Notes under the pieces: generated by a model
The model's input: only the letters and a program-made list of their open reading frames with translations
Told to the model about the DNA's origin: nothing
Database searches by the model: none
Shown here: positions 1 to 64,000 of the stretch, piece after piece
Layout: each line of letters starts with the position of its first letter
How positions within the stretch are numbered: the first letter of the stretch is position 1
From: Rhizobium sp. Q54
GTDB lineage: Bacteria; Pseudomonadota; Alphaproteobacteria; UBA2966; CAIVPW01
Direction of reading: 5' to 3'
Assembly (NCBI GenBank): GCA_945947575.1
Contig: CAMEYM010000016.1
Location: forward strand, 1 to 64,000
DNA length: 64,000 nt
Translations under genes and position numbers: made by a program

Positions 1-487
1 CCTCAAGCAGATCCCAGGCCGTCGCCAGCCGCGTGTTCACGACCGGGACATCGGCGGGCACGCCGCCAACGGCACCGGTCGCCATGATCACTTCATCGGC
101 ATTGAGCTCACGCAAGGCGGCCCGGTCGACATCCTGGCCCAGCCGCACATCAACGCCGAGTCGGCGGAGTTCGTGATCGTAATAGTGCACCAGCCGGCCA
201 AGCTCGGCCCGGTTCCGGGCCTTGGCAGTCAGCGCCAGCTGGCCTCCCAGTTCGTTGCGCCGCTCATACAATGTCACTTTATGGCCACGCTCGGCGGCGA
301 CGCGTGCCGCTTCCAGGCCAGCCGGGCCGGCGCCGACAATAACGACACGGCGCGGCTTTGCAGCCCTTGCCTGCTGTGCCGCCCCGAATACCCGCTCCTC
401 GCCACAGGCGGCGTTGACCGAACAGGTGATTGGCTCATTGGCGCGGTTCATTGTCAGACAGGTATTGCAGGCGATGCAGGGCCGGAT
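1..487 (-). pseudogene. C-terminal fragment of FadH/OYE-type 2,4-dienoyl-CoA reductase
   Basis: On the minus strand this reads as the part of an NADH:flavin oxidoreductase / 2,4-dienoyl-CoA reductase that follows the TIM barrel. It shows RPCIACNTC and a fourth Cys 12 residues later, the pattern of the 4Fe-4S cluster, then VVIVGAGPAGLEAA, the FAD/NAD dinucleotide-binding start. The frame runs off the left edge. At its 5' side the similarity stops at the cluster, and an in-frame TAG lies at 497-499, so the whole flavin-binding barrel is missing. Exactly there a cyclase reading frame begins on the opposite strand. By family knowledge the complete enzyme uses FMN, FAD and the cluster to reduce dienoyl-CoA or related enones. 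As it stands it cannot encode a complete enzyme. Confidence 0.8.
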
Positions 488-884
488 GGCGGCGGCCTAC
501 CACGCAGCGCGCGCTGTGCGCGCTGCGGCGGCGATCCAATCCGCGGTGGTCGCCGAGAATCGCGCTCGTGCGCCACGCGGCGAGGATCCCATTCACGTCC
601 GCATCGGACTTCACACCGGCCCGGTTGTCGTTGGCAACATCGGATCGAAAAGCCGCGTCAACTACACGGTGGTCGGCGATACTGTGAACGCGGCGTCGAG
701 GCTCGAATCTCTGGCAAAGGATCTCCACACAATCGCCGACGACGACAGCCAGGAGTGTGTCGTGCTGTTGTCTGAAGCAACGCGCGCCGGCGTCGCTGGC
801 GGGGGCACCTTTCGATCACTGGGTAGGCACACGCTGCGCGGCCGCGTCAGCACGGTCGAGGTATTCCAATTGGTCCACGAGTGA
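486..884 (+). pseudogene. Class III adenylate/guanylate cyclase, C-terminal part only
   Basis: The frame encodes the second half of a class III nucleotide cyclase domain. Readable motifs are RIGLHTGPVVVGNIGS and NYTVVGDTVNAASRLE, the part that carries the dimer-interface Asn/Arg residues of the active site, followed by a usual C-terminal tail ending in VEVFQLVHE. The N-terminal half of the domain, with its two metal-binding Asp residues, is absent. The open frame continues upstream to 222, but that stretch is antisense to the oxidoreductase fragment and is not cyclase-like. An ATG at 486 exists but would give a non-catalytic fragment. Family assignment is firm; the truncation is either genomic rearrangement or assembly. 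Confidence 0.8.
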
Positions 885-902
885 GCCACTGCGGGAATGC
901 GA

Positions 903-926
903 ACGGGCGGGAGTTACCCCGCCCGT
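903..926. terminator. Hairpin between convergent genes
   Basis: ACGGGCGGG and CCCGCCCGT form a perfect 9-bp stem with a 6-nt loop, between the ends of the cyclase fragment and the DUF1761-like gene. There is no T-run on either side, so it may be a bidirectional but weak terminator. Confidence 0.5.
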
Positions 927-953
927 CTGCTCGTACTGGTGACGAACGGCAGG

Positions 954-1367
954 CTACATCGCCCGCCACCAGCCGATGACAGCACCTGCGATGACGAAGG
1001 TGACGAGACTGTTGCCGCCGTACACCCAGTACAGCGACTTGGAGCGACCCTCGAAGAGCACGTTCATGGCGATGGCAGCGAAGACCAGCAACCAGACGAG
1101 GACGCCAGCGATGATGCCGTCCCGGATGCCAGCGGCGCCCGCCCAGCCGAGCACGGCGGCGAGCACTGTCATTTGCACGAGTGCGAGGATGACGGCGGCG
1201 ATGTAGACGGACGGTGTGCCCGCGGCGCGTAGCTCTGCCTCGGTCTTGCCGATCGCCGCCATCCAAGACTTGCCGGCGACGGCTGGCAGGTACCAGACGA
1301 AGCCGATGACCATGGCGGCGACCGTGGTGATGAGGACGGCGACGTAGTTGACGTCCCAGTCAGGCAT
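954..1367 (-). CDS. DUF1761-like small integral membrane protein
   Basis: The 137-residue product starts MPDWDVNYVAVLITTVAAM and has four hydrophobic segments, roughly residues 6-27, 55-76, 80-101 and 111-131, with WYLP and an Asn/Gly-rich end. This matches my memory of DUF1761 membrane proteins, whose function is unknown. I chose the ATG at 1367 because GGGGGAG lies 7 nt upstream; the frame is open further up to 1472, but that extension is Arg/Gly-rich and not membrane-like. It is monocistronic as far as I can see, with the tRNA gene upstream on the same strand. Confidence 0.75.
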   Translation of the reverse strand: MPDWDVNYVAVLITTVAAMVIGFVWYLPAVAGKSWMAAIGKTEAELRAAGTPSVYIAAVILALVQMTVLAAVLGWAGAAGIRDGIIAGVLVWLLVFAAIAMNVLFEGRSKSLYWVYGGNSLVTFVIAGAVIGWWRAM

Positions 1368-1545
1368 TGCCTGCTCCCCCAAGCGGCCCTTGCGGGCCAA
1401 TCCGCGACCATATCTTGCGCCGAATGGGGCGCAGAACACAAGGGGTGGGGGAAGGAAATGCGCGCCCGTCACAACGTTCTTGGCGAGGGCGCTTCGCGCT
1501 GGGGCCGGCTGCGGCTCGCCAAGCCGTAGCGCAAAGCGCGAAGGC

Positions 1546-1622
1546 TGGTGGGCCCGGGAGGATTCGAACCTCCAACCAAGCGGTTATGAGCCGCCGGCTC
1601 TGACCAGTTGAGCTACAGGCCC
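1546..1622 (-). tRNA. tRNA-Ile (CAU anticodon, lysidine type)
   Basis: The minus strand folds as a 77-nt tRNA with an encoded CCA end. The acceptor strand begins GGGCCTG, the anticodon loop is CTCATAA, and the T arm carries GGTTCGAATCC. The anticodon is CAU. The anticodon-arm sequence GGCGGCTCATAACCGCT followed by TGG resembles tRNA-Ile2, whose C34 is changed to lysidine to read AUA codons, more than elongator or initiator tRNA-Met. Identity as Ile is inference from that similarity. Confidence 0.85.
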
Positions 1623-1703
1623 GCCGGCGCGGACCCTATCACAAGGACGCGCGCGCAGGGCGAGCGGGGCGCATGCGCCGGCTCGCTCTGCAACTGCGGC
1701 GTG

Positions 1704-1853
1704 TCAGAAGGTGGCGCCCATCGCGCCTGCGTCACCCTTCGCTTCGCCGCTCATCTCGCGTCCGTCCTCACCGACTCCGGCCGGATTGCCGGCGCCGTCG
1801 CGCGCGTTGGTCTGGCCGGCGGTGCCGGATTGGGGACTCTCCGACTGGGGAAT
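1704..1853 (-). pseudogene. Degraded tandem copy of the neighbouring lipoprotein gene's 3' end
   Basis: After the stop and hairpin of the upstream lipoprotein gene, the minus strand contains a stretch that reads GTAG..ARDGAGNPAGVGEDG, parallel to GTAGMDCAIDRDGNPVDVGND at the lipoprotein's end. At DNA level GGCACCGCCGGC and GGCAATCCGG are shared at the same spacing. The frame then diverges and ends at TGA 1704-1706. No signal peptide or convincing start precedes it, so I read it as a partial duplication and not a working gene. Confidence 0.5.
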
Positions 1854-1855
1854 GA

Positions 1856-1883
1856 GCTCGGCCGTCCGGACGGGCGGCCGAGC
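1856..1883 (-). terminator. Hairpin after the small lipoprotein gene
   Basis: GCTCGGCCG and CGGCCGAGC form a 9-bp stem with a 10-nt loop, 17 nt beyond the lipoprotein stop. No T-run follows, so termination is inferred from position. Confidence 0.5.
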
Positions 1884-1899
1884 TTCGGTTCCTAGTTGC

Positions 1900-2097
1900 T
1901 CAGCACTTGGCGTCGTTGCCGACATCGACCGGATTGCCATCCCTGTCGATGGCGCAGTCCATGCCGGCGGTGCCGGGGTTGAGGTTCAGCTGGCGCGGCA
2001 CCGAGTTGGCCGTAGGAGAGGTGGCGAACATCGCGCTGGTGCAGCCCGCCAGCGCCGTTGCGGAGACGAGCAGGACGGCGAGAAACAAGCGTTGCAT
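1900..2097 (-). CDS. Small lipoprotein (65 aa), unknown function
   Basis: The product begins MQRLFLAVLLVSATALAGCTS: a basic start, a hydrophobic stretch and an LAGC lipobox, so Cys18 should become the lipidated N-terminus. The remaining ~47 residues include NPGTAG and RDGNPVDVGND and end in Cys. The chosen ATG at 2097 has AAGGAG upstream at proper distance; the longer frame to 2172 lacks a signal sequence. A degraded copy of the 3' end lies immediately downstream. I do not recognise the family. Confidence 0.7.
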   Translation of the reverse strand: MQRLFLAVLLVSATALAGCTSAMFATSPTANSVPRQLNLNPGTAGMDCAIDRDGNPVDVGNDAKC

Positions 2098-2340
2098 AAC
2101 TGACGCTCCTTGGTTGGCGTTGGTGTGCGCTCTCTGCCAGCGCACGTCGTCGTCACCCGAGGCGTCCGTCATCGGGAACCAGCACCCTAACGCCGCGGAG
2201 CCGTGGAGCCGTCGGTCACATCCGACTCACATTGCCGCGAGGGTACTTGAGACACCCGTTACCATTGCTGCGTGGTGCTGCAATCATGGCGATACGCTCA
2301 CGGTGCGAGAATGTGTGACCGACAAACACGGAGTACGACG

Positions 2341-2988
2341 ATGAACCAACCTTGGACTCGCCGCGCCTTCACCACCGGAGTGGTCGGTGGCGGCGCCGTC
2401 GCGCTAACCCTGCCGCTGTTGGCGCGCGCCCAGCAGGCGGGCGCCGGGCTCGCCTATCCGTTCCCGGCGGTGCCGCGGAACCTCGGCCTGACGCTGGCAC
2501 CGACGCCGTCGTGCAGCACCGCGACCGAGGCGCAGACCGAAGGGCCGTTCTATTCGCCGCGCACGCCCGAGCGCATCAGCCTGATCGAGGGTGCAAGCCG
2601 CGCGCGCAAGCTCGTACTCGAAGGCCTGGTGCTGACGCCGGACTGCAGGCCGGTCGCCAACGCCGTCATCGACTTCTGGCACTGCGACGACGAAGGCGTC
2701 TATGACACGCGCGGCATGCGCTATCGCGGCCACCAGTTCACCGACGCCAACGGCGTCTACCGGCTGGAGACGATCCGGCCGCCGCAGTACCCGGGACGCA
2801 CGCCGCACATCCACGCCAAGCTGCAGGGCGAGCGCACGCGCATCCTCACCACCCAGATCTACTTCCCCGACGAGCCAGCCGCGAACGCGCGCGACGGCAT
2901 CTTCCGTCCGAGCCTCCTGATCGCCCAGCAAGCGGCCGCGGACGGCACGGTCCTGGGACGCTTCGACTTCGTTCTTGCGGCGGCGTAA
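2341..2988 (+). CDS. Tat-exported intradiol ring-cleavage dioxygenase-like protein
   Basis: The 215-residue protein has a twin-arginine signal (TRRAFTTG, then a hydrophobic stretch ending LLARAQQA) and a single intradiol dioxygenase domain. The expected non-haem Fe(III) ligands are visible: the first Tyr in FWHCDDEGVYD, the second in PPQYPGRTPHIH, and the two His of PHIH. TEGPFY is also typical. Such enzymes cleave catechol-type rings between the hydroxyls; secreted members with unknown aromatic or lignin-like substrates are common. The ATG at 2341 follows GGAG and starts the Tat signal. No aromatic pathway gene is nearby, so the substrate is open. Confidence 0.9.
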   Translation: MNQPWTRRAFTTGVVGGGAVALTLPLLARAQQAGAGLAYPFPAVPRNLGLTLAPTPSCSTATEAQTEGPFYSPRTPERISLIEGASRARKLVLEGLVLTPDCRPVANAVIDFWHCDDEGVYDTRGMRYRGHQFTDANGVYRLETIRPPQYPGRTPHIHAKLQGERTRILTTQIYFPDEPAANARDGIFRPSLLIAQQAAADGTVLGRFDFVLAAA

Positions 2989-3012
2989 CCAGCGCGCCCT
3001 TCCCAAAAACAC

Positions 3013-3047
3013 AGCCGCCGCAAGGGGGGAGGACCCTTGCGGCGGCT
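3013..3047 (+). terminator. Strong hairpin after the dioxygenase gene
   Basis: AGCCGCCGCAAGGG pairs perfectly with CCCTTGCGGCGGCT, a 14-bp stem with a 7-nt loop, 24 nt after the dioxygenase stop. No T-run follows. Confidence 0.75.
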
Positions 3048-3571
3048 TGGCTAGCGGACCCGCTTCAGTACGGGCCGCTATTGGAGAGGGAGCTCAGATC
3101 GCCGTCGCACCGGAGGGGCGCTGCGCGCCCGGGGCGCGCGTGCCACGCGACGCGCCGGCGAGGACGAGAACCAGGAGAGCGGTTGCCACCGTGAGCGGTC
3201 CTGCGCCGACCGAGGTCGCCGCTCGGGCGAACGACGATGGGTGGGGTCGGGCGGGGTCCGAGTGCCGAAGGACGCGGGACGAGAGGGAGACCACGTTCTG
3301 CACAACTCCAATTTGGCGGGGGAGTGGACCCCACACACGACCGCGGGCGGCAACCGCCCTCGCATTCCCTATCGCAAGGCGCGTGCCGGACGAGCGGGAT
3401 GCAGGAGCACCGTAGTCGGCGGCTGTTTCCGCCACGTTACGGCTGGGTGCGACGCGCCGCCGCAGAGTGCGTGCGTCCGCAACCGCACACGCAAGAAGCA
3501 GACGTTGCTGCGAAACGCAGCAGCGTGTGACGACATGACAATGCGGTGACGGGAGCGTCGCGACGAGGACG
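3048..3571. other. Gap of about 520 bp without a supported gene
   Basis: Both strands contain open frames, but all are Arg/Ser/Pro-rich and lack recognisable starts or motifs. One minus-strand frame has a short hydrophobic run near 3110-3180, yet it is continuous with antisense of the next gene. I see no promoter or RNA structure that I would name. Confidence 0.4.
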
Positions 3572-4114
3572 TCAGCGCGTCGGATCGCCGAGCACGACTT
3601 CCGCGGTGGCCAGGCGGCGATAGAGATCGCGGCGGCGCTTGATCGGCTGCCACTCGTAGAGCAGCGTCTCGATCGCCTTCCAGCAGGCGACCCAGCCGAG
3701 GATGATGAGGCTTTCTTCGACCAGACCGACGGGCGCTTCGGGCGGCAGGACGTTGCGCGCAACCTGGCTCAGCGCGAGACAGATGCTGAGCACCGGTAGC
3801 GCCACCCACCCGTAGCGCATGCCCTGTCGCAACTCCTCGCGCAGCTCGCGCTCGGCGATGGTGGCGCTTTCCGCGAAATAGTGGGTGATGGCGCGTGCGA
3901 GCTCCGGCTGCTTGGCGGCCTTTGCGGCGGCTTCCGGGAGGTGCAGGACGATGCGGATGGGACTGCGCTCGGGCATCTCGCGCGCCCAGCTGACGATGAA
4001 CTCCTCGGCGCGCGGGTCGAGGTCGCGCTCGTGGAACGGCGACGGGTCGAACGAGTTGAACAGCTGCGCGAGGTCGCGCAGCTGGATGTCGATGACGCCG
4101 GCAGCCTGGGTCAC
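3572..4114 (-). CDS. Predicted membrane protein with two C-terminal TM segments
   Basis: The 180-residue product begins VTQAAGVIDIQLRDLAQLF at a GTG whose first bases overlap the stop of the preceding HAD gene (GTGA), so the two genes are probably translationally coupled. The N-terminal ~100 residues are soluble and charged (IVSWAREMPERSPIRIVLHL); then come hydrophobic segments at about 109-127 and 141-162 and a basic tail ending LGDPTR. I do not recognise the family. Similar small membrane proteins sit next to HAD phosphatases in other alphaproteobacteria, but function is unknown. Confidence 0.7.
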   Translation of the reverse strand: MTQAAGVIDIQLRDLAQLFNSFDPSPFHERDLDPRAEEFIVSWAREMPERSPIRIVLHLPEAAAKAAKQPELARAITHYFAESATIAERELREELRQGMRYGWVALPVLSICLALSQVARNVLPPEAPVGLVEESLIILGWVACWKAIETLLYEWQPIKRRRDLYRRLATAEVVLGDPTR

Positions 4115-4749
4115 AGCAGGTGCCTGAGACGCGGATGGCGGTGCAGGTCCGCGACCGAGTCGAAGAGCTGTGCGTCCCACCCGGCCCTGCGCGCCGCGGC
4201 AACGACCTCGGGGGTGTCGTCGAAGAACAGCGGGCGCTCGCCCGGGACGATGCCGAGCGCGGCGTTGACCGTGGCGAAGTACTCGGGCGCGTACTTCAGG
4301 TGTCCGACACGGGCGCTGTACCAGATGTCGCGGAAATGGTCGCGGAAGCCGACCTCGTTCCACAGGAAGGCGGCACGGTGGTGCTCCTGGATCGTGGCGA
4401 TGTGCAGCTCGATGTCGGCATGGCGGCCCAGGCGGCGCACGACGTCGAGGACCTGGTCATCGACGACGGCATCGTGCTCGAACCAGTAGCGCAGGTAGGC
4501 ATCGACGCTGCCGCGATAGCCGGCGTGGGGCAGGATCTCGGCCAACACGTCCTTGAGGTCTCGGTCGCCGACGGCACAAGCGTGGTAGGCGGCGGGCGCG
4601 GAACTGCGCTGTTCGAACAGCAGCCTGCGCACCACGGCGCCGTCGATGCCCAGGTCCTCGGTGACGGTGGCGTCCCACGGACGGCGGCGCTCCGGCTTGG
4701 CGTGCCAGCCGTGAATGAGGACGCCGTCGATATCGAAGAAGACTTTCAT
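4111..4749 (-). CDS. HAD-superfamily hydrolase
   Basis: The 212-residue protein starts MKVFFDIDGVLIHGW, giving HAD motif I (DxDG, nucleophile Asp6 and acid/base Asp8). Motif IV is LFFDDTPEVV near residue 175, followed by a typical RAGW.AQLFDS end. The Thr/Ser of motif II (HIATIQ) and a Lys for motif III (GHLKYAP) can be placed. These make it a Mg2+-dependent phosphatase of the haloacid dehalogenase type with an inserted cap domain; substrate cannot be predicted. It lies 17 bp after the chorismate mutase gene and overlaps the membrane protein gene downstream. Confidence 0.85.
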   Translation of the reverse strand: MKVFFDIDGVLIHGWHAKPERRRPWDATVTEDLGIDGAVVRRLLFEQRSSAPAAYHACAVGDRDLKDVLAEILPHAGYRGSVDAYLRYWFEHDAVVDDQVLDVVRRLGRHADIELHIATIQEHHRAAFLWNEVGFRDHFRDIWYSARVGHLKYAPEYFATVNAALGIVPGERPLFFDDTPEVVAAARRAGWDAQLFDSVADLHRHPRLRHLL

Positions 4750-4766
4750 GGCGCAACGCCGAGCCG

Positions 4767-5081
4767 CTAGCGCTTCTGCTTCACCGCGGCGATGTGCGCT
4801 TCCTCGAGCGCGCAGGCCTCATCGATGATGGCGCGCCAAAGACGCCTCGCTACGCCCGGGTCGAGGCCCGCGGCCTTGGCGTGGCTCTCGACGCGGGCCA
4901 GCACGGCCTCGATGCGGGCCGGGACGACGACGGGGTCGCCGCGCGCGGCCTTGATCTCGCCGATCTCCTCGACCAGGGCGAAGCGGCGCGCCAGCGTGCG
5001 CACGAGCTCCTCGTCGGCCGCGTCGATCTGGCGGCGCAGGGAAGCGAGGCGGTCGTCGGTGGAACCTTGCGGAGCGGCCAT
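4767..5081 (-). CDS. AroQ-type chorismate mutase
   Basis: This 104-residue protein is a single all-helical AroQ domain: DRLASLRRQIDAADEELVRTLARRF..VEEIGEIKAARG..V..PARIEAVL...(E)..ARRLWRAIIDEA. Arg17, Lys/Arg residues of helix 1-2 and the late Glu/Gln fit the transition-state cage of the family. It converts chorismate to prephenate for Phe/Tyr synthesis in the cytoplasm. The ATG at 5081 is preferred since the frame upstream runs through a repeat-like spacer. It sits between rpoD and the HAD gene, all on the minus strand, and may be cotranscribed with them. Confidence 0.9.
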   Translation of the reverse strand: MAAPQGSTDDRLASLRRQIDAADEELVRTLARRFALVEEIGEIKAARGDPVVVPARIEAVLARVESHAKAAGLDPGVARRLWRAIIDEACALEEAHIAAVKQKR

Positions 5082-5147
5082 GGACCGAGTCTCGCACAAA
5101 CACCCCCACCCTGCCCTCCCCCGCTCACGCGAGAGAGGGTGCAAGGG

Positions 5148-7133
<1,986 letters not shown>

Positions 7134-7215
7134 ATCCGAATCCGTCCCGGTTCAAGGATCTAGTACTCAGCCGCAACAATGCCCAGGCAGGGTCACCCCT
7201 AGGCCCAGGTTTTTC

Positions 7216-8967
7216 TCAAAACCAGCGATGCTCGATTTCCGCGGCCGCGCGCATGTGCTGCTCCCATACGTCACGCCAGCAGGTGTGGGCGTCCGCCAGA
7301 TCGGTACCGGCCCGCACGAACTTGTCCGCCATACTTGTCGATTCCGCCGACAGCCGTTCAGCCACCTGCTTGGCGGTGCCGGTGAGTTGGGCGCGAAGGC
7401 CCGCAGAGTCAAGGCTTTCGACCAATGGCGCGATGTCTAGGAGACTCTGGCGGAGGGCGTCAAGCTCGGCGTCCTGGAAGCTGGTCTGTGCCAGTTCGTC
7501 CTCGACCCTGCGCACCAGGGCCGGATGGTTAACGAGGGCCGCCAGCAGCACCCGCTCGCGGGGGCGCGACGAGCCCGACTCGCCGGTGCCGAGGCCACGC
7601 TGGGAGGCGAGCTTGGGCATCAAGCGCGGGCCCCAAGGCAGTTTGCCGCCGGCCTTGGCGCCCGGATAGCTCGGCCGCGGCGTGAAACCCGCCGGGCGGC
7701 CGGGGGCCGGAAAAGCGGCCTGCAGGTGGGTGCCGAAGTGGCGCTTGTAGTACTCACGCACCACCGGGTGGGCGATCTCGCGCACCAGCTCCTTGAGTTC
7801 GGCATTGAGGCCGGCGCGACGCTCCGGCGTGCTGAAATCGCCCTTGGAAGCCGTGCGCCACAGCACCTCGGACAGCGGGATGGCGCCCTCGATGGCGGCC
7901 TTGACCTCCCCCGCGCGCCCCTGGCGCACCAGGCTGTCGGGGTCCTCGCCGGCCGGCAGCGCGGCGAAGCGCAGGGAATGGCCGGGTTGCAGCAGCGGCA
8001 GGGCGTGGCGGGCCAGACGGACGGCCGCGTTCCAGCCGGCGGCGTCGCCGTCGAGGCAGACGACCGGCTCGGGCGCCATGCGCCACAGCTCTTTCAACTG
8101 GTTGTCGGTGACGGCGGTGCCGAGCGGTGCGACGGCGGCGGCATACCCCGCCAACGTCAGGGCGATGACGTCGGTGTAGCCCTCGCTGAGAATGACGGCT
8201 GCGGAGTCGCGCGCCGCAGCGCGGGCGTCGGCCATGTTGTAGAGCAGCGTGCCCTTGTGGAAGAGCACGGTCTCAGGCGAGTTCAGGTACTTCGGCTTGG
8301 CATCGCCGAGCGTGCGGCCACCGAAGGCGACGACGCGGCCGCGCGCGTCGGTGATTGGGAACATGACGCGATTGCGGAATCGGTCGTAGGTGTCGCGGCC
8401 GTCGTCGGGCTTGATGATGAGGCCGGTGTCGAGCAGCACCTTCTCGGAGATGCCGCGGCCGATGAATGTGTCCTTCAGGGTGGTGCGGCCCTCGGGCGCG
8501 AAGCCAATGCGGAACTTTGCCAACGCCTCGGGGGGCAGCTTGCGCGACTCCAGGTAGGCGCGGGCTTCTGCGCCGGAGCGCTGGCGCAGCTGATCCATGA
8601 ACCACGCGGCGGCGGCTTCGCAGGCCTCGATCAGACCGGCGCGTTCGTCGCGGGTCTCGGCATCGCGCGGCGAGCGTGCCGGCATGGCGAGGCCAGCTTC
8701 GCCGGCGAGGCGCTCGACCGCTTCGGGGAACTCGAGCCCCTCGGTCTTCATGACGAAGTCGAACAGGCTGCCGTGCGCCTGGCAGCCGAAGCAGTGATAG
8801 AAGCCCTTGTCCTCGTTCACCGTGAACGAGGGCGTCTTCTCATGGTGGAAGGGGCAGAGCCCGGTGTGCTCGCGGCCACGCTTGGTGAGCTTGGTCTTCT
8901 TGCTCACCACCTGCGCCAGCGAGACGCGCGAGCGGATGTCGTCCAGGAACTGCTCAGTGAACGCCAA
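7216..8967 (-). CDS. dnaG: DNA primase
   Basis: The 583-residue protein starts with the CHCC zinc finger (C38, H41, C59, C62 in CPFHHEKTPSF and HCFGCQAHG), followed by the primase core and a TOPRIM fold with SEGYTDVIAL (catalytic Glu near 265) and CLDGDAAGW (metal Asp near 310). The C-terminal helicase-interaction part is shorter and diverged, as is usual in this class. It makes RNA primers at the replication fork with DnaB helicase. It begins 3 nt after the yqeY stop and precedes rpoD by 82 nt. Confidence 0.97.
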   Translation of the reverse strand: MAFTEQFLDDIRSRVSLAQVVSKKTKLTKRGREHTGLCPFHHEKTPSFTVNEDKGFYHCFGCQAHGSLFDFVMKTEGLEFPEAVERLAGEAGLAMPARSPRDAETRDERAGLIEACEAAAAWFMDQLRQRSGAEARAYLESRKLPPEALAKFRIGFAPEGRTTLKDTFIGRGISEKVLLDTGLIIKPDDGRDTYDRFRNRVMFPITDARGRVVAFGGRTLGDAKPKYLNSPETVLFHKGTLLYNMADARAAARDSAAVILSEGYTDVIALTLAGYAAAVAPLGTAVTDNQLKELWRMAPEPVVCLDGDAAGWNAAVRLARHALPLLQPGHSLRFAALPAGEDPDSLVRQGRAGEVKAAIEGAIPLSEVLWRTASKGDFSTPERRAGLNAELKELVREIAHPVVREYYKRHFGTHLQAAFPAPGRPAGFTPRPSYPGAKAGGKLPWGPRLMPKLASQRGLGTGESGSSRPRERVLLAALVNHPALVRRVEDELAQTSFQDAELDALRQSLLDIAPLVESLDSAGLRAQLTGTAKQVAERLSAESTSMADKFVRAGTDLADAHTCWRDVWEQHMRAAAEIEHRWF

Positions 8968-8970
8968 GTC

Positions 8971-9432
8971 CTAGCCCAGCAAGCCTTTGACGACGTTGCT
9001 GGCCTTGCCGAAATCCATCTGACCCGCGTACTTCGCCCGCAGCGCCGTCATCACCTTGCCCATGTCCTTCATGCCGGCGGCGCCGGTGGCGGCGATCTCC
9101 TGCTTGGCGAGGACGGCGATCTCGGCGTCGCCGAACTGCTGGGGGAGGAACGTCTTGATGACGGCGATCTCGGCGTTCTCCTTGTCGGCCAGGTCCTTGC
9201 GGTTGCCCTGCTCGAACATAGCGATCGAGTCCTGCCGCTGCTTGATGGCGGACTGGCAGAAATTCAGGATTTCCTGATCGGAGATGCCGGTGGCGTTGCC
9301 GCTCGGACGCGCGGCGATGTCACGGTCCTTGATGCCGGCCAACAGCAGCCGCACCGTGGAAACCCGTGTCTCGTCCTTCGCCCTCAGAGCGTCCTTGAGC
9401 GCCTCGCTCAAGCGAGTTCGCAGATTCGACAC
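8971..9432 (-). CDS. GatB/YqeY family protein
   Basis: A 153-residue protein starting at GTG 9432: VSNLRTRLSEALKDALRAKDE...RVSTVRLLLAGIKDRDI, then KQRQDSIAMFEQGNRKDLADKE..EI.VIKTFLPQQ and a GKVMTALRAKYAGQMDFGKAS end. This is the YqeY pattern, a fold related to the tRNA-binding tail of GatB; its cellular role is unclear. The longer frame to 9591 is rejected as it lacks family similarity. First gene of the yqeY-dnaG-rpoD run, divergent from carA. Confidence 0.92.
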   Translation of the reverse strand: MSNLRTRLSEALKDALRAKDETRVSTVRLLLAGIKDRDIAARPSGNATGISDQEILNFCQSAIKQRQDSIAMFEQGNRKDLADKENAEIAVIKTFLPQQFGDAEIAVLAKQEIAATGAAGMKDMGKVMTALRAKYAGQMDFGKASNVVKGLLG

Positions 9433-9718
9433 GGTCCAAAACTTTCGGCTGGCGGGAAGCGACCATCGTACTCGAAACGATGCGTCCCGGCAAATCGTCA
9501 CGGTGTCGCAACGCCGCGCGTAAGTGCTTGAAAGTGCGAAGCGAACGGTGCGCACCGCGCGGTGCGTTTTCCTTGACGGCACGTTCGTCACTCCCTAGGT
9601 TGCGCGAAATAATCCTCCTCGTCGTGGCATGGGCACCAGGCGTGCGCCTGCACACCCCCGCGCGGCCCAAGATACGGACCGCCGCCGAAACGACGCAGGC
9701 AGTAGGAGCCAGTAGTAC
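9433..9718. promoter_or_regulatory. Divergent intergenic region yqeY | carA
   Basis: The 286 bp must hold promoters for both the yqeY-dnaG-rpoD and carAB transcripts. I see an AT-richer patch (GAAATAATCC, about 9606-9615) and a palindrome-like GCGCACCGCGCGGTGCG near 9552-9568, but no box that I can assign with confidence. No riboswitch fold was recognised. Confidence 0.35.
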
Positions 9719-10927
9719 ATGGGCGAAGCGCAACTGGGACGCGCTCGGGCTGAGGAGCACCGGGCCGCGGAGATTCCGGCTGCGCGTGCCGCCGCTCCCT
9801 ACACCGCGGCGCTGGTGTTGGCGGACGGCACGGTGATCCGTGGCCAGGGGTTCGGCGCGGCCACCGTGGTGGTCGGCGAGGTGTGCTTCAACACCGGCAT
9901 GGCGGGCTACCAGGAGACGCTTTCCGATCCGTCCTACGCCGGGCAGATCATCACCTTCACCTTCCCGCACATCGGCAACGTCGGCGCCAACCAGGAAGAC
10001 GTCGAGTCGAAGAACCCGGCCGTGCGCGGCATGGTGGTGCGCGAGGCGCTCACCGATCCGTCCAACTTCCGCTCCGAGTTCACGCTCGATGCGTGGATGC
10101 GCAAGCACGGCATCCCCGGCATCTCTGGCGTCGATACGCGCCGGCTGACGCGGCATGTCCGCGCCGGGGGCGCACCGACCGGGGCGCTGGCCCACGATCC
10201 CAACGGCAAGCTCGATATCGACGCGCTCAAGAAGATGGCGCGCGAGTGGCCCGGCCTCGAAGGCATGGACCTCGCCAAGGACGTGACCACGCTGCAGACC
10301 TATGAGTGGAACACGGCGCGCTGGAAGCTCGGTTCGGGCTACAAGCAGGCGAGCGAGTCCAAGTTCCGCGTGGTCGCGGTGGACTACGGCGCCAAGCAGA
10401 ACATCCTGCGCTGCCTGGCTTCGGCCGGATGCGCGGTGACCGTGGTGCCGGCGACGGCAAGCGCGGACGACATCCTGCGCCACAGCCCGGACGGCGTGTT
10501 CCTGTCGAACGGCCCGGGCGATCCCGCGGCTACCGGAGCGTACGCGCTGAAGCCGATCCGCGCCGTCCTCGACAAGGGCGTTCCTCTGTTCGGCATCTGC
10601 CTAGGACACCAGCTGCTCGGCCTCGCGGTGGGCGGCAAGACCGGCAAGATGCATCAGGGCCACCGCGGTGCGAATCATCCCGTGAAGGACCTCACTACCG
10701 GCAAGGTCGAGATCACGTCCCAGAACCACGGCTTCTGTGTCGATCCCGACACGCTGCCGAGCGGCATCAGCGCGACGCACATCTCGCTGTTCGACGGCAC
10801 GTTGGAAGGCCTGAAGGTCGATAACGCGCCGGCATTCTCGGTGCAGTACCACCCGGAAGCATCGCCGGGCCCGCAGGACAGCCACTACCTGTTCGACCGC
10901 TTCGTGCAGATGATGGAGCGCAGGTAA
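9719..10927 (+). CDS. carA: Carbamoyl-phosphate synthase small subunit (glutaminase)
   Basis: The 402-residue protein has the CarA N-terminal domain (LADGTVIRGQGFGA, FNTGMAGYQE, FTFPHIGNVG) and a class I glutamine amidotransferase domain. The nucleophile is Cys294 in FGICLGHQLLG; His378 and Glu380 in YHPEASPGP complete the triad. It hydrolyses glutamine and channels ammonia to CarB for arginine and pyrimidine synthesis. AGGAG precedes the ATG. The ~25 N-terminal residues before PYTAALVLADG are an Ala/Arg-rich extension common in this class. carB follows after 39 nt. Confidence 0.97.
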   Translation: MGEAQLGRARAEEHRAAEIPAARAAAPYTAALVLADGTVIRGQGFGAATVVVGEVCFNTGMAGYQETLSDPSYAGQIITFTFPHIGNVGANQEDVESKNPAVRGMVVREALTDPSNFRSEFTLDAWMRKHGIPGISGVDTRRLTRHVRAGGAPTGALAHDPNGKLDIDALKKMAREWPGLEGMDLAKDVTTLQTYEWNTARWKLGSGYKQASESKFRVVAVDYGAKQNILRCLASAGCAVTVVPATASADDILRHSPDGVFLSNGPGDPAATGAYALKPIRAVLDKGVPLFGICLGHQLLGLAVGGKTGKMHQGHRGANHPVKDLTTGKVEITSQNHGFCVDPDTLPSGISATHISLFDGTLEGLKVDNAPAFSVQYHPEASPGPQDSHYLFDRFVQMMERR

Positions 10928-10966
10928 TCGTGCTCGTCGTCTCGTCCCTCGCTTCGCCCGCGCGCA

Positions 10967-14248
<3,282 letters not shown>

Positions 14249-14363
14249 GCCGCAATTACCACCATGGCGCCGGAGGCCAGGCAGGCCCCGCGCCATAATT
14301 GATTTTTGGGTGGCAGGCCCCCTCTCCCAAAGAAGAATTGGCCCCGCGCGAGGTTCGAGAAGA

Positions 14364-14843
14364 GTGGCAGTCGAAAAGATCCCTATGACCGGGCGCGGCT
14401 ATGAGCGCCTGCAGGAAGAGCTGAAGCGGCTCAAGCAGGAAGAGCGCCCGGCGGTCATTCGCGCCATCGAAGAGGCGCGCGCCTACGGCGACATCTCGGA
14501 GAACGCCGAGTATCACGCCGCCAAGGAACGCCAGAGCTTCATCGAGACGCGCGTCGCGGAGCTGGAAGACCGGACCCGGCGCGCCGAGGTCATCGACGTC
14601 GCGCGCCTGACTGGCAACCAGGTCAAGTTCGGGGCGACCGTGACGCTGGCCGACGAGGATACCGACGAGAAGATCACCTACCAGATCGTCGGCGCCGACG
14701 AGTCCGACATCCGCGCCGGCTTGCTGTCGATCCAATCGCCGCTGGCGCGCGCCCTGATCGGCAAGTCGAAGGGCGAGTCGGTCGAAGTGGTGACGCCGGG
14801 CGGCGCCCGCGCCTACGAGATTCTTTCTGTCGCTTTCCGCTAA
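14364..14843 (+). CDS. greA: Transcription elongation factor GreA
   Basis: The 159-residue product starts at GTG 14364 ([20 protein letters not shown]), matching the usual MVEKIPMT start and family length of about 158. It has the N-terminal coiled coil with the acidic tip ([19 protein letters not shown]), whose Asp and Glu position Mg2+ for cleavage of backtracked RNA, and the C-terminal FKBP-like domain ([18 protein letters not shown]). The frame extends upstream to 14205 but that part has no family similarity. It follows carB, as in related genomes. Confidence 0.96.
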
Positions 14844-14895
14844 ACGCGGCGTGCCGACGGCGCGCTGCGCGCGCCGGGCCGCCCGGTCCGCGCGA

Positions 14896-15378
14896 CTAGT
14901 CCGTCGCGTGCTCCAGCGGAACTCCGGGCAAGTGCTTGGACTCGCGGATCGCCAGCGTGCTGCGCACGGTGTCGACGTTGGGCGCCGCCACCAGCTCGCG
15001 CGTCAGCCAACTCTGGTAGGCGTCCCAGTCCTTGGCCACGACCTTCAGGATGAAGTCGGTCTCGCCCGCCATCATCGAGCACTCGCGCACCATCGGCCAC
15101 AGACGCACCTTCTCCTCGAAGGCGGCAAGGTCTGCCTCGGCCTGGCTATGCAGGCCGACATGGGCGAACACGGTAACGCCGAAGCCGAGCAGAGCCGCGT
15201 CGAGCTCGGCGTGATAGCCCTTGATGTAGCCGGCCTTCTCCAGGGCGCGCACCCGGCGCAAGCAGGGCGGCGGCGAGATGCCGACGTTGCGCGCCAGGCG
15301 CACGTTGGTCATGCGGCCGTTCTCCTGGAGTTGCGCCAGGATGCGGCGATCGATGTCGTCGAGCTTCACGCGTGCCAT
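14896..15378 (-). CDS. Lrp/AsnC family transcriptional regulator
   Basis: The 160-residue protein has the N-terminal helix-turn-helix (LDDIDRRILAQLQENGRMTN, then VGISPPPCLRRVRALEKAGYI) and the C-terminal RAM effector domain (ECSMMAGETDFILKVVAKD). Such proteins bind amino acids and act as octameric regulators. Position beside trxB in the original gene order suggests the conserved alphaproteobacterial lrp that precedes trxB; here the ELM1 trio lies between. Divergent from the ELM1-like gene, with about 80 bp of shared upstream DNA. Confidence 0.95.
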   Translation of the reverse strand: MARVKLDDIDRRILAQLQENGRMTNVRLARNVGISPPPCLRRVRALEKAGYIKGYHAELDAALLGFGVTVFAHVGLHSQAEADLAAFEEKVRLWPMVRECSMMAGETDFILKVVAKDWDAYQSWLTRELVAAPNVDTVRSTLAIRESKHLPGVPLEHATD

Positions 15379-15461
15379 TGGCGCCCCCGTGCGGCCATAG
15401 CAACACCAGTTGAAAGATTATTTCAAGGGTGCCCCTTCGGCCGCCCGCAGGGCCAGACGAC

Positions 15462-16472
15462 GTGACCCCCGACGACGCCAAACCCTGGGGCGAGACCTGG
15501 GTCGTTACCGACGGCAAGCCCGGCATGGAGAACCAGTGCCTGGGCCTCGCCGAGGCGGTCGGCCTCCCCACCCGCGTGAAGCGCATCCAGGTGCGGGCGC
15601 CGTGGCGGTGGTGGTCGCCGCAGATCGCACCGGCACCCCTCCGCGCCCTCAGCAAGAAGGGCGACCAGCTCGAGGCGCCGTGGCCGCGCCTGCTGATCGC
15701 GACGGGGCGCGCCAGCGTCGGCGCCGCCATCGCCGTCAAGCGCGCCAACCCCGACACGTTCACGGTGCAGATCCAGAATCCGGGCGTCGAGCTCAACAAC
15801 TTCGACCTGGTGGTGGCGCCGGAGCACGACCGGCTGCTCGGCCACAACGTCATGCTGACGCTGGGCGCGTTGCATCGCGTCACCCGCAAGCGTCTCGACG
15901 AAGAGGCGCGCAAGTTGGGCGCGACCATCTCGCACCTGCCCAAGCCGCGCGTCGCGGTGCTGGTGGGCGGCAACAACAAGAGCTATCGCCTCGACCTTTC
16001 GGTGGCCAAGCAGCTCGCCGACGGCCTCGCGGCGCTGTGCGACTCCGGCGCCGGCCTCGCGATCACCATGTCGCGGCGCACCGGCACGGGCGTCGCCGAC
16101 GTCGTGCGCGAGCGCCTGCGCGGCAAGGCGGCGGTGATCTGGGACGGCACCGGCGACAACCCGTATTTCGCCTACCTCGCGATGGCCGACGCCATCGTCG
16201 TCACGTGCGACTCGGTATCGATGGCATCCGAAGCCGTCAGCACCGGCAAGCCCGTCTACGTGTTCGACCTGCCCGGCGGCAGCGCCAAGTTCGAGGCGTT
16301 CCATGAATCGTTGCGCCGCGAACGCATGACGCGGCCGTTCGGCAACAAGATCGAGCGCTGGAGCTACGAGCCGCCCAGCGATACCGCGCGGGTTGCCGCC
16401 GAGGTGCGGCGGCGACTAAAGTTGACGCCGGACTTCGCCCCCGCCCGTACATCGCAACCCGGTCGCGCATGA
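15462..16472 (+). CDS. ELM1-like (DUF1022) protein, possible GT-B fold
   Basis: The protein carries WVVTDGKPGMENQCLGLAEAVGL at its start, LIATGRASVGAAIAVKR, VVAPEHDRL, VAVLVGGNNKSYRL, MSRRTG and VTCDSVSMASEAVSTGKPVYV. These are the hallmarks of the family that includes plant ELM1, a mitochondrial fission factor; bacterial members have unknown function and a fold like GT-B glycosyltransferases. Start is uncertain: GTG 15462 (with CAGGG upstream) or GTG 15429. The last codons overlap the next gene by 4 nt (ATGA), so the trio is translationally coupled. Confidence 0.85.
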   Translation: MTPDDAKPWGETWVVTDGKPGMENQCLGLAEAVGLPTRVKRIQVRAPWRWWSPQIAPAPLRALSKKGDQLEAPWPRLLIATGRASVGAAIAVKRANPDTFTVQIQNPGVELNNFDLVVAPEHDRLLGHNVMLTLGALHRVTRKRLDEEARKLGATISHLPKPRVAVLVGGNNKSYRLDLSVAKQLADGLAALCDSGAGLAITMSRRTGTGVADVVRERLRGKAAVIWDGTGDNPYFAYLAMADAIVVTCDSVSMASEAVSTGKPVYVFDLPGGSAKFEAFHESLRRERMTRPFGNKIERWSYEPPSDTARVAAEVRRRLKLTPDFAPARTSQPGRA

Positions 16473-17092
16473 ACGTACTCGACCTAGCCGCGTTCCGCGC
16501 CACGCCGCTGGCGCGCGAACCCTACGAGCACATGATCGTGCCGGGCCTGGTGCCGGTCGCCGCCACCAACGCGGTGGCGCGCGACTTCCCGCGTATCCGC
16601 AAGGCCGGCCTGTATCCGCTGTCCGCGCTCGACGTGCGCGGCTCGTTCGCCGAGCTGATCGCGGAATTGGACGGGCCGGAGTTCGAGGCCGCGATCGGGG
16701 ACAAGTTCGGCGTGAGCCTGGCCGGCAAGCCGAAGCTGTTCACCATCCGCGGCCGCTGCCATGCGCGCGACGGCGGGATTCATACCGACTCGCTGACCAA
16801 GATCGTCACGGTGCTGGTGTACCTAAACCCGGCGTGGGAAGCGGACGGCGGACGGCTGCGCGTGCTGCGCAGCGCCACCGACCTCAACGACTTCCACGCC
16901 GAAGTGCCGCCGCTGGCCGGCACCATGCTCGCCTTCCGCCGCTCCGAGCGCTCGTACCACGGCCACGAGCCGTTCGTCGGCGAGCGCCGCGCCATCCAGG
17001 TCAACTGGATCACCGACGTGGCGACGCGCGACCGCGAGGAGACGCGCCACCGCTGGTCGGCGCGCTTCAAAGCACTCAATCCGTTCGCCTGA
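16469..17092 (+). CDS. 2-oxoglutarate/Fe(II)-dependent oxygenase
   Basis: A 207-residue single-domain protein with the prolyl-hydroxylase-like facial triad: GGIHTDSLTK gives His105 and Asp107, SYHGHEPF gives His164, and GERRAIQVNW supplies Arg173/174 for 2-oxoglutarate. VLVYLNPAWEADGGRLRVL is the usual beta-strand core. It should hydroxylate a protein side chain or small molecule. It overlaps the ELM1-like gene (ATGA) and the following gene (TGATG), so all three are expected to work in one process; what that is cannot be said from sequence. Confidence 0.9.
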   Translation: MNVLDLAAFRATPLAREPYEHMIVPGLVPVAATNAVARDFPRIRKAGLYPLSALDVRGSFAELIAELDGPEFEAAIGDKFGVSLAGKPKLFTIRGRCHARDGGIHTDSLTKIVTVLVYLNPAWEADGGRLRVLRSATDLNDFHAEVPPLAGTMLAFRRSERSYHGHEPFVGERRAIQVNWITDVATRDREETRHRWSARFKALNPFA

Positions 17093-19026
17093 TGGCGCAG
17101 TCCAAGAAGGGCGCGCGGGCGTCCGGTCTGGCGATCGAGACGTTTCGCCACGACGGCGCGCGTCACTTCGGCACGACGCCGTTCAAGGCGCTCGGTCATC
17201 CCCTCGCGGCGCCCAAAGGGCGCGACCTCGCCAAGACGCTGCGCAAGCGCGCGCCGATTGCGGTGTTCGACCCCGACGGCCTGCTCGCCTCGTTCGCCGC
17301 GTTCTACGGCTTGGGGTCAGACGATGTCGGCGGCGTGTACGTGCAGCGCCGCGAGGATACCGGCAAGAAGATCCTGGGTCGCACCACGCAGAGCGTGCAC
17401 ACGCTGCCGTGGTCGAAGGCGCGCACGGTGCTCGTCGCGGCGTTCGACGCCAAGCGCACCATCGAGCAGCTGCGCGCGGTGCTGCCCAAGGCGACGTACT
17501 TCAGCTTCGACGACCTGCGCATCCCCACCGAGTGGCTGAGCAACAAGCGCCAGTATCTGGACGGGCGCAACTTCGCCACGAACTTCGCGTTCCTGCGCGA
17601 CGAGCCTGGTCACCACACGGCGGTGCGCACGGCGAACTATTGGGGCGGCTACGGCGCCACAGACGCCGAGATGTGGCTGTGCCTGTTCGGCGCGAACGGC
17701 GACGTGCTGGCCGAGTGGACCGAGAAGCTCCCCACCGCGGGCGGCACCATCGTCATCGACAGCCGCGCGGTGCGCGAGCGCTTCGGCCTGGGGCCGTTCG
17801 CGGGCTCGCTGTTCCTGCACGCGCTGCGCATCCTGGGCCACGACATCGTCAAGTACGCGCTCGATACCTACGGCGACGACGACACGGTGCTGTCGGCGAC
17901 CCACGACGCCAATGCGTGGCCCGCCGACCTGTATGCCGGCTTGCCGGCGCCGGCTTTGGGCGAGCGCGTCGTGCTGTGGGTGCAGAACAGCCATCCCATT
18001 CCGATTCCGGCGCGTGGCATCTCGTTCGGGATCATGGGCGGGTCGTCCACGGTCGCCTACGACGAAGAGGTGCCGCCGTTTGCGACGCGCGCCATCGACG
18101 TCGGCGCACTGCTGCCGAAGGTGCGCTGGCCGCAGCAGCTCGAGATCCACGCCGGCCGCTACTTCGTGCGGCCGCGCTACGAGATCGAGCGCAACGGGCG
18201 CAGCCGCATTGCCCACGCCAACGTCGAGCGCACGGACCTAAAGCCGGACGCGACCATCGCCAAGCTCGGACCGGAGTTCGGTAAGGGATTCATCCTGCCC
18301 TTCCCGCTGCCGCCCTTGGGGCGCTACCGCACCACGCTGCTGCCGACGCCGATGGCGACCGGCCAGAAGAACACGCCGATCGCTGTGGCAATCCTCGACA
18401 AGCGCGGCAAGGAAGTGGTGCGGCGCTCGCTCGGCAACGTGCCGCGCCGCCACGAGACGCTGGTGGACATCGACGCGCTGCTCGACGGCGCCAAGCTGGG
18501 CGGCTTCGGCCACGCGGAGTTGACGTACGACTTCCGCAAGGGCAGCGCCGCCGACGGCTGGCTGCACGGCATTGCGCGATTCGAGGACCGGCAGACGGGC
18601 CACGTCGCCGAGACCAGCTTCGGCGCGCACATCTTCAATACGCTCGCGGTCTACAAGGACGAGCCGCAGTCGTATTCGGGACCGCCGCCGGGACTGTCCA
18701 CGCGCCTGTTCCTGCGCGTCGGTCCGGCGCCCGCCGAGACGTTCTGCCATCTGATCTATGCCGCGTCGTTGCCGTGGCGGCCGAAGTCCGAGACCGCGCT
18801 CGTGCTCACCGGCGCCGACGGCAAGGAGGTCGCCACCGAGACAGTGCGCATTCCCTGCGGCGGATCGCTGTTCTGGCAGGTGCGCGACGTGTTCGATGCG
18901 GCGACCCGCGCCAAGGCCGGACCGAACTCCTATGTCCTGGTGCGCGATCCGACCTGCCGGTTGTTCGGCTTCCACGGCCTGGATACAGGGGCCGCCTTCT
19001 CCCTCGATCACATGTTTGGGTTCTAG
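17092..19026 (+). CDS. Conserved-looking 644-aa protein of unknown function
   Basis: I do not recognise this family. The 644-residue product is soluble, without signal peptide or obvious TM helix. It appears beta-rich and in repeated blocks; LCLFGANGDVLAEWTEKLP, LPAPALGERVVLWVQNSHP, FILPFPLPPLGRYRTTLLP and LFLRVGPAPAETFCHLIY stand out. The start ATG at 17092 overlaps the oxygenase stop by one base (TGATG). Being locked behind an ELM1-like protein and an oxygenase suggests a shared pathway. The 2OG enzyme might act on it or on its product; that is inference. Confidence 0.7.
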   Translation: MAQSKKGARASGLAIETFRHDGARHFGTTPFKALGHPLAAPKGRDLAKTLRKRAPIAVFDPDGLLASFAAFYGLGSDDVGGVYVQRREDTGKKILGRTTQSVHTLPWSKARTVLVAAFDAKRTIEQLRAVLPKATYFSFDDLRIPTEWLSNKRQYLDGRNFATNFAFLRDEPGHHTAVRTANYWGGYGATDAEMWLCLFGANGDVLAEWTEKLPTAGGTIVIDSRAVRERFGLGPFAGSLFLHALRILGHDIVKYALDTYGDDDTVLSATHDANAWPADLYAGLPAPALGERVVLWVQNSHPIPIPARGISFGIMGGSSTVAYDEEVPPFATRAIDVGALLPKVRWPQQLEIHAGRYFVRPRYEIERNGRSRIAHANVERTDLKPDATIAKLGPEFGKGFILPFPLPPLGRYRTTLLPTPMATGQKNTPIAVAILDKRGKEVVRRSLGNVPRRHETLVDIDALLDGAKLGGFGHAELTYDFRKGSAADGWLHGIARFEDRQTGHVAETSFGAHIFNTLAVYKDEPQSYSGPPPGLSTRLFLRVGPAPAETFCHLIYAASLPWRPKSETALVLTGADGKEVATETVRIPCGGSLFWQVRDVFDAATRAKAGPNSYVLVRDPTCRLFGFHGLDTGAAFSLDHMFGF

Positions 19027-19126
19027 CGGCAACCGGCGCCGCCTTGCCCGGCGCCGCGCGAGGCCATACATAAGCGCTTCCAAGCTATCCGAAGTAGCGC
19101 GCCTACGGCGCGACGAGGCACTCCCC

Positions 19127-20101
19127 ATGGCGACGCGGCGGCACTCCAAGGTCCTGATCATCGGCTCCGGCCCGGCCGGCTACACCGCCGCCATCTACAC
19201 GGCGCGCGCGAGCCTCGCGCCGATGCTGGTGCGCGGCATCCAGCCGGGCGGCCAGATGACCATCACCACCGACGTCGAGAACTATCCGGGCTTCGCCGAT
19301 GTCATCCAGGGGCCATGGCTCATGGAGCAGATGGAGAAGCAGGCGCGCCACGTCGGCACGCAGATGTTCGAGGACATCATCGTCTCGGTAGACCTCTCGA
19401 AGCGTCCATTCGAGGCGGTCGGCGATTCGGGCGACATCTATTCCGGGGACGCACTCATTATTGCGACCGGCGCACGGGCGCGTTGGCTGGGCTTGGCGTC
19501 CGAGGAGAAGTTCAAGGGCTTCGGCGTCTCCGCGTGCGCCACGTGCGACGGCTTCTTCTACAAGGGCCGCGAGGTCGTGGTGGTCGGCGGCGGCAACACC
19601 GCCGTGGAAGAGTCGCTCTACCTCGCCAACTTCGTCTCCAAGGTGACGCTCGTGCACCGGCGCGATTCGCTCAAGGCGGAGCACATCCTGCAGAAGCGCC
19701 TGTTCGCGCACCCGAAGATCAACGTGGTGTGGGACAGCGTCATCGACGAGATCAACGGCACCCAGAGCCCGCCGGGCGTCAACGCCGTGCGCCTGCGCAA
19801 CGTGCGCACCGGTGCGACCTCGGACCTCGCCGTGCACGGCGTGTTCATCGCCATCGGCCATGATCCCTCGACCGAACTGTTCCGCGGCAAGGTGACGATG
19901 GACGAGTCGGGCTACATCAAGACCGTGGCCGGATCGACGCGCACCAACATCGAAGGCGTGTTCGCGGCGGGCGACGTGCAGGATGCGGTCTACCGCCAGG
20001 CGGTGACCGCCGCCGGCACCGGCTGCATGGCGGCTCTCGACGCCCAGCACTTCCTCGCCGACCAGGCCGACGTCAGCGCACCGCGCGCCGCCGCGGAGTA
20101 A
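19127..20101 (+). CDS. trxB: Thioredoxin reductase
   Basis: The 324-residue flavoprotein has the FAD-binding IIGSGPAGYTAAIYTARA, the redox CATC in SACATCDGFFYKG, an NADPH-binding VVVGGGNTAVEESLYL with HRRDSLKAE, and the C-terminal GVFAAGDVQDAVYRQAVTAAG motif. It reduces thioredoxin with NADPH. The ATG at 19127 follows GAGG and starts directly at the FAD domain; the frame upstream is antisense/out-of-frame with the preceding gene. It stands 100 bp downstream of the 644-aa gene and may have its own promoter. Confidence 0.96.
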   Translation: MATRRHSKVLIIGSGPAGYTAAIYTARASLAPMLVRGIQPGGQMTITTDVENYPGFADVIQGPWLMEQMEKQARHVGTQMFEDIIVSVDLSKRPFEAVGDSGDIYSGDALIIATGARARWLGLASEEKFKGFGVSACATCDGFFYKGREVVVVGGGNTAVEESLYLANFVSKVTLVHRRDSLKAEHILQKRLFAHPKINVVWDSVIDEINGTQSPPGVNAVRLRNVRTGATSDLAVHGVFIAIGHDPSTELFRGKVTMDESGYIKTVAGSTRTNIEGVFAAGDVQDAVYRQAVTAAGTGCMAALDAQHFLADQADVSAPRAAAE

Positions 20102-20146
20102 GCCGCCAGTTTTTCGTCCGCGCGGCGAAGCTGATATAAGTAGGCT

Positions 20147-20863
20147 ATGATGATGGCCCGCCTCGCCCGAGTATTGAGCCTAGCCGTCGTCCTCGCTTTC
20201 GCGAGCCACGCTCCGGCGCGGGCGCAGGACATCCAGACGCAGTGGGAGCAGCACATGCGCGCCGGCGCGCAGGCCTATGGCCTCGCCCAGATGGACATTG
20301 CCACGCGCGAGCTCGAGGCAGCGCTCGCCATCGCCGAGAAGAACTTCGCCAACGACGACACCAAGATGATCAACACGTGGCTCAACGTGGTGCCGCTGCG
20401 CCGCTCCCAGAACAAACTGGCGGAGGCGGCCGCCATGGGCGAGCTGATGCTGGCGCGCCTGGGCAAGGTCGCCGGCGAGAACGCCCCCGACCTGATGGCG
20501 CCGCTGGTGATGGTCGCGGCGACCTATCGCGACATGAAGGACTGGGCCAACTCGGACAAGCACTACCAGCGCACCATCGCCCTGCACGACGAGTACTACG
20601 GCGACGCCCACCCGCGCACGATCACCATGCTGGAAGACCGCGCCGCAATGCTCGGCCTGGCCGGGCGTGGGCCCGAGAGCCTCGAACTGTTCGCCGATCT
20701 CGTCGATCGCTGGCAGTACGGCCTTGGACCCAACCACATCCGCGAAGCGATCAGCCGCCGTGGCTACGCCGACGCGCTGCGCAAGGCGGGCCGCGAGGCC
20801 GACGCCGCCGCGCAGGAGAAGCTGGCCGACCAGATCGCGATCGCCTGGGAAGGCGGCCGCTAG
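20147..20863 (+). CDS. Secreted tetratricopeptide-repeat protein
   Basis: The 238-residue protein has a signal peptide (MMMARLARVLSLAVVLAFAS to ARAQD, cleavage near residue 27) and helical repeats of the TPR/kinesin-light-chain kind, e.g. AYGLAQMDIATRELEAALAIA and YYGDAHPRTITMLEDRAAML. It is probably a periplasmic scaffold. It is followed at once by two related secreted proteins and a large TPR protein on the same strand, suggesting one envelope-associated operon. No catalytic motif seen. Confidence 0.75.
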   Translation: MMMARLARVLSLAVVLAFASHAPARAQDIQTQWEQHMRAGAQAYGLAQMDIATRELEAALAIAEKNFANDDTKMINTWLNVVPLRRSQNKLAEAAAMGELMLARLGKVAGENAPDLMAPLVMVAATYRDMKDWANSDKHYQRTIALHDEYYGDAHPRTITMLEDRAAMLGLAGRGPESLELFADLVDRWQYGLGPNHIREAISRRGYADALRKAGREADAAAQEKLADQIAIAWEGGR

Positions 20864-20868
20864 TTCGC

Positions 20869-21423
20869 GTGCGCGGCGTGCGCTTCGCATGGGTGGCGGC
20901 GGTACTCGCTGCTGGCGGGCCGGCGCAGGCCGCGCCCGGCGCCCTCCCCGGCTTCGGCAACGTGCCGTTCGGCATGTCGTTGGAGCTCGCCAAGGCAGCG
21001 CGCGGCATCGAGGTGCGCGACCAGCGCTGCGACGACACATGGTGCGAGCTGGTCTACCGCACCACCGTGCGCGAGCTCGACGTCACGGTGTGGCAGCAGT
21101 TCCAGAACGGTCGCGCCATCGACGCCGAGGTACTGGTGCGCGGGCCCGGCGCCGAGGGGCGGCACCTCAACGTGTCGCGCTGCGATGCGACCTACAACCG
21201 CGTCTACATGCTGGTGACCGAGACGTACGGCCCGTCCGACGTGCCGATCATCCTGCGCAACGAGTACACGCCGAACGGCATCGTCGAGGTGCGCGAGACG
21301 ACTTGGACGTTTGGCAACGGCGCCCGCATCCGCGAGAAGCGGGATGCCACCAACGATGGAACTTGCGCCGTGCGCCTGTTCTACCGGCCGGGGCTGGACG
21401 GGGCCGGCGACGCGCGCTTCTAG
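20869..21423 (+). CDS. Secreted protein, first of a tandem paralogue pair
   Basis: About 184 residues from GTG 20869 (GTG 20878 is an alternative). A short signal peptide (FAWVAAVLAAGGPAQAAPG) precedes PGFGNVPFGMSLELAKAARG, four conserved Cys (QRCDDTWCELVY, SRCDATYNRVY, GTCAVRLFY) and an Arg/Lys-rich segment ARIREKRDATNDGTC. The same pattern recurs in the next gene. The four Cys probably make disulfides in the periplasm. The family is unknown to me; GFG..PFG...E.AK.A.G resembles small secreted proteins of unknown function. It starts 6 nt after the TPR gene. Confidence 0.75.
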   Translation: MRGVRFAWVAAVLAAGGPAQAAPGALPGFGNVPFGMSLELAKAARGIEVRDQRCDDTWCELVYRTTVRELDVTVWQQFQNGRAIDAEVLVRGPGAEGRHLNVSRCDATYNRVYMLVTETYGPSDVPIILRNEYTPNGIVEVRETTWTFGNGARIREKRDATNDGTCAVRLFYRPGLDGAGDARF

Positions 21424-21565
21424 CGCGTCACGCCGCGCGCTGCTGCGTTATCAACACAACCGCACGTTTTGGTTGCCGAACACAGAGTCGTCACCGTGCA
21501 TGCCCCGGTGCTCCGTGCTATGGAGTCCCCGAGCTTGGGAGAGCTTCAAGTAGGAGTACTCTGTC

Positions 21566-22132
21566 ATGCTTCGCGTACAACCGATGCTGCTGGCGGTCGT
21601 GGGGACGCTGGCGATGGCACTGGCCGGACCAGCACTGTCCGCCAACGGTAAGCTCGCCGGGTTCGGCAACATCCCCTTCGGTACGGAGTTCGAGGCGGCC
21701 AAGCGCGCCAAGGGCCTCGAGATCCGAGATGAAACCTGCAATGCCACCCTTTGTCAGCTCGTCTACCGGACGGCAGTGTCGGACATGCCGGTGACTGTGT
21801 GGCAGGTCTTCACCGAGCGTCGCGCGGCGGACGCCGAAATCCAGATCCGCAGCACGGGCGACCAGGGCCGTTTCGTCAGCGCCTCTCGCTGCGACGCGAC
21901 CTTCAACCGGGTCTACGTCATGCTGCGCGAGAAGTACGGCGAAGCGGACCTGCCGGTGGTCCAACGCCAGGAGCCGACCGCCTCGGGCATGGCGGACGTC
22001 CGTGAGGTCACGTTTACCTTTCTGGACGGGGCCCAGATTCGCCAAAAGCGCGACGTGACAGAGGATGGAACCTGCGCCGTCCGTGTATTCTACCGGCCGA
22101 GTTCGCCGTCGGGGGGTGACGCCGCCTTCTGA
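21566..22132 (+). CDS. Secreted protein, second of a tandem paralogue pair
   Basis: The 188-residue protein has a clear signal peptide (MLRVQPMLLAVVGTLAMALA to LSANG) and the same layout as its upstream neighbour: GFGNIPFGTEFEAAKRAKGL, ETCNATLCQLVYRT, SASRCDATFNRVYVML, IRQKRDVTEDGTCAVRVFY and a short Ser/Gly tail ending DAAF. Roughly half of the aligned residues match by eye, so this is an old tandem duplication. Cys positions are all conserved. AGGAG lies upstream of the ATG. Confidence 0.8.
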   Translation: MLRVQPMLLAVVGTLAMALAGPALSANGKLAGFGNIPFGTEFEAAKRAKGLEIRDETCNATLCQLVYRTAVSDMPVTVWQVFTERRAADAEIQIRSTGDQGRFVSASRCDATFNRVYVMLREKYGEADLPVVQRQEPTASGMADVREVTFTFLDGAQIRQKRDVTEDGTCAVRVFYRPSSPSGGDAAF

Positions 22133-22162
22133 GCGAACGCCGCCTTGGGAGGGGCAGTAACG

Positions 22163-24349
22163 GTGTTGGCTCGTCACGGTCGTTCGCGCGCGTCGGTTCT
22201 GTCGGCTTGGCTGCTCGTAGCCGGGCTCGGCCTGCCCCTGCCCTCCTTCGCCGCCGCCATCGACGACGCGGCGGCCGGCCTTGTCGCCTTTCAGCGGGGC
22301 GAGCATCCCGAGGCAACCACGCTCTTCACGCGCGCGATCGCCTCGGGTGAGCTCGCCGGCAACAACCTCTCGGCCGCCCATACCAATCGCGGCCTCGCGC
22401 TGTCGGCACGCGGCAACTACTCGGATGCGCTGGCCGACTTCGATCGCGCCATCGCGCTGCGGCCGGACTCGGCGGCGGCGCTGGCCGGACGCGGCGCAGC
22501 CCTGCGCGGGCTCGGCCGGCTGGAGCAGGCGATCGCCGAACTCGACAAGGCGATCATGCTCGATCCCACCGATCGCGCGGCGCGGCATTCGCTGGCCGCG
22601 GTGCGCTTCGAACAGGGGCGCTACCAGCAAGCCGTCGCGGACTACACCGACCTGTTGCGCACCAACCCGAACGACACGGTGGCGCTGTCCAACCGCGGCA
22701 TGGCCTATCTGGCGATGAACGACGCGCCCAAGGCGGTGCCGGACTTCGCCGCCGTGCTGCTGCTGCAGCCGCAGAACCCGGTCGCCCACTACAACCGCGG
22801 CCTGGCCTTCGCCCAAGCGGGCATCTGGGATCGCGCCGACGCCGACTTCCAGGGTGCTCTGCGCCTGAAGCCGGATTTCGTCGAGGCGCACTACCAGCGC
22901 GGCCTGATGTGGACGGCGCGCAATCGCCCGGACTGGGCCGACGAGGAATACACCCTCGCCCTCAACGCCGATGCCAAGCACACGCCGTCACTGCTGGCGC
23001 GCGCCGTGACCCGCAAGGTGCGCGGCGACGCGCCCGGGGCGCTCAATGATCTCGGCGTGGTGCTGGCCCAGGACGCGGGACAGGTGGACGCGCTGCTGGC
23101 GCGCGCCGCCCTGCAGATGGAGCGCGGCCAAGTGCAGGAAGCGATCCGTGACTACGACCAGGTGATCGCCACCGATCCGCGCAACGTCACCGCCATCGCC
23201 AATCGCGCCGCCGCCTTCGGACGCCTGGGCGACTATGCCGAAGCGGCGCGTGGGTTCACCCGCGTCACCGAACTCACGCCGAACGATGCGCGCGCCTGGT
23301 ACGCGCGCGCCACCGCGTACCGACTGCAGGGCCGCAACGACCTTGCCATCACCGACTTGGGACGGGCGATTGGGCGTGACGCCAACATGACCGAGGCCTA
23401 TGCCGACCGCGGCGAGCTTTACTTGCGCGAAGGCAGCTTCGGCTCGGCGTTTCGCGATCTGACCGCCGCCACCCGTCTCGATCCCAACCATGTTGCGGCG
23501 TGGATCAACCGGGGCATTACCCAGCATCGCCAGGGCGAGACGACCGCGGCGCTGGAGGACTTCAACAAGGCCTTGGCGGTACAGCCACGCTCGGCGCCCG
23601 CGCTGTACAATCGCGGCAATTCCTATGCGGCGCTCAAGGAGTTCCCCAAGGCGCTAGCCGACTACACCGCAGCCATCGACATCACGCCGACCGCCGACGC
23701 GCTCCACAACCGCGCCAACACGTTGGTCGCGTTGGACCGGCTCCCCGAGGCGATGCCGGACTATGACGCCGCCATCAAGCTGAACGACAAGTTTGCGCTC
23801 GCCCACTTCAATCGAGGCATGGCCCACAACACAGCGGGTCGCAGCGATCAGGCGCTCGCCGATCTGGACCGCGCCGTCCAGCTCGACGCCGCGCTCCGTC
23901 CGGCGCGGCTGGAGCGCGCCGTGCTGCACTTCGGCCGCGGCGAGTTCGCCGAGGCGTCCGAGGACTTCTTCGTCTCGATGCGCCTCGACCCGGGCCAGAC
24001 CACGCGCTGGCAGATGTGGCGGTACCTGGCCGCGCTGCGCTCCGGCAACAAGGACATTGTCGATTACGCGCGCCCGTCCTTGCAGGGCGCCGACCGGCTG
24101 CAGTGGCCGGCGCAGATCATCGCGTTGCTGTTCGACGAGATCCCGCCCGAGGCCGCGCTCGCCGGCACCGCCGGCAACAAGGAACGCGCGACCATGGCGC
24201 GCTTCTTTGCCGGCGAGATCCTGTTGCTGAAAGGGCAGAAGGACGCGGGCGTTGCGATGCTCATCAGCGCCGTCCAGGAAGGGTACCCGGGCTACGAGGC
24301 TGTCGCAGCGCGCGCCGAGCTGCAGCGCATGGGGTTGGTCCCGAACTAG
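22163..24349 (+). CDS. Large exported TPR-repeat protein
   Basis: The 728-residue protein begins at GTG 22163, 8 nt after GGAGGGG. A signal peptide (VLSAWLLVAGLGLPLP to FAAAID) is followed by some 16-17 consecutive 34-residue TPR units with the W/LG/Y/A/F/A/P pattern, for example AHTNRGLALSARGNYSDALA and ALYNRGNSYAALKEFPKALA. A less repetitive C-terminal domain of about 110 residues follows (YARPSLQGADRLQWPAQIIA). It should act as a periplasmic scaffold in an envelope complex. It follows the two secreted paralogues after 30 bp. Its end overlaps the convergent methyltransferase gene by 4 bp. Confidence 0.85.
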   Translation: MLARHGRSRASVLSAWLLVAGLGLPLPSFAAAIDDAAAGLVAFQRGEHPEATTLFTRAIASGELAGNNLSAAHTNRGLALSARGNYSDALADFDRAIALRPDSAAALAGRGAALRGLGRLEQAIAELDKAIMLDPTDRAARHSLAAVRFEQGRYQQAVADYTDLLRTNPNDTVALSNRGMAYLAMNDAPKAVPDFAAVLLLQPQNPVAHYNRGLAFAQAGIWDRADADFQGALRLKPDFVEAHYQRGLMWTARNRPDWADEEYTLALNADAKHTPSLLARAVTRKVRGDAPGALNDLGVVLAQDAGQVDALLARAALQMERGQVQEAIRDYDQVIATDPRNVTAIANRAAAFGRLGDYAEAARGFTRVTELTPNDARAWYARATAYRLQGRNDLAITDLGRAIGRDANMTEAYADRGELYLREGSFGSAFRDLTAATRLDPNHVAAWINRGITQHRQGETTAALEDFNKALAVQPRSAPALYNRGNSYAALKEFPKALADYTAAIDITPTADALHNRANTLVALDRLPEAMPDYDAAIKLNDKFALAHFNRGMAHNTAGRSDQALADLDRAVQLDAALRPARLERAVLHFGRGEFAEASEDFFVSMRLDPGQTTRWQMWRYLAALRSGNKDIVDYARPSLQGADRLQWPAQIIALLFDEIPPEAALAGTAGNKERATMARFFAGEILLLKGQKDAGVAMLISAVQEGYPGYEAVAARAELQRMGLVPN

Positions 24350-24990
24350 CCTGGATTGATTGCACGATAGAGGGCCATGCCGCCCTCGTCGTGCAGCAGG
24401 GTGACGGCGAGGAACCCTTCCTCTTGCAGGAGGCGCGGCTGATCATCCTGCGCGACGTGCAGCTGCGGATCGAGCGTGCCGCCCGGCATCACGTAGCTGT
24501 CGCAGTACAGGAACATCCCCTCCGCGCGCGTGGCGGCGCGAGCCGAGCGGAAGAACGCAGGAATGCGGCTCTGGTGGCGCACCTCGTGCGCTGACTGCTG
24601 CGACACGACGACGTCGAACAAGCCGAGGCCCGTGTTCCACTCGGGATCGCGGAAGTCGCGCAGCACGAACTCGACCCGTTCGGCCGCCGGACCCAGGCGC
24701 TCACGGGCGAGCGCGTGCATCGCCGCGGAGAAGTCGAGCGCGACGTAGCCCCCAACCGAGCAGGTGCCCAGCACGTGCTCTGCGAGATGGCCGGGACCGG
24801 AGCCGAGCTCGAGGATCGCGGGGCGCCTGCCACCATCGCGAATAGCTTCCGCAATCCTCTCGAAGAAGCGCGGCCGTGAGGGCCTTTTGCACACGGTGTC
24901 GGCCTCCCAGGCGCGCGCCTGGGCCGGATCGTGAAAGTCGATCGGGCTTGGGACGTCGGCGGCGGGCGCGGGACTCACGCGCGAAGACAT
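24346..24990 (-). CDS. SAM-dependent methyltransferase (class I)
   Basis: The 214-residue protein has motif I ILELGSGPGHLAEHV, an acidic motif II (ALDFS), VEFVLRDFRDPEW and the later FDVVVSQQSAHEVRHQSR. That is a Rossmann-type methyltransferase. The Q-S-A-H-E pattern after motif IV is distinctive, but the substrate is unknown. It is convergent with the TPR gene (4 bp overlap) and lies 16 bp downstream of a short membrane-anchored protein gene on the same strand. Confidence 0.85.
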   Translation of the reverse strand: MSSRVSPAPAADVPSPIDFHDPAQARAWEADTVCKRPSRPRFFERIAEAIRDGGRRPAILELGSGPGHLAEHVLGTCSVGGYVALDFSAAMHALARERLGPAAERVEFVLRDFRDPEWNTGLGLFDVVVSQQSAHEVRHQSRIPAFFRSARAATRAEGMFLYCDSYVMPGGTLDPQLHVAQDDQPRLLQEEGFLAVTLLHDEGGMALYRAINPG

Positions 24991-25006
24991 CCCGCACCGC
25001 CCTCGC

Positions 25007-25390
25007 CTAGCGCAGGTTGCGGTTGGTGGCGCCGGCGGAGTTCTGGGGGCGGACGAAGCTGTTCACCAGGTCGCCGAGGTAGGTGTCGCACTCGTAGTTG
25101 TGGCGGGCCAGGGTGCCCTGCGGGTTGCGCATGATGACGACGCCGCCGAAGTTGACACGCTCGGGGCCGACCTCCTGGTGCCAGACGGTGTCCTCGAGGA
25201 AGTTGAGCGGCTCGCGCGCAAACAGCTCGGCGTGGAAAATCACCTCGCGGCAGATGGCGATCTCGCGCGCCCACTTGCCGGGTCCCTGCACCACGCTGCC
25301 GGAGGGCGCGGGCCACAGAAGGTAGGCGGCCGCGGCCACAAGCACTACTCCCGCACCGCCCAGGAGGGCGGTGCGCATCGTCTTCGTCAT
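25007..25390 (-). CDS. Membrane-anchored periplasmic protein of unknown function
   Basis: The 127-residue product starts MTKTMRTALLGGAGVVLVAA, an uncleaved signal anchor of about 20 hydrophobic residues, and continues with CREVIFHAELFAREPLNFLE, GGVVIMRNPQGTLARHNYEC and FVRPQNSAGATNRNLR. Two Cys are present. AAGGA lies 9 nt before the ATG at 25390. It starts 18 bp after the msrP stop on the same strand, so it may be a partner of MsrP; the usual partner MsrQ, a haem-binding membrane protein, is not seen. No family recognised. Confidence 0.65.
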   Translation of the reverse strand: MTKTMRTALLGGAGVVLVAAAAYLLWPAPSGSVVQGPGKWAREIAICREVIFHAELFAREPLNFLEDTVWHQEVGPERVNFGGVVIMRNPQGTLARHNYECDTYLGDLVNSFVRPQNSAGATNRNLR

Positions 25391-25407
25391 ACAGAACGGT
25401 CCTTGAG

Positions 25408-26394
25408 CTACATGAACAAGGTGCGGGCGTTGCCCATCCCGGCGTAGAGCGACGCCACCTGCTCGGCGTAGCCGTTGTACAGCAGCGTCGGCACCTTGCG
25501 GCTGCCACCCAGCGGACGCTCTTCCGCCTGGCTCCAGCGCGGATGATCGACGGCCGGATTGACGTTGGCCCAGAAGCCGTACTCGCGCGGCTGCAGCGTC
25601 TCCCAGAACGTGGTCGGACGCTGGTCGGTGAAGGTGACCTCGACGATCGACTTGACCGACTTGAAGCCGTACTTCCACGGCAGCGCCAAGCGCAGCGGCG
25701 CGCCGTGCTGCTTGGCGGCGGGCTTGCCGTAGACGCCGGTGACCAGGAAGGCGAGGTCGTTGGTCGCTTCCTCGATGGTCATGCCCTCGGTGTACGGCCA
25801 CGGGTAGCCGGCGAAGAACGAGCGCTGGGTCGGGAACATGTCCTTGTCCATCAGCGTCTTCATGACGACGAACTTGGCCGAGCCGAGCGGCTTGGCGTAA
25901 TCGACCAGCGCCTTCACGGGGAAGCCGGTCCACGGCACCGTCATCGACCACGTCTCGACGCAGCGGTGACGATAGACGCGCTCCTCGATCGGCATGGCGG
26001 CGAGCAGGGTATCGATGGCGACCTTCTGCGGCTTTTCGACCATGCCGCCGATGGCGACTTCCCACGGGCGCACGACCAGCTTGGCGGCGCGGTCGGTGAT
26101 CTCGCCGGCCTGGGGCAGGAACTCATAGAAGTTGTTCCAGGTGCCGGCGGCCTTCTCGTCGGTGATGGCGCGGTCGACCTTGTAGGTCTCGTTGCGCTTG
26201 GCCGGGTAGTACTTGGCGGAGGGATCGGGCGGATCGGCGGCGAAGACGTCGTCGGTCAGGAAGGGCACGGAGCCGGCGGCCAGGATGGGGCCGGCGGCGA
26301 GGCCCTTCATCAGCTCGCGGCGATTGAGGAACAACGACTCGGGCGTTGCCGCCGACTCGGGCAGCTCCCAGCCGCGGGGGATCTTGATCAGCAT
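25408..26394 (-). CDS. msrP: Protein-methionine-sulfoxide reductase catalytic subunit
   Basis: The 328-residue periplasmic molybdoenzyme has a Tat signal (LNRRELMKGLAAGPILAAGS) and the sulfite-oxidase fold. Cys in YRHRCVETWSMTVPW coordinates molybdopterin; NNFYEF near the N-terminus and WKYGFKSVKSIVEV near the end are MsrP/YedY hallmarks. It repairs oxidised methionines in envelope proteins using quinol electrons delivered by MsrQ. ATG 26394 follows GAGGAG. No msrQ is adjacent; a small membrane-anchored gene takes its place downstream. Confidence 0.93.
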   Translation of the reverse strand: MLIKIPRGWELPESAATPESLFLNRRELMKGLAAGPILAAGSVPFLTDDVFAADPPDPSAKYYPAKRNETYKVDRAITDEKAAGTWNNFYEFLPQAGEITDRAAKLVVRPWEVAIGGMVEKPQKVAIDTLLAAMPIEERVYRHRCVETWSMTVPWTGFPVKALVDYAKPLGSAKFVVMKTLMDKDMFPTQRSFFAGYPWPYTEGMTIEEATNDLAFLVTGVYGKPAAKQHGAPLRLALPWKYGFKSVKSIVEVTFTDQRPTTFWETLQPREYGFWANVNPAVDHPRWSQAEERPLGGSRKVPTLLYNGYAEQVASLYAGMGNARTLFM

Positions 26395-26467
26395 TGGTCG
26401 TGCTCCTCGGATTTGCTTGGCCGCAGTGTACCGGTCAAAGGTAGGCATTAGGAACGCTCCTGGCCGC

Positions 26468-27436
26468 TCACACCCCTGTGAGTCGGCGCAGAACCTCGGC
26501 CTCGCGGGTGCGCGCCATGCCGGTGGTGCCCTGGGACGACGCCAGCACATCGGTGAGGGAGTCGCCGAGGGGCCGCAGCACCAGCCCGGCCGCGCGCGCT
26601 TTCGCAGAGGACACGGTGTAGAAGCCGGCGCTGTCCGGGGTGGCGGGCACCCACAGCGGCAGGTCGGCGCCGGTCACGCCCTCGCCTCGCAACAGCATGT
26701 CGGGCGCCCACACCAGATCGGCTGCGCTCTTGGTGACGCGCTGGCACTCCTCCAAGAACGTGCCCCAGGTGAGGGGCTCGAACGGGCCGGTGGCGTTGTA
26801 GAGGCCGGCCTCAGTGACCTCGATGCGGGCGATCATCCAGGCGGCGAGGTCGCGCGCGTCGATGACCTGCAGCGGATGGGTCGGCTCGCCGGGAGCGAGT
26901 ACCGCGCCGCCCTCGGCGACGCGGCGCGGCCAATAGGCGAAGCGGCCGGTGTAGTCGTAGGGACCGACGATGATGCCGGGTCGCACGACGAGCAAGCGGC
27001 CGGGGAAGTGATTGGCGGCCGCACGTTCGCAGCGCGCCTTCATGGCGCCGTAGGTATCGGCGTTGATGACGTCGGGCAGCGGCTCGGCGATGACGGCGCG
27101 CGGTGCGTTCTCGGTCATGCCGATGGTGGCGAAGCTCTTGTAGACCGAGACGCTGGAGACGAACGTGTAGTGCGCGACGCGTTCGGCGAGCAGGCGCGCG
27201 GAGCGTTCGACGACGCGCGGCAGGTAGGCGCTGGTGTCGATCACGGCGTCCCAGGTGCGGTTGGCGAGGGGTGCCAGATCGGAGTCGCGCTCGCCGATGA
27301 TCTTCTCGAGGTCGGGGAAGACGTGTTTGTTCGTCTTGCCGCGGTGGAAGATGGTCACCTCGTGGCCGCGCGCACGCGCCGCCTCGACAATATGGCGGCC
27401 GACGAAGGCGGTGCCGCCGAGAACCAGTAGCTTCAA
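26468..27436 (-). CDS. NAD(P)-dependent epimerase/reductase (extended SDR)
   Basis: The 322-residue protein begins MKLLVLGGTAFVGRHIVEAA, an NAD(P)-binding Rossmann start (GGTxFVG), with DAVIDTSAY, FVSSVSVY, the active-site-like TYGAMKARCE (YxxxK) and VRPGIIVGPYD. This is the atypical/extended SDR group resembling isoflavone reductase and plastid CSP41-type proteins. Substrate unknown. It sits 73 bp upstream of msrP on the same strand. Confidence 0.85.
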   Translation of the reverse strand: MKLLVLGGTAFVGRHIVEAARARGHEVTIFHRGKTNKHVFPDLEKIIGERDSDLAPLANRTWDAVIDTSAYLPRVVERSARLLAERVAHYTFVSSVSVYKSFATIGMTENAPRAVIAEPLPDVINADTYGAMKARCERAAANHFPGRLLVVRPGIIVGPYDYTGRFAYWPRRVAEGGAVLAPGEPTHPLQVIDARDLAAWMIARIEVTEAGLYNATGPFEPLTWGTFLEECQRVTKSAADLVWAPDMLLRGEGVTGADLPLWVPATPDSAGFYTVSSAKARAAGLVLRPLGDSLTDVLASSQGTTGMARTREAEVLRRLTGV

Positions 27437-27456
27437 GCAGCGCGCTCACAACAAGA

Positions 27457-27485
27457 CCTCACCCCGAGCTTGTCGAAGGGTGAGG
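27457..27485. repeat. Short palindromic intergenic element
   Basis: CCTCACCC and AGGGTGAGG bracket CGAGCTTGTCGA. This core (CACCCCGAGCTTGTCGAAGGGTG) is one I know as a scattered intergenic palindrome in alphaproteobacteria; here it occurs once. Confidence 0.5.
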
Positions 27486-27510
27486 GAGTGGGTTCGGTCG
27501 AGGATTCTTT

Positions 27511-27597
27511 GCACCCTCACCCTATCCTCTCCCGCCTCGTGCCGGAGGCACGCATTTATTGCGTATGCGCGCGTCCCGCGCGACGCGGGAGAGGGGG
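27511..27597. repeat. Longer inverted-repeat element (MITE/REP-like)
   Basis: CCTCTCCCGC (27526-27535) and GCGGGAGAGG (27585-27594) are perfect inverted arms around 49 bp, flanked by GCACCCTCACCC and GGGGAGAAAAAA. A related GCACCCTC-type spacer lies after rpoD (about 5103-5145, other orientation). No gene inside. Confidence 0.45.
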
Positions 27598-27619
27598 AGA
27601 AAAAAGGGCGGGAGAGTGG

Positions 27620-29665
27620 CTAGGCTTTGGCATGCTCCTTGGCGTCGGTGGCGCGGGCGGCGATGACTTCGTCGGCGAGGCGGCCGATGAGTTCCTGCAG
27701 GTGGTCGAACTTGCTGGTGAAGGTGCCGACGCCGGAGGTCAGCGAGCGCAGCTCGATGATGAGGTCGCGGGTTTCCACTTGGGGAAGGTGCGCGGTCACC
27801 ACGTCCCAGCCGGGCCAGCCGGGGCGGGCGTCGAAGCCGAGGATCTGGCCGCGGCGGCCGGAGACCAACGCATTGACCTTGGACGTGTAGCTCGACGGCA
27901 CGGCGATCTCGACCTGGACGATGGGTTCCAGCAGCACGGGCTCGCACTTGGGCGTGCCTTCCTGCATGGCCATGCGGCCGACGGTCTTAAACGACATCTC
28001 GGAGGAATCGACGTCGTGGTACTTGCCGTCGATCAGCTTCACGGCGACGTCCACCATAGGGAAGCCCAAAGGCCCGCGCTTCAGATACTCGGAGACGCCC
28101 TCCTCCACCGCTGGGATGAAGTTCTTCGGCACGACGCCGCCAACGATGCCGTTCTCGAACTTGAAGCCGGAGCCGCGCGGCAGCGGCTTGATCTCCAGCG
28201 TCACGTCGCCGAACTGGCCGTGGCCACCCGACTGGCGCTTGAAGCGGGCGGGCTGCGTCACCGGCTTGCGGATCGCTTCCTTGTAGGGAACGTGCGGACG
28301 GCTAGTGTTCACGGTCAGGCCGAACTTGCTCTTGAGACGATCGGCGGAAACGCGCAGGTGCATCTCGCCGTTGCCGGCCAGGATCCATTCGTGGGTGTCG
28401 TCGTCGTGGTAGAAGCGCAACGAGCGGTCTTCTTCCAGGAGCTTGTGCATCGCGCTGGAGATCTTCACCTCGTCGTTGCGATCGGCGGCGGTCATGGCGA
28501 GGGCGTAGACCGGCTGGTGGACGTCAGGCTTCGGCAGCGCGTCGGTGTTCTTGGCGGACGACAGCGTGTCGCCGGTGAGCGCCTTCTCCAGGCGGCCGAG
28601 GCCGACGACTTCGCCGGGGCCGGCCTGCTCGAGCTTCTCGGTAGTCTGGCCCAGCAGGCGGAACAGGCCCGAGACGCGCTCGCCGTTCAACGTCATGCCG
28701 TCCTTGAGGGTGCCGCGCCAAACGCGCGCGACCGAGAGCTTGCCGCCGCGCGTGGTGTGGAAGGTCTTCAGCACCTGGGCGAGCGGCTCGCCGAGCTCGT
28801 CGATGCCGCGATTCTTGGCGGTGCGCGCCGAGCTCGGCGTCTCGTGGCGCAGCGCCTTCAAGAGTCGATGCACGCCGCCCATGCGGTCGGCGGCCCCTAG
28901 GAACACCGGCGCGATGAGGTCCTCGGACAGGTCCTTGGACAGCTGCGCCATGACCGTGTCCTTCTCGGGCGTGCGGTCCTCGAGCAGCTGCTCCATCAGC
29001 TTGTCGTCGAAGTCGGCGAGCTTCTCCAGCATGCGGGCGCGCTCGGCCTTTTCGTGCGACGCCTCGCCGGCGGGAATATCGACGCGCTCGGACTCGTGGC
29101 CGGGCTTGTAGATGTAGCCGCGCTCCTGGGCGAGATCGATGTAGCCGATGGGATGCTCGCTGCCGTTCATGAGCGGGATCTGGCGCAGAACCAGCGGCTT
29201 GGTCGAGTTCGCCTGCAACGCGTCGAACAGGTCGGTGATGGAACCGCTAGCGCGGTCGATCTTGTTGACGAAGACGTAGCGCGGCAGGTCGAGCTCATCC
29301 AAGAGCTTGAACAGCGGCACCAGCGATGCGGCCTTCACCGGATCGGCTTCGCACACCACGACCGCGGCGTCGGCGCCGGTGAGCGCGTCGGCGGTCTCCT
29401 GCGCGAACTCGATCGAGCCGGGCGTGTCGAGGAAGGTGAACGTCTCGCCCATGAAGGTGGTGGTGGCGACGTTGAGCTCGACGCTCATGCCGCGCGCGCG
29501 GGCTTCCGCGGAGGAGTCACCGACGGTGTTCTTGTCGCCGACCTTGCCGAGCCGGTTGACGCGATTGGTGGCGAATAGGATGTTTTCGAGAAGAGTGGTC
29601 TTGCCTGAGAGATAGGGGCCCACCAGCGCAATGGTGCGGGGGCCCATGGGTGTGCGTGCCGGCAT
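27620..29665 (-). CDS. Elongation factor G-like translational GTPase (paralogue)
   Basis: The 681-residue protein has all EF-G domains. G1 is GPYLSGKT (16-23), switch I RARGMSVELN, G3 DTPGS (80-84), G4 NKID (134-137), domain II GTLKDGMTLNGERVSG, domain IV RFKRQSGGHGQFGDVTLEI and domain V with VPSSYTSKVNALVSGRRGQI. Canonical EF-G has DTPGH; the catalytic His is Ser84 here, so GTP hydrolysis or its coupling may differ. The ATG at 29665 follows GGAGGAGG. It stands alone and not in the str operon, so it is an accessory EF-G-like factor, not the main fusA. Confidence 0.9.
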   Translation of the reverse strand: MPARTPMGPRTIALVGPYLSGKTTLLENILFATNRVNRLGKVGDKNTVGDSSAEARARGMSVELNVATTTFMGETFTFLDTPGSIEFAQETADALTGADAAVVVCEADPVKAASLVPLFKLLDELDLPRYVFVNKIDRASGSITDLFDALQANSTKPLVLRQIPLMNGSEHPIGYIDLAQERGYIYKPGHESERVDIPAGEASHEKAERARMLEKLADFDDKLMEQLLEDRTPEKDTVMAQLSKDLSEDLIAPVFLGAADRMGGVHRLLKALRHETPSSARTAKNRGIDELGEPLAQVLKTFHTTRGGKLSVARVWRGTLKDGMTLNGERVSGLFRLLGQTTEKLEQAGPGEVVGLGRLEKALTGDTLSSAKNTDALPKPDVHQPVYALAMTAADRNDEVKISSAMHKLLEEDRSLRFYHDDDTHEWILAGNGEMHLRVSADRLKSKFGLTVNTSRPHVPYKEAIRKPVTQPARFKRQSGGHGQFGDVTLEIKPLPRGSGFKFENGIVGGVVPKNFIPAVEEGVSEYLKRGPLGFPMVDVAVKLIDGKYHDVDSSEMSFKTVGRMAMQEGTPKCEPVLLEPIVQVEIAVPSSYTSKVNALVSGRRGQILGFDARPGWPGWDVVTAHLPQVETRDLIIELRSLTSGVGTFTSKFDHLQELIGRLADEVIAARATDAKEHAKA

Positions 29666-30233
29666 CGGATCCTCCTCCGACTGATCGGCACGTCCCTCCG
29701 CGCACACACTCGCTCGGCGTGCACGGATGACGTGCCAGTGTTGGTTTCGCGCGCTACTCGCGCGACCCACCGCCCGGTCTGCGGCTGCCCTCACTTGTCG
29801 AGGCCCAAAGCTTTGGCCTCGTCCGCAGAACGCGGCAGGCTACTTGCGCGACCATCGTTCCAAGCGGCACCCAGGATGACAAGGGGGTGTCGGCCGGATT
29901 GCGCCGCGCGCGCATGGCAGCGCGAAAAGCGCAGTTCTCAACGGTGGTATCGGTGAAATACGGGCGGGTCCCGGGCCTGGTGGCAGAGCCCTCGGTCCGG
30001 CGCGCCCGCGCAAAGAACGCGGGATTGCGCGGGGCGAAGGCGGAGTGCCGCTGGCGCGGGCGTGTGGCGAGCCGCGGTCGATTGGCCGGGTGCGGAACAG
30101 GGTTGGCATCGCGCGGTTACAATACACTTTGTCTACCTCCGTGTCAATACGTTACGTATGTAGCGGCAACGCCGGCCGAACAACCCACGGTCGAGTTCTT
30201 GTTATGTTCTCCTGGCCGCGCCAGGGTGGACCC
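29666..30233. other. Gap of about 570 bp, presumed regulatory
   Basis: No supported gene. It holds an imperfect stem-loop at 29798-29820 (CGAGGCC / GGCCTCG around CAAAGCTTT) and two copies of a CAATAC-type motif near the right end, the second inside the palindrome ATACGTTACGTAT (30147-30159). Promoters for the divergent EF-G-like and zinc-ribbon genes are expected here. Confidence 0.4.
30120..30159. promoter_or_regulatory. Candidate operator with CAATAC motifs
   Basis: CAATACACTTTGT (30120-30132) and CAATACGTTACGT (30145-30157) are direct copies 25 bp apart in an AT-rich patch within GC-rich DNA. The second lies in the palindrome ATACGTTACGTAT. Related motifs form the arms of an inverted repeat at 58718-58759. 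Function as a binding site is inferred. Confidence 0.35.
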
Positions 30234-30479
30234 ATGGCCCGCGACGCACCCCACCTCGCCCCGCTGTACGACTTCCGGGTCGAAGACCTGCGCCAGTGGC
30301 ACATCGTCGAGGCGATCTGCTTACGCTGCCGGCGCACCGCCCTGGTGCGCCACGAGGCGATCACCCGCGGCGTGCGGGGCACCGAGCGCATCACCAACCT
30401 GTTCCGCAAGCTCAAGTGCACGAACTGCGGCAACCGGGAAGACAACCGGTTGGCGGTGCGGTTGATGAGTAGGAATTGA
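30234..30479 (+). CDS. Small zinc-ribbon protein
   Basis: The 81-residue product (ATG 30234; ATG 30204 is possible) reads DFRVEDLRQWHIVEAICLRC, RRTALVRHEAITRG and LKCTNCGNREDNRL. The two CxxC pairs, about 37 residues apart, form a zinc ribbon. It is likely a nucleic-acid or protein-binding small protein; I do not know its partners. It is followed by a strong hairpin and is not in an operon. Confidence 0.7.
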   Translation: MARDAPHLAPLYDFRVEDLRQWHIVEAICLRCRRTALVRHEAITRGVRGTERITNLFRKLKCTNCGNREDNRLAVRLMSRN

Positions 30480-30563
30480 ATGTCGCCGACCTGAGCCGCT
30501 GAATGTCCTCCCCGTTTGGGCAGAGTCCGTCGCCGAGAGACCGGTCGCTGCAACCAAAGCAGC

Positions 30564-30594
30564 GGCCCTGCCAACTCATTGAGTTGGCAGGGCC
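30564..30594. terminator. Bidirectional hairpin terminator
   Basis: GGCCCTGCCAACTCA pairs with TGAGTTGGCAGGGCC with a 1-2 nt loop (15-bp perfect stem) between the convergent zinc-ribbon and phosphoesterase genes. Confidence 0.75.
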
Positions 30595-30628
30595 GGTGTC
30601 TGAAGTCCGGCGCGGGTCGGCGTGCGGA

Positions 30629-31660
30629 CTAGCGTGCCGTCACCACCACGTTCGCCGGCACCAGCATCTGGCGGACGTGGAAGACATCCGCAGTCGCCGG
30701 ATCCACGCCGATACGCACCCAATGCACGTTGGGGCTGCCGAAGCCCTCGACGCGCGTCAAGTTCGGCACCATCTCGAGCTGGTTCAGAAGCGGCTTGTCG
30801 ACCTTGAAGAAGTGCGTGTCGCCGTGCAGGAGCAACACCTGGCCGCGATAGGCGCGGGTCTCGGCCACCAGCGCATCGACGAACGCGTTGTAGCCCGAGG
30901 CCGTCGGTGCGTCGCGTTCGTTGATGGTCGCCGTTTCGACCAGGTCGAACCACAGGTCGGCCTGGATGGTGAGGACGATGCCGGGAGCGTTCTGGGTGCG
31001 GGCCATGGCGAACGCGGCCTTCAGCCACTCGATGTTGCTGCGGTCGCGTTCCTCGTACTCGGCATTGTTGGCGGCGCACAGCGCGAGGGTGCGGGCGGAA
31101 GCGTTGGTGCATTCCGCGTCCGACAGCACCTTGTTGTTGTTGCTGCCGGGCACGTTCAGCTGCGCAAACACGATGCCCTGGTGCACGAAGCGCGTGTTCT
31201 CCGAGAACTTCTCGCCAGGCCGGCCCTGCTGCTCGACGGTCATCTTGGTCTGACCGAAGGTCTGGTTGGTCGCGAACATCGTCTTGCGCAGGTAGGCCAG
31301 GCGCTCGAGATTGTCGAAGCCACCGTTGTTGGTGCGATGGCAATCGGTCCATTCGTTGTCGCCCGGAACGTAGACCGACGGTGCGCGCAGGCCATTGAAC
31401 ATGCGCATGGCGTCGGCATAGGCGGCGTCGTCACAGCGCGAGCTGCCGTCCTTGAAGTCGCCGTTGAAGATCGAGAACGCGATGTCCGACCGGTTCATGT
31501 GGTCGAGCAGGTTCGGAATCTTCGGCACGTCGCCGTTGCGGGCATAGGGCATGTCACCCCACATCGCGAAGGAGAAGATTTCCGCGGCCGCAGCCGGGGT
31601 GACGAACAAAGCGACGGCAAGCAACAGCGCGCCACGCAGAGTGGAAACGAGTCTGGACAT
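30629..31660 (-). CDS. Exported metallophosphoesterase-like protein
   Basis: The 343-residue protein has a signal peptide (MSRLVSTLRGALLLAVALFV to AAAAE) and calcineurin-like phosphoesterase motifs: FAMWGDMPY, FSIFNGDFKDG, YVPGDNEWTDCH and VLLLHGDTHFF. Asp, Asn and His in these blocks bind two metals in the family. It is probably a periplasmic hydrolase of phosphomono- or diesters. ATG 31660 follows GAGG; the upstream extension to 31789 is not signal-like. It is divergent from the pstB-like gene, hinting at, but not proving, a phosphate link. Confidence 0.8.
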   Translation of the reverse strand: MSRLVSTLRGALLLAVALFVTPAAAAEIFSFAMWGDMPYARNGDVPKIPNLLDHMNRSDIAFSIFNGDFKDGSSRCDDAAYADAMRMFNGLRAPSVYVPGDNEWTDCHRTNNGGFDNLERLAYLRKTMFATNQTFGQTKMTVEQQGRPGEKFSENTRFVHQGIVFAQLNVPGSNNNKVLSDAECTNASARTLALCAANNAEYEERDRSNIEWLKAAFAMARTQNAPGIVLTIQADLWFDLVETATINERDAPTASGYNAFVDALVAETRAYRGQVLLLHGDTHFFKVDKPLLNQLEMVPNLTRVEGFGSPNVHWVRIGVDPATADVFHVRQMLVPANVVVTAR

Positions 31661-31910
31661 CGGAGCCTCTGGCAAGTGCGGCGCGGACTGCGCCCCTCGG
31701 CCAGCATGCGGCGGGACGATGACAGTACGGAGTCCGCCGCATGGCGTAACGGTGACGCTCGTCTCGCCCGGCGGGCGACTCCGTTCCATCTGCCAATGTG
31801 AGCTTGCTCGTCGATCGACGCGACACGTTGGATATGTCCGATCTGCGAATTTCTCGTGACTACGTGGAGTTGCGGATGGCGGACGCGCTGCGTCCGGCTA
31901 GCTTTCCGCC

Positions 31911-32789
31911 ATGGCAACGCAAGCATTGACACTGTCGCCGCCGGCCGCGGTGGCCACGGTCGCAGCGAAAGCAAGCCACCGGGCCGACCATGCCCTGCGC
32001 CTCGGACCGCATCCCGCTCACAGTCCCGGCCAACGCATCCGAGTTGCGGTGGAGCGCCTGTCGTTCTGGTACGGAGCCAAGCAGGCGCTCAAGGAAGTGT
32101 CGCTCGACATCTACGCCAACGAGGTGGTTGCCTTTATCGGTCCCTCGGGGTGCGGCAAGACCACCCTGCTGCGCTGTCTGAACCGCACCAACGACATCGT
32201 GCCCGGCGCCCGCTGGGAGGGGCAGATTCGTGTGGACGGCACCGACATCCACGCCACGGATGTGGATCCGCCGCTGCTGCGCCGCCGCTTCGGATGGATC
32301 GCCCAGCGTCCGAACCCGTTCGCCATGTCGATCCGCGGCAACATCGCCTACGGGCCCCGCATTCATGGCCTCGTCGCGTCCCGGGCCGAGACCGACGCTT
32401 TGGTGGAGCATTCGCTGTCGGCCGTCGGCCTATGGAAGGAAGTCCGTGATCGCCTGGACGACAGCGCGAGCGCGCTGTCGATCGGCCAGCAACAGCGGCT
32501 CTGCATCGCGCGAGCGCTGGCGATCAGCCCCGACTTCCTGCTGATGGATGAGCCCTGCTCGGCACTCGATCCGGTCGCGACCGCGGTGATCGAGAACCTG
32601 ATCGACGACTTGAAGGCCCGCTACACGATCGTAGTCATCACCCACAACCTGCAGCAGGCCGCTCGCATCGCCCAGCGCGCGGCCTTCTTTCATTTGGGAG
32701 AGCTGCTCGAGGTTGGCGACGTGCGCGACATCTTCGTGACGCCGAAAACCCGGCGCTGCGAGGATTTCGTCAGCGGGCGATACGGGTGA
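31911..32789 (+). CDS. PstB-like phosphate ABC transporter ATPase, orphan
   Basis: The 292-residue protein matches PstB: LSFWYGAKQALKEVSLDIYA, Walker A GPSGCGKT (77-84), LLRCLNRTND, the Q-loop IAQRPNPFAMSIRGNIAYG, Walker B FLLMDEPCSALDP (209-221) and the switch His in VITHNLQQAARIA. The signature is LSIGQ (189-193) in place of LSGGQ, so the first Gly is Ile, which may weaken ATP hydrolysis. A 45-residue Ala/His-rich leader precedes the domain. No pstS, pstC, pstA or phoU is next to it; downstream are a DUF2934 gene and a pyruvate-kinase-like gene. Confidence 0.88.
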   Translation: MATQALTLSPPAAVATVAAKASHRADHALRLGPHPAHSPGQRIRVAVERLSFWYGAKQALKEVSLDIYANEVVAFIGPSGCGKTTLLRCLNRTNDIVPGARWEGQIRVDGTDIHATDVDPPLLRRRFGWIAQRPNPFAMSIRGNIAYGPRIHGLVASRAETDALVEHSLSAVGLWKEVRDRLDDSASALSIGQQQRLCIARALAISPDFLLMDEPCSALDPVATAVIENLIDDLKARYTIVVITHNLQQAARIAQRAAFFHLGELLEVGDVRDIFVTPKTRRCEDFVSGRYG

Positions 32790-32836
32790 GGCCGACCGCG
32801 CCACGTCTTCTTGCAACGACACCGCCGGAGCCAACC

Positions 32837-33124
32837 ATGAAGGACTTGAAGAACCTCACCGAGCGGCACCGGACGGTGATCCGCATTCGCGCCTACGAGA
32901 TTTGGGAGCTCGAAGGGCGGCCCGACGGTCGCCATGTCGAACATTGGCTAAAGGCCGAGCGGGATTTGCGGCCTTCCCGGGCAATGCCGTCGAGGCCCGC
33001 CAGGAAGGCTTCCGCCGCCGCGGAGAAGGCGCGCGCCGATGGCGCGGGCCGGGCAACCTCGAGAGGCTCCGCCGAGGGTCAGTCTTGGCGGACGGTCGCA
33101 CGCAACCCCAGCGGCGGAAGATAG
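32837..33124 (+). CDS. DUF2934 protein
   Basis: The 95-residue product has IRIRAYEIWELEGRPDGRHV followed by EHWLKAERDL, the DUF2934 signature (RAYxIWE..GRP.G....HW..AE.EL), then a basic Ala/Arg-rich tail of about 50 residues. The function of DUF2934 is unknown. It lies 47 bp after the pstB-like gene and only 7 bp before the next gene, so the three are probably cotranscribed. Confidence 0.8.
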   Translation: MKDLKNLTERHRTVIRIRAYEIWELEGRPDGRHVEHWLKAERDLRPSRAMPSRPARKASAAAEKARADGAGRATSRGSAEGQSWRTVARNPSGGR

Positions 33125-33131
33125 AGCGCCC

Positions 33132-35006
33132 ATGACCGCCCTGTCGCCGACGGAGCCACGGGCGCGCGCACGCGATGCCTGGGATCCGGAGGCCCTCAAA
33201 GCGCTGATCGACCGGTTGCTGCCGGTGCGCGGGACCATGCTGGAGGACGAGCGCCGCGCCGAGACCGCGCTGTCCGCCGTCGATCCGAGCTACGGGGCCA
33301 GCGCCCGCAACCTCACTCACTACCTGGCCATGCGGCGTCACGACCTGCGCGCGCTGCAGGACGATCTCGCCCGGCTCGGCCTGTCGTCGCTGGGCCGCGC
33401 GGAGTCCAATGTTCTCGCAAGCCTGGACAAGGTGCTCGGCATCTTGCATCGCCTGGCCGGCGCCGCCTGGACCGATCACTCGGACGAGGAACCGACCGGA
33501 CTGCGCGCCAGCCGGGAGCTGTTGTCGCGGCACACCACGGCCGTGTTCGGGGAAGCTCCGGCGGGCCGGGCCGTGCGCATCATGGTGACTCTGCCGAGCG
33601 AGGCCGCGTCCGACCAAGGCCTCGTACGCGCGCTGGTTACCGCTGGGATGGACATTGCACGCATCAACTGCGCGCACGACCACCCGGCAGAGTGGCGTGC
33701 CATGGCGGCGGCCGTGCGTGCGGAATCGCAAGCGCAGGGGCGGCCGGTACGCATTCTGATGGACTTGGGCGGGCCGAAGCTGCGCACCGGAGCGATGCCG
33801 GCAGGCCCCGCGGTGCTGAAGGTCCGCCCGACGCGGGACGAGTTCGGTCGCGTCGTCGATCCGGCCCGGCTCGGGCTGCGAGCGGCCGGCGCCACCGCGC
33901 CGGTTGCCGGCGCCACTGTGCACGTCGGCGTCGATGCGTCGTGGCTGGCGCAGGTTCAGGTCGGCGATCGCCTCGAGCTCGTCGATGCGCGCGGCGCCCG
34001 GCGCGTAATGATGGTCACGCGCCGGGAGGCATCGGGAGCGGTAGCGGAGCTGCTCAAGACCGCCTACCTGGTGCCGACCACTCGCCTTGTCCGCCACCAC
34101 GGCAACGACACCAGCACGACCACCCTTGCCGGCCTGATCGCCAGTCCGGGAGCGGTTCTGGTCGAGCGCGGCGACATGGTGCTGCTGACCCACGCCGACA
34201 TCGCCTCCAAGTCGGACGCGGACACCGTGTCCTGCACCTTGCCCGAGGTGTTCGATCAGGTCCGGCCGGGCGAGCGGATTTGGTTCGACGATGGCCGCAT
34301 CGGCGGCGTCATCCGCAACGCGCGTCCCGACGGGCTCGACATCGAGATCACCCATGCGCGCGCGGGCGGCGAGTTCTTGCGCGGCGACAAGGGTATCAAC
34401 CTGCCCGACAGCCACATCGAGTTGCCCGGCCTGCAGCCGAAGGACCTCTCGGACCTCGCCGTCGTGGCGGAGGTGGCTGACCTGGTCGGCCTGTCCTTCG
34501 CGCAGCGCAGCGAGGATGTCGACGTGCTGCGCGAGCACTTGCGCAGCCTGCACGCGGCGACGCTCGGCATCGTGCTCAAGATCGAGACGCGGCGCGGCTT
34601 CGAGAACCTGCCGCAATTGCTCTACACGCTCATGCAAGGGCCCGGCGGGGCGGTGATGATTGCGCGCGGCGACCTCGCGGTGGAATGCGGCTATGAGCGC
34701 CTCGCGGAGGTGCAGGAAGAGATTCTATGGGCGGCCGAGGCCGCGCACGTGCCGGTGATCTGGGCGACCCAGGTGCTGGAGACCCTGGCGAAGACCGGGC
34801 GGCCGTCGCGGGCCGAGGTCACCGACGCGGCCATGGCCGAGCGCGCCGAGTGCGTCATGTTGAATAAGGGCCCCTTCATCGTCGATGCCATTGGCGCCCT
34901 CGACGAGATCCTGCAGCGCATGCGGGGCCACCAGGCGAAGAAGCGGCCCTTGCTGCGAGCGCTGACGGCATGGGGACTGCCTCCATCGGCGGACGTGGAG
35001 ACCTGA
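33132..35006 (+). CDS. Pyruvate-kinase-like protein with long N-terminal extension
   Basis: The 624-residue protein has an N-terminal region of about 150 residues (helical, LTHYLAMRRHDLRALQDDLA), then a pyruvate kinase barrel: RIMVTLPSEAASDQGLVRAL, MDIARINCAHD, ILMDLGGPKLRTG, LVGLSFAQRSEDV, KIETRRGFENLPQLL, MIARGDLAVECGYERLAEVQ and WATQVLETLAKTGRPSRAEV. The metal/substrate residues Lys-Glu and GDL are kept, while GGPKLRTG replaces KGPEIRTG and the allosteric C-terminal domain is missing. It is a divergent, possibly active, PK; a role tied to the upstream pstB-like gene is inference. Confidence 0.85.
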   Translation: MTALSPTEPRARARDAWDPEALKALIDRLLPVRGTMLEDERRAETALSAVDPSYGASARNLTHYLAMRRHDLRALQDDLARLGLSSLGRAESNVLASLDKVLGILHRLAGAAWTDHSDEEPTGLRASRELLSRHTTAVFGEAPAGRAVRIMVTLPSEAASDQGLVRALVTAGMDIARINCAHDHPAEWRAMAAAVRAESQAQGRPVRILMDLGGPKLRTGAMPAGPAVLKVRPTRDEFGRVVDPARLGLRAAGATAPVAGATVHVGVDASWLAQVQVGDRLELVDARGARRVMMVTRREASGAVAELLKTAYLVPTTRLVRHHGNDTSTTTLAGLIASPGAVLVERGDMVLLTHADIASKSDADTVSCTLPEVFDQVRPGERIWFDDGRIGGVIRNARPDGLDIEITHARAGGEFLRGDKGINLPDSHIELPGLQPKDLSDLAVVAEVADLVGLSFAQRSEDVDVLREHLRSLHAATLGIVLKIETRRGFENLPQLLYTLMQGPGGAVMIARGDLAVECGYERLAEVQEEILWAAEAAHVPVIWATQVLETLAKTGRPSRAEVTDAAMAERAECVMLNKGPFIVDAIGALDEILQRMRGHQAKKRPLLRALTAWGLPPSADVET

Positions 35007-35088
35007 GGCCCGCGAAACTCGATGCGCGCGCCTGCGTTTTGGGCGTGGGGGCGTTCGCGTAGACGACGAGGGCCTTGCTGCTGGGCCA

Positions 35089-35120
35089 AAATGTCGATAT
35101 GTCTGGATATATGGATATTT
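35089..35120. promoter_or_regulatory. Probable ArsR operator overlapping arsR start
   Basis: AAATGTCGATAT (35089-35100) and ATATGGATATTT (35109-35120) are imperfect inverted arms (10 of 12 match) in an AT-rich island. This fits autoregulation by the encoded ArsR, with derepression by arsenite. It spans both candidate start codons. Confidence 0.55.
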
Positions 35121-35449
35121 CCTTGGCGACCGGGGCGTTCGGCGCGTTGGCGCAACCCACGCGGCTCGCGGTGTTCCGGCTGTTGATGACGGCTGGGCCG
35201 GAGGGCATGGCGGCGGGGGCGGTGGCGGAGAAGCTCGGCGTGCCGCACAACACGCTGTCCACGCACCTCGGCATCCTGTCGCGCGCGCGCCTGCTGACCT
35301 CGCGGCGCGAGGGGCGGTCGATCTTGTATGCGCCGGACATCGAAGGAGTGCGTGCGTTGCTGAGCTTCCTGGTGGCGGACTGCTGCAGCGGGCGGCCGGA
35401 GTTGTGCGCGCCGTTGGCGGCGGTCGTCGAACGCGCGGCATGCTGCTAG
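35111..35449 (+). CDS. arsR: Arsenic-responsive ArsR repressor
   Basis: The 112-residue protein (ATG 35111; ATG 35099 also possible) reads GALAQPTRLAVFRLLM, then the winged-helix HTH (AEKLGVPHNTLSTHLGILSR) and REGRSILYAPD. It ends in DCCSGRPELCAP and AACC, a Cys-rich tail that can bind As(III) in ArsR proteins of this type. It should repress the ars operon and release on arsenite. It is followed by arsC after 4 nt and heads the operon arsR-arsC-aquaporin-ATP-grasp. Confidence 0.92.
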   Translation: MDISLATGAFGALAQPTRLAVFRLLMTAGPEGMAAGAVAEKLGVPHNTLSTHLGILSRARLLTSRREGRSILYAPDIEGVRALLSFLVADCCSGRPELCAPLAAVVERAACC

Positions 35450-35453
35450 CGCC

Positions 35454-35984
35454 ATGACCAGCACCCCCAAGCCGCGCGTGTTCAACGTGCTGTTCCTGTG
35501 CACCGGCAATTCGGCGCGCTCGATCCTGGCGGAGGCGATTCTCAACAAGGTCGGACACGGCGCGTTCCGTGCGTATTCGGCGGGGAGTTTTCCCAAGGGC
35601 AAGGTCCATCCGCAGGCACTGGCGTTGCTCGACAGCTTGCAGTTCGACACGAGCGGGTACCGTTCGAAGAGCTGGGACGAGTTTTCCCGGCCGGACGCGC
35701 CGGTGCTCGATTTCGTGTTCACGGTTTGCGACAACGCGGCCAACGAGGTGTGTCCGGTGTGGCCGGGCCAGCCGATGACCGCGCATTGGGGCGTGCCGGA
35801 CCCGGCGGCGGTCGAGGGCACCCCGGCGGAAGTGGGCGCGGCGTTCGCGGACACGTACCGGATGCTCAACAACCGCATCGCGGTGTTCACCAGCCTGCCG
35901 CTGGACAAGCTCGATCGCATGTCCCTGTCCGCAAGGGTGCGCGAGATCGGCTCCATGGCGGGTGCGACGACGGAACGCGCGTGA
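35454..35984 (+). CDS. arsC: Arsenate reductase, LMW-phosphatase (ArsC) family
   Basis: The 176-residue protein has the P-loop FLCTGNSARS (nucleophile Cys16), SAGSFPKGKVHPQA, and DFVFTVCDNAANEVCPVWPG, where two more Cys form the redox relay typical of the thioredoxin-coupled ArsC. PDPAAVEGTPAEV holds the general acid Asp. It reduces arsenate to arsenite. Its stop overlaps the GTG start of the aquaporin gene (GTGA). Confidence 0.93.
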   Translation: MTSTPKPRVFNVLFLCTGNSARSILAEAILNKVGHGAFRAYSAGSFPKGKVHPQALALLDSLQFDTSGYRSKSWDEFSRPDAPVLDFVFTVCDNAANEVCPVWPGQPMTAHWGVPDPAAVEGTPAEVGAAFADTYRMLNNRIAVFTSLPLDKLDRMSLSARVREIGSMAGATTERA

Positions 35985-36682
35985 GGGCGCTGGCGGCGGA
36001 GGCGCTGGGGACAGCGCTGCTGGTCGCCGCGGTGATCGGCTCCGGCATCATGGGCGAGCGGCTGGCGGGCGGGAACGACGCGGTCGCGTTGTTGGCGAAT
36101 ACCGGCGCGACTGCCGCCGCGCTGTACGTACTCATCCTGCTGTTCGGGCCGCTGTCGGGGGCGCATTTTAATCCGGTCGTCACGGCCGTGCTGTGGGCCC
36201 GCGGCGACGTGGCGGGGCGCACCGTGCTGCCCTTTGCGGCGGCGCAAGTTCTGGGCGCGGCGGCAGGAGCGGTGACGGCGAACGCCATGTTCGCGCTGCC
36301 GCTGGTGGCGGCGGCGGCGACGGCACGGACGGGGCCGGCGCTGTGGCTGTCGGAGATCGTGGCGACGTTCCTGCTGGTGCTGGTCATTCTTGGTTTGAGC
36401 AAGGCGCGGCCCGCAGCGATTCCGGCGAGCGTCGCCCTGACGATCGCGGCGGCGTACTGGTTCACCGCAAGCACGTCGTTCGCCAATCCAGCGGTTACGC
36501 TGGCGCGCAGCCTGTCGGACACGTTCGCCGGCATCGATCCGCGCCACGTGCCGGCGTTCGTCGTCGCCCAGGCGGCGGGCGGCGCGCTGGCGCTGGGCGT
36601 GGCGAGCGCACTGTTCGGGCGCCGCCCCGCGGCGCGGGCTGGTATGGTCGAGGCACCGATTCACGCGGCCCAACTCGAGTGA
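35981..36682 (+). CDS. MIP-family aquaglyceroporin of the ars operon (AqpS-like)
   Basis: The 233-residue membrane protein starts at GTG 35981, overlapping the arsC stop. It has six TM helices and two half-helix motifs, HFNPVVTAVLWARG (NPV) and SFANPAVTLARS (NPA), and ends in a short tail. In ars operons of rhizobia, AqpS lets arsenite leave the cell down its gradient after ArsC has made it; a similar role is expected from this position. Its last codons overlap the next gene's GTG (GTGA), an unusual tight coupling. A general MIP channel is the only alternative. Confidence 0.88.
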   Translation: MRALAAEALGTALLVAAVIGSGIMGERLAGGNDAVALLANTGATAAALYVLILLFGPLSGAHFNPVVTAVLWARGDVAGRTVLPFAAAQVLGAAAGAVTANAMFALPLVAAAATARTGPALWLSEIVATFLLVLVILGLSKARPAAIPASVALTIAAAYWFTASTSFANPAVTLARSLSDTFAGIDPRHVPAFVVAQAAGGALALGVASALFGRRPAARAGMVEAPIHAAQLE

Positions 36683-37959
36683 CGACTTTGCTGCTGGAAA
36701 AGGCGCCTGACCTCTCTGCCTCGCATCGCCTGAACGAGGGGTGCCAGTGCGTCACCTTGCGCCGCGACGTGCTGCGCGCGGCGATGGCGAAGGAGATCGG
36801 CGATCCGGCGTTCTGGGCGACCTACATCGAGCCGCGGCCGCACCTGTTCGCGGACGTCGGCGTGTTCCTGTCGCGCGAGCATCTGGCGGCGATGACGCGC
36901 GGCGTCGCGGCGATCGAGGAGGTCGCCGCCCTGCCCGGCTTCCGCGACACCGTCCTGGGGCGCATGCCCGGGCGGGCGCGGCGGGCCGATGGGCCGCGCG
37001 GCGCCTTCATGGGATTCGATTTTCACCTGGCGCCGTCGGGGCCGCAGCTGATCGAGATCAACACCAACGCGGGCGGGGCGTTCCTGAACGCGTATCTGGT
37101 GCGCGCCCAGGAGGCTTGCTGCGGCGAGGCGGAGCATCCGGCCTCGCACGCGGAGACGTTCGAGGCGGACGTGGTGGCGATGTTCCGCGCCGAGTGGGCC
37201 CTGCACGGCCCCACGCGGCCGCTGCGGCGCGTGGCCATCGTCGATGACGGGCCGGAAGAGCAGTACCTGTATCCGGAGTTCCTGCTGGCGCAGCGCATGC
37301 TGCAGCAGGCGGGGATCGACGCGGTCATCGCCGATGCGGCGGCGCTGGAGTGGCGCGACGGCGCACTGTTTGCCGGCGGCGCGGCGGTGGACGTGGTCTA
37401 CAACCGCCTGGTGGACTTTGGCCTCGACGAGCCGCGCCATGCGGCGCTGCGCGCGGCCTTTGAGGCGGGCGCGGTGGCGGTGACGCCGAACCCGGAGACT
37501 CATGCGCTGTACGCCGACAAGCGCAACCTGGTGCTGCTGTCGGACGGCGCCGCGCTGCAGCGCCTGGGGGCGAGCGCGGAGCTGGTGCGCCGCCTCGATT
37601 TCGTGCCGCGCACCCTCGAGGTGAGCGCCGCCAACGCCGCTGCGCTCTGGGACGGGCGCAAGGGCTGGTTCTTCAAGCCGGCCGCCGGGTACGGCAGCAA
37701 GGCGGTGTACCGCGGCGACAAGATCACGCGCGGCGCCTGGGCCGAGGTCGTCGCGGCAGGCGGCTATGTGGCGCAGACGTTTGCGGCGCCGGGCGAGCGC
37801 GTGGTGACGGTCGAGGGCACGGCGCAGCGGCGCAAGGTGGACGTGCGGCTCTATACCTATGCGGGGCGCGTGCTGCTGACGGCGGCGCGGATCTATCAGG
37901 GTCAAGCTACGAACTTCCGCACGCCGGGCGGCGGGTTCGCGCCGCTGCTGGTGGCCTAG
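36679..37959 (+). CDS. ATP-grasp-like ligase coupled to the ars operon
   Basis: The 426-residue protein starts at GTG 36679, overlapping the aquaporin stop. QLIEINTNAGGAFLNAYL (123-140) resembles the ENN/LNT block of glutathionylspermidine-synthase-like ATP-grasp enzymes; GWFFKPAAGYGSKAVYRGD (329-347) looks like the ATP-binding Lys-Pro/Gly-rich loop; KVDVRLYTY (386-394) and ARIYQGQATNFRTPGGG (403-419) hold the expected Asp/Asn metal ligands. GCQC sits near the N-terminus. I infer an ATP-dependent ligase or amide-bond-forming enzyme. Its place in the operon suggests a role in arsenic handling, perhaps making a thiol or conjugate; that is speculation. Confidence 0.65.
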   Translation: MTTLLLEKAPDLSASHRLNEGCQCVTLRRDVLRAAMAKEIGDPAFWATYIEPRPHLFADVGVFLSREHLAAMTRGVAAIEEVAALPGFRDTVLGRMPGRARRADGPRGAFMGFDFHLAPSGPQLIEINTNAGGAFLNAYLVRAQEACCGEAEHPASHAETFEADVVAMFRAEWALHGPTRPLRRVAIVDDGPEEQYLYPEFLLAQRMLQQAGIDAVIADAAALEWRDGALFAGGAAVDVVYNRLVDFGLDEPRHAALRAAFEAGAVAVTPNPETHALYADKRNLVLLSDGAALQRLGASAELVRRLDFVPRTLEVSAANAAALWDGRKGWFFKPAAGYGSKAVYRGDKITRGAWAEVVAAGGYVAQTFAAPGERVVTVEGTAQRRKVDVRLYTYAGRVLLTAARIYQGQATNFRTPGGGFAPLLVA

Positions 37960-38030
37960 GCGATACTTCCCGAGGATGTGACGGCGGCGGACGCTTTCCC
38001 GCGGGCGCGCAGATGCCGTAGGGTGCGCCG

Positions 38031-38819
38031 ATGCAGATCATTCTGAACCGACTCTTCTTCCTTGCTGCGGCTCTATTCGTGCTGGCGGCGCAGCCGGCCA
38101 GCGCGCAGGCGCCCGCACAGGCCCCCGCCCAGGCCCCCGCGGCGCAGGCGGCGACCAATGAGCAGCTGTTCCTGTCGTTCCTGCAGTCGGCGCCGTATGC
38201 GAGCTTCATCGAGCAGGCGCTGGTGTCCACCGACCCGGCGGTGCTGAAGGCGGAATGTGCGCAGATGTTCGTGCGCGAGCAGCCGCGCTATGCGGTGGTG
38301 CGGCCGGCAGCGTTCAGCGTCGTCAACGGCCAGGGCGCCATCGTCGATGGCGTATGGGTGGCGTGGGTGCCGGTGGATCGCTGCGGTGTCGCCACGGTGC
38401 GGCGGCTGCTGATCGTCGTGGCGGGGCCCAACAACCTGACGCCGTCGCGCATGCTGCCGGGCGAATTCGGCGGCGACCTGCGCCTGGAAGCGGACGTGCA
38501 GCGCACGGCGGTGCCGGTGCTGATGGAGCTTGCCGAGTGCAAGGACGAGAAGGCGACGTACATCGCCGACATCAAGATGCTGGCGGTGACGCCGACGGCG
38601 TGGACCGAGCATTGGTTCGCCAACGCGTGCGGCAAGCAGGTGGCGCTGCTGGTGAAGTACCGGCGCAACGGCAACGCCATCGAGTTCGAAACCGAGCTGC
38701 CGCCCGACGCGGCGCGCGCGGCGCCCGCCCCGTTCCAGCCGGTGCCGGTGGTGCCGCAGCTGCGGCCGGCGCTGCCGCCAACATTGCCGACGCGGCCGGG
38801 CGCGGCGGTACCGAAGTAG
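38031..38819 (+). CDS. Secreted protein with Gln-Ala-Pro repeats
   Basis: The 262-residue product has a signal peptide (MQIILNRLFFLAAALFVLAA to ASAQ), a short QAP repeat region (residues 25-40), a globular domain with FLQSAPYASFIEQALVS, VPVDRCGVATVRRLLIVVAG and TEHWFANACGKQVALLVKY, and a Pro-rich tail. Cys residues suggest disulfides. I do not recognise the family. It is the first gene after the ars operon, 71 bp on. Confidence 0.65.
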   Translation: MQIILNRLFFLAAALFVLAAQPASAQAPAQAPAQAPAAQAATNEQLFLSFLQSAPYASFIEQALVSTDPAVLKAECAQMFVREQPRYAVVRPAAFSVVNGQGAIVDGVWVAWVPVDRCGVATVRRLLIVVAGPNNLTPSRMLPGEFGGDLRLEADVQRTAVPVLMELAECKDEKATYIADIKMLAVTPTAWTEHWFANACGKQVALLVKYRRNGNAIEFETELPPDAARAAPAPFQPVPVVPQLRPALPPTLPTRPGAAVPK

Positions 38820-38944
38820 GGGAATCGCCCCACCAAAAAGGCATAACTACCAACGCGACGTTTCTCCGGCGCCGCGGCAACCCACGTTCCCCTTGACGGG
38901 CCCCGGCGCAACGCCGGCGGCCGGCTTTGACAAGGAGACACCGT

Positions 38945-39019
38945 ATGGGTCGCGCAGGATTGCTTTGGCTGCTCGGAGTTCCGATCCCGATCATCATCTT
39001 GCTCTTCATCCTGTTCTAG
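38945..39019 (+). CDS. 24-aa hydrophobic small protein
   Basis: AAGGAG lies 7 nt before an ATG that encodes MGRAGLLWLLGVPIPIIILL followed by FILF and TAG: one TM segment and almost nothing else. The next gene starts 10 bp later and encodes a membrane protein, so the two may be cotranslated. The perfect ribosome-binding site and clean hydrophobicity support it; very small membrane proteins of this type are often missed. Confidence 0.6.
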   Translation: MGRAGLLWLLGVPIPIIILLFILF

Positions 39020-39029
39020 GAGCACGCCG

Positions 39030-39965
39030 ATGAAACTGGATCCCAGGACGGAAGGTGTGGCGCTGGCCGTGAACACCGGCGGCGCCAACGAATCGATTGC
39101 CTCGGGCGTGGCGTGGTCGGCGATCCTCGCCGGCACCGCCGCGGCCCTGGCTACCACCCTGATGCTGCTCCTGCTGGGCAGCGCGCTCGGCCTGGCGTCA
39201 GCTTCGCCGTGGCCCAACGACGGCGCCTCGGCGGCGGCGCTGGGTGTCGGCGCTGCGGTGTGGATGGTCGTCATGCAGTGGCTGGCTTCGGCGATGGGCG
39301 GCTACATCACCGGGCGCATGCGCACCCGTTGGGTGGGCATTCGCACGGACGAGGTCTTCTTCCGCGACACGGCGCACGGATTCCTGGCGTGGGCGGTGGC
39401 CACCGCCATCATGTTCGGGCTGACGTTCTCGGCGGTCACCGCCACGGTCAGCGGCGCCGCGCAGGCCGCGGCCGGCGTCGCGAGCGGCGCGGCGCAGGTT
39501 GCCACCGCAGCGGCCGGCAACGAAGGCCTCGGCGAGAACCTGACTGCCTACTTCACCGACGCGCTCTATCGCGCGCCGGCCGGCGGAGCCGCAGGCGCCG
39601 CGGCACCGGCGGGCGCAACGGCAACGCCGGCGCGCGACGTGCGTCCGGAGACGGCGCGCATCCTCGTGCTGGGCATGACCGACGGCGAGTTCGCGGCGGC
39701 CGACAAGGCGCACCTCGCCCGGCTGGTGGCGGCGCAGACCGGCATGACAGAAGCCGACGCGACGCGGCGCGTCGATGAGGTGGTCGCGTCGATGAATGCG
39801 GCGAAGGCCAAGGCACAGGAGGCGGCCGACACCGCCCGCAAGGCGGCGGCGACGGCGTCGATGGCCGGGTTCCTGGCGCTGCTGATCGGTGCGTTCATCG
39901 CGGCGGCAGCGGCGGCGATCGGCGGCCGCGAACGCGACGATCTGGAGGTCGCGACGCTGCGCTAG
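39030..39965 (+). CDS. Ala/Gly-rich multi-pass membrane protein
   Basis: The 311-residue protein has hydrophobic segments at about 27-54, 68-90, 112-135 and 276-298. A variable Ala/Gly loop (about 185-205) and a predicted helical hairpin (ADKAHLARLVAAQTGMTEAD, VDEVVASMNAAKAKAQEAAD) lie before the last segment. It resembles PhnA-like/TIGR04086-type membrane proteins of alphaproteobacteria, of unknown function. AGGAG precedes the ATG. A perfect hairpin follows the stop. Confidence 0.75.
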   Translation: MKLDPRTEGVALAVNTGGANESIASGVAWSAILAGTAAALATTLMLLLLGSALGLASASPWPNDGASAAALGVGAAVWMVVMQWLASAMGGYITGRMRTRWVGIRTDEVFFRDTAHGFLAWAVATAIMFGLTFSAVTATVSGAAQAAAGVASGAAQVATAAAGNEGLGENLTAYFTDALYRAPAGGAAGAAAPAGATATPARDVRPETARILVLGMTDGEFAAADKAHLARLVAAQTGMTEADATRRVDEVVASMNAAKAKAQEAADTARKAAATASMAGFLALLIGAFIAAAAAAIGGRERDDLEVATLR

Positions 39966-39988
39966 ACGTCGGAAGCAGGACGCAAGAC

Positions 39989-40021
39989 GCGGGGGCCGGC
40001 GGAAGAACCGCCGGCCCCCGC
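39989..40021. terminator. Hairpin between convergent genes
   Basis: GCGGGGGCCGGCGG pairs perfectly with CCGCCGGCCCCCGC (14-bp stem, loop AAGAA), 24 nt after the membrane-protein stop and 7 nt before the ferritin-like gene's stop on the other strand. Confidence 0.75.
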
Positions 40022-40027
40022 CGCGTT

Positions 40028-40648
40028 TCAGTGACCCTTCTTGCCTTGGGCGCTCTGCTTGGATTCAGCGGCGGCGCGGGCGGCGCCGATGGCGCTCTTG
40101 ACGTCGTGCTCTTCCTCGGGCGGCGGCAGCATGGCCTTCAGGCCGAGGGCCTGCAGCCACAGTTCCCGGTGCCAGCCTTGCGTGTGGTAGAGGTGCTCGT
40201 CCTCCTCGTCCTCGACCTCGTCGTAGGCGGCCTGCAGCGCCTCGGCCTGGTCGCCCTTGAGCGAGTTCGCCAGGCGGCCGATCAGGCCCCAGTCGGCGTG
40301 ATCCTTGACCTCGGCGAGCACGACGCACTCGCACGCGACGAGTTCGGCCGCGGCCTTGTCGCCCTCTGCGAGCGCCATCTTCATCGCCTGCACCAGCGCG
40401 CTGCCGGTGTGCTGGACGATCTTGCAGCCCGGCGTCTTCTCTTCCGGGTCGATGTCGAGGGCCTGGCACGCGGTGCTCAGCACCTTCACGTGGTTCTTGG
40501 TCTGCTTCAGGTACTCCTGCCACTCCTCGCGCAGCTCGTCGTTGACGGCGCACTCGATCGCCGTGGTGTAGACGAGCACGCCGCCACGCTCGTGCTCGAG
40601 GGACTGGAGGAGAAGCTCCTTGATCTGCTTGGTGTGTGCTGACGCCAT
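40028..40648 (-). CDS. Ferritin-like / DUF892-type helical protein
   Basis: The 206-residue protein is all-helical with Glu/His positions of a ferritin-like four-helix bundle: LLLQSLEHERGGVLVYTTAI, WQEYLKQTKNHVKVL, VACECVVLAEVKDHADWGLI and EVEDEEDEHLYHTQGWHREL. EHxxG and DEH suggest a dinuclear metal site. A Lys/Gln-rich tail follows. It may serve in iron or oxidative-stress handling. Family placement (DUF892 or related) is by pattern only. Confidence 0.75.
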   Translation of the reverse strand: MASAHTKQIKELLLQSLEHERGGVLVYTTAIECAVNDELREEWQEYLKQTKNHVKVLSTACQALDIDPEEKTPGCKIVQHTGSALVQAMKMALAEGDKAAAELVACECVVLAEVKDHADWGLIGRLANSLKGDQAEALQAAYDEVEDEEDEHLYHTQGWHRELWLQALGLKAMLPPPEEEHDVKSAIGAARAAAESKQSAQGKKGH

Positions 40649-40818
40649 CGCCGGTGACTCCCGATTTTGGGTGCAGAAACGGTGCGGCGCGCCGAGGGGC
40701 GCGCCTGCACGTGTGTTCTAGCGGCAGCGGAACGCGCGCAGCATCGGGCGAATCCCTTGCGGCGCGCGCGGTCAGACCGGACTTGAAGTGCGCATGCGGC
40801 GCGCACGCGCAGCGTGAG

Positions 40819-40840
40819 CTTGTCTACTTCAACGCGCCGC
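40819..40840. repeat. Direct repeat copy A flanking the SIR2-like gene
   Basis: CTTGTCTACTTCAACGCGCC, continuing GC, matches copy B at 41910-41934 apart from a 3-nt gap and one base. On the minus strand it reads as an Ala-Leu-Lys-stop tail in a frame that follows the SIR2-like stop. Confidence 0.55.
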
Positions 40841-40884
40841 GGTCGCGGGCGTCGAAGGCGTCACGAACAAAGCGCCACTTGTCT

Positions 40885-41859
40885 TTAGCGCTGCGCCTCG
40901 TGCGCAGCAATGCCGGCTGCCTCAGCCTGAAGGCTCAGCAGGTCGGTGGTAGCGAACAACGGGAAGTTCGCCGCCGGGACGCCACGCGACATTGCAGCGA
41001 GCTGGGCCTCGCAAGAGCGGCGCGGCCAGCGGGCAATGGAGGTTTGATCGAAAGTTGCGAAGGCGCGAAAGTGGCGTGTCGGCGTGAAGCGACGCCAGCG
41101 CCGCTCCAGGACCTCGCCTTCGGCGGTATCGACAACCTCCATGTGCTCGAATTCTCGACGGCTGCGAGCAAACCAGGAGTCCTGCAGCAGTTGGACCGCA
41201 TCGGCATCGCTGGCAGGCGCGCCATAGCCAAATACAGTAACGGTTTGCGCATCCGCGAGCGCGCGCTTCGCTCCCTCCCACTCTCCACGGATGAAAGCGT
41301 GGGCGCTGTAGTTCTTTCGACCTGGATACAGCAGCGGCACATTTGCGCGACGCACCCCACAGATGGCGCACGTCTCACCCTGCGGACCCGCGGCGTGGTG
41401 CTCATGGCAGTAGCCAATTCGAACACACCCGTGCAGGAAGAACGCCCTGGGAACTGGCACTGCACGATTGCGCGCCAGCGCGTCGTACAGCAGCGGGTCC
41501 CAGTTGAACGTCACCAGCACGTCCTTTGAGCGCAGAGAGAGAACTAGAAAGTCGTAGATGGTTGCTGTTCGCGGCAGTTGTACGCCGCGAAAGTACCGTT
41601 CGATCCGATCCTCAATCTGGCGCACGACGGCCGCGCCTTCGGGACGCTCGGACAACGCGGCGAACGCCGCCTCGAAGTCGTCTAGGTCGGGAAGTTTCTC
41701 GCCGCCGCGTAGCAGCAACGGTCCGAGGTCCAGCGTAGTCACCAGATCGCGCATCAAAGGCAAGGCGCACGCAGCTTTGCTTGCGCCAGCGCCTAGAATG
41801 ACCACGTGCGGGGCGCGTGGCTCTGGATTTTGGATGAGCTGGGCCCGCGAAAGAAACAT
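40885..41859 (-). CDS. SIR2-like domain protein (possible defence NADase)
   Basis: The 324-residue protein has HVVILGAGASKAACALPLMR (Rossmann start, GAGAS at 23-27), VLVTFNWDPLLYDAL (TFNWD at 117-121, the SIR2 NAD-binding Asn-Asp), FFLHGCVRIGYC (His143-Gly144, catalytic His), a CxH..CAIC zinc-ribbon-like pair (C151, C164, C167) and VFGYGAPASDADAVQLL. These fit the SIR2-like group; several members act as NAD+-depleting effectors in phage defence, others as deacylases. It is followed by direct repeat copy A and preceded by copy B. GC content looks lower than in neighbours. Confidence 0.75.
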   Translation of the reverse strand: MFLSRAQLIQNPEPRAPHVVILGAGASKAACALPLMRDLVTTLDLGPLLLRGGEKLPDLDDFEAAFAALSERPEGAAVVRQIEDRIERYFRGVQLPRTATIYDFLVLSLRSKDVLVTFNWDPLLYDALARNRAVPVPRAFFLHGCVRIGYCHEHHAAGPQGETCAICGVRRANVPLLYPGRKNYSAHAFIRGEWEGAKRALADAQTVTVFGYGAPASDADAVQLLQDSWFARSRREFEHMEVVDTAEGEVLERRWRRFTPTRHFRAFATFDQTSIARWPRRSCEAQLAAMSRGVPAANFPLFATTDLLSLQAEAAGIAAHEAQR

Positions 41860-41909
41860 GCGTCGCGGCCAGGGTCTAACGCCGAGCGACGCGCCCGTCT
41901 AGTGTGGCC

Positions 41910-41934
41910 CTTGTCCGCTACTTCACCGCGCCGC
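41910..41934. repeat. Direct repeat copy B between the SIR2-like and nuclease genes
   Basis: CTTGTCCGCTACTTCACCGC, continuing GCCGC, matches copy A and also the last codons of the aminotransferase gene (copy C, 42466-42488). Minus strand: Ala-Val-Lys-stop in one frame. Confidence 0.55.
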
Positions 41935-41948
41935 CAAGTGTGCCGAAT

Positions 41949-42458
41949 CTAGAGGTCGGCCGCACCCACGAGAGCGTCCCAGTTCTCCCGATAGCCGTCC
42001 AACCAACCAGGTCCGCACCCAACCGGGATGCCGACCTTGTCGTAGTTCGGCAAGAACCGACGGAAACTAGTCTCGTTGTGGGGCTTGCCGCCCTTGCCCG
42101 GCGCGGCAAGCCAATACTGATGAGCACGCGAAAGCACGTCGGCTACTACGGCGCTGGGAACTAGGTAGCACGCCGGCGGATCGACCAAGGATCGACCAAA
42201 ATCCACAAAGCAGTAGAAAAGTGACGGTGACACAATCTTCTCGTGCTTCTCGCTCATGTGCCACCCGCCATCCGATCCCATTTCCCGTCGGGTCTTTACC
42301 TGCAAAGCGCAGAGACGTTCCCCAATGTCGTTGGTGATGACAATATCGCAGTTCGGCACACCCACTGGTGCGAGGGCGGCAATCAGCCCACGCCGCAGCA
42401 ATTGGCACATCACATAGTGCTCGCCGGCAGCGCCGAGGGTACTCGACGGCGATACCAA
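41949..42458 (-). CDS. PD-(D/E)XK-like nuclease domain protein
   Basis: The 169-residue protein opens with TLGAAGEHYVMCQLLRRGLI, then VPNCDIVITNDIGERLCALQVKTR: Glu13, Asp38 and Gln53-x-Lys55 fit the D...(E/Q)xK core of a restriction-like nuclease. A C-terminal half with FYCFVDFGRSLVDPPACYLV, an AWQYW-like region and ETSFRRFLPNYD follows. Such small stand-alone nucleases are mostly of unknown role, often mobile or defence-linked. The likely start is TTG 42458, 13 bp after the aminotransferase stop; no better start keeps the GEHYV block. It shares strand and low GC with the SIR2-like gene. Confidence 0.65.
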   Translation of the reverse strand: MVSPSSTLGAAGEHYVMCQLLRRGLIAALAPVGVPNCDIVITNDIGERLCALQVKTRREMGSDGGWHMSEKHEKIVSPSLFYCFVDFGRSLVDPPACYLVPSAVVADVLSRAHQYWLAAPGKGGKPHNETSFRRFLPNYDKVGIPVGCGPGWLDGYRENWDALVGAADL

Positions 42459-42465
42459 TAGGTAC

Positions 42466-43746
<1,281 letters not shown>

Positions 43747-43885
43747 CTAGTCGGGCGGCGGGGCGGCCGCAACGGCCGCCGTCATGTTTCTGGTCGGCTG
43801 CGCCTCCGGGCCGCAACGGGCGAGCGTCACGGCGGAGAGCGCCCTGGCGGCGCCCCCAAGGCTTTGCTACAGTCGCCAAATCAAT

Positions 43886-44878
43886 ATGCAGCACAAAGAG
43901 TTAGCGTTGATTTGGGCGCTCGCGGCGGCTGCCGCCGGGCTCTCCGCGTGCGCCGGGCCGCGCGCCCTGGTCGCAGCACCGGCGCCGTCCGCCGCCGAGG
44001 TCAACAAGCTGATCCGCGACGCCAAGTGGGACAACCCCGCGGTCGCCGACATCCTGCTCACCGACTTTGCCATCGCGCCGTCGAGCCGCACCTTCGTGGT
44101 GGGCGAGCCGGTGCGCCTGCAGATCCGCAACACCGGCGAGATCGAGCACACCTTCGCGGCCCCCGGCTTCTTCAACGCCGTGGCGGTGCGCACGGTGACC
44201 GCCAACAACGAGCCGCGCACCCTGGCGCCGACCGGATACACCGGCGACAAGATGGCGGAGCTCGCCCATCACGGCGTCGGCCAGATCGTGCGCCTCACTC
44301 CGCACGAGCAGGAACTGGCGCGCACGACGCGCAACCCGTTCGACGGCCCGGCGGCGCCGGCGACGCCCATCGATTTCGGTGACCTGCTCGGTGACCTCGG
44401 CGCGCTCGGCGCCGATCCGTTCGGCCTGAACGCGCCCGCCAACCCGTTCGGCGATATTGCTCCGCCGCCCGCGCCGGGCGCGGCCGCCCCGGCCAATCCG
44501 TTCGACGTGCTGGGCGGCCTGGCCGCGGCGCCGCCGGCGCCCCCTGCCCCCGTGGCTGCGCCCGTGGCGCAGGCCGCGCCCGCAGTGGCCGAGGGCTTGG
44601 CGCCGGAGCGCGAAGGCGAATTGCTGGCGGACTGGGGTCCGGGACGCATCGGCGGGCTCGAGACCGTGGCGGTCGAGCCGGGCGCCACCGTCTACATCAC
44701 GTTGGTCCCGGTGCGCACCGGTACGTTCGCGGTCTCCGCGGCAAGCCGGCTGTTCGCATTCTGGGGAATGGGCGGCCTGTTGCGCATCGTCGAGAAGGAC
44801 GAAGCCCTGGCGCCCGGCGAAGCGGCGCCACCGGCGGCCGACCTCGCTCTGCTCCGCACCGAGACCAAGGCGCCGTAG
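43886..44878 (+). CDS. Cupredoxin-like lipoprotein with NPF-rich insert
   Basis: The 330-residue product begins MQHKELALIWALAAAAAGLS and AC, a lipoprotein signal with Cys as mature start. Next is a cupredoxin-like half (RTFVVGEPVRLQIRNTGEIE, HTFAAPGFFNAV), then a ~90-residue Pro/Ala linker with NPF or DPF four times, then the other half (VAVEPGATVYITLVPVRTGT). In cupredoxins the loop near the end carries Cys/His/Met copper ligands; here only the His of EHTF is obvious, so copper binding is doubtful. ATG 43886 is preferred since it starts the lipoprotein signal. Confidence 0.7.
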   Translation: MQHKELALIWALAAAAAGLSACAGPRALVAAPAPSAAEVNKLIRDAKWDNPAVADILLTDFAIAPSSRTFVVGEPVRLQIRNTGEIEHTFAAPGFFNAVAVRTVTANNEPRTLAPTGYTGDKMAELAHHGVGQIVRLTPHEQELARTTRNPFDGPAAPATPIDFGDLLGDLGALGADPFGLNAPANPFGDIAPPPAPGAAAPANPFDVLGGLAAAPPAPPAPVAAPVAQAAPAVAEGLAPEREGELLADWGPGRIGGLETVAVEPGATVYITLVPVRTGTFAVSAASRLFAFWGMGGLLRIVEKDEALAPGEAAPPAADLALLRTETKAP

Positions 44879-44954
44879 ACGCGCCAACCGGCTCATGGCC
44901 GCGCCATGAGCAAATCCGTGCAGGAATCCCGGCCTCGGCAGCGAGCCGATGCGA

Positions 44955-46307
44955 CTAGCCGTTGGCGACGACGTTGAGGAGCGAGGTGTGCACCTTCAGC
45001 GTGCCGTTGTATTCGATGTAGCCGAGCTTGCGGAACTTGTTCATGAAGTGGTTGATGCGGGATCGCGTCGTTCCCACCCGCGCGGCGAGCGTCTCTTGGG
45101 TGACTTTGGGAATGACGGTTTCGAATCCGCCCTCCTTGGCGAAGTTGGCTAGGAGCAGAAGCACGCGGGCCAGCCGGACCTCGCTGGAGTGGAACAACTG
45201 ATCCACCAGTTCGGCCTCGAACTGGATGTTGCGCCCCAGCAGGTAAGCCGTGAATACCTCGGAGAGGTCGGGATGCTCACGCAGGACCCGGATCATGGCC
45301 GCCTTGGGGATCACGGTGACGGCCGAGTTCACTGCGGCCCGGGCGGTTGTCATGCGCAGCGGTTGACCGGCAAGGCAACCCTCGCCGAAAAAATCGCCAC
45401 CCCCAACCTCGGCGAGGATGGCTCTCTTGCCCGTTTTCGATGTGACCGCCAACTGAACGCTGCCCTTGTCCAGGTAGAAGACTGCGTCAGCAGGCTCTCC
45501 CTGCCGAAATATCAGCGCGCCTCGCCGCATGTCTTGAACGGACTTGGTGCGTCCCAGCGCTGCCAAGAACTTTGCCGTGTCAAAAACGGGCTGCCCGCTT
45601 GTCTCGCCAGGCGCCGGAGTTGACTTCGTTGGCGCGCGGGCCGGCGAAACGCTCTTTGCCAGCACCGATGCTTTCGATCGAGACAACGGTAGTCCGCCGC
45701 TCAATCTCTGCAGTTCAACCGAAATCTTGTCGGGCGGCAGAACGAAATCGATAAAGCCGGCCTTCTGAGCGCTGAGAGGCATGCTGCCTACTTCGGCAGA
45801 CATGTCCTGCGCAAAGGTCGTCCCTCCCCTTGCCTTGATGTGCTTGCATCCTTCCGTGCCGTCGCCGCCGTACCCCGAGAAGATGATGCCGACTGCGCGC
45901 GCCCCCATTGCCTCGGCTAACGAAGTCAGGAAGACATCTACTTGCTCGTCCCTCTTGGCGCGCGCGGGGCTGATCTCGAACGCATGGCCTTCTATTAGAA
46001 GGTCCGCGTTCGCAGGACTTACATAGACGTGGTTGGCCCGGATCGGCATCGCCGCCAAGGCCGCTACTACGGGCATTTTTGTATGCCACGACAGAACTTG
46101 AGCCAGCTGCCGATCTGCCGTCGGCAGAATATTGGTAACGATGACGAAGGCCATGCCTGTGTTAGGCGGCAGGGCGTTCAAGAGCGCCTTATAGGCGCTC
46201 AAGCCTCCGGCCGAGCCGCCGATTCCAACAATGAACTTGGGAGCCTTGACCCTAGATCGCCGGGACAATTTCGCCCGTGCGCGTTTGGCCGGTTTTGAGG
46301 TTGCCAC
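44955..46307 (-). CDS. CheB methylesterase-like domain fused to cNMP-binding/Crp domain
   Basis: The 450-residue protein has an N-terminal CheB C-domain (24-203): nucleophile Ser32 in GIGGSAGGL and Asp149 in SGYGGDG. The catalytic His position, which reads QH in FVVVQHL..P of the family, is Asn59 in FVIVTNILP. A Ser/Pro linker (205-243) leads to a cyclic-nucleotide-binding domain (about 247-345, FRQGEPADAVFYLDKGSVQL, DFFGEGCLAGQPLR) and a Crp-type HTH (VTQETLAARVGTTRSRINHF). GTG start at 46307 after GAGG. It lies 54 bp after kaiC on the same strand. It may be a non-enzymatic sensor-regulator. Confidence 0.88.
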   Translation of the reverse strand: MATSKPAKRARAKLSRRSRVKAPKFIVGIGGSAGGLSAYKALLNALPPNTGMAFVIVTNILPTADRQLAQVLSWHTKMPVVAALAAMPIRANHVYVSPANADLLIEGHAFEISPARAKRDEQVDVFLTSLAEAMGARAVGIIFSGYGGDGTEGCKHIKARGGTTFAQDMSAEVGSMPLSAQKAGFIDFVLPPDKISVELQRLSGGLPLSRSKASVLAKSVSPARAPTKSTPAPGETSGQPVFDTAKFLAALGRTKSVQDMRRGALIFRQGEPADAVFYLDKGSVQLAVTSKTGKRAILAEVGGGDFFGEGCLAGQPLRMTTARAAVNSAVTVIPKAAMIRVLREHPDLSEVFTAYLLGRNIQFEAELVDQLFHSSEVRLARVLLLLANFAKEGGFETVIPKVTQETLAARVGTTRSRINHFMNKFRKLGYIEYNGTLKVHTSLLNVVANG

Positions 46308-46361
46308 GGACTGCCTCGCGTATCGTGGGGGCGTCAGCCTACGAGCGGCGCGCGCTTCGGC

Positions 46362-47963
46362 CTATCGCGACCGCATGCGCCCGGCCTTCGCCGCGCTTCC
46401 GCCTGGCGCGACTCCCTTGCGGCCGCGGCGGGCTTTCACCGCCGGCGGCAAATGTCGTTGCGCGGGCGCCCTCGCTCCTGCCGCGCCGACCGTTCCTTCC
46501 CGTTGGTCAAGTGCGGCGACATCCATTGGCTGGATCTCAATTCCATCATCGCTCAAGACCAACTTTTGGACGTCACTGGAGTGCGCCATGCCACGAGACT
46601 TGACGACGTAAAGGCCGCGAGTGCGCTTTCTACCCGCGTCTTCTTCCGTTTCTCTCACTACGATCCAAGTATCGATCAAAGACGAGACGCCGATCTCACC
46701 GCTGGTGTCATTTTCAGCGGACGACGACACCAAGCTGGTGAAAAACGCGGTTACGCCATTGGACTTCAGAAGATCGATCATCCGGGTGGTCATCGACTGA
46801 ATCTCACGTTGCTTTCCTTCGCCGATCAGGCTTGTCAGAGGGTCAATGACAACCGCTGCTGGCTTGAATTCTGCGATGATCTTGTACAAGCCAAGTAAAT
46901 GCATCTCCAAGCCAACGAACGATGGCCGAGTGGCGGTAATCCTCAGAAGCCCTTTCTTTACCAGCGGCTGCAAATGAATGCCGATCGAACTCATGTTCTG
47001 GATGAGTTGCCCCGGAGATTCCTCGTACGACAAGAAGAGGCACCGCTCCCCCCGTCGGCACGTTTCATTCGCGAACGCAGCCGCAAGGCTTGTCTTGCCG
47101 GTGCCCGCCGTACCTGAGGCGAGCACCGTGCTGCCTCTAGTATATCCCCCACCCTTGAACATCTTGTCCAACGATGGAATTCCTGTCGAAACCCTTTTGG
47201 CTGTGCCTGGTTGATCGAGTCCCGCAGAGGTGATGGGAATTACCGATAGCCCGTTGTCGTCGATGACGAAGGGATATTCATTCGTCCCGTGTCTTGAGCC
47301 GCGGTACTTAACTACGCGAATTCTACGGATCGAGATTTGGTCATCAACTCTGTTGTCCAGCAGGACTATGCAATCGGAAACGAACTCCTCCAGGCCATGG
47401 CGAGTATAAGAGCCTTGTCCCGGCTCGCCGGTAACGATTGCCGTAACTTGCTTCTCCTTGAGCCAGCGGAAAAGTCGCTTTACCTCGAGGCGAAGAACGC
47501 CAGGGTCGGTGAAGGCGCCAAAGAGCGATTCAATAGAATCCAACACAACGCGTTTGGCGCCGATGGAATCAATGGCGTGTTCGAGGCGAACCAGTATTCC
47601 CTCAATATTGAAATTGCTCTCCTGAATATCTCTGCGCTCCAGGACGGCGTGCTCAATCAGGATCCTCTTTTCAGACACGAGCCGCTGCAAATCCAGGCTC
47701 AGCGAAGCCACATCTTTTTGAAGTTCCTCCGCGGTCTCTTCAAAAGACATGAAGATGCCAGGCTCGCCGTAGTTGATCGCGCCCTTGATCAGGAAATCGA
47801 TCCCCAAGAGAGTTTTGCCCGCACCGGCGCCTCCGGAGACCAAGGTAGTTCTGTTCTTTGGCAACCCGCCTTCCGTAATCTCGTCCAGGCCTTTGATGCC
47901 GGTAGGGCACTTGGTGAGTCGGTTGTGCCTCGACAACTTTGGCATCTTGGGAGTCTTGGGCAT
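46362..47963 (-). CDS. KaiC-family double-domain ATPase
   Basis: The 533-residue protein has two RecA-like KaiC domains. CI: GIKGLDEITEGGLPKNRTTL, Walker A GGAGAGKT (44-51), catalytic Glu pair in FEETAEE. CII: GIPSLDKMFKGGGYTRGSTV, Walker A GTAGTGKT (284-291), YEESPGQL, and GVSSLIDTW where Ser427/Ser428 align with the KaiC phosphosites Ser431/Thr432. A basic tail of about 45 residues follows. Non-cyanobacterial KaiC proteins work in stress and timing signalling, usually with KaiB; no kaiB or kaiA is here. The CheB-Crp fusion gene follows at once. AGGAG precedes the ATG. Confidence 0.93.
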   Translation of the reverse strand: MPKTPKMPKLSRHNRLTKCPTGIKGLDEITEGGLPKNRTTLVSGGAGAGKTLLGIDFLIKGAINYGEPGIFMSFEETAEELQKDVASLSLDLQRLVSEKRILIEHAVLERRDIQESNFNIEGILVRLEHAIDSIGAKRVVLDSIESLFGAFTDPGVLRLEVKRLFRWLKEKQVTAIVTGEPGQGSYTRHGLEEFVSDCIVLLDNRVDDQISIRRIRVVKYRGSRHGTNEYPFVIDDNGLSVIPITSAGLDQPGTAKRVSTGIPSLDKMFKGGGYTRGSTVLASGTAGTGKTSLAAAFANETCRRGERCLFLSYEESPGQLIQNMSSIGIHLQPLVKKGLLRITATRPSFVGLEMHLLGLYKIIAEFKPAAVVIDPLTSLIGEGKQREIQSMTTRMIDLLKSNGVTAFFTSLVSSSAENDTSGEIGVSSLIDTWIVVRETEEDAGRKRTRGLYVVKSRGMAHSSDVQKLVLSDDGIEIQPMDVAALDQREGTVGAAGARAPAQRHLPPAVKARRGRKGVAPGGSAAKAGRMRSR

Positions 47964-48415
47964 ACCTACTGGCTCCTGGCGTGATCGTGGTCTAGCGGGG
48001 TCCTACGGCAGCGGGTGCGGGCCCACCGCCTGACGCCCGAAGCCGACGGAGGCAAGTTCGTCGCCGCCAATCTTTTTTCGGCTGCGGCGCACCCACATCG
48101 GCGTCGGCCGTGCAGTACGGCACTCTCCAGGAAGGACGAGAAGTTCAATTGGGCACACTCGGCCTGCTGGAATCAGACGATTCCAGACCACTCCCTTCGG
48201 CCCGTTCTCGAGGAAGGTCGGTCAGACAGCTCCGAAGTCGGGATCGTCGGCTCCTAGCGACGATCAGAAGCCGTTTCGGGCCCAACGTCCCGCCGAAACT
48301 GGCTGGCACAGCGAACAGGCCGCTTTGGCATGGTCACATGGACGGCTTCTTCGCCGCCAGGTTTGAGAGGCAACTCGGCGCATCCCCGCAGGGCGCACTT
48401 CACGCGCAGCGCGCG
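47964..48415. other. Gap of about 450 bp upstream of kaiC
   Basis: No credible gene on either strand: open frames here lack recognisable protein character. It contains the 20-bp palindrome at 48167-48186 and is presumably the kaiC promoter region on the minus strand. Confidence 0.4.
48167..48186. promoter_or_regulatory. Palindrome upstream of kaiC, possible Crp/FNR-type site
   Basis: CTGGAATC AGAC GATTCCAG is a perfect 8+4+8 palindrome about 200 bp upstream of the kaiC start. The 5-4-5 core (GAATC-N4-GATTC) has the geometry of Crp/FNR family sites, and a Crp-type HTH is encoded in the operon. The link is inferred. Confidence 0.4.
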
Positions 48416-48733
48416 TTAGTGGTCGCGGTAGGCGCGGCGGCGATAGCCGACGTCTTCCGCATCGCCTTCCGCCTTGGTGCGCGGTGCCGTTGGGGCCCAG
48501 CTGCGGGCGCGGGAGGCGCGCTGCTCGCCGGCGCGCTCGCGTCCGCCGCCCTTGCCCGAGCGGCGAAACGCGTCCTCCGGGGCGCGGTCGAACTCATCCT
48601 GGCTGCCGTAGCCGTGCACGGGCGTGCTGCGCCAACGGTAGTCATCGGCAGGAAACGCGGCGCTGTCGCTGTAGCCGCCGCCGGGCGCGTAGCCGCGGTC
48701 GTGGTCGACGTCGGGGCTGAGGCGTTCGTCCAT
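48416..48733 (-). CDS. Hydrophilic low-complexity protein, hypothetical
   Basis: A 105-residue product beginning MDERLSPDVDHDRGYAPGGG and ending in RRRAYRDH, rich in Arg, Asp, Gly and Ser with Trp/Tyr scattered; it is probably disordered. GAGGAG lies upstream of the ATG at 48733. A longer plus-strand frame covers the same region but has no start signal. No family recognised; it could still be a chance frame. Confidence 0.45.
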   Translation of the reverse strand: MDERLSPDVDHDRGYAPGGGYSDSAAFPADDYRWRSTPVHGYGSQDEFDRAPEDAFRRSGKGGGRERAGEQRASRARSWAPTAPRTKAEGDAEDVGYRRRAYRDH

Positions 48734-48843
48734 CTGTCGCGCTCCTCGGCGAGGGGTGACCCACACCAAGAGGACGCCGCATGGGGGCCGCGCGACAGGG
48801 CGGCAAACGGGTTACATCCGAACGCGCTGTGCCCGGAAAAAAG

Positions 48844-48869
48844 GAGGCCGGAGCAACCGCTCCGGCCTC
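48844..48869 (-). terminator. Intrinsic terminator of the phoH-like gene
   Basis: On the minus strand GAGGCCGGAGC pairs with GCTCCGGCCTC (11-bp stem, 4-nt loop) and is followed by CTTTTTTCC, a proper U-run, 34 nt beyond the phoH stop. Confidence 0.85.
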
Positions 48870-48902
48870 GCTACCACGCGTACTTCCTTGTAGCCGGTTG
48901 AC

Positions 48903-49670
48903 CTAGATCTTCGCTTCGGCGAAGGCGCGCACCCACATGGCGCACACCTCCGAGCGGACGATGTCGGCGAAGCCGAACTCGACCACCGGCACCGGCAGCA
49001 TCTTCGACTTGATGAGGTGCAGCACCGCCGAGAGGCCGGACGACTCGTCGAGATCGCACTGGCTGACGTCTCCGTTGACCACGACCGTGCAGTTCTGGCC
49101 GATGCGGGTGAGGAACGTCTTGATCTCGGACGGCGTGGTGTTCTGCGCCTCGTCGAGCAGCACGAACGCGTCGTTCCAAGAACGTCCGCGCATTACCTCG
49201 AACGGCACCATCTCGATGTTGCCGCGCTTGACCGCGATGTCGAAGGCAGCGGCGCCCATGCGTTGCTTGATGGCGTCGGTGACCGGCACCGCCCACGGCG
49301 CGAATTTCTCTTCGAGCGTGCCCGGGAAGGCGCCGAGCGAACGGCCGCTCGGCACGTTGGGGCGCGACAGGATGATCTTGGTGATGGCGCGCTTGCGGTA
49401 GAGGTCGGCGGCGTGGGTCGCGGCGATCCACGTCTTGCCCGTGCCGGCCGGGCCGAGCACGATGACCTGCGGGGCGGTGCGCAGCGCCTCGAGGTAGTCG
49501 CCCTGGGTCGGCGTCAGCGCCTTGATCGGCGGCAGCGCGCGCTCGTGTTCGAACTTGGCGTTGTTGTCGTATTTCCCACCCTGGAAATCGATGATCTCGG
49601 CGGTGCCGAGCGAGCGGACAATGCGACGCTTCTTGCGGTTCGCTTGCTTGATGCTCGAACGCTTACTCAA
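48903..49670 (-). CDS. PhoH-family ATPase
   Basis: The protein starts with a basic segment (SKRSSIKQANRKKRRIVRS) and has a PhoH P-loop domain: PTQGDYLEALRTAPQVIVLG, Walker A GPAGTGKT, SRPNVPSGRSLGAFPGTLEE, PFEVMRGRSWNDAFVLLDEA (Walker B) and RIGQNCTVVVNGDVSQCDL. PhoH proteins are ATPases linked to RNA turnover, some induced by phosphate starvation. The TTG at 49670 has GGGAGG 7 nt upstream and is preferred; the ATG at 49685 lies on the far side of that site without one of its own. 255 residues. A terminator stands just upstream on the same strand. Confidence 0.88.
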   Translation of the reverse strand: MSKRSSIKQANRKKRRIVRSLGTAEIIDFQGGKYDNNAKFEHERALPPIKALTPTQGDYLEALRTAPQVIVLGPAGTGKTWIAATHAADLYRKRAITKIILSRPNVPSGRSLGAFPGTLEEKFAPWAVPVTDAIKQRMGAAAFDIAVKRGNIEMVPFEVMRGRSWNDAFVLLDEAQNTTPSEIKTFLTRIGQNCTVVVNGDVSQCDLDESSGLSAVLHLIKSKMLPVPVVEFGFADIVRSEVCAMWVRAFAEAKI

Positions 49671-49701
49671 GGACGGACCTCCCATTGCTAGACACAAAAA
49701 A

Positions 49702-49721
49702 CCCGGCCGCAAGGGGCCGGG
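49702..49721 (-). terminator. Intrinsic terminator in the phoH leader
   Basis: On the minus strand CCCGGCC-CCTTGC-GGCCGGG is followed by TTTTTTGTGTC. It is a full intrinsic terminator in the orientation of phoH, 32 nt upstream of its start, while no minus-strand gene ends here. It suggests attenuation or a short independent transcript. Confidence 0.7.
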
Positions 49722-50011
49722 GTCGAACAAGGTCAGCAGAGGTGGGGGTGGCCGGAGAGGCGCAGCCGGGGGCGGCCGTCTGAAGCGGCATACCCTCGCG
49801 CCATGGAACCGCGATCCCCACTGGTAGTGATGCTACCCCAGGTTCATTACAAGATCATGTAGAGAACGTGCCCCCCGTGGATTTTTCTGACTTGACGGGG
49901 TGGGCACCGGAGTCGGCAGCAAACGCCCCACATCGAGCGCTGTTGCGCGGCGTTGATGGCCGGCTCAGGCCCGGCCATGACGAAACCGCGCAGTCCCGCC
50001 ATCATGCAGCG
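49722..50011. other. Gap between phoH leader terminator and Sel1 gene
   Basis: About 290 bp. It holds one repeat element (49955-49982). On the minus strand a 23-codon frame (MARGYAASDGRPRLRLSG then HPHLC) lies just before the terminator and might be a leader peptide. Otherwise nothing recognised. Confidence 0.3.
49955..49982. repeat. GATGGCCGG-type palindromic repeat, copy 1
   Basis: GATGGCCGGCTCAGGCCCGG, continuing CCATGACG, is nearly identical to 57840-57867. The arms ATGGCCGG and CCGGCCAT form a stem. It sits upstream of the Sel1 gene. Confidence 0.6.
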
Positions 50012-50635
50012 ATGGTTCGCGGATTCGTTCTCGCCGTCGCGCTGCTGGTCGCGGCGCCGGCGCTCGGAGAAAGCGCCGAGGCGCAGTTCCAGTTGGCGCG
50101 CATGTACGCGACGGGCGAAGGCATGCATCAGGATCCGGGCGAAGCGCGGCGGCTGTATCGCGCCGCCGCCGAGCAAGGACTGTTGAAGGCGCAGTACGCG
50201 GTGGCGCGCGTCTACACGCTCGGCGTCGGTAGCACGTTCGACGACGAGGAAGCGGCCGTCTGGTACCGGGTCGCCGCGGAGCGCGGTCACGTCGGGGCGC
50301 AGCACGATCTCGGCGCGATCTACGACCAGGGACGCGGCGTGACGCAGAACTTGCGCGAGGCGGCGAAGTGGTACGGGGCGGCGGCGGCGCAAGGCGACGC
50401 GAACTCGCAGGTCTGGTTGGCGCAGATGTATGCGAACGCGCGTGGCGTGCCGCAGGACCTGGTGCGCGCGCACGTCTGGTACAGCCTCGCCGCCCCGTTG
50501 CTGGCGGGTCCGGAAGCGAGAGTCGCGAGCACGCAGCGTGACGCGATCGCCGGGCGCCTGACAGCGGCGCAGCTTTCCCAGGCGCAGGAGATGGCGCGCG
50601 CCTGCGCTGCTGCCAACTACAAGGACTGTGGCTGA
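50012..50635 (+). CDS. Exported Sel1-repeat protein
   Basis: The 207-residue protein has a signal peptide (MVRGFVLAVALLVAAPALGE) and four Sel1-like repeats, e.g. AQFQLARMYATGEGMHQDPG, AQHDLGAIYDQGRGVTQNLR and SQVWLAQMYANARGVPQDLV, then a short Cys-containing tail. Sel1 proteins are scaffolds in signalling or envelope assembly. ATG 50012 starts the signal peptide; the longer frame from 49868 runs through a repeat element. It overlaps the convergent MFS gene by 19 bp. Confidence 0.8.
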   Translation: MVRGFVLAVALLVAAPALGESAEAQFQLARMYATGEGMHQDPGEARRLYRAAAEQGLLKAQYAVARVYTLGVGSTFDDEEAAVWYRVAAERGHVGAQHDLGAIYDQGRGVTQNLREAAKWYGAAAAQGDANSQVWLAQMYANARGVPQDLVRAHVWYSLAAPLLAGPEARVASTQRDAIAGRLTAAQLSQAQEMARACAAANYKDCG

Positions 50636-52179
50636 GCGCCGCGGCGGCCGAGGACGAGGAACACCATCACGGCGAGCGCGAGCATCACCACCACGCCGGC
50701 GACGAAGGTGACCTGCAGGCCGTAGAGGAAGGCGTCGCGCGCCGATTCCACGAGCAGCTCGCGGGTGGGCTCACCGAGTTCGGCGGCGACGCCCATCGCG
50801 CCGCCGAGGGTGTCGCGCGCAGCGGTCGCCACTTGCGCCGGCAGGTCGGGCGGCAGCGCTTGCGCCATCTCGCGGCGGTAGAGGGCGGTGCCGATGCTGC
50901 CGAGGATCGCGATGCCGAGCGCGCCGCCGAGCTCGCCGCCCGTCTCGGAGATGCCGGCCGCAGCACCGGCGCGCTCGGGCGGCGCCGCGCTGAGCACCAG
51001 ATCGTTGGTGAGCGTGAACACGGGCGCGGAGCCAAGCGACCAGACGATCGTCGCGAGCACGAACGCAGCCAGCGTGGTGTCGGTGTCGAGAGTCACCAGA
51101 TAGACCATGCCGAGGGCGGACACGACGAGGCCGCCGGCCATCGCCGTGGGCGCGCTGACCCAGCGGCGCAGGCGCGGCGTGAGCAGCGATCCGGCGATGA
51201 AGGCGAGCCCCCAGGGCAAGCTCCACAGGCCTGCTTCGAGGGGCGACAGGCCGCGCACCAGCTGCAGGTACTGGTGCACGAACACGAAGCCGCCGAGCAT
51301 CACCATGCCGCCCATCATGTAGACGAGGATGGAGGCGCTGAACGCGGGGATGCGGAACAGGCCGATGTCGAGCAGCGGATCGGCGAGCGCGCGCTGGCGG
51401 CGCACGAAGAGGAATCCGACGGCGAGCCCAAGGGCGACGACGCCGAGGCTGAGGATGCCGGGGCCGTCCTGGGCGAGCTGCTTCAGGCCGAAGATGACGG
51501 CGAGCACGGCAGTGAGCGACATCGCGGCGCTGACCAGATCGATGCGGCCAGGATTGGGGTCGCGGTACTCGGGCAGCAGGATCGGGCCGAGCACCAGCAG
51601 CAGCGCCATGATCGGCACGTTGATGAGGAACACCGAACCCCACCAGAAGAACTCGAGCAACGCGCCGCCCACGACGGGACCGAGCGCGGCGCCGATCGAG
51701 TAGCTGGTGATCCAAATGCTGACCGCTACGGTGCGCTCCCGCTCGTTCAGGAACATGTTGCGGATGAGCGAGAGCGTGGACGGCGCGATGGTGGCGCCGG
51801 CGAGGCCCAGCAGCGCGCGGGTGACGATGAGCATCGCGGCGCTGGTGGAGAACGCGGCGAGCAGCGAGCCGGCGGCGAAGGCCACCGCGCCGAACATCAG
51901 CAAGCGGCGGCGGCCGATACGGTCGCCAAGGTTGCCCATGGTGAGCAGGAAGCCCGCCACCATGAAGCCGTAGATGTCGATGATCCACAGCAGCTGCGCG
52001 CTGGAGGGCTTGAGTTCCGCGGACAGGGACGGCACCGCCAGGTTCAGGACCGTGAGGTCCATGGCGTAGAGCGCGCACGGCAGCATGAGCACGAACAGAC
52101 CGATCCACGCGCTGCGGGGAGCGCGTGGACCGGAGGTCGTCGAGTCCGTTGCGGCGGCGGTGTCCGCCGATGTGGTCAT
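50617..52179 (-). CDS. MFS drug exporter, DHA2 (14-TM) family
   Basis: The 520-residue protein has 14 predicted TM helices and DHA2 landmarks: LNLAVPSLSAELKPSSAQLL with WIIDIYGFMVAG, the loop motif GNLGDRIGRRRLL, motif C in ITSYSIGAALGPVVGGALLE and a PVF..TNDLVLSAAP region. Closest in feel to SmvA/QacA-type multidrug exporters. It would expel cationic drugs using the proton gradient. A TetR-type regulator is not adjacent; 285 bp with no convincing gene separate it from the DUF1428 gene. Confidence 0.9.
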   Translation of the reverse strand: MTTSADTAAATDSTTSGPRAPRSAWIGLFVLMLPCALYAMDLTVLNLAVPSLSAELKPSSAQLLWIIDIYGFMVAGFLLTMGNLGDRIGRRRLLMFGAVAFAAGSLLAAFSTSAAMLIVTRALLGLAGATIAPSTLSLIRNMFLNERERTVAVSIWITSYSIGAALGPVVGGALLEFFWWGSVFLINVPIMALLLVLGPILLPEYRDPNPGRIDLVSAAMSLTAVLAVIFGLKQLAQDGPGILSLGVVALGLAVGFLFVRRQRALADPLLDIGLFRIPAFSASILVYMMGGMVMLGGFVFVHQYLQLVRGLSPLEAGLWSLPWGLAFIAGSLLTPRLRRWVSAPTAMAGGLVVSALGMVYLVTLDTDTTLAAFVLATIVWSLGSAPVFTLTNDLVLSAAPPERAGAAAGISETGGELGGALGIAILGSIGTALYRREMAQALPPDLPAQVATAARDTLGGAMGVAAELGEPTRELLVESARDAFLYGLQVTFVAGVVVMLALAVMVFLVLGRRGAQPQSL

Positions 52180-52464
52180 CCGTGCATCACGAGGTGGGGC
52201 CGCTTGCTGGAGCGGACGACGAACAATGCGCCAGGACGCTGGCGGCCATGACCATCGCGCCGGCGCCGATGGCGCAGGTGTGGCCGCCGGCCATTGCCTG
52301 CAGCATGTCGCGGTGGGCCCCGAAAGGTCCGCCGTGACGACAGCAGCGAGCGCGGCGAGCAGCGACTGCTCGACGAGCAGGCGCAGGCGCTGGGCGAGCT
52401 GACCCGTAAGGCAGTCGCTCTCCCGCCAAAGCGAGCGAGGGGACGAGTGGCGTCCGCGGCTGGA

Positions 52465-52812
52465 TCAGAAGGAGACGATCGGCTTGAAGCCGCCGACCAC
52501 CATGCGGCTCATGTCGAAGGGCATCTCGAAGTTGGCCATGCTCGGATCGGACATGATCTTCTTGTTGACGGCGTTCCGATGCGCCTTCGACTTGTAGACG
52601 ATGAAGGAGAAGACGACGGTCTCGCTCGGCTTGACCTTGAACGCCTTGGGGAACGGCAAGCCGAAGGGCGGATTCATGTCGTCGCCGACACACTCGTAGT
52701 AGCTCAGCGCACCGTACTTCTTCCACATCCTGGCGCCGCCCTTCGCCATCTTCTTGTAGGCGGCGAGCTTCTTGGTGGGGACCGGCAGGACGAAGCCGTC
52801 GACGTAGGCCAT
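52465..52812 (-). CDS. DUF1428 family protein
   Basis: The 115-residue protein reads MAYVDGFVLPVPTKKLAAYK, MWKKYGALSYYECVGDD, ETVVFSFIVYKSKAHRNAVN and PFDMSRMVVGGFKPIVSF, matching DUF1428 (a dimeric alpha-beta-barrel fold). The function is unknown, but the family travels with ArsR-SRPBCC and YciI genes as here. AAGGAGA precedes the ATG. A hairpin (52928-52952) separates it from the SRPBCC gene, so it may have its own transcript. Confidence 0.85.
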   Translation of the reverse strand: MAYVDGFVLPVPTKKLAAYKKMAKGGARMWKKYGALSYYECVGDDMNPPFGLPFPKAFKVKPSETVVFSFIVYKSKAHRNAVNKKIMSDPSMANFEMPFDMSRMVVGGFKPIVSF

Positions 52813-52927
52813 GAGAGTTCTCCTTCCAATGGTGCGGCGGCGATCTTACTCGGCCGCGTCGCGGGTGGCTCGGGCCAGTCCTAGCAGATCGGGCCGCGCG
52901 TCCTCGATGAGATGCTGCGCCGCGAGA

Positions 52928-52952
52928 TGCCCTCCCCGTTTGGGGGAGGGCA
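52928..52952. terminator. Hairpin between SRPBCC and DUF1428 genes
   Basis: TGCCCTCCCC pairs with GGGGAGGGCA (10-bp stem, 5-nt loop), 18 nt after the SRPBCC stop. No U-run. Confidence 0.5.
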
Positions 52953-52970
52953 CCGCGCAAGGCGCGGCGT

Positions 52971-53956
52971 TCACGCCGCTTTGACGAACCCCGCCAGCTT
53001 GTCGAGGGTCTGCGTCCAGCCTTCGGCCATGCCGGCCAGCGCCTGTTGCGCGCCGGGAGCGGCATGGGTGCCCTGAACGTGCAGATGCACGCCGGTCTTG
53101 TTGCCGTACGCGGTGAAGGTGACGGTGTTCAGCGTCTCGGGTTGGGCGTTGCCGTCGGCGTCCTCCATCGCGCGCGCGGTAAAGACGAGCTTGGACGGCG
53201 GCGTCACCTCGCGGAAGAAGCCGCCCATCGGCAGCACGGTGCCATCGGGGGCGCGCATGTCGATGCGGATGGCGCCGCCGGCGCGCACGTCGAACTCGAC
53301 GAGCGGCGCGTCGAAGTGGTGCGGACCCCACCAGCGCGCCACCATCTTGGGATCCGTCCAGGCGCGGAACACGAGGTCGCGCGGTGCGTCGAAGACGCGA
53401 TCGAGCACGAGGTCCTTGGTGTTGGCCGGCTGCGGGTCGCGGGCGATGTCGGCGAGCAGCTCGTCGAGGCGGCCGAACGTCTCGTTCATGCCCCACTCCA
53501 TGCCGGAGGCGACGTGGCCGTCACGGAACTCGAGCGCCTCGTAGACGATGGTGTTGGTGAACCTGGTGCGGCCACCGATTTCCTCGAGGCGGATGTTCTC
53601 GACGGCCGGATGGTCGCGATAGAAGTCGACGTCGTAGATCATGGTCTGGACGACACGGGCCGGCGCGTCGATCTCGCGATAGATGCCCTTGAACCCGATC
53701 TAGTTGCCGTTGGCTTCGCCCAGCACGTAGTGCCATTGGCCGCCGACGCGGAAGTCGATGTCGCAGACCAGCAACTTGGAGCCGCGCAGGCCCCACCAGC
53801 GCCGCACATGCTCGGGCTTGCTCATCGCCTCGAAGACGAGGGCGCGCGGCGCATCGAACCAGCGCGTGATGACGACCTTGGGTTCACCGGCCGGCACTTC
53901 GACCGTGGCGCGGTTGGACGTGTCGCGGGTAGTCGGGGGGCCTGCTTGGTGTTCAT
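52971..53956 (-). pseudogene. Double SRPBCC (AHSA1-like) gene with a frameshift and an amber stop
   Basis: Two SRPBCC domains in tandem. Domain 1 begins after ATG 53956 (GGAG 7 nt upstream), MNTKQAP, then needs one extra base in a run of six C (53935-53940) to continue into TRDTSNRATVEVPAGEPKVV and ITRWFDAPRALVFEAMS. In the same domain a single in-frame TAG (53700-53702) sits between HYVLGEANGN and IGFKGIYREIDAPARVVQTM. Domain 2 is intact (VFDAPRDLVFRAWTDPKMVA to DKLAGFVKAA). Family members bind small hydrophobic ligands and are paired with ArsR regulators. Both lesions could be sequencing errors; otherwise only domain 2 can be made, from an internal start. Confidence 0.8.
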
Positions 53957-53981
53957 GGTGCGCTCCGCCAGCGTTGCGACG

Positions 53982-54359
53982 TTACTTCTTGCCATCGTTC
54001 TTCTCCCTGGATTGCGGGTTGGTCCCTTTGGGTTGCGTCTCCTGCAGTTCGCGCAGGTAGTCGTCCATGCGCTCGAGGCTCTCTTCCCAGAAGCGCCGGT
54101 AGGTCTCGATCCAGTCGGCGACGTCCTTCATCGGACCCGCGGCCAGCGTGCGCGGCCGCCACTGCGCCTTCGCCTCGCGCGCGACCAGACCGGCCTTCTC
54201 CAGCACCTTGAGGTGCTTGGATATCGCCGGCAGGCTCATCGAGAAGGGCTCGGCGAGCTCGGTCACCGTCGCCTCGCCGTGCGCCAGACGCGCCAGGATG
54301 GCGCGCCGCGTCGGGTCGGCCAGGGCTGCGAAGGTGGTGCTGAGGGTGTCCGGAGTCAT
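53982..54359 (-). CDS. ArsR-family regulator paired with SRPBCC gene
   Basis: The 125-residue protein reads TTFAALADPTRRAILARLAH, the HTH ELAEPFSMSLPAISKHLKVL and EKAGLVAREAKAQWRPRTL, with an extended helix WIETYRRFWEESLERMDDYL. It has no Cys, so it is not a metal sensor; this subgroup is normally encoded directly before an SRPBCC gene, as here (25 bp). The DNA upstream carries an array of TTAAC half-sites that it probably binds itself. Confidence 0.92.
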   Translation of the reverse strand: MTPDTLSTTFAALADPTRRAILARLAHGEATVTELAEPFSMSLPAISKHLKVLEKAGLVAREAKAQWRPRTLAAGPMKDVADWIETYRRFWEESLERMDDYLRELQETQPKGTNPQSREKNDGKK

Positions 54360-54372
54360 GAGCTCGACCGCT

Positions 54373-54412
54373 GTATTTAACCATTCAGTTAATTAACGTA
54401 TAGGTTAAATAC
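54373..54412. promoter_or_regulatory. TTAAC half-site array, ArsR autoregulation
   Basis: GTATTTAACC (54373-54382) and GGTTAAATAC (54403-54412) are perfect 10-bp inverted arms; between them lies the perfect palindrome GTTAATTAAC (54388-54397). The TTAAC/GTTAA half-sites recur about every 11 bp, one helical turn. Directly upstream of the ArsR start, in otherwise GC-rich DNA. Confidence 0.7.
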
Positions 54413-54444
54413 GGTGGCCGGTGCGGAGAGTCAAGTCCGGCTCG

Positions 54445-54630
54445 CTAGCGCGGCGAGAACACCTGGACCGACGGAGTCTTGGCGTCGCGGACCTCCTTCG
54501 CCAGCGCTTCCCAGGAATCGGCGACCTCGAGGAAGGCCGTGCGGGTGGTGCGGTCGTAGGTCGCGTGTGCCCGGGCGCGCATCTCGGCGGCGCGCTTCCG
54601 ATACTTCTGCTCGTTTTCGATGGAGCCCAC
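54445..54630 (-). CDS. Small alpha-helical protein (61 aa), unknown function
   Basis: From GTG 54630 the product reads VGSIENEQKYRKRAAEMRAR, then TTRTAFLEVADSWEALAKEV and a short tail. The pattern (YRKRAxExR..A......F.......W..LA) is one I know from many small alphaproteobacterial proteins of unknown role. GTG 54678 would add 16 residues. No clear ribosome-binding site, so the start is uncertain. Divergent from the YciI gene. Confidence 0.6.
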   Translation of the reverse strand: MGSIENEQKYRKRAAEMRARAHATYDRTTRTAFLEVADSWEALAKEVRDAKTPSVQVFSPR

Positions 54631-54807
54631 GAGCCCACCATGCGCCCTGCGCGGGGCTTTGTATGTGCACTTCGGCACTCGGCGCCCCCTGCCCCGTTGG
54701 GCCCGCGAAAAAAAGTCTGGGGCCCGTGTCGATTCCGCCGGGGCTGGTTCGTCGCTTGGGTAGAGCCGGACGAATTCCTCGGCCGGCGCTTAAGCCAGGA
54801 GAGACCC

Positions 54808-55512
54808 ATGCGCTTCATGATGATCATCAACATCAAGGCCAATGCCCAGAGCGAAGCCGGCGTGATGCCAAGCATCGAGACCCTCACCGCCATGGGCCGG
54901 TACAACGAGGAACTGGTGAAGGCGGGCGTGCTGCTGACGGGCGAAGGCCCGCACCCGAGCGCCCAAGGCGCGCGCCTGCACTACGTCAACGGCAAGCGCA
55001 CCGTTGTGGACGGGCCGTTCGCCGAGGCCAAAGAGCTTGTCGCCGGCTTCTGGATCATCCAGGTAAAGTCGAAGGCCGAGGCGATCGAGTGGATGCGCCG
55101 CATCCCGCTCGGCGACGAAGCGAACGAGTACGGCGGCGAGGCGATCGTTGAGCTGCGCCAGGTGTTCGAGTCCGAGGAATTCACCACCGCGACGCCCGAG
55201 CTGATCGAGCAGGAGAATCGCCTGCGTGCCACGGTCGAGGCCCGCACCAAGCACCAGGATTGCCGCTGCGAAGCCTCGTACCGACCTCCCCGGTGCGAGG
55301 CTTCGTTGGTACGATGCGCGCAGAGGAGACGCCCATGTGCCGCAACATCCGCACGCTGTTCAACTTCGCGCCGCCTGCCACCGATGAGGAGGTGCGCGCG
55401 GCGTTGCTGCAGTTCGTGCGCAAGCTGTCGGGGTTCCCGCAGCCGTCGGCGGCCAACGAGGAGGCGTTCAACCGCGCGGTCGAGGAGACCGCGGCGGTGG
55501 CGCGGCGGCTGA
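54808..55512 (+). CDS. YciI-like (DGPF-domain) protein with an aberrant long C-terminus
   Basis: GGAGAG precedes the ATG. Residues 1-150 are a normal YCII/DGPF protein: MRFMMIINIKANAQSEAG, LTGEGPHPSAQGARLHYVNG, VDGPFAEAKELVAGFWIIQV and EWMRRIPLGDEANEYGGEAI. Family members end near residue 135-150. Here no stop occurs; the frame runs through a strong hairpin (55269-55305) and 178 bp of the next gene in another frame, giving a Cys/Arg-rich tail of about 84 residues. The tail looks non-native. Function: small dimeric protein of unknown role near ArsR/SRPBCC genes. Confidence 0.8.
   Translation: MRFMMIINIKANAQSEAGVMPSIETLTAMGRYNEELVKAGVLLTGEGPHPSAQGARLHYVNGKRTVVDGPFAEAKELVAGFWIIQVKSKAEAIEWMRRIPLGDEANEYGGEAIVELRQVFESEEFTTATPELIEQENRLRATVEARTKHQDCRCEASYRPPRCEASLVRCAQRRRPCAATSARCSTSRRLPPMRRCARRCCSSCASCRGSRSRRRPTRRRSTARSRRPRRWRGG
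55269..55305 (+). terminator. Strong hairpin inside the YciI read-through
   Basis: CGAAGCCTCGTACC pairs with GGTGCGAGGCTTCG (14 bp, one G-T). It stands just where the normal YciI protein would end, and 30 nt before the DUF2277 gene. Confidence 0.55.
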
Positions 55513-55610
55513 TCGACTCGCTGGAGACGAACGCCCCACCCAAGGACCGCGAGGTCGAGGCGGCGAAAGCGAAGGAGCGGTCCCGAATTCGCTTCGGGAC
55601 GCCGGCGTAG
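55335..55610 (+). CDS. DUF2277 protein
   Basis: The 91-residue protein starts MCRNIRTLFNFAPPATDEEV and continues RAALLQFVRKLSGFPQPSAA, NEEAFNRAVEETAAVARRLI, the DUF2277 pattern. The family is all-helical and of unknown function; the N-terminal MCRNI is nearly invariant. AGGAGA lies 8 nt upstream. Overlaps in another frame the aberrant tail of the YciI gene. Confidence 0.88.
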   Translation: MCRNIRTLFNFAPPATDEEVRAALLQFVRKLSGFPQPSAANEEAFNRAVEETAAVARRLIDSLETNAPPKDREVEAAKAKERSRIRFGTPA

Positions 55611-55616
55611 ACCGCC

Positions 55617-56822
55617 CTACTCCGCCGGTTGCGCGCCGCGGAGGGCGACGCGCGGTGGCGGAGTCACCAGGCTGAGCACGAGCGCAGCGACGGCGCAGGA
55701 CGCGATGACCGTGACCATCGGCAGCGAGGTGCCGTCGAAGAAGACGCTCGCCACGGTGATAGTCACGGCGCCGGAGAGGAACTGCAGGGTGCCGCCGAGC
55801 GCGGATGCCATGCCGGCGATGGGGCCGTGTTCTTCCAGCGACAGGACCATGGTCGAGGGAATGACCAAGCCCAGGCTGGCGAAGGCGAAGAACAGGCCGG
55901 TCATGAGCACGGGCAGGCTATCGACGCCGGACGCGGTCACCGCGAACAAGGCCAGGGCAAAGAACGTGTAGACCGACACCGCGGTGACGACGACGCGCGC
56001 CATGCCGAAGCGCTCGCCGGCCTTGGCGGCGAACTGCGACGCGCCGATGAAGCCCACCGCATTCAGCGAGAACGCGAGGCTGTACTGCATCGGCGTCAGG
56101 CCGAAGTGGTCAATGTAGACGAACGACGACGAGGCGAGGAAGGCGAAGAAGCTCGCCATGCCGAAGCCGCCGATGAAGGTCAGGCCAAGGAAACGCGAGT
56201 CGCGCAACAGCGTGCCGAAGCCGCCGAAGGCGTTGCCGAAGCTGAGCGGCAGGCGCTGGGACTTCGGGCGCGTCTCGGGCAGCAGGAAGGCGACCATCGC
56301 CAGCGCCAACACGGCGGCGACGGTGACCGCGAGGAAGATGGCGCGCCAGCCGAACGGGCCGATGACGGCGCTGCCGGCGAGCGGCGCCAGGATCGGCGAC
56401 ACGGAGAAGACGAGCATCACCGTGGCCATGAGGCGCGTCGCCTCGGTGCCGGTGTGCAGGTCGCGGATGATGGCGCGCGGGATCACCGCGAGCGCGGCAG
56501 CGCCGACGCCTTGGACGACGCGGCCGGCGATCAGCCATTCGATCGACGGCGCCAGGGCGCAGCCGACGCTGCCGACGGCGAACACGGACAGACCGAAGTA
56601 GAGCGGCACCTTGCGCCCGAGCATGTCGGACAGCGGGCCGAAGGCGAGCTGGAACACGCCGAAGGCGACGAAGAAGACCATCAGGGTCATCTGAGTCGCC
56701 GCGGTGGACGCGCCGAGGTCCGAGGCGATCGCCGGCAGGGCCGGCAAATACATGTCGATGGCGAACGGGCCAACGGCGGCGAGCAAGCCGAGCACGATGG
56801 CGTTGCGGAGGAACGAACTCAT
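55617..56822 (-). CDS. MFS exporter, Bcr/CflA family (12 TM)
   Basis: The 401-residue protein has 12 TM helices and Bcr/CflA hallmarks: GPFAIDMYLPALPAIASDLG, QLAFGPLSDMLGRKVPLYFG, GRVVQGVGAAALAVIPRAII and FLLPETRPKSQR. These exporters move bicyclomycin, chloramphenicol or sulfonamides by proton antiport. ATG 56822 is chosen over the TTG two codons upstream. Its stop is 6 bp from the DUF2277 stop, convergent. Confidence 0.9.
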   Translation of the reverse strand: MSSFLRNAIVLGLLAAVGPFAIDMYLPALPAIASDLGASTAATQMTLMVFFVAFGVFQLAFGPLSDMLGRKVPLYFGLSVFAVGSVGCALAPSIEWLIAGRVVQGVGAAALAVIPRAIIRDLHTGTEATRLMATVMLVFSVSPILAPLAGSAVIGPFGWRAIFLAVTVAAVLALAMVAFLLPETRPKSQRLPLSFGNAFGGFGTLLRDSRFLGLTFIGGFGMASFFAFLASSSFVYIDHFGLTPMQYSLAFSLNAVGFIGASQFAAKAGERFGMARVVVTAVSVYTFFALALFAVTASGVDSLPVLMTGLFFAFASLGLVIPSTMVLSLEEHGPIAGMASALGGTLQFLSGAVTITVASVFFDGTSLPMVTVIASCAVAALVLSLVTPPPRVALRGAQPAE

Positions 56823-56964
56823 AACCAAGACCCCGGGGGAAGCGTGAGCGTGGGCATATAGATCAGCGTCGAAGGTCGTCTAGAGCTGGGGGCGCGCAGC
56901 GTGCGCGGCAACCGTGCGGCGGGGTGACGCAGCCCGCTGGATGTCACGCGCGGGCTTGACGGTC

Positions 56965-57798
56965 CTAGTTCGTTTCCAGGGCGGCGGCGAGCTTCTCGAC
57001 GCGTTCCAACAGGCGCGCGGCATCCATCTTCTTGGCGAGGGCGGCGAACTCGTGCGTGGGGCCGCGCCACTGCAGCTCGTCGACGTTGTTGAACAGAGGG
57101 GCGTCGGTGCGCAGGGTCGCGAGCTTCTTGAATAAGAGAGCGTTGTCGCGGTCGGCCTTGAGGACGTCCGCGGGGAAGTCCTCCAGCGCGCCGTGTTTCT
57201 CGATGAGGCGCGCGGCGGTCTTGGGCCCAAGGCCGCGGATGCCGGGGTAGCCGTCGGCCGAGTCGCCGACCAGGGCCAGGTAGTCGGGGATGTGGACCGG
57301 ATCGACGCCGAACTTGGCGCGCACGCCGGCGGCATCGCGAATGGCGTTCGAGCGGCGATCGACCTGCACGACGCGGTCGCCGACCACGGACTGGCCGAGG
57401 TCCTTGTCGGGAGTCCAGATGCACACCTTGTCGACGCGCTCATCTGCGGCGGCGAGGTGGGCGGCGGAGGCGAGCGCGTCGTCGGCTTCGAGCTCGACCA
57501 TCGGCCAGGTGACGACGCCCATGGCGACAAGCGCATCCTCGAGGGGGTGGAATTGCTTCCACAGGGCCGGCTCGATGCCCTCGCCGGTCTTGTAGCCGGG
57601 CCACAGGTCGTTGCGGAACGACTCGATGACGTGGTCGGTGGCGACGCCGACGTGGGTGGCGCCATCCTGGATCAACTGCACCACGGTGCCGCACACGCCG
57701 ACGACGGCGCCGAACGGCGCATCGGTCTCTCGGAAGCGGCGGCCGCCGAAGAAGTGGCGGAAGAGTTCATACGTGCCGTCGACGAGGTGGACGATCAT
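56965..57798 (-). CDS. Stand-alone 5'-3' exonuclease (FEN/Xni-like)
   Basis: The 277-residue protein matches the PolA N-terminal exonuclease domain without the polymerase. MIVHLVDGTYELFRHFFGG carries the first metal Asp, ELEADDALASAAHLAA and IWTPDKDLGQSVVGDRVVQ more metal ligands, and IPDYLALVGDSADGYPGIRG with LGPKTAARLIEKHG is the helix-3-turn-helix DNA-binding motif. It would cleave flaps or RNA primers. Divergent from the carbonic anhydrase gene across a repeat element. Confidence 0.92.
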   Translation of the reverse strand: MIVHLVDGTYELFRHFFGGRRFRETDAPFGAVVGVCGTVVQLIQDGATHVGVATDHVIESFRNDLWPGYKTGEGIEPALWKQFHPLEDALVAMGVVTWPMVELEADDALASAAHLAAADERVDKVCIWTPDKDLGQSVVGDRVVQVDRRSNAIRDAAGVRAKFGVDPVHIPDYLALVGDSADGYPGIRGLGPKTAARLIEKHGALEDFPADVLKADRDNALLFKKLATLRTDAPLFNNVDELQWRGPTHEFAALAKKMDAARLLERVEKLAAALETN

Positions 57799-57807
57799 CT
57801 GTGCCTG

Positions 57808-57867
57808 TCATGCGCGGGCTTGGCCTGCGCATCCGCGTGGATGGCCGGATCAGGTCCGGCCATGACG
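57808..57867. repeat. Two-hairpin intergenic repeat with GATGGCCGG core, copy 2
   Basis: TCATGCGCGGGC and GCGCAT form a first stem; GATGGCCGGATCAGGTCCGG, continuing CCATGACG (57840-57867), forms the second and matches copy 1 at 49955-49982 in all but three positions. I know this two-part element as a frequent intergenic repeat in alphaproteobacteria. Confidence 0.6.
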
Positions 57868-57908
57868 AGGGTGCGAAGGGCGACGGAAGCCACTATCTTG
57901 CGGCCCGC

Positions 57909-58553
57909 ATGGGTTTCCCACCGACACTCACTGAGGGCTACCGGTCGTTCCTGGGCGAGCGGTTTGCGCGCGAGCGGACGCGGTGGGCGCGGCTGGCCGA
58001 AGGGCAGCGGCCGGAGATCATGGTCATCTCGTGCTGCGACAGCCGCGTGTCGCCGGAAGTCGTGTTCGACGCGAGCCCGGGCGAGATCTTCGTGGCGCGC
58101 AACGTCGCCAACCTGGTGCCGCCCTATGAGACGCAGGGTCTGTATCACGGCGCGTCGGCGGCGGTGGAGTTCGCCGTGCGCGCGCTCAAGGTGAAGCACA
58201 TCGTGGTGCTGGGGCACGCCAAGTGCGGCGGCATCCAGGCGTACGAGAGCGCCGCGGCGCCGCTGACGACGGGCGACTTCGTCGGCAACTGGCTGTCGCT
58301 GATCAAGCCGGCGGCGGAGCGCGTGCGCGCGGAGAACGCCGGCGCGAAGCCCGGCACGGCGGAGTTCCTGCGCAAGCTGGAGATGGCGACCGTGGAGTTG
58401 TCGCTCGGCAATCTGCTGACGTTCCCGTGGGTCAAGGCGTTGGTCGAGCAAGGGCGGTTGCAACTGCACGGCGCGTATTTCGGGGTTGGCGACGGGGTGC
58501 TGTGGGTGCGGGACGAGGCGAGCGGAGCGTTCAACAGACTCACGATGGAATAG
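57909..58553 (+). CDS. Beta-class carbonic anhydrase
   Basis: The 214-residue protein has the zinc ligands and dyad of beta-carbonic anhydrases: SCCDSRVSPE (Cys42, Asp44, Arg46), then GHAKCGGIQ (His103, Cys106), plus FVARNVANLVPP and YHGASAAVEFAVRALKV. It interconverts CO2 and bicarbonate and could supply bicarbonate for carbamoyl-phosphate synthase. ATG 57909 is preferred over an upstream GTG inside the repeat. Confidence 0.95.
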   Translation: MGFPPTLTEGYRSFLGERFARERTRWARLAEGQRPEIMVISCCDSRVSPEVVFDASPGEIFVARNVANLVPPYETQGLYHGASAAVEFAVRALKVKHIVVLGHAKCGGIQAYESAAAPLTTGDFVGNWLSLIKPAAERVRAENAGAKPGTAEFLRKLEMATVELSLGNLLTFPWVKALVEQGRLQLHGAYFGVGDGVLWVRDEASGAFNRLTME

Positions 58554-58717
58554 GCGCGCGTCGCCCCCTGCGTTCAGAACCGTAGCCACCGTAAATACGG
58601 GCGAATGCCGTTGCCACCTTTCCCGGATGGCGGGAAACTGCGGAAAACTGTGAAGACCGGCGTAAGTACGGTGCCTGTCAGCATTTTCTCGGTTCAGTAC
58701 CCTGCGCCGGTCGGCGT

Positions 58718-58759
58718 ACGATATGTATTGCACCGGCGCGCCGAGTCAATACATAACGT
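58718..58759. promoter_or_regulatory. 13-bp inverted-repeat operator candidate
   Basis: ACGATATGTATTG (58718-58730) and CAATACATAACGT (58747-58759) are inverted arms with one mismatch, 16 bp apart, in an AT-rich patch 76 bp upstream of the first cytochrome gene. A similar motif lies upstream of the zinc-ribbon gene (30120-30157). Read here as operator or promoter. Confidence 0.5.
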
Positions 58760-58834
58760 GATTGTGAGCGCCCTCCCCCTTCGCCGGGCTAAGTCCCGCG
58801 AGTCGGTGGGTGTATCGTCCGCCGGGGGTTGTGG

Positions 58835-59389
58835 ATGAAGGCTGCCGGAGTGGCGGTGATGCTCTTGGGGCTCGCGGGTCCCGCCGGCGCGCAGGATATG
58901 GCGGTGCTGGAGACGGGCATGCGCGTCTTCAAGGATGCGCTGACCCAGGCCGACGGCGGCGCCGGGTGCGAGCTTTGCCACAACTGGAATGGCGTCGGGC
59001 GGCAGCACAACATGCTGTTCGCCGAACTGGTTCCGGCAGGCGGCAACGCCCTGACCCTGAGCCAGATGACGCGCGAGCAGATGATCGAGATGGTGTCGTG
59101 CGGGACGTTCGACGGCGGCCGCATCATGCCGCAGTACCGCGGCGACGCCTGGACTAACGCCTACAAGTGCTACGGCAAGACCGCCGCCGAGGATGCCGCC
59201 GCGGCAACGCCCCGGCGGCCGCCGCAGCCGGGCATGCGCCAGCTGGCGCCGCGCGAGATCGAGGCCGTGGTGGACTACATCCAGGCGGTGTATCAGGGCA
59301 AATCCATGAGCTTGGACTGGTGCTTGAAGTGGTACGGCACCAATTCCAAGGGGTGCGATAATTGGCGGCCGACGGTGACAGCGCCGTGA
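58835..59389 (+). CDS. c-type cytochrome, first of a paralogue pair
   Basis: The 184-residue protein has a signal peptide (MKAAGVAVMLLGLAGPAGAQ), one haem site CELCH (45-49) and a probable axial Met98 in RIMPQYRGDAWT. Four further Cys (89, 112, 163, 174) are conserved in the second cytochrome. The end REIEAVVDYIQAVYQGKSMS, LDWCLKW is the cytochrome c C-terminal helix. Periplasmic electron carrier, partner unknown. ATG 58835 is likely; TTG 58829 is two codons upstream. A HlyD-family gene follows 10 bp later. Confidence 0.85.
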   Translation: MKAAGVAVMLLGLAGPAGAQDMAVLETGMRVFKDALTQADGGAGCELCHNWNGVGRQHNMLFAELVPAGGNALTLSQMTREQMIEMVSCGTFDGGRIMPQYRGDAWTNAYKCYGKTAAEDAAAATPRRPPQPGMRQLAPREIEAVVDYIQAVYQGKSMSLDWCLKWYGTNSKGCDNWRPTVTAP

Positions 59390-59399
59390 AATCCCCGCG

Positions 59400-60716
59400 A
59401 TGACCCAAGCGACCGAAGTACACAGCGCGTCGCCGCTCGACGATCTGCTGCGCGAGCAGCCGAAGATGACGCGCGGCGTGGTGAGCATCGCGGTCGTCGT
59501 CATGGCGGTGTCGGCGGCGTTCTGGACGTACTTCACCCAGCTGACCGAGGTCGCGGTGGCGAGCGGCGCCGTGGTGCCGCAGAGCCAGTTGCGCCAGATC
59601 GCGCACCTGGAAGGCGGCATCGTGGCGCAGATCTTCGTGCGCGACGGCGAGATGGTGGCGGCGGGACAGCCGCTGCTGCAGATCGAGCTGGCGCCGACCG
59701 ACCTCAACCCCACCGAGATTCAGAGCCGGCTGGATGGTTTGCTCATCGGCCGCGCGCGCATGACGGCGGAGAGCCGCGACGTGGCGCCGGTGTGGCCGGA
59801 AGAAGCCGTGGCGCGGCAGCCGCAGATCGCCGCGGCCGAGCGGCAGCAGTATCAGTCGCGCAAGCAGCAGCTCGACACCTCGCTGGGCGTGCAGGAGCGC
59901 CAGGTGGAGCAGCGGCGGCTGGAGATCCTGGAGTTCGAATCGACGCGCACGTCGCTGCGCGCCGAGCTCGAGTTCGTGACGCGGCGGTGGCAGATCGCCA
60001 ACGACCTGCTGCGCGATGCATTGACCACGCGCACCGAGGTGCTCGAGCTAGAAAAGGCCAAGACCCAGCTGGAAGGCCAGATTTCCACCATCACGGTGTC
60101 GATCCCGCGCGCCCAGGCGACGTTGAACGAGGCGCTGGCGCGAGTCGAGGACACCAAACTGAGCTTCCGGCGCGAGGTGCAACAGCAGCTGGCGCTGAAT
60201 GAAGTCGAGATCGCGCGCATGCTGCAGCTGCAGGCCGAGGCGAACCGGCAGCAGGAACGCACGACGGTGACGAGCCCGATCGACGGCGTCATCAAGAACG
60301 TCAAGATCCGCTCGCTCGGCGACGTGGTGCGCCCGGGCGAGCCGTTCCTGGAAGTCGTGCCGCTGAGCGAGACGCTGGTGGTGGAGGTGCGGCTGATGCC
60401 GGCCGACCGTGGCAACGTGAGCGTCGGCCAGGCGGCGATCGTCAAGGTGTCGTCCTATGACTTCGTGCGCTACGGCGCGCTGAGCGGCAAGGTGACCTAC
60501 ATCGGCGCCGACGCCGACACCGACGACAAGGGCAACATCTACTTCCGCGCCCAGGTGGAGACCGACCGCGCCTACCTCGGCACGGAAGCCTCGCCGCTGC
60601 CGATCAGCACCGGCATGCAGGCGACGGTGGACTTCGTCACCGGATCGAAGTCGGTGTGGGACCGCCTGCTGCGGCCGCTGCAGCGCATCCGCTACGAAGC
60701 GTTCCGCGAGAGATAG
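59400..60716 (+). CDS. HlyD-family periplasmic adaptor, type I secretion-like, orphan
   Basis: The 438-residue protein has an N-terminal TM helix (25-45), the barrel-sandwich/lipoyl halves QLRQIAHLEGGIVAQIFVRD (63-82) and RTTVTSPIDGVIKNVKIRSL (near 290), a long coiled-coil hairpin between them (about 136-285), and a C-terminal beta barrel ending in FVTGSKSVWDRLLRPLQRI. That is the type I secretion HlyD pattern. No ABC exporter or outer-membrane TolC gene lies in the window; cytochrome genes flank it on both sides with gaps of 10 and 7 bp. Confidence 0.9.
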   Translation: MTQATEVHSASPLDDLLREQPKMTRGVVSIAVVVMAVSAAFWTYFTQLTEVAVASGAVVPQSQLRQIAHLEGGIVAQIFVRDGEMVAAGQPLLQIELAPTDLNPTEIQSRLDGLLIGRARMTAESRDVAPVWPEEAVARQPQIAAAERQQYQSRKQQLDTSLGVQERQVEQRRLEILEFESTRTSLRAELEFVTRRWQIANDLLRDALTTRTEVLELEKAKTQLEGQISTITVSIPRAQATLNEALARVEDTKLSFRREVQQQLALNEVEIARMLQLQAEANRQQERTTVTSPIDGVIKNVKIRSLGDVVRPGEPFLEVVPLSETLVVEVRLMPADRGNVSVGQAAIVKVSSYDFVRYGALSGKVTYIGADADTDDKGNIYFRAQVETDRAYLGTEASPLPISTGMQATVDFVTGSKSVWDRLLRPLQRIRYEAFRER

Positions 60717-60723
60717 GCGCGAG

Positions 60724-61284
60724 ATGCGCGCCGCCACCCGGCGTCTGACGTGGCTTGGCCTGGCGCTGGCGCTGATGCTGCCGGGCGTGGCGCTGGCGCA
60801 GGCGCACGGTGGCGCCGGAGGCGCCCAAACCAACGACGCGGCGCGGCTCGAAGACGGCATGCGCCTGTACCGCGCCGATGGCGTGGACTGCGAGTGGTGT
60901 CATGGCTGGCACGGCTTGGGGCGTGGGCACGACTTCGAGTACGCGGACGTGCAGCAGGCGGGCGGGCCGGCGCTGAGCACGTCGCTGCTGGACCGCGCCG
61001 CCATGATCGAGCTGATCAGCTGCGGCCGCATCGTCGGAGAGCGCCTGATGGTGATGCCGCAGTACCGCGGCGACGCGTGGACTGCTGGCCTGCCCTGCTG
61101 GGGCAAGACGTTCGCCGACATCCCGATCCAGGAGCGGCCGGTGCACGGCAAGCGCCAGATGAACGCGCGCGAGATCGAGGCGGTCGTGGACTACATCCTC
61201 GCCGTCTACCGGGGCAAGCGCATGACGCTGGAGTGGTGCCTGAAGTACTTCCCGGCCAGCCGCGGCATCTGCGAGACGCTCTGA
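60724..61284 (+). CDS. c-type cytochrome, second of a paralogue pair
   Basis: The 186-residue protein has a signal peptide (to VALAQAHGG), a haem site CEWCH (56-60) and Met111 in VMPQYRGDAWT. Cys100, 125, 172 and 183 align with the extra Cys of the first cytochrome, and REIEAVVDYILAVYRGKRMT, LEWCLKYF is nearly the same end. The region around the haem is more His-rich (HGWHGLGRGHD). Duplication around the HlyD gene is clear. It begins 7 bp after the HlyD stop. Confidence 0.88.
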   Translation: MRAATRRLTWLGLALALMLPGVALAQAHGGAGGAQTNDAARLEDGMRLYRADGVDCEWCHGWHGLGRGHDFEYADVQQAGGPALSTSLLDRAAMIELISCGRIVGERLMVMPQYRGDAWTAGLPCWGKTFADIPIQERPVHGKRQMNAREIEAVVDYILAVYRGKRMTLEWCLKYFPASRGICETL

Positions 61285-61412
61285 CCGGCGCGGGCGCCGC
61301 CTCGACTTATGGTGCGATAGCGCGCATACAGGCGCATCGCTGATCCGCTTCCCGGGCATTGGCGGCTGAGAGACGCGTTGCGCTCCCGCCCCGATCCACT
61401 CAGGTGAAGCCC

Positions 61413-61493
61413 ATGCACATCCTGCTCAGCCCCGTCGTCGCCGTTCCGGTCGGCCTGCTGCTCGTCGCGTTCGTGTACGGGTATTTCTGGTAG
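61413..61493 (+). CDS. 26-aa hydrophobic small protein
   Basis: MHILLSPVVAVPVGLLLVAF then VYGYFW: one TM segment with an aromatic end. AGGTGAAG lies about 8 nt before the ATG. It stands alone between the cytochrome cluster and a convergent small-gene operon. Support is only composition and a fair ribosome-binding site. Confidence 0.4.
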   Translation: MHILLSPVVAVPVGLLLVAFVYGYFW

Positions 61494-61496
61494 GCG

Positions 61497-61784
61497 CTAC
61501 GGCTGCGACTGCGGCGCGACGACCGTAGCGCCGGCGTCGTGCAGCAGCGCGACTTCGAGCTCACGCGGATCGATCGCGACCGTATGCCAGCCGCCGGGCG
61601 CGCCGGTGGCAACGTGCAACAGGGTCGTGGTGCGTCGCCAGCCGCGCACGGAGACGCCCTCGTAGAGCCCCTCCTCCGTCTCGACGATGTACGCGCCGGC
61701 GGGCAGCTCCTCGTCCCATGCGGTGAGGACGAAGGGCTTGGTGAAGGTGACCGTGCGCTCGCTGGTGCGGGTTATGTCCATCAT
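61497..61784 (-). CDS. 95-aa hypothetical protein
   Basis: The product begins MMDITRTSERTVTFTKPFVL and continues LPAGAYIVETEEGLYEGVSV, RRTTTLLHVATGAPGGWHTV and ELEVALLHDAGATVVAPQSQ. It looks like a small beta-barrel protein; HTVAIDPRELEVALLHDA is a pattern I have seen in uncharacterised alphaproteobacterial proteins. Start ATG 61784 overlaps the previous gene's stop (TGATG), with AAGGAGC upstream. Third gene of a small minus-strand operon. Confidence 0.65.
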   Translation of the reverse strand: MMDITRTSERTVTFTKPFVLTAWDEELPAGAYIVETEEGLYEGVSVRGWRRTTTLLHVATGAPGGWHTVAIDPRELEVALLHDAGATVVAPQSQP

Positions 61785-61996
61785 CAGGCTGCTCCTTCGA
61801 CAACGCCGAGGCCGGCGACGAGGACGCAGCCGAGATCGACGTCGATCGCCTTGGCGTCGATCTTCCACGTCGGGTCATTGCGTTCTGCTTTGGCGACGAC
61901 GGCCGACATGGCCGGCGTGATTGCCTCCGGCGCCACGATCGGACGCCAAAGGCCGCGAACGCGAATGCCCCAGACGGATTGGATGCGTACGCCCAT
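61784..61996 (-). CDS. 70-aa hypothetical protein
   Basis: The product reads MGVRIQSVWGIRVRGLWRPI, VAPEAITPAMSAVVAKAERN, DPTWKIDAKAIDVDLGCVLV and ends GLGVVEGAA. No family recognised. AAGGGATCC lies upstream of the ATG; the stop overlaps the next gene's start by one base. The coupling on both sides and clean composition support it as a gene. Confidence 0.55.
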   Translation of the reverse strand: MGVRIQSVWGIRVRGLWRPIVAPEAITPAMSAVVAKAERNDPTWKIDAKAIDVDLGCVLVAGLGVVEGAA

Positions 61997-62016
61997 GGCG
62001 CCTGGATCCCTTCGGC

Positions 62017-62160
62017 CTACTGGCCGAGGCCGGCGAGGTAGACGGACGCGAACGCGAACACGAGACAGCTGAACGCCACCGGCAGCACGAAGCCGAGCGT
62101 CTCGCGGGTGCTGACGGCGCGCAGCGCGGCGCGCGCGGGGCGGATGGTGCGGGTGATCAT
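62017..62160 (-). CDS. 47-aa single-pass membrane protein
   Basis: The product reads MITRTIRPARAALRAVSTRE, TLGFVLPVAFSCLVFAFASV, YLAGLGQ: a basic N-terminal segment and one TM helix. AAGGAAG lies 7 nt before the ATG. It heads a three-gene operon of very small genes, 20 bp before the next start. Unknown function. Confidence 0.55.
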   Translation of the reverse strand: MITRTIRPARAALRAVSTRETLGFVLPVAFSCLVFAFASVYLAGLGQ

Positions 62161-62538
62161 TGGGAGACTTCCTTTCCGCCGGACACGCGGCGCGGGAGGC
62201 CAGCGCGCTGCCCCGCCGTCGTTTCCGGAAGCGTGAGGGTGACCGTCCGAACCGTACGCACGCGGACGGGCTCGACCCGTCTGCTCGCGGCCTTCCTAGA
62301 TATGGCGCGAGGTGGCGCGGATTACGATGGGAGCGGCGCAAATAAAGCCCGTTCCCGCCCAACGTCAGCGGCCGCGCAACTTTGGCGCGGTACCGGGCCA
62401 TTTCTTGGGAATATTTGCCAATATTCTTGCCCGCGCCGTGGCGGCTGCATGGCCGCCTGGGCATTTGCTGCGCCGCGCCCTATGTTCTCCCTGTGGCGCC
62501 ATGCGTTGCCCCCGGCGCCCGGAAAGCGATGAACGCCC
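62161..62538. other. Gap of about 380 bp, divergent regulatory region
   Basis: Between the small minus-strand operon and the DUF1508 gene. No supported gene. It holds the AT-rich palindrome GAATATT-TGCC-AATATTC (62409-62426). Confidence 0.4.
62409..62426. promoter_or_regulatory. AT-rich palindrome upstream of DUF1508 gene
   Basis: GAATATT TGCC AATATTC is a perfect 7+4+7 palindrome, overlapping a direct repeat AATATTTGCC / AATATTCTTGCC, about 110 bp upstream of the DUF1508 start. Possible operator. Confidence 0.35.
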
Positions 62539-62799
62539 ATGACCATGCTCCCCCTCGAGGCCGAAACCGCGAAGGCTCCCGCCAAGGACAAGTGGACGTT
62601 CAGCGCCGACAACGCCGGCAAGTGGCGCTGGTCGCTGCACACCGCCGAGCGGCTGCTCCTCCGCGCGTCGTCGGAGGCGTACGCCAACCGCGGCGACGCG
62701 GTGAAGAACGCCAAGCAGTACGGCTATCGCGAAGCCGACACGGGCACCGGCTCGTTCCCCACCACGAAGCGTTCGCCCCGGAAGGGTCCCAGCCGCTAA
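62539..62799 (+). CDS. DUF1508 (YegP-like) small protein
   Basis: The 86-residue protein carries one YegP-type unit: FSADNAGKWRWSLHTAERLL, LRASSEAYANRGDAVKNAKQ, YGYREA, followed by a Ser/Thr/Lys tail. DUF1508 proteins are small, stress-associated and of unknown function. ATG 62539 or 62545. It stands alone. Confidence 0.8.
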   Translation: MTMLPLEAETAKAPAKDKWTFSADNAGKWRWSLHTAERLLLRASSEAYANRGDAVKNAKQYGYREADTGTGSFPTTKRSPRKGPSR

Positions 62800-62994
62800 T
62801 CAGCGCGGCGCGATCGTTTGCGCGACGGATTCATTGCGAATGTTGTGAATCCGCTCGCGGCGCTTGTATGCGGCGCAGCCAGGGCCATCTCTCGTCGTAG
62901 TCGGTAGCGTAGGCGGATGTGGGGAGCGATCTCCGCAGAAGTTCGCATGGCCGCAGTTGCCAGGATTTCTGGCCAAGCACTTCGGAGAATCCGC

Positions 62995-63300
62995 ATGAAC
63001 AAGTTCACCAATCTCTTCGCCGGCACCACGCTCGCCGCAGCCCTCGCCATCGCCGCGTTCGCGCCGAGCGCCGGCGCCGCAACGGTGCAGTTCAGTGAAG
63101 GTGTCGTCACCGGCCTGAACCAGGCCGACCAGACCTTCCTCATCGACGGCACCGCGTACACCGCGCAGCGCCACGATCTCGTCGAGTTCACCAACGGCGA
63201 CGTCGTCGATGTGTCGTACGAGGTCATCAACGGCAAGCGCGTCGTGGTGGCGATCCAGCTCGAGCAGCCGGAGTTAGTGCGCGGCGACCTGATCGACTAA
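62995..63300 (+). CDS. Small exported protein, DUF1344-like
   Basis: The 101-residue protein has a signal peptide (MNKFTNLFAGTTLAAALAIA to SAGAAT) and a small beta domain with GVVTGLNQADQTFLIDGTAY, DLVEFTNGDVVDVSYEVING and KRVVVAIQLEQPE. The pattern resembles DUF1344 proteins, exported and of unknown function. ATG 62995 chosen because it begins the signal peptide. An intrinsic terminator follows. Confidence 0.7.
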   Translation: MNKFTNLFAGTTLAAALAIAAFAPSAGAATVQFSEGVVTGLNQADQTFLIDGTAYTAQRHDLVEFTNGDVVDVSYEVINGKRVVVAIQLEQPELVRGDLID

Positions 63301-63358
63301 CGCGCGCCGACGTCGAAATCGTCTGGCATCGAGATAGCCTGCCCTCCGGGGTGGGCGG

Positions 63359-63387
63359 GCGGGCGCCTTCGGGCGCCCGCATTCTTT
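63359..63387 (+). terminator. Intrinsic terminator
   Basis: GCGGGCGCC-TTCG-GGCGCCCGC (9-bp stem, UUCG tetraloop) followed by ATTCTTTTT, 58 nt after the small exported protein gene. Confidence 0.85.
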
Positions 63388-63509
63388 TTGTCGGCGTTCG
63401 TAAGCCCCGCCGGCCAGTGGCGCAGCTTGAACTACACGGCAACCCTCCCATATCACTCGGCGGCCCAGTGAATTGGCCACGACCGACGCCTGAGAAGGGA
63501 GTGCTGAAC

Positions 63510-63716
63510 ATGTTGGTCGGCGAGCAGGACTCGAAGACCGCCGCCGCCAATATGGAAAAAGGCATGACGCAAGCCATGCGCAAGGGCGGCTATTACACGC
63601 CCGGCATGGAACTGCCGAAACGCGATCTTGCTTACTACGATCGCAAGCCGTCCGAGTGGAAGCAATCAAGCCGCATGGCCCGGGCAGCGATTGTCCGGGC
63701 CAGTCTCAACTCTTAA
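63510..63716 (+). CDS. 68-aa hypothetical protein
   Basis: The product reads MLVGEQDSKTAAANMEKGMT, QAMRKGGYYTPGMELPKRDL, AYYDRKPSEWKQSSRMARAA and ends IVRASLNS. AAGGGAG lies 9 nt before the ATG at 63510. Hydrophilic and basic; no family recognised. The frame is open further upstream, through the terminator, which argues for this start. Confidence 0.55.
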   Translation: MLVGEQDSKTAAANMEKGMTQAMRKGGYYTPGMELPKRDLAYYDRKPSEWKQSSRMARAAIVRASLNS

Positions 63717-63760
63717 CTCGGAAAACGCACCTTCGACCCACAGATCGTGGATCGTCTCGA

Positions 63761-64000
63761 TTATTTCCAGAAGGCATCCTCTGCCGCTTGGTCGCCAGAG
63801 AACAGCCAGACTTCCTTGATCTTTCCATCTGCAATGCGCATCACATCGACTCCGTCCATCGAGAGCTTGCGGTCAGGCCGTTCGGCCGTGAAATGCAGTG
63901 TTGCCGATACCATATCTCCGTTTGCCATCGTTGAGCCGACCTGCTTTGCGCGAAACGTATTTCCGCTAAGTTCCATGAACTTCCCCAGATGCGCGAACAG
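63761..64000 (-). CDS. SnoaL-like protein, C-terminal part (cut by window edge)
   Basis: The frame is open to the right edge. The visible 79 residues include FRAKQVGSTMANGDMVSATL, HFTAERPDRKLSMDGVDVMR and IADGKIKEVWLFSGDQAAED, the end of a SnoaL-like/NTF2-fold domain: a strand-rich half with DVMRIADGKIKEVW, typical of the family. These proteins are small cone-shaped enzymes or binding proteins; function cannot be told from the fragment. Confidence 0.7.
   Translation of the reverse strand: MFAHLGKFMELSGNTFRAKQVGSTMANGDMVSATLHFTAERPDRKLSMDGVDVMRIADGKIKEVWLFSGDQAAEDAFWK

Follow-up and report, generated by a model that had tools for sequence, protein, structure and literature searches.

A CheB-Crp fusion protein encoded directly after kaiC, and a kaiC-cheB gene pair conserved across distant bacterial groups

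Introduction

A gene pair in which kaiC is followed by cheB, with no kaiB beside it, recurs in distant bacterial groups, and in the 64,000-nucleotide stretch of alphaproteobacterial DNA analysed here (the window) the CheB domain of the pair is joined to a Crp-type regulator. The distribution of the pair suggests an undescribed way for KaiC to control genes. From the sequence comparisons we lean towards a reading in which the CheB domain acts as an adapter with swappable outputs, here a Crp-type regulator, and reads KaiC through a putative contact.

The cyanobacterial protein SasA consists of a KaiB-like domain and a histidine kinase. Schmelling et al. (2017) found that bacteria other than cyanobacteria mostly lack the SasA/RpaA output route, and raised the question of a different transcription factor as the reader of the timer (PMC5520375). 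In Methylorubrum extorquens, the clusters kaiC1-kaiB2-kaiB1-kaiR1 and kaiC2-kaiR2 have a phosphoserine-dependent stress output (PMC8069551). These clusters resemble the window in that a non-cyanobacterial kaiC is accompanied by a putative regulator gene, but unlike in the window no CheB has been reported in them (PMC8069551). Among the papers available outside subscription, we found none linking KaiC with CheB or a methylesterase.

Results

The kaiC and fusion genes of the window

The upstream gene encodes a KaiC (Pfam PF06745 twice, 2.9e-111), and the ORF of the fusion protein starts 54 bp after its stop codon, both on the minus strand (Table 1). The fusion protein carries, in order, CheB_methylest (6e-46), cNMP_binding (4e-18) and HTH_Crp_2 (3e-10), all three intact, over the Pfam cut-offs and without a frameshift; no receiver domain was found in it by the Pfam scan. 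ORF coordinates and Pfam matches therefore bear out the arrangement proposed in an earlier note on this DNA, namely kaiC, a 54-bp gap and a single CheB/cNMP/Crp-HTH protein. The genome of the window (2.49 Mb, 95.7% complete) holds a single two-domain KaiC and a single CheB, and neither a KaiB, a second CheB nor a methyl-accepting chemotaxis protein (MCP; MCPsignal) was found in it, so that the absence of KaiB noted earlier extends to the whole assembly. A promoter and terminator scan at the window gave nothing above chance.

Table 1. Features of the kaiC-cheB-crp locus, in positions of the window.
Feature	Coordinates	Strand	Basis
kaiC, 533 aa, two RecA-type KaiC domains, CheB-linked KaiC clade	46362..47963	-	Pfam, best solved relative, tree
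Ser427-Ser428 codons of KaiC, aligned with R. sphaeroides KaiC S413/S414	46680..46685	-	Alignment
CheB-cNMP-Crp fusion protein, 450 aa, GTG start	44955..46307	-	ORF and Pfam
CheB methylesterase-type domain, residues 27-198, without a receiver in front	45714..46229	-	Pfam, AF2 fold, alignment
Ser32 codon, triad nucleophile position	46212..46214	-	Alignment
Asn59 codon AAT at the catalytic His position	46131..46133	-	Alignment
Asp149 codon, triad acid position	45861..45863	-	Alignment
Cyclic-nucleotide-binding-type domain, residues 260-345	45273..45530	-	Pfam
Crp-type helix-turn-helix, residues 378-438	44994..45176	-	Pfam
Perfect palindrome CTGGAATC-AGAC-GATTCCAG, ~0.2 kb upstream of kaiC	48167..48186		Possible regulator site, weak evidence

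The best solved relative of the window KaiC is that of Rhodobacter (Cereibacter) sphaeroides (8db3/8dba; phmmer 6e-153), and it is ~49% identical to the R. sphaeroides plasmid kaiC product. The Walker A motifs at 44 and 284 and the Glu pairs at 75 and 314 are all kept, and the assignment of Ser427/Ser428 in CII as adjacent phosphosites, first made from the sequence, holds in the alignment with the R. sphaeroides phosphosites S413/S414 (PMC10076222). The two systems have in common the adjacent Ser-Ser phosphosites, both ATPase sites and the lack of KaiA (PMC10076222), whereas the window has no KaiB in locus or genome and carries cheB in kaiB's place. Most CheB-linked KaiCs (about 500-530 aa) do not have the long coil found at the C-terminus of the 568-aa R. 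sphaeroides KaiC. The window KaiC is thus a member of the KaiBC-type family by its domains and phosphosites, but it has no KaiB.

A recurring kaiC-cheB gene pair

Relatives of the window CheB were collected by a species-genome scan with the fusion protein followed by tblastn, to which two loci found through KaiC and the window itself were added. The 32 CheBs form one clade and are 57-76% identical to the window CheB. KaiC lies directly upstream on the same strand in 29 of them (window counted), a biased sample since most loci were fetched through the CheB query, and in the other three (L106, L126 and L143) no adjoining kaiC was found. The upstream KaiCs are 70-80% identical to that of the window, except for a contig-end fragment (L085, 62%), and the two ORFs mostly overlap or lie within 100 bp of each other. 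Most KaiC-linked CheBs are standalone proteins of about 190 aa with an intact Ser-His-Asp triad. The hosts belong to Acidobacteriota, Bdellovibrionota, Bacteroidota, Planctomycetota, Betaproteobacteria, Melainabacteria (Obscuribacter) and Alphaproteobacteria, the last with one locus (L230) besides the window. Many of the loci are contigs of metagenome-assembled genomes (MAGs), some with frameshifts (L100, L235). No kaiC-cheB pair was found on plasmids, whose KaiC matches are all under 60% identity, or on viral contigs.

KaiC-first surveys covered about 1,400 genomes sampled from Bacteroidota, Alphaproteobacteria, Bdellovibrionota and Acidobacteriota. New KaiCs of the clade had cheB next door in both loci with downstream sequence (L230 and L235; a small sample), and the contig of a further one (L236) ends there. 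Among 60 loci with a KaiC of 46-62% identity, such a cheB occurs in none and kaiB lies within 1.5 kb in 49. In the loci examined, no kaiB was found beside any KaiC of the CheB-linked clade. KaiB is absent from 18 of the 28 genomes that carry the pair; the other ten have KaiBs, none of them adjoining it. The neighbourhood survey proposed in the earlier note thus shows a link that is real, free of KaiB beside the pair and conserved across distant groups. No MCP over the cut-off was found in the window genome or in 13 of 23 other carriers; therefore, chemotaxis is not the use of the pair.

Several loci depart from the simple pair. In two Bdellovibrionota loci (L094:5519-6274 and L235:639-1166) the pair has another CheB next to it, which is more distantly related (about 41% identity). 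The Mucilaginibacter psychrotolerans locus L143, which has no kaiC, contains a KaiB-like ORF 1.7 kb from its clade CheB (128-412 and 2155-2721). A group of Bacteroidota KaiCs has no kaiB within 1.5 kb; at three of its loci (L203, L206 and L229), kaiC adjoins a response-regulator ORF that looks NarL-like by eye.

A probable exchange of KaiB for CheB

In the KaiC tree, rooted by midpoint, the CheB-linked KaiCs form one clade (SH-aLRT 100, branch 0.32) nested among kaiB-linked KaiCs, the nearest rows being two kaiB-linked loci of Bdellovibrionota (L237 and L238). Owing to this nesting, cheB seems to have replaced kaiB, and with midpoint rooting the direction from kaiB to cheB is the likely one. 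The KaiC-linked CheBs likewise form one clade (99/99), which excludes chemotaxis CheBs and the CheB portions of CheB-CheR-PAS kinases, and the distances among the KaiCs correlate with those among the CheBs (Mantel r 0.77, 0/5000 permutations). Positions specific to the KaiC clade are enriched in a CI stretch that we take, from the alignment and S. elongatus KaiC, to be the KaiB-docking B-loop (4/16 versus 21/443, one-sided p 0.008; a modest test of a region picked from prior knowledge). The four positions, 112, 114, 118 and 119, are fixed differently between the two KaiC groups. Together with the place of cheB at that of kaiB, the changed docking loop suggests direct contact between KaiC and CheB.

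Fusions of CheB to output domains

Besides the window protein, CheB-Crp fusions occur in three acidobacterial MAGs (L073, L074 and L075, the last broken off by the contig end), each with kaiC upstream. In the tree of Crp proteins, the window Crp half falls into an alphaproteobacterial clade, where it groups with a Crp paralogue from the same genome (SH-aLRT 92; 67% identity in the alignment used for the tree), whereas the acidobacterial fusions group with free-standing acidobacterial Crps. The window also stands apart from the acidobacterial fusions in the CheB and KaiC trees, and grouping the fusions is rejected (AU test p 0.004). A single ancestral CheB-Crp fusion is therefore disfavoured, and on these trees the same two families were probably joined twice independently, in the window lineage and in Acidobacteriota; alternatively, the Crp half may have been exchanged after one fusion. 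The kinship of the Crp half with own-genome paralogues also ties the contig to its genome and, with the kaiC-linked fusions of the three MAGs, eliminates a one-off or an assembly artefact. Among 396 Acidobacteriota genomes searched for further Crp fusions, only the seed genome was recovered. Elsewhere in the window genome (G000:C2:132041-135077, L056), three free-standing Crps lie within about 3 kb and are 51-64% identical to the fused Crp half, the closest being its likely kin.

The Crp part resembles CRP/FNR regulators such as GlxR and M. tuberculosis CRP in having a cNMP domain followed by HTH_Crp_2, but differs from them in its N-terminal CheB domain and in the ligand cassette around Arg318-Met319. 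Where cAMP-binding CRP proteins carry R-[S/T] in the phosphate-binding cassette, the fusion reads GEGCLAGQPLRMTTA, in a region of ambiguous alignment. The palindrome upstream of kaiC is the only exact match in the window, and its 4-base spacer is as in FNR-type sites; no regulator site common to the upstream regions of the four fused loci was found, and the palindrome is absent from the other three.

KaiC-linked CheBs carry other additions as well. In a Flavobacterium MAG (L083:449-1876), a CheB with the full triad is fused to HisKA-HATPase in a SasA-like layout, and in Obscuribacter (L080:408-1823) the CheB carries a 280-aa C-terminal tail without a Pfam match, the end of which is highly charged. 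At 6 of the 23 acidobacterial loci retrieved through KaiC, kaiBC has a Crp regulator of this family as a neighbour, far above the chance expectation of about 0.5 (our own estimate, allowing for as many as two dozen of these genes over 5 Mb), which hints at Crp proteins as a recurrent KaiC output. Acidobacterial kaiBC operons with an adjoining Crp of this family are L128, L144, L248, L252, L254, L256, L257 and L259.

The CheB domain and its lost histidine

The AF2 model of the fusion protein (mean pLDDT 79; built without residue 1 and numbered one lower) shows the CheB catalytic-domain fold, at 2.0 Å from 1chd and 1.9 Å from 3sft, and its second half matches Crp/GlxR chains. In the alignment with the solved CheBs 1chd, 3sft and 6ymz, the positions of the Ser-His-Asp triad (S165-H191-D287 in P. 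atrosepticum; PMC7698151) are occupied by Ser32, Asn59 and Asp149, as had been read from the window sequence. The substitution of His by Asn is expected, from the triad mechanism, to abolish esterase activity. Of the changes QH to TN and TH to TN, the former takes more than one base change, so a lone sequencing error is unlikely to account for the whole motif, in which Asn59 is encoded by AAT on the minus strand.

Alignment of this position across the family, as the earlier note had advised, places the loss within the Crp fusions. The His, and with it the full triad, is kept in 28 of 28 clade CheBs outside the Crp fusions, including the histidine-kinase fusion (L083) and the tail fusion (L080), and in only one of the four Crp fusions. 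That one is L074; the sister sequences L073 and L075 have Gln at position 59, and L073 also has Glu in place of Asp149. The restriction of the loss to Crp fusions (3/4) is significant by Fisher's test (p 0.0007), but represents only two independent losses. Judged from these sequences, the loss of the His appears to follow the joining to Crp, to be dispensable for the KaiC link and to be a secondary trait of the Crp fusions. The idea that a dead triad defines the system thus fails, as the standalone KaiC-linked CheBs, the kinase fusion and the Crp fusion L074 all have the full triad. The earlier note had expected its reading to be refuted by fusion relatives with an intact His and no kaiC nearby: L074 does have the His, but kaiC lies directly upstream of it.

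The window CheB part is like chemotaxis CheB (1chd, 6ymz) in its catalytic-domain fold and in its Ser and Asp positions, but it has no receiver, carries Asn in place of His, is fused to Crp and comes from a genome without an MCP. By triad, receiver and MCP, it is not a chemotaxis CheB.

Discussion

A conserved, KaiB-free link between KaiC and CheB that is tied to output domains makes a route from the state of KaiC through the CheB domain to transcription the best reading of the locus. In the form in which it was first proposed, this route ran through a dead CheB; the conserved pair and its output domains uphold the route, but the dead CheB is not what defines the system. We propose that the CheB domain takes over the role of KaiB or of the KaiB-like domain of SasA: it would dock on the KaiC ring and read whether and how the ring is phosphorylated or which nucleotide it holds. 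The domain may also, as the earlier note suggested, bind methylated or phosphorylated signals. Most lineages would use a free CheB with the full catalytic triad as the reader. In the window it would be joined to a Crp-family regulator, which could pass the state of KaiC in one step to DNA binding, and the esterase His might then have been lost because only docking was needed. The physical contact between KaiC and CheB, its dependence on phosphorylation and the DNA targets are predictions from sequence. The layout is like that of SasA in that a small KaiC-facing domain is fused to an output, most closely in the Flavobacterium CheB-HisKA-HATPase protein; it differs in that the domain has the CheB fold rather than a KaiB-like thioredoxin fold, that the window output is a DNA-binding Crp and that KaiC binding is putative. 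We hold with more reserve, as a nearly even call, that kaiC-cheB constitutes a third type of KaiC system alongside KaiABC and KaiBC, in which KaiB has been exchanged for a CheB ring reader with interchangeable outputs.

The main rival to the adapter reading is that the two proteins are enzyme and substrate: an active CheB esterase or deamidase would covalently modify KaiC or a target shared with it, and the CheB of the Crp fusions would be a dead remnant or a dimerization unit. The confirmed catalytic-domain fold and the intact triad of all 28 clade CheBs outside the Crp fusions speak for it, and the retention of the triad in every standalone CheB argues for a primary enzymatic role. Nevertheless, the window CheB is still 57-76% identical to its active relatives, which implies that constraint persists after the loss of the triad, and a reader role better accounts for the joining to output domains; we therefore consider the enzyme-substrate pair unlikely.

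Less likely still is a horizontally spread operon, the products of which would act in one stress pathway without contact, with CheB serving the network of CheB-CheR-PAS kinases that several loci have nearby. The patchy distribution and the 73-80% KaiC identity across phyla suggest transfer, and kinases and receivers lie near some kaiC-cheB pairs; however, apart from two-component genes the loci share no recurrent third gene family, no such kinase adjoins the pair in the window, and the position of cheB at kaiB's place and the changes in the KaiC docking loop suggest direct contact. It is very improbable that the fusion gene of the window arose by accidental in-frame joining, has no function and is decaying: it is the sole fusion in its class among the genomes examined and has lost its triad, but the same two families were fused twice independently, and its three domains are intact, over the Pfam cut-offs and without a frameshift.

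On the adapter reading, the CheB-Crp and CheB-kinase fusions are concrete candidates for the reader and output of non-cyanobacterial KaiC, and since some carriers of the pair are cultured (Mucilaginibacter), the output question is testable. A demonstration of binding would make kaiC-cheB a third KaiC class. If the reading is true, the CheB fold would serve as a signalling adapter outside chemotaxis, and a direct link from clock or energy state to transcription would exist outside cyanobacteria.
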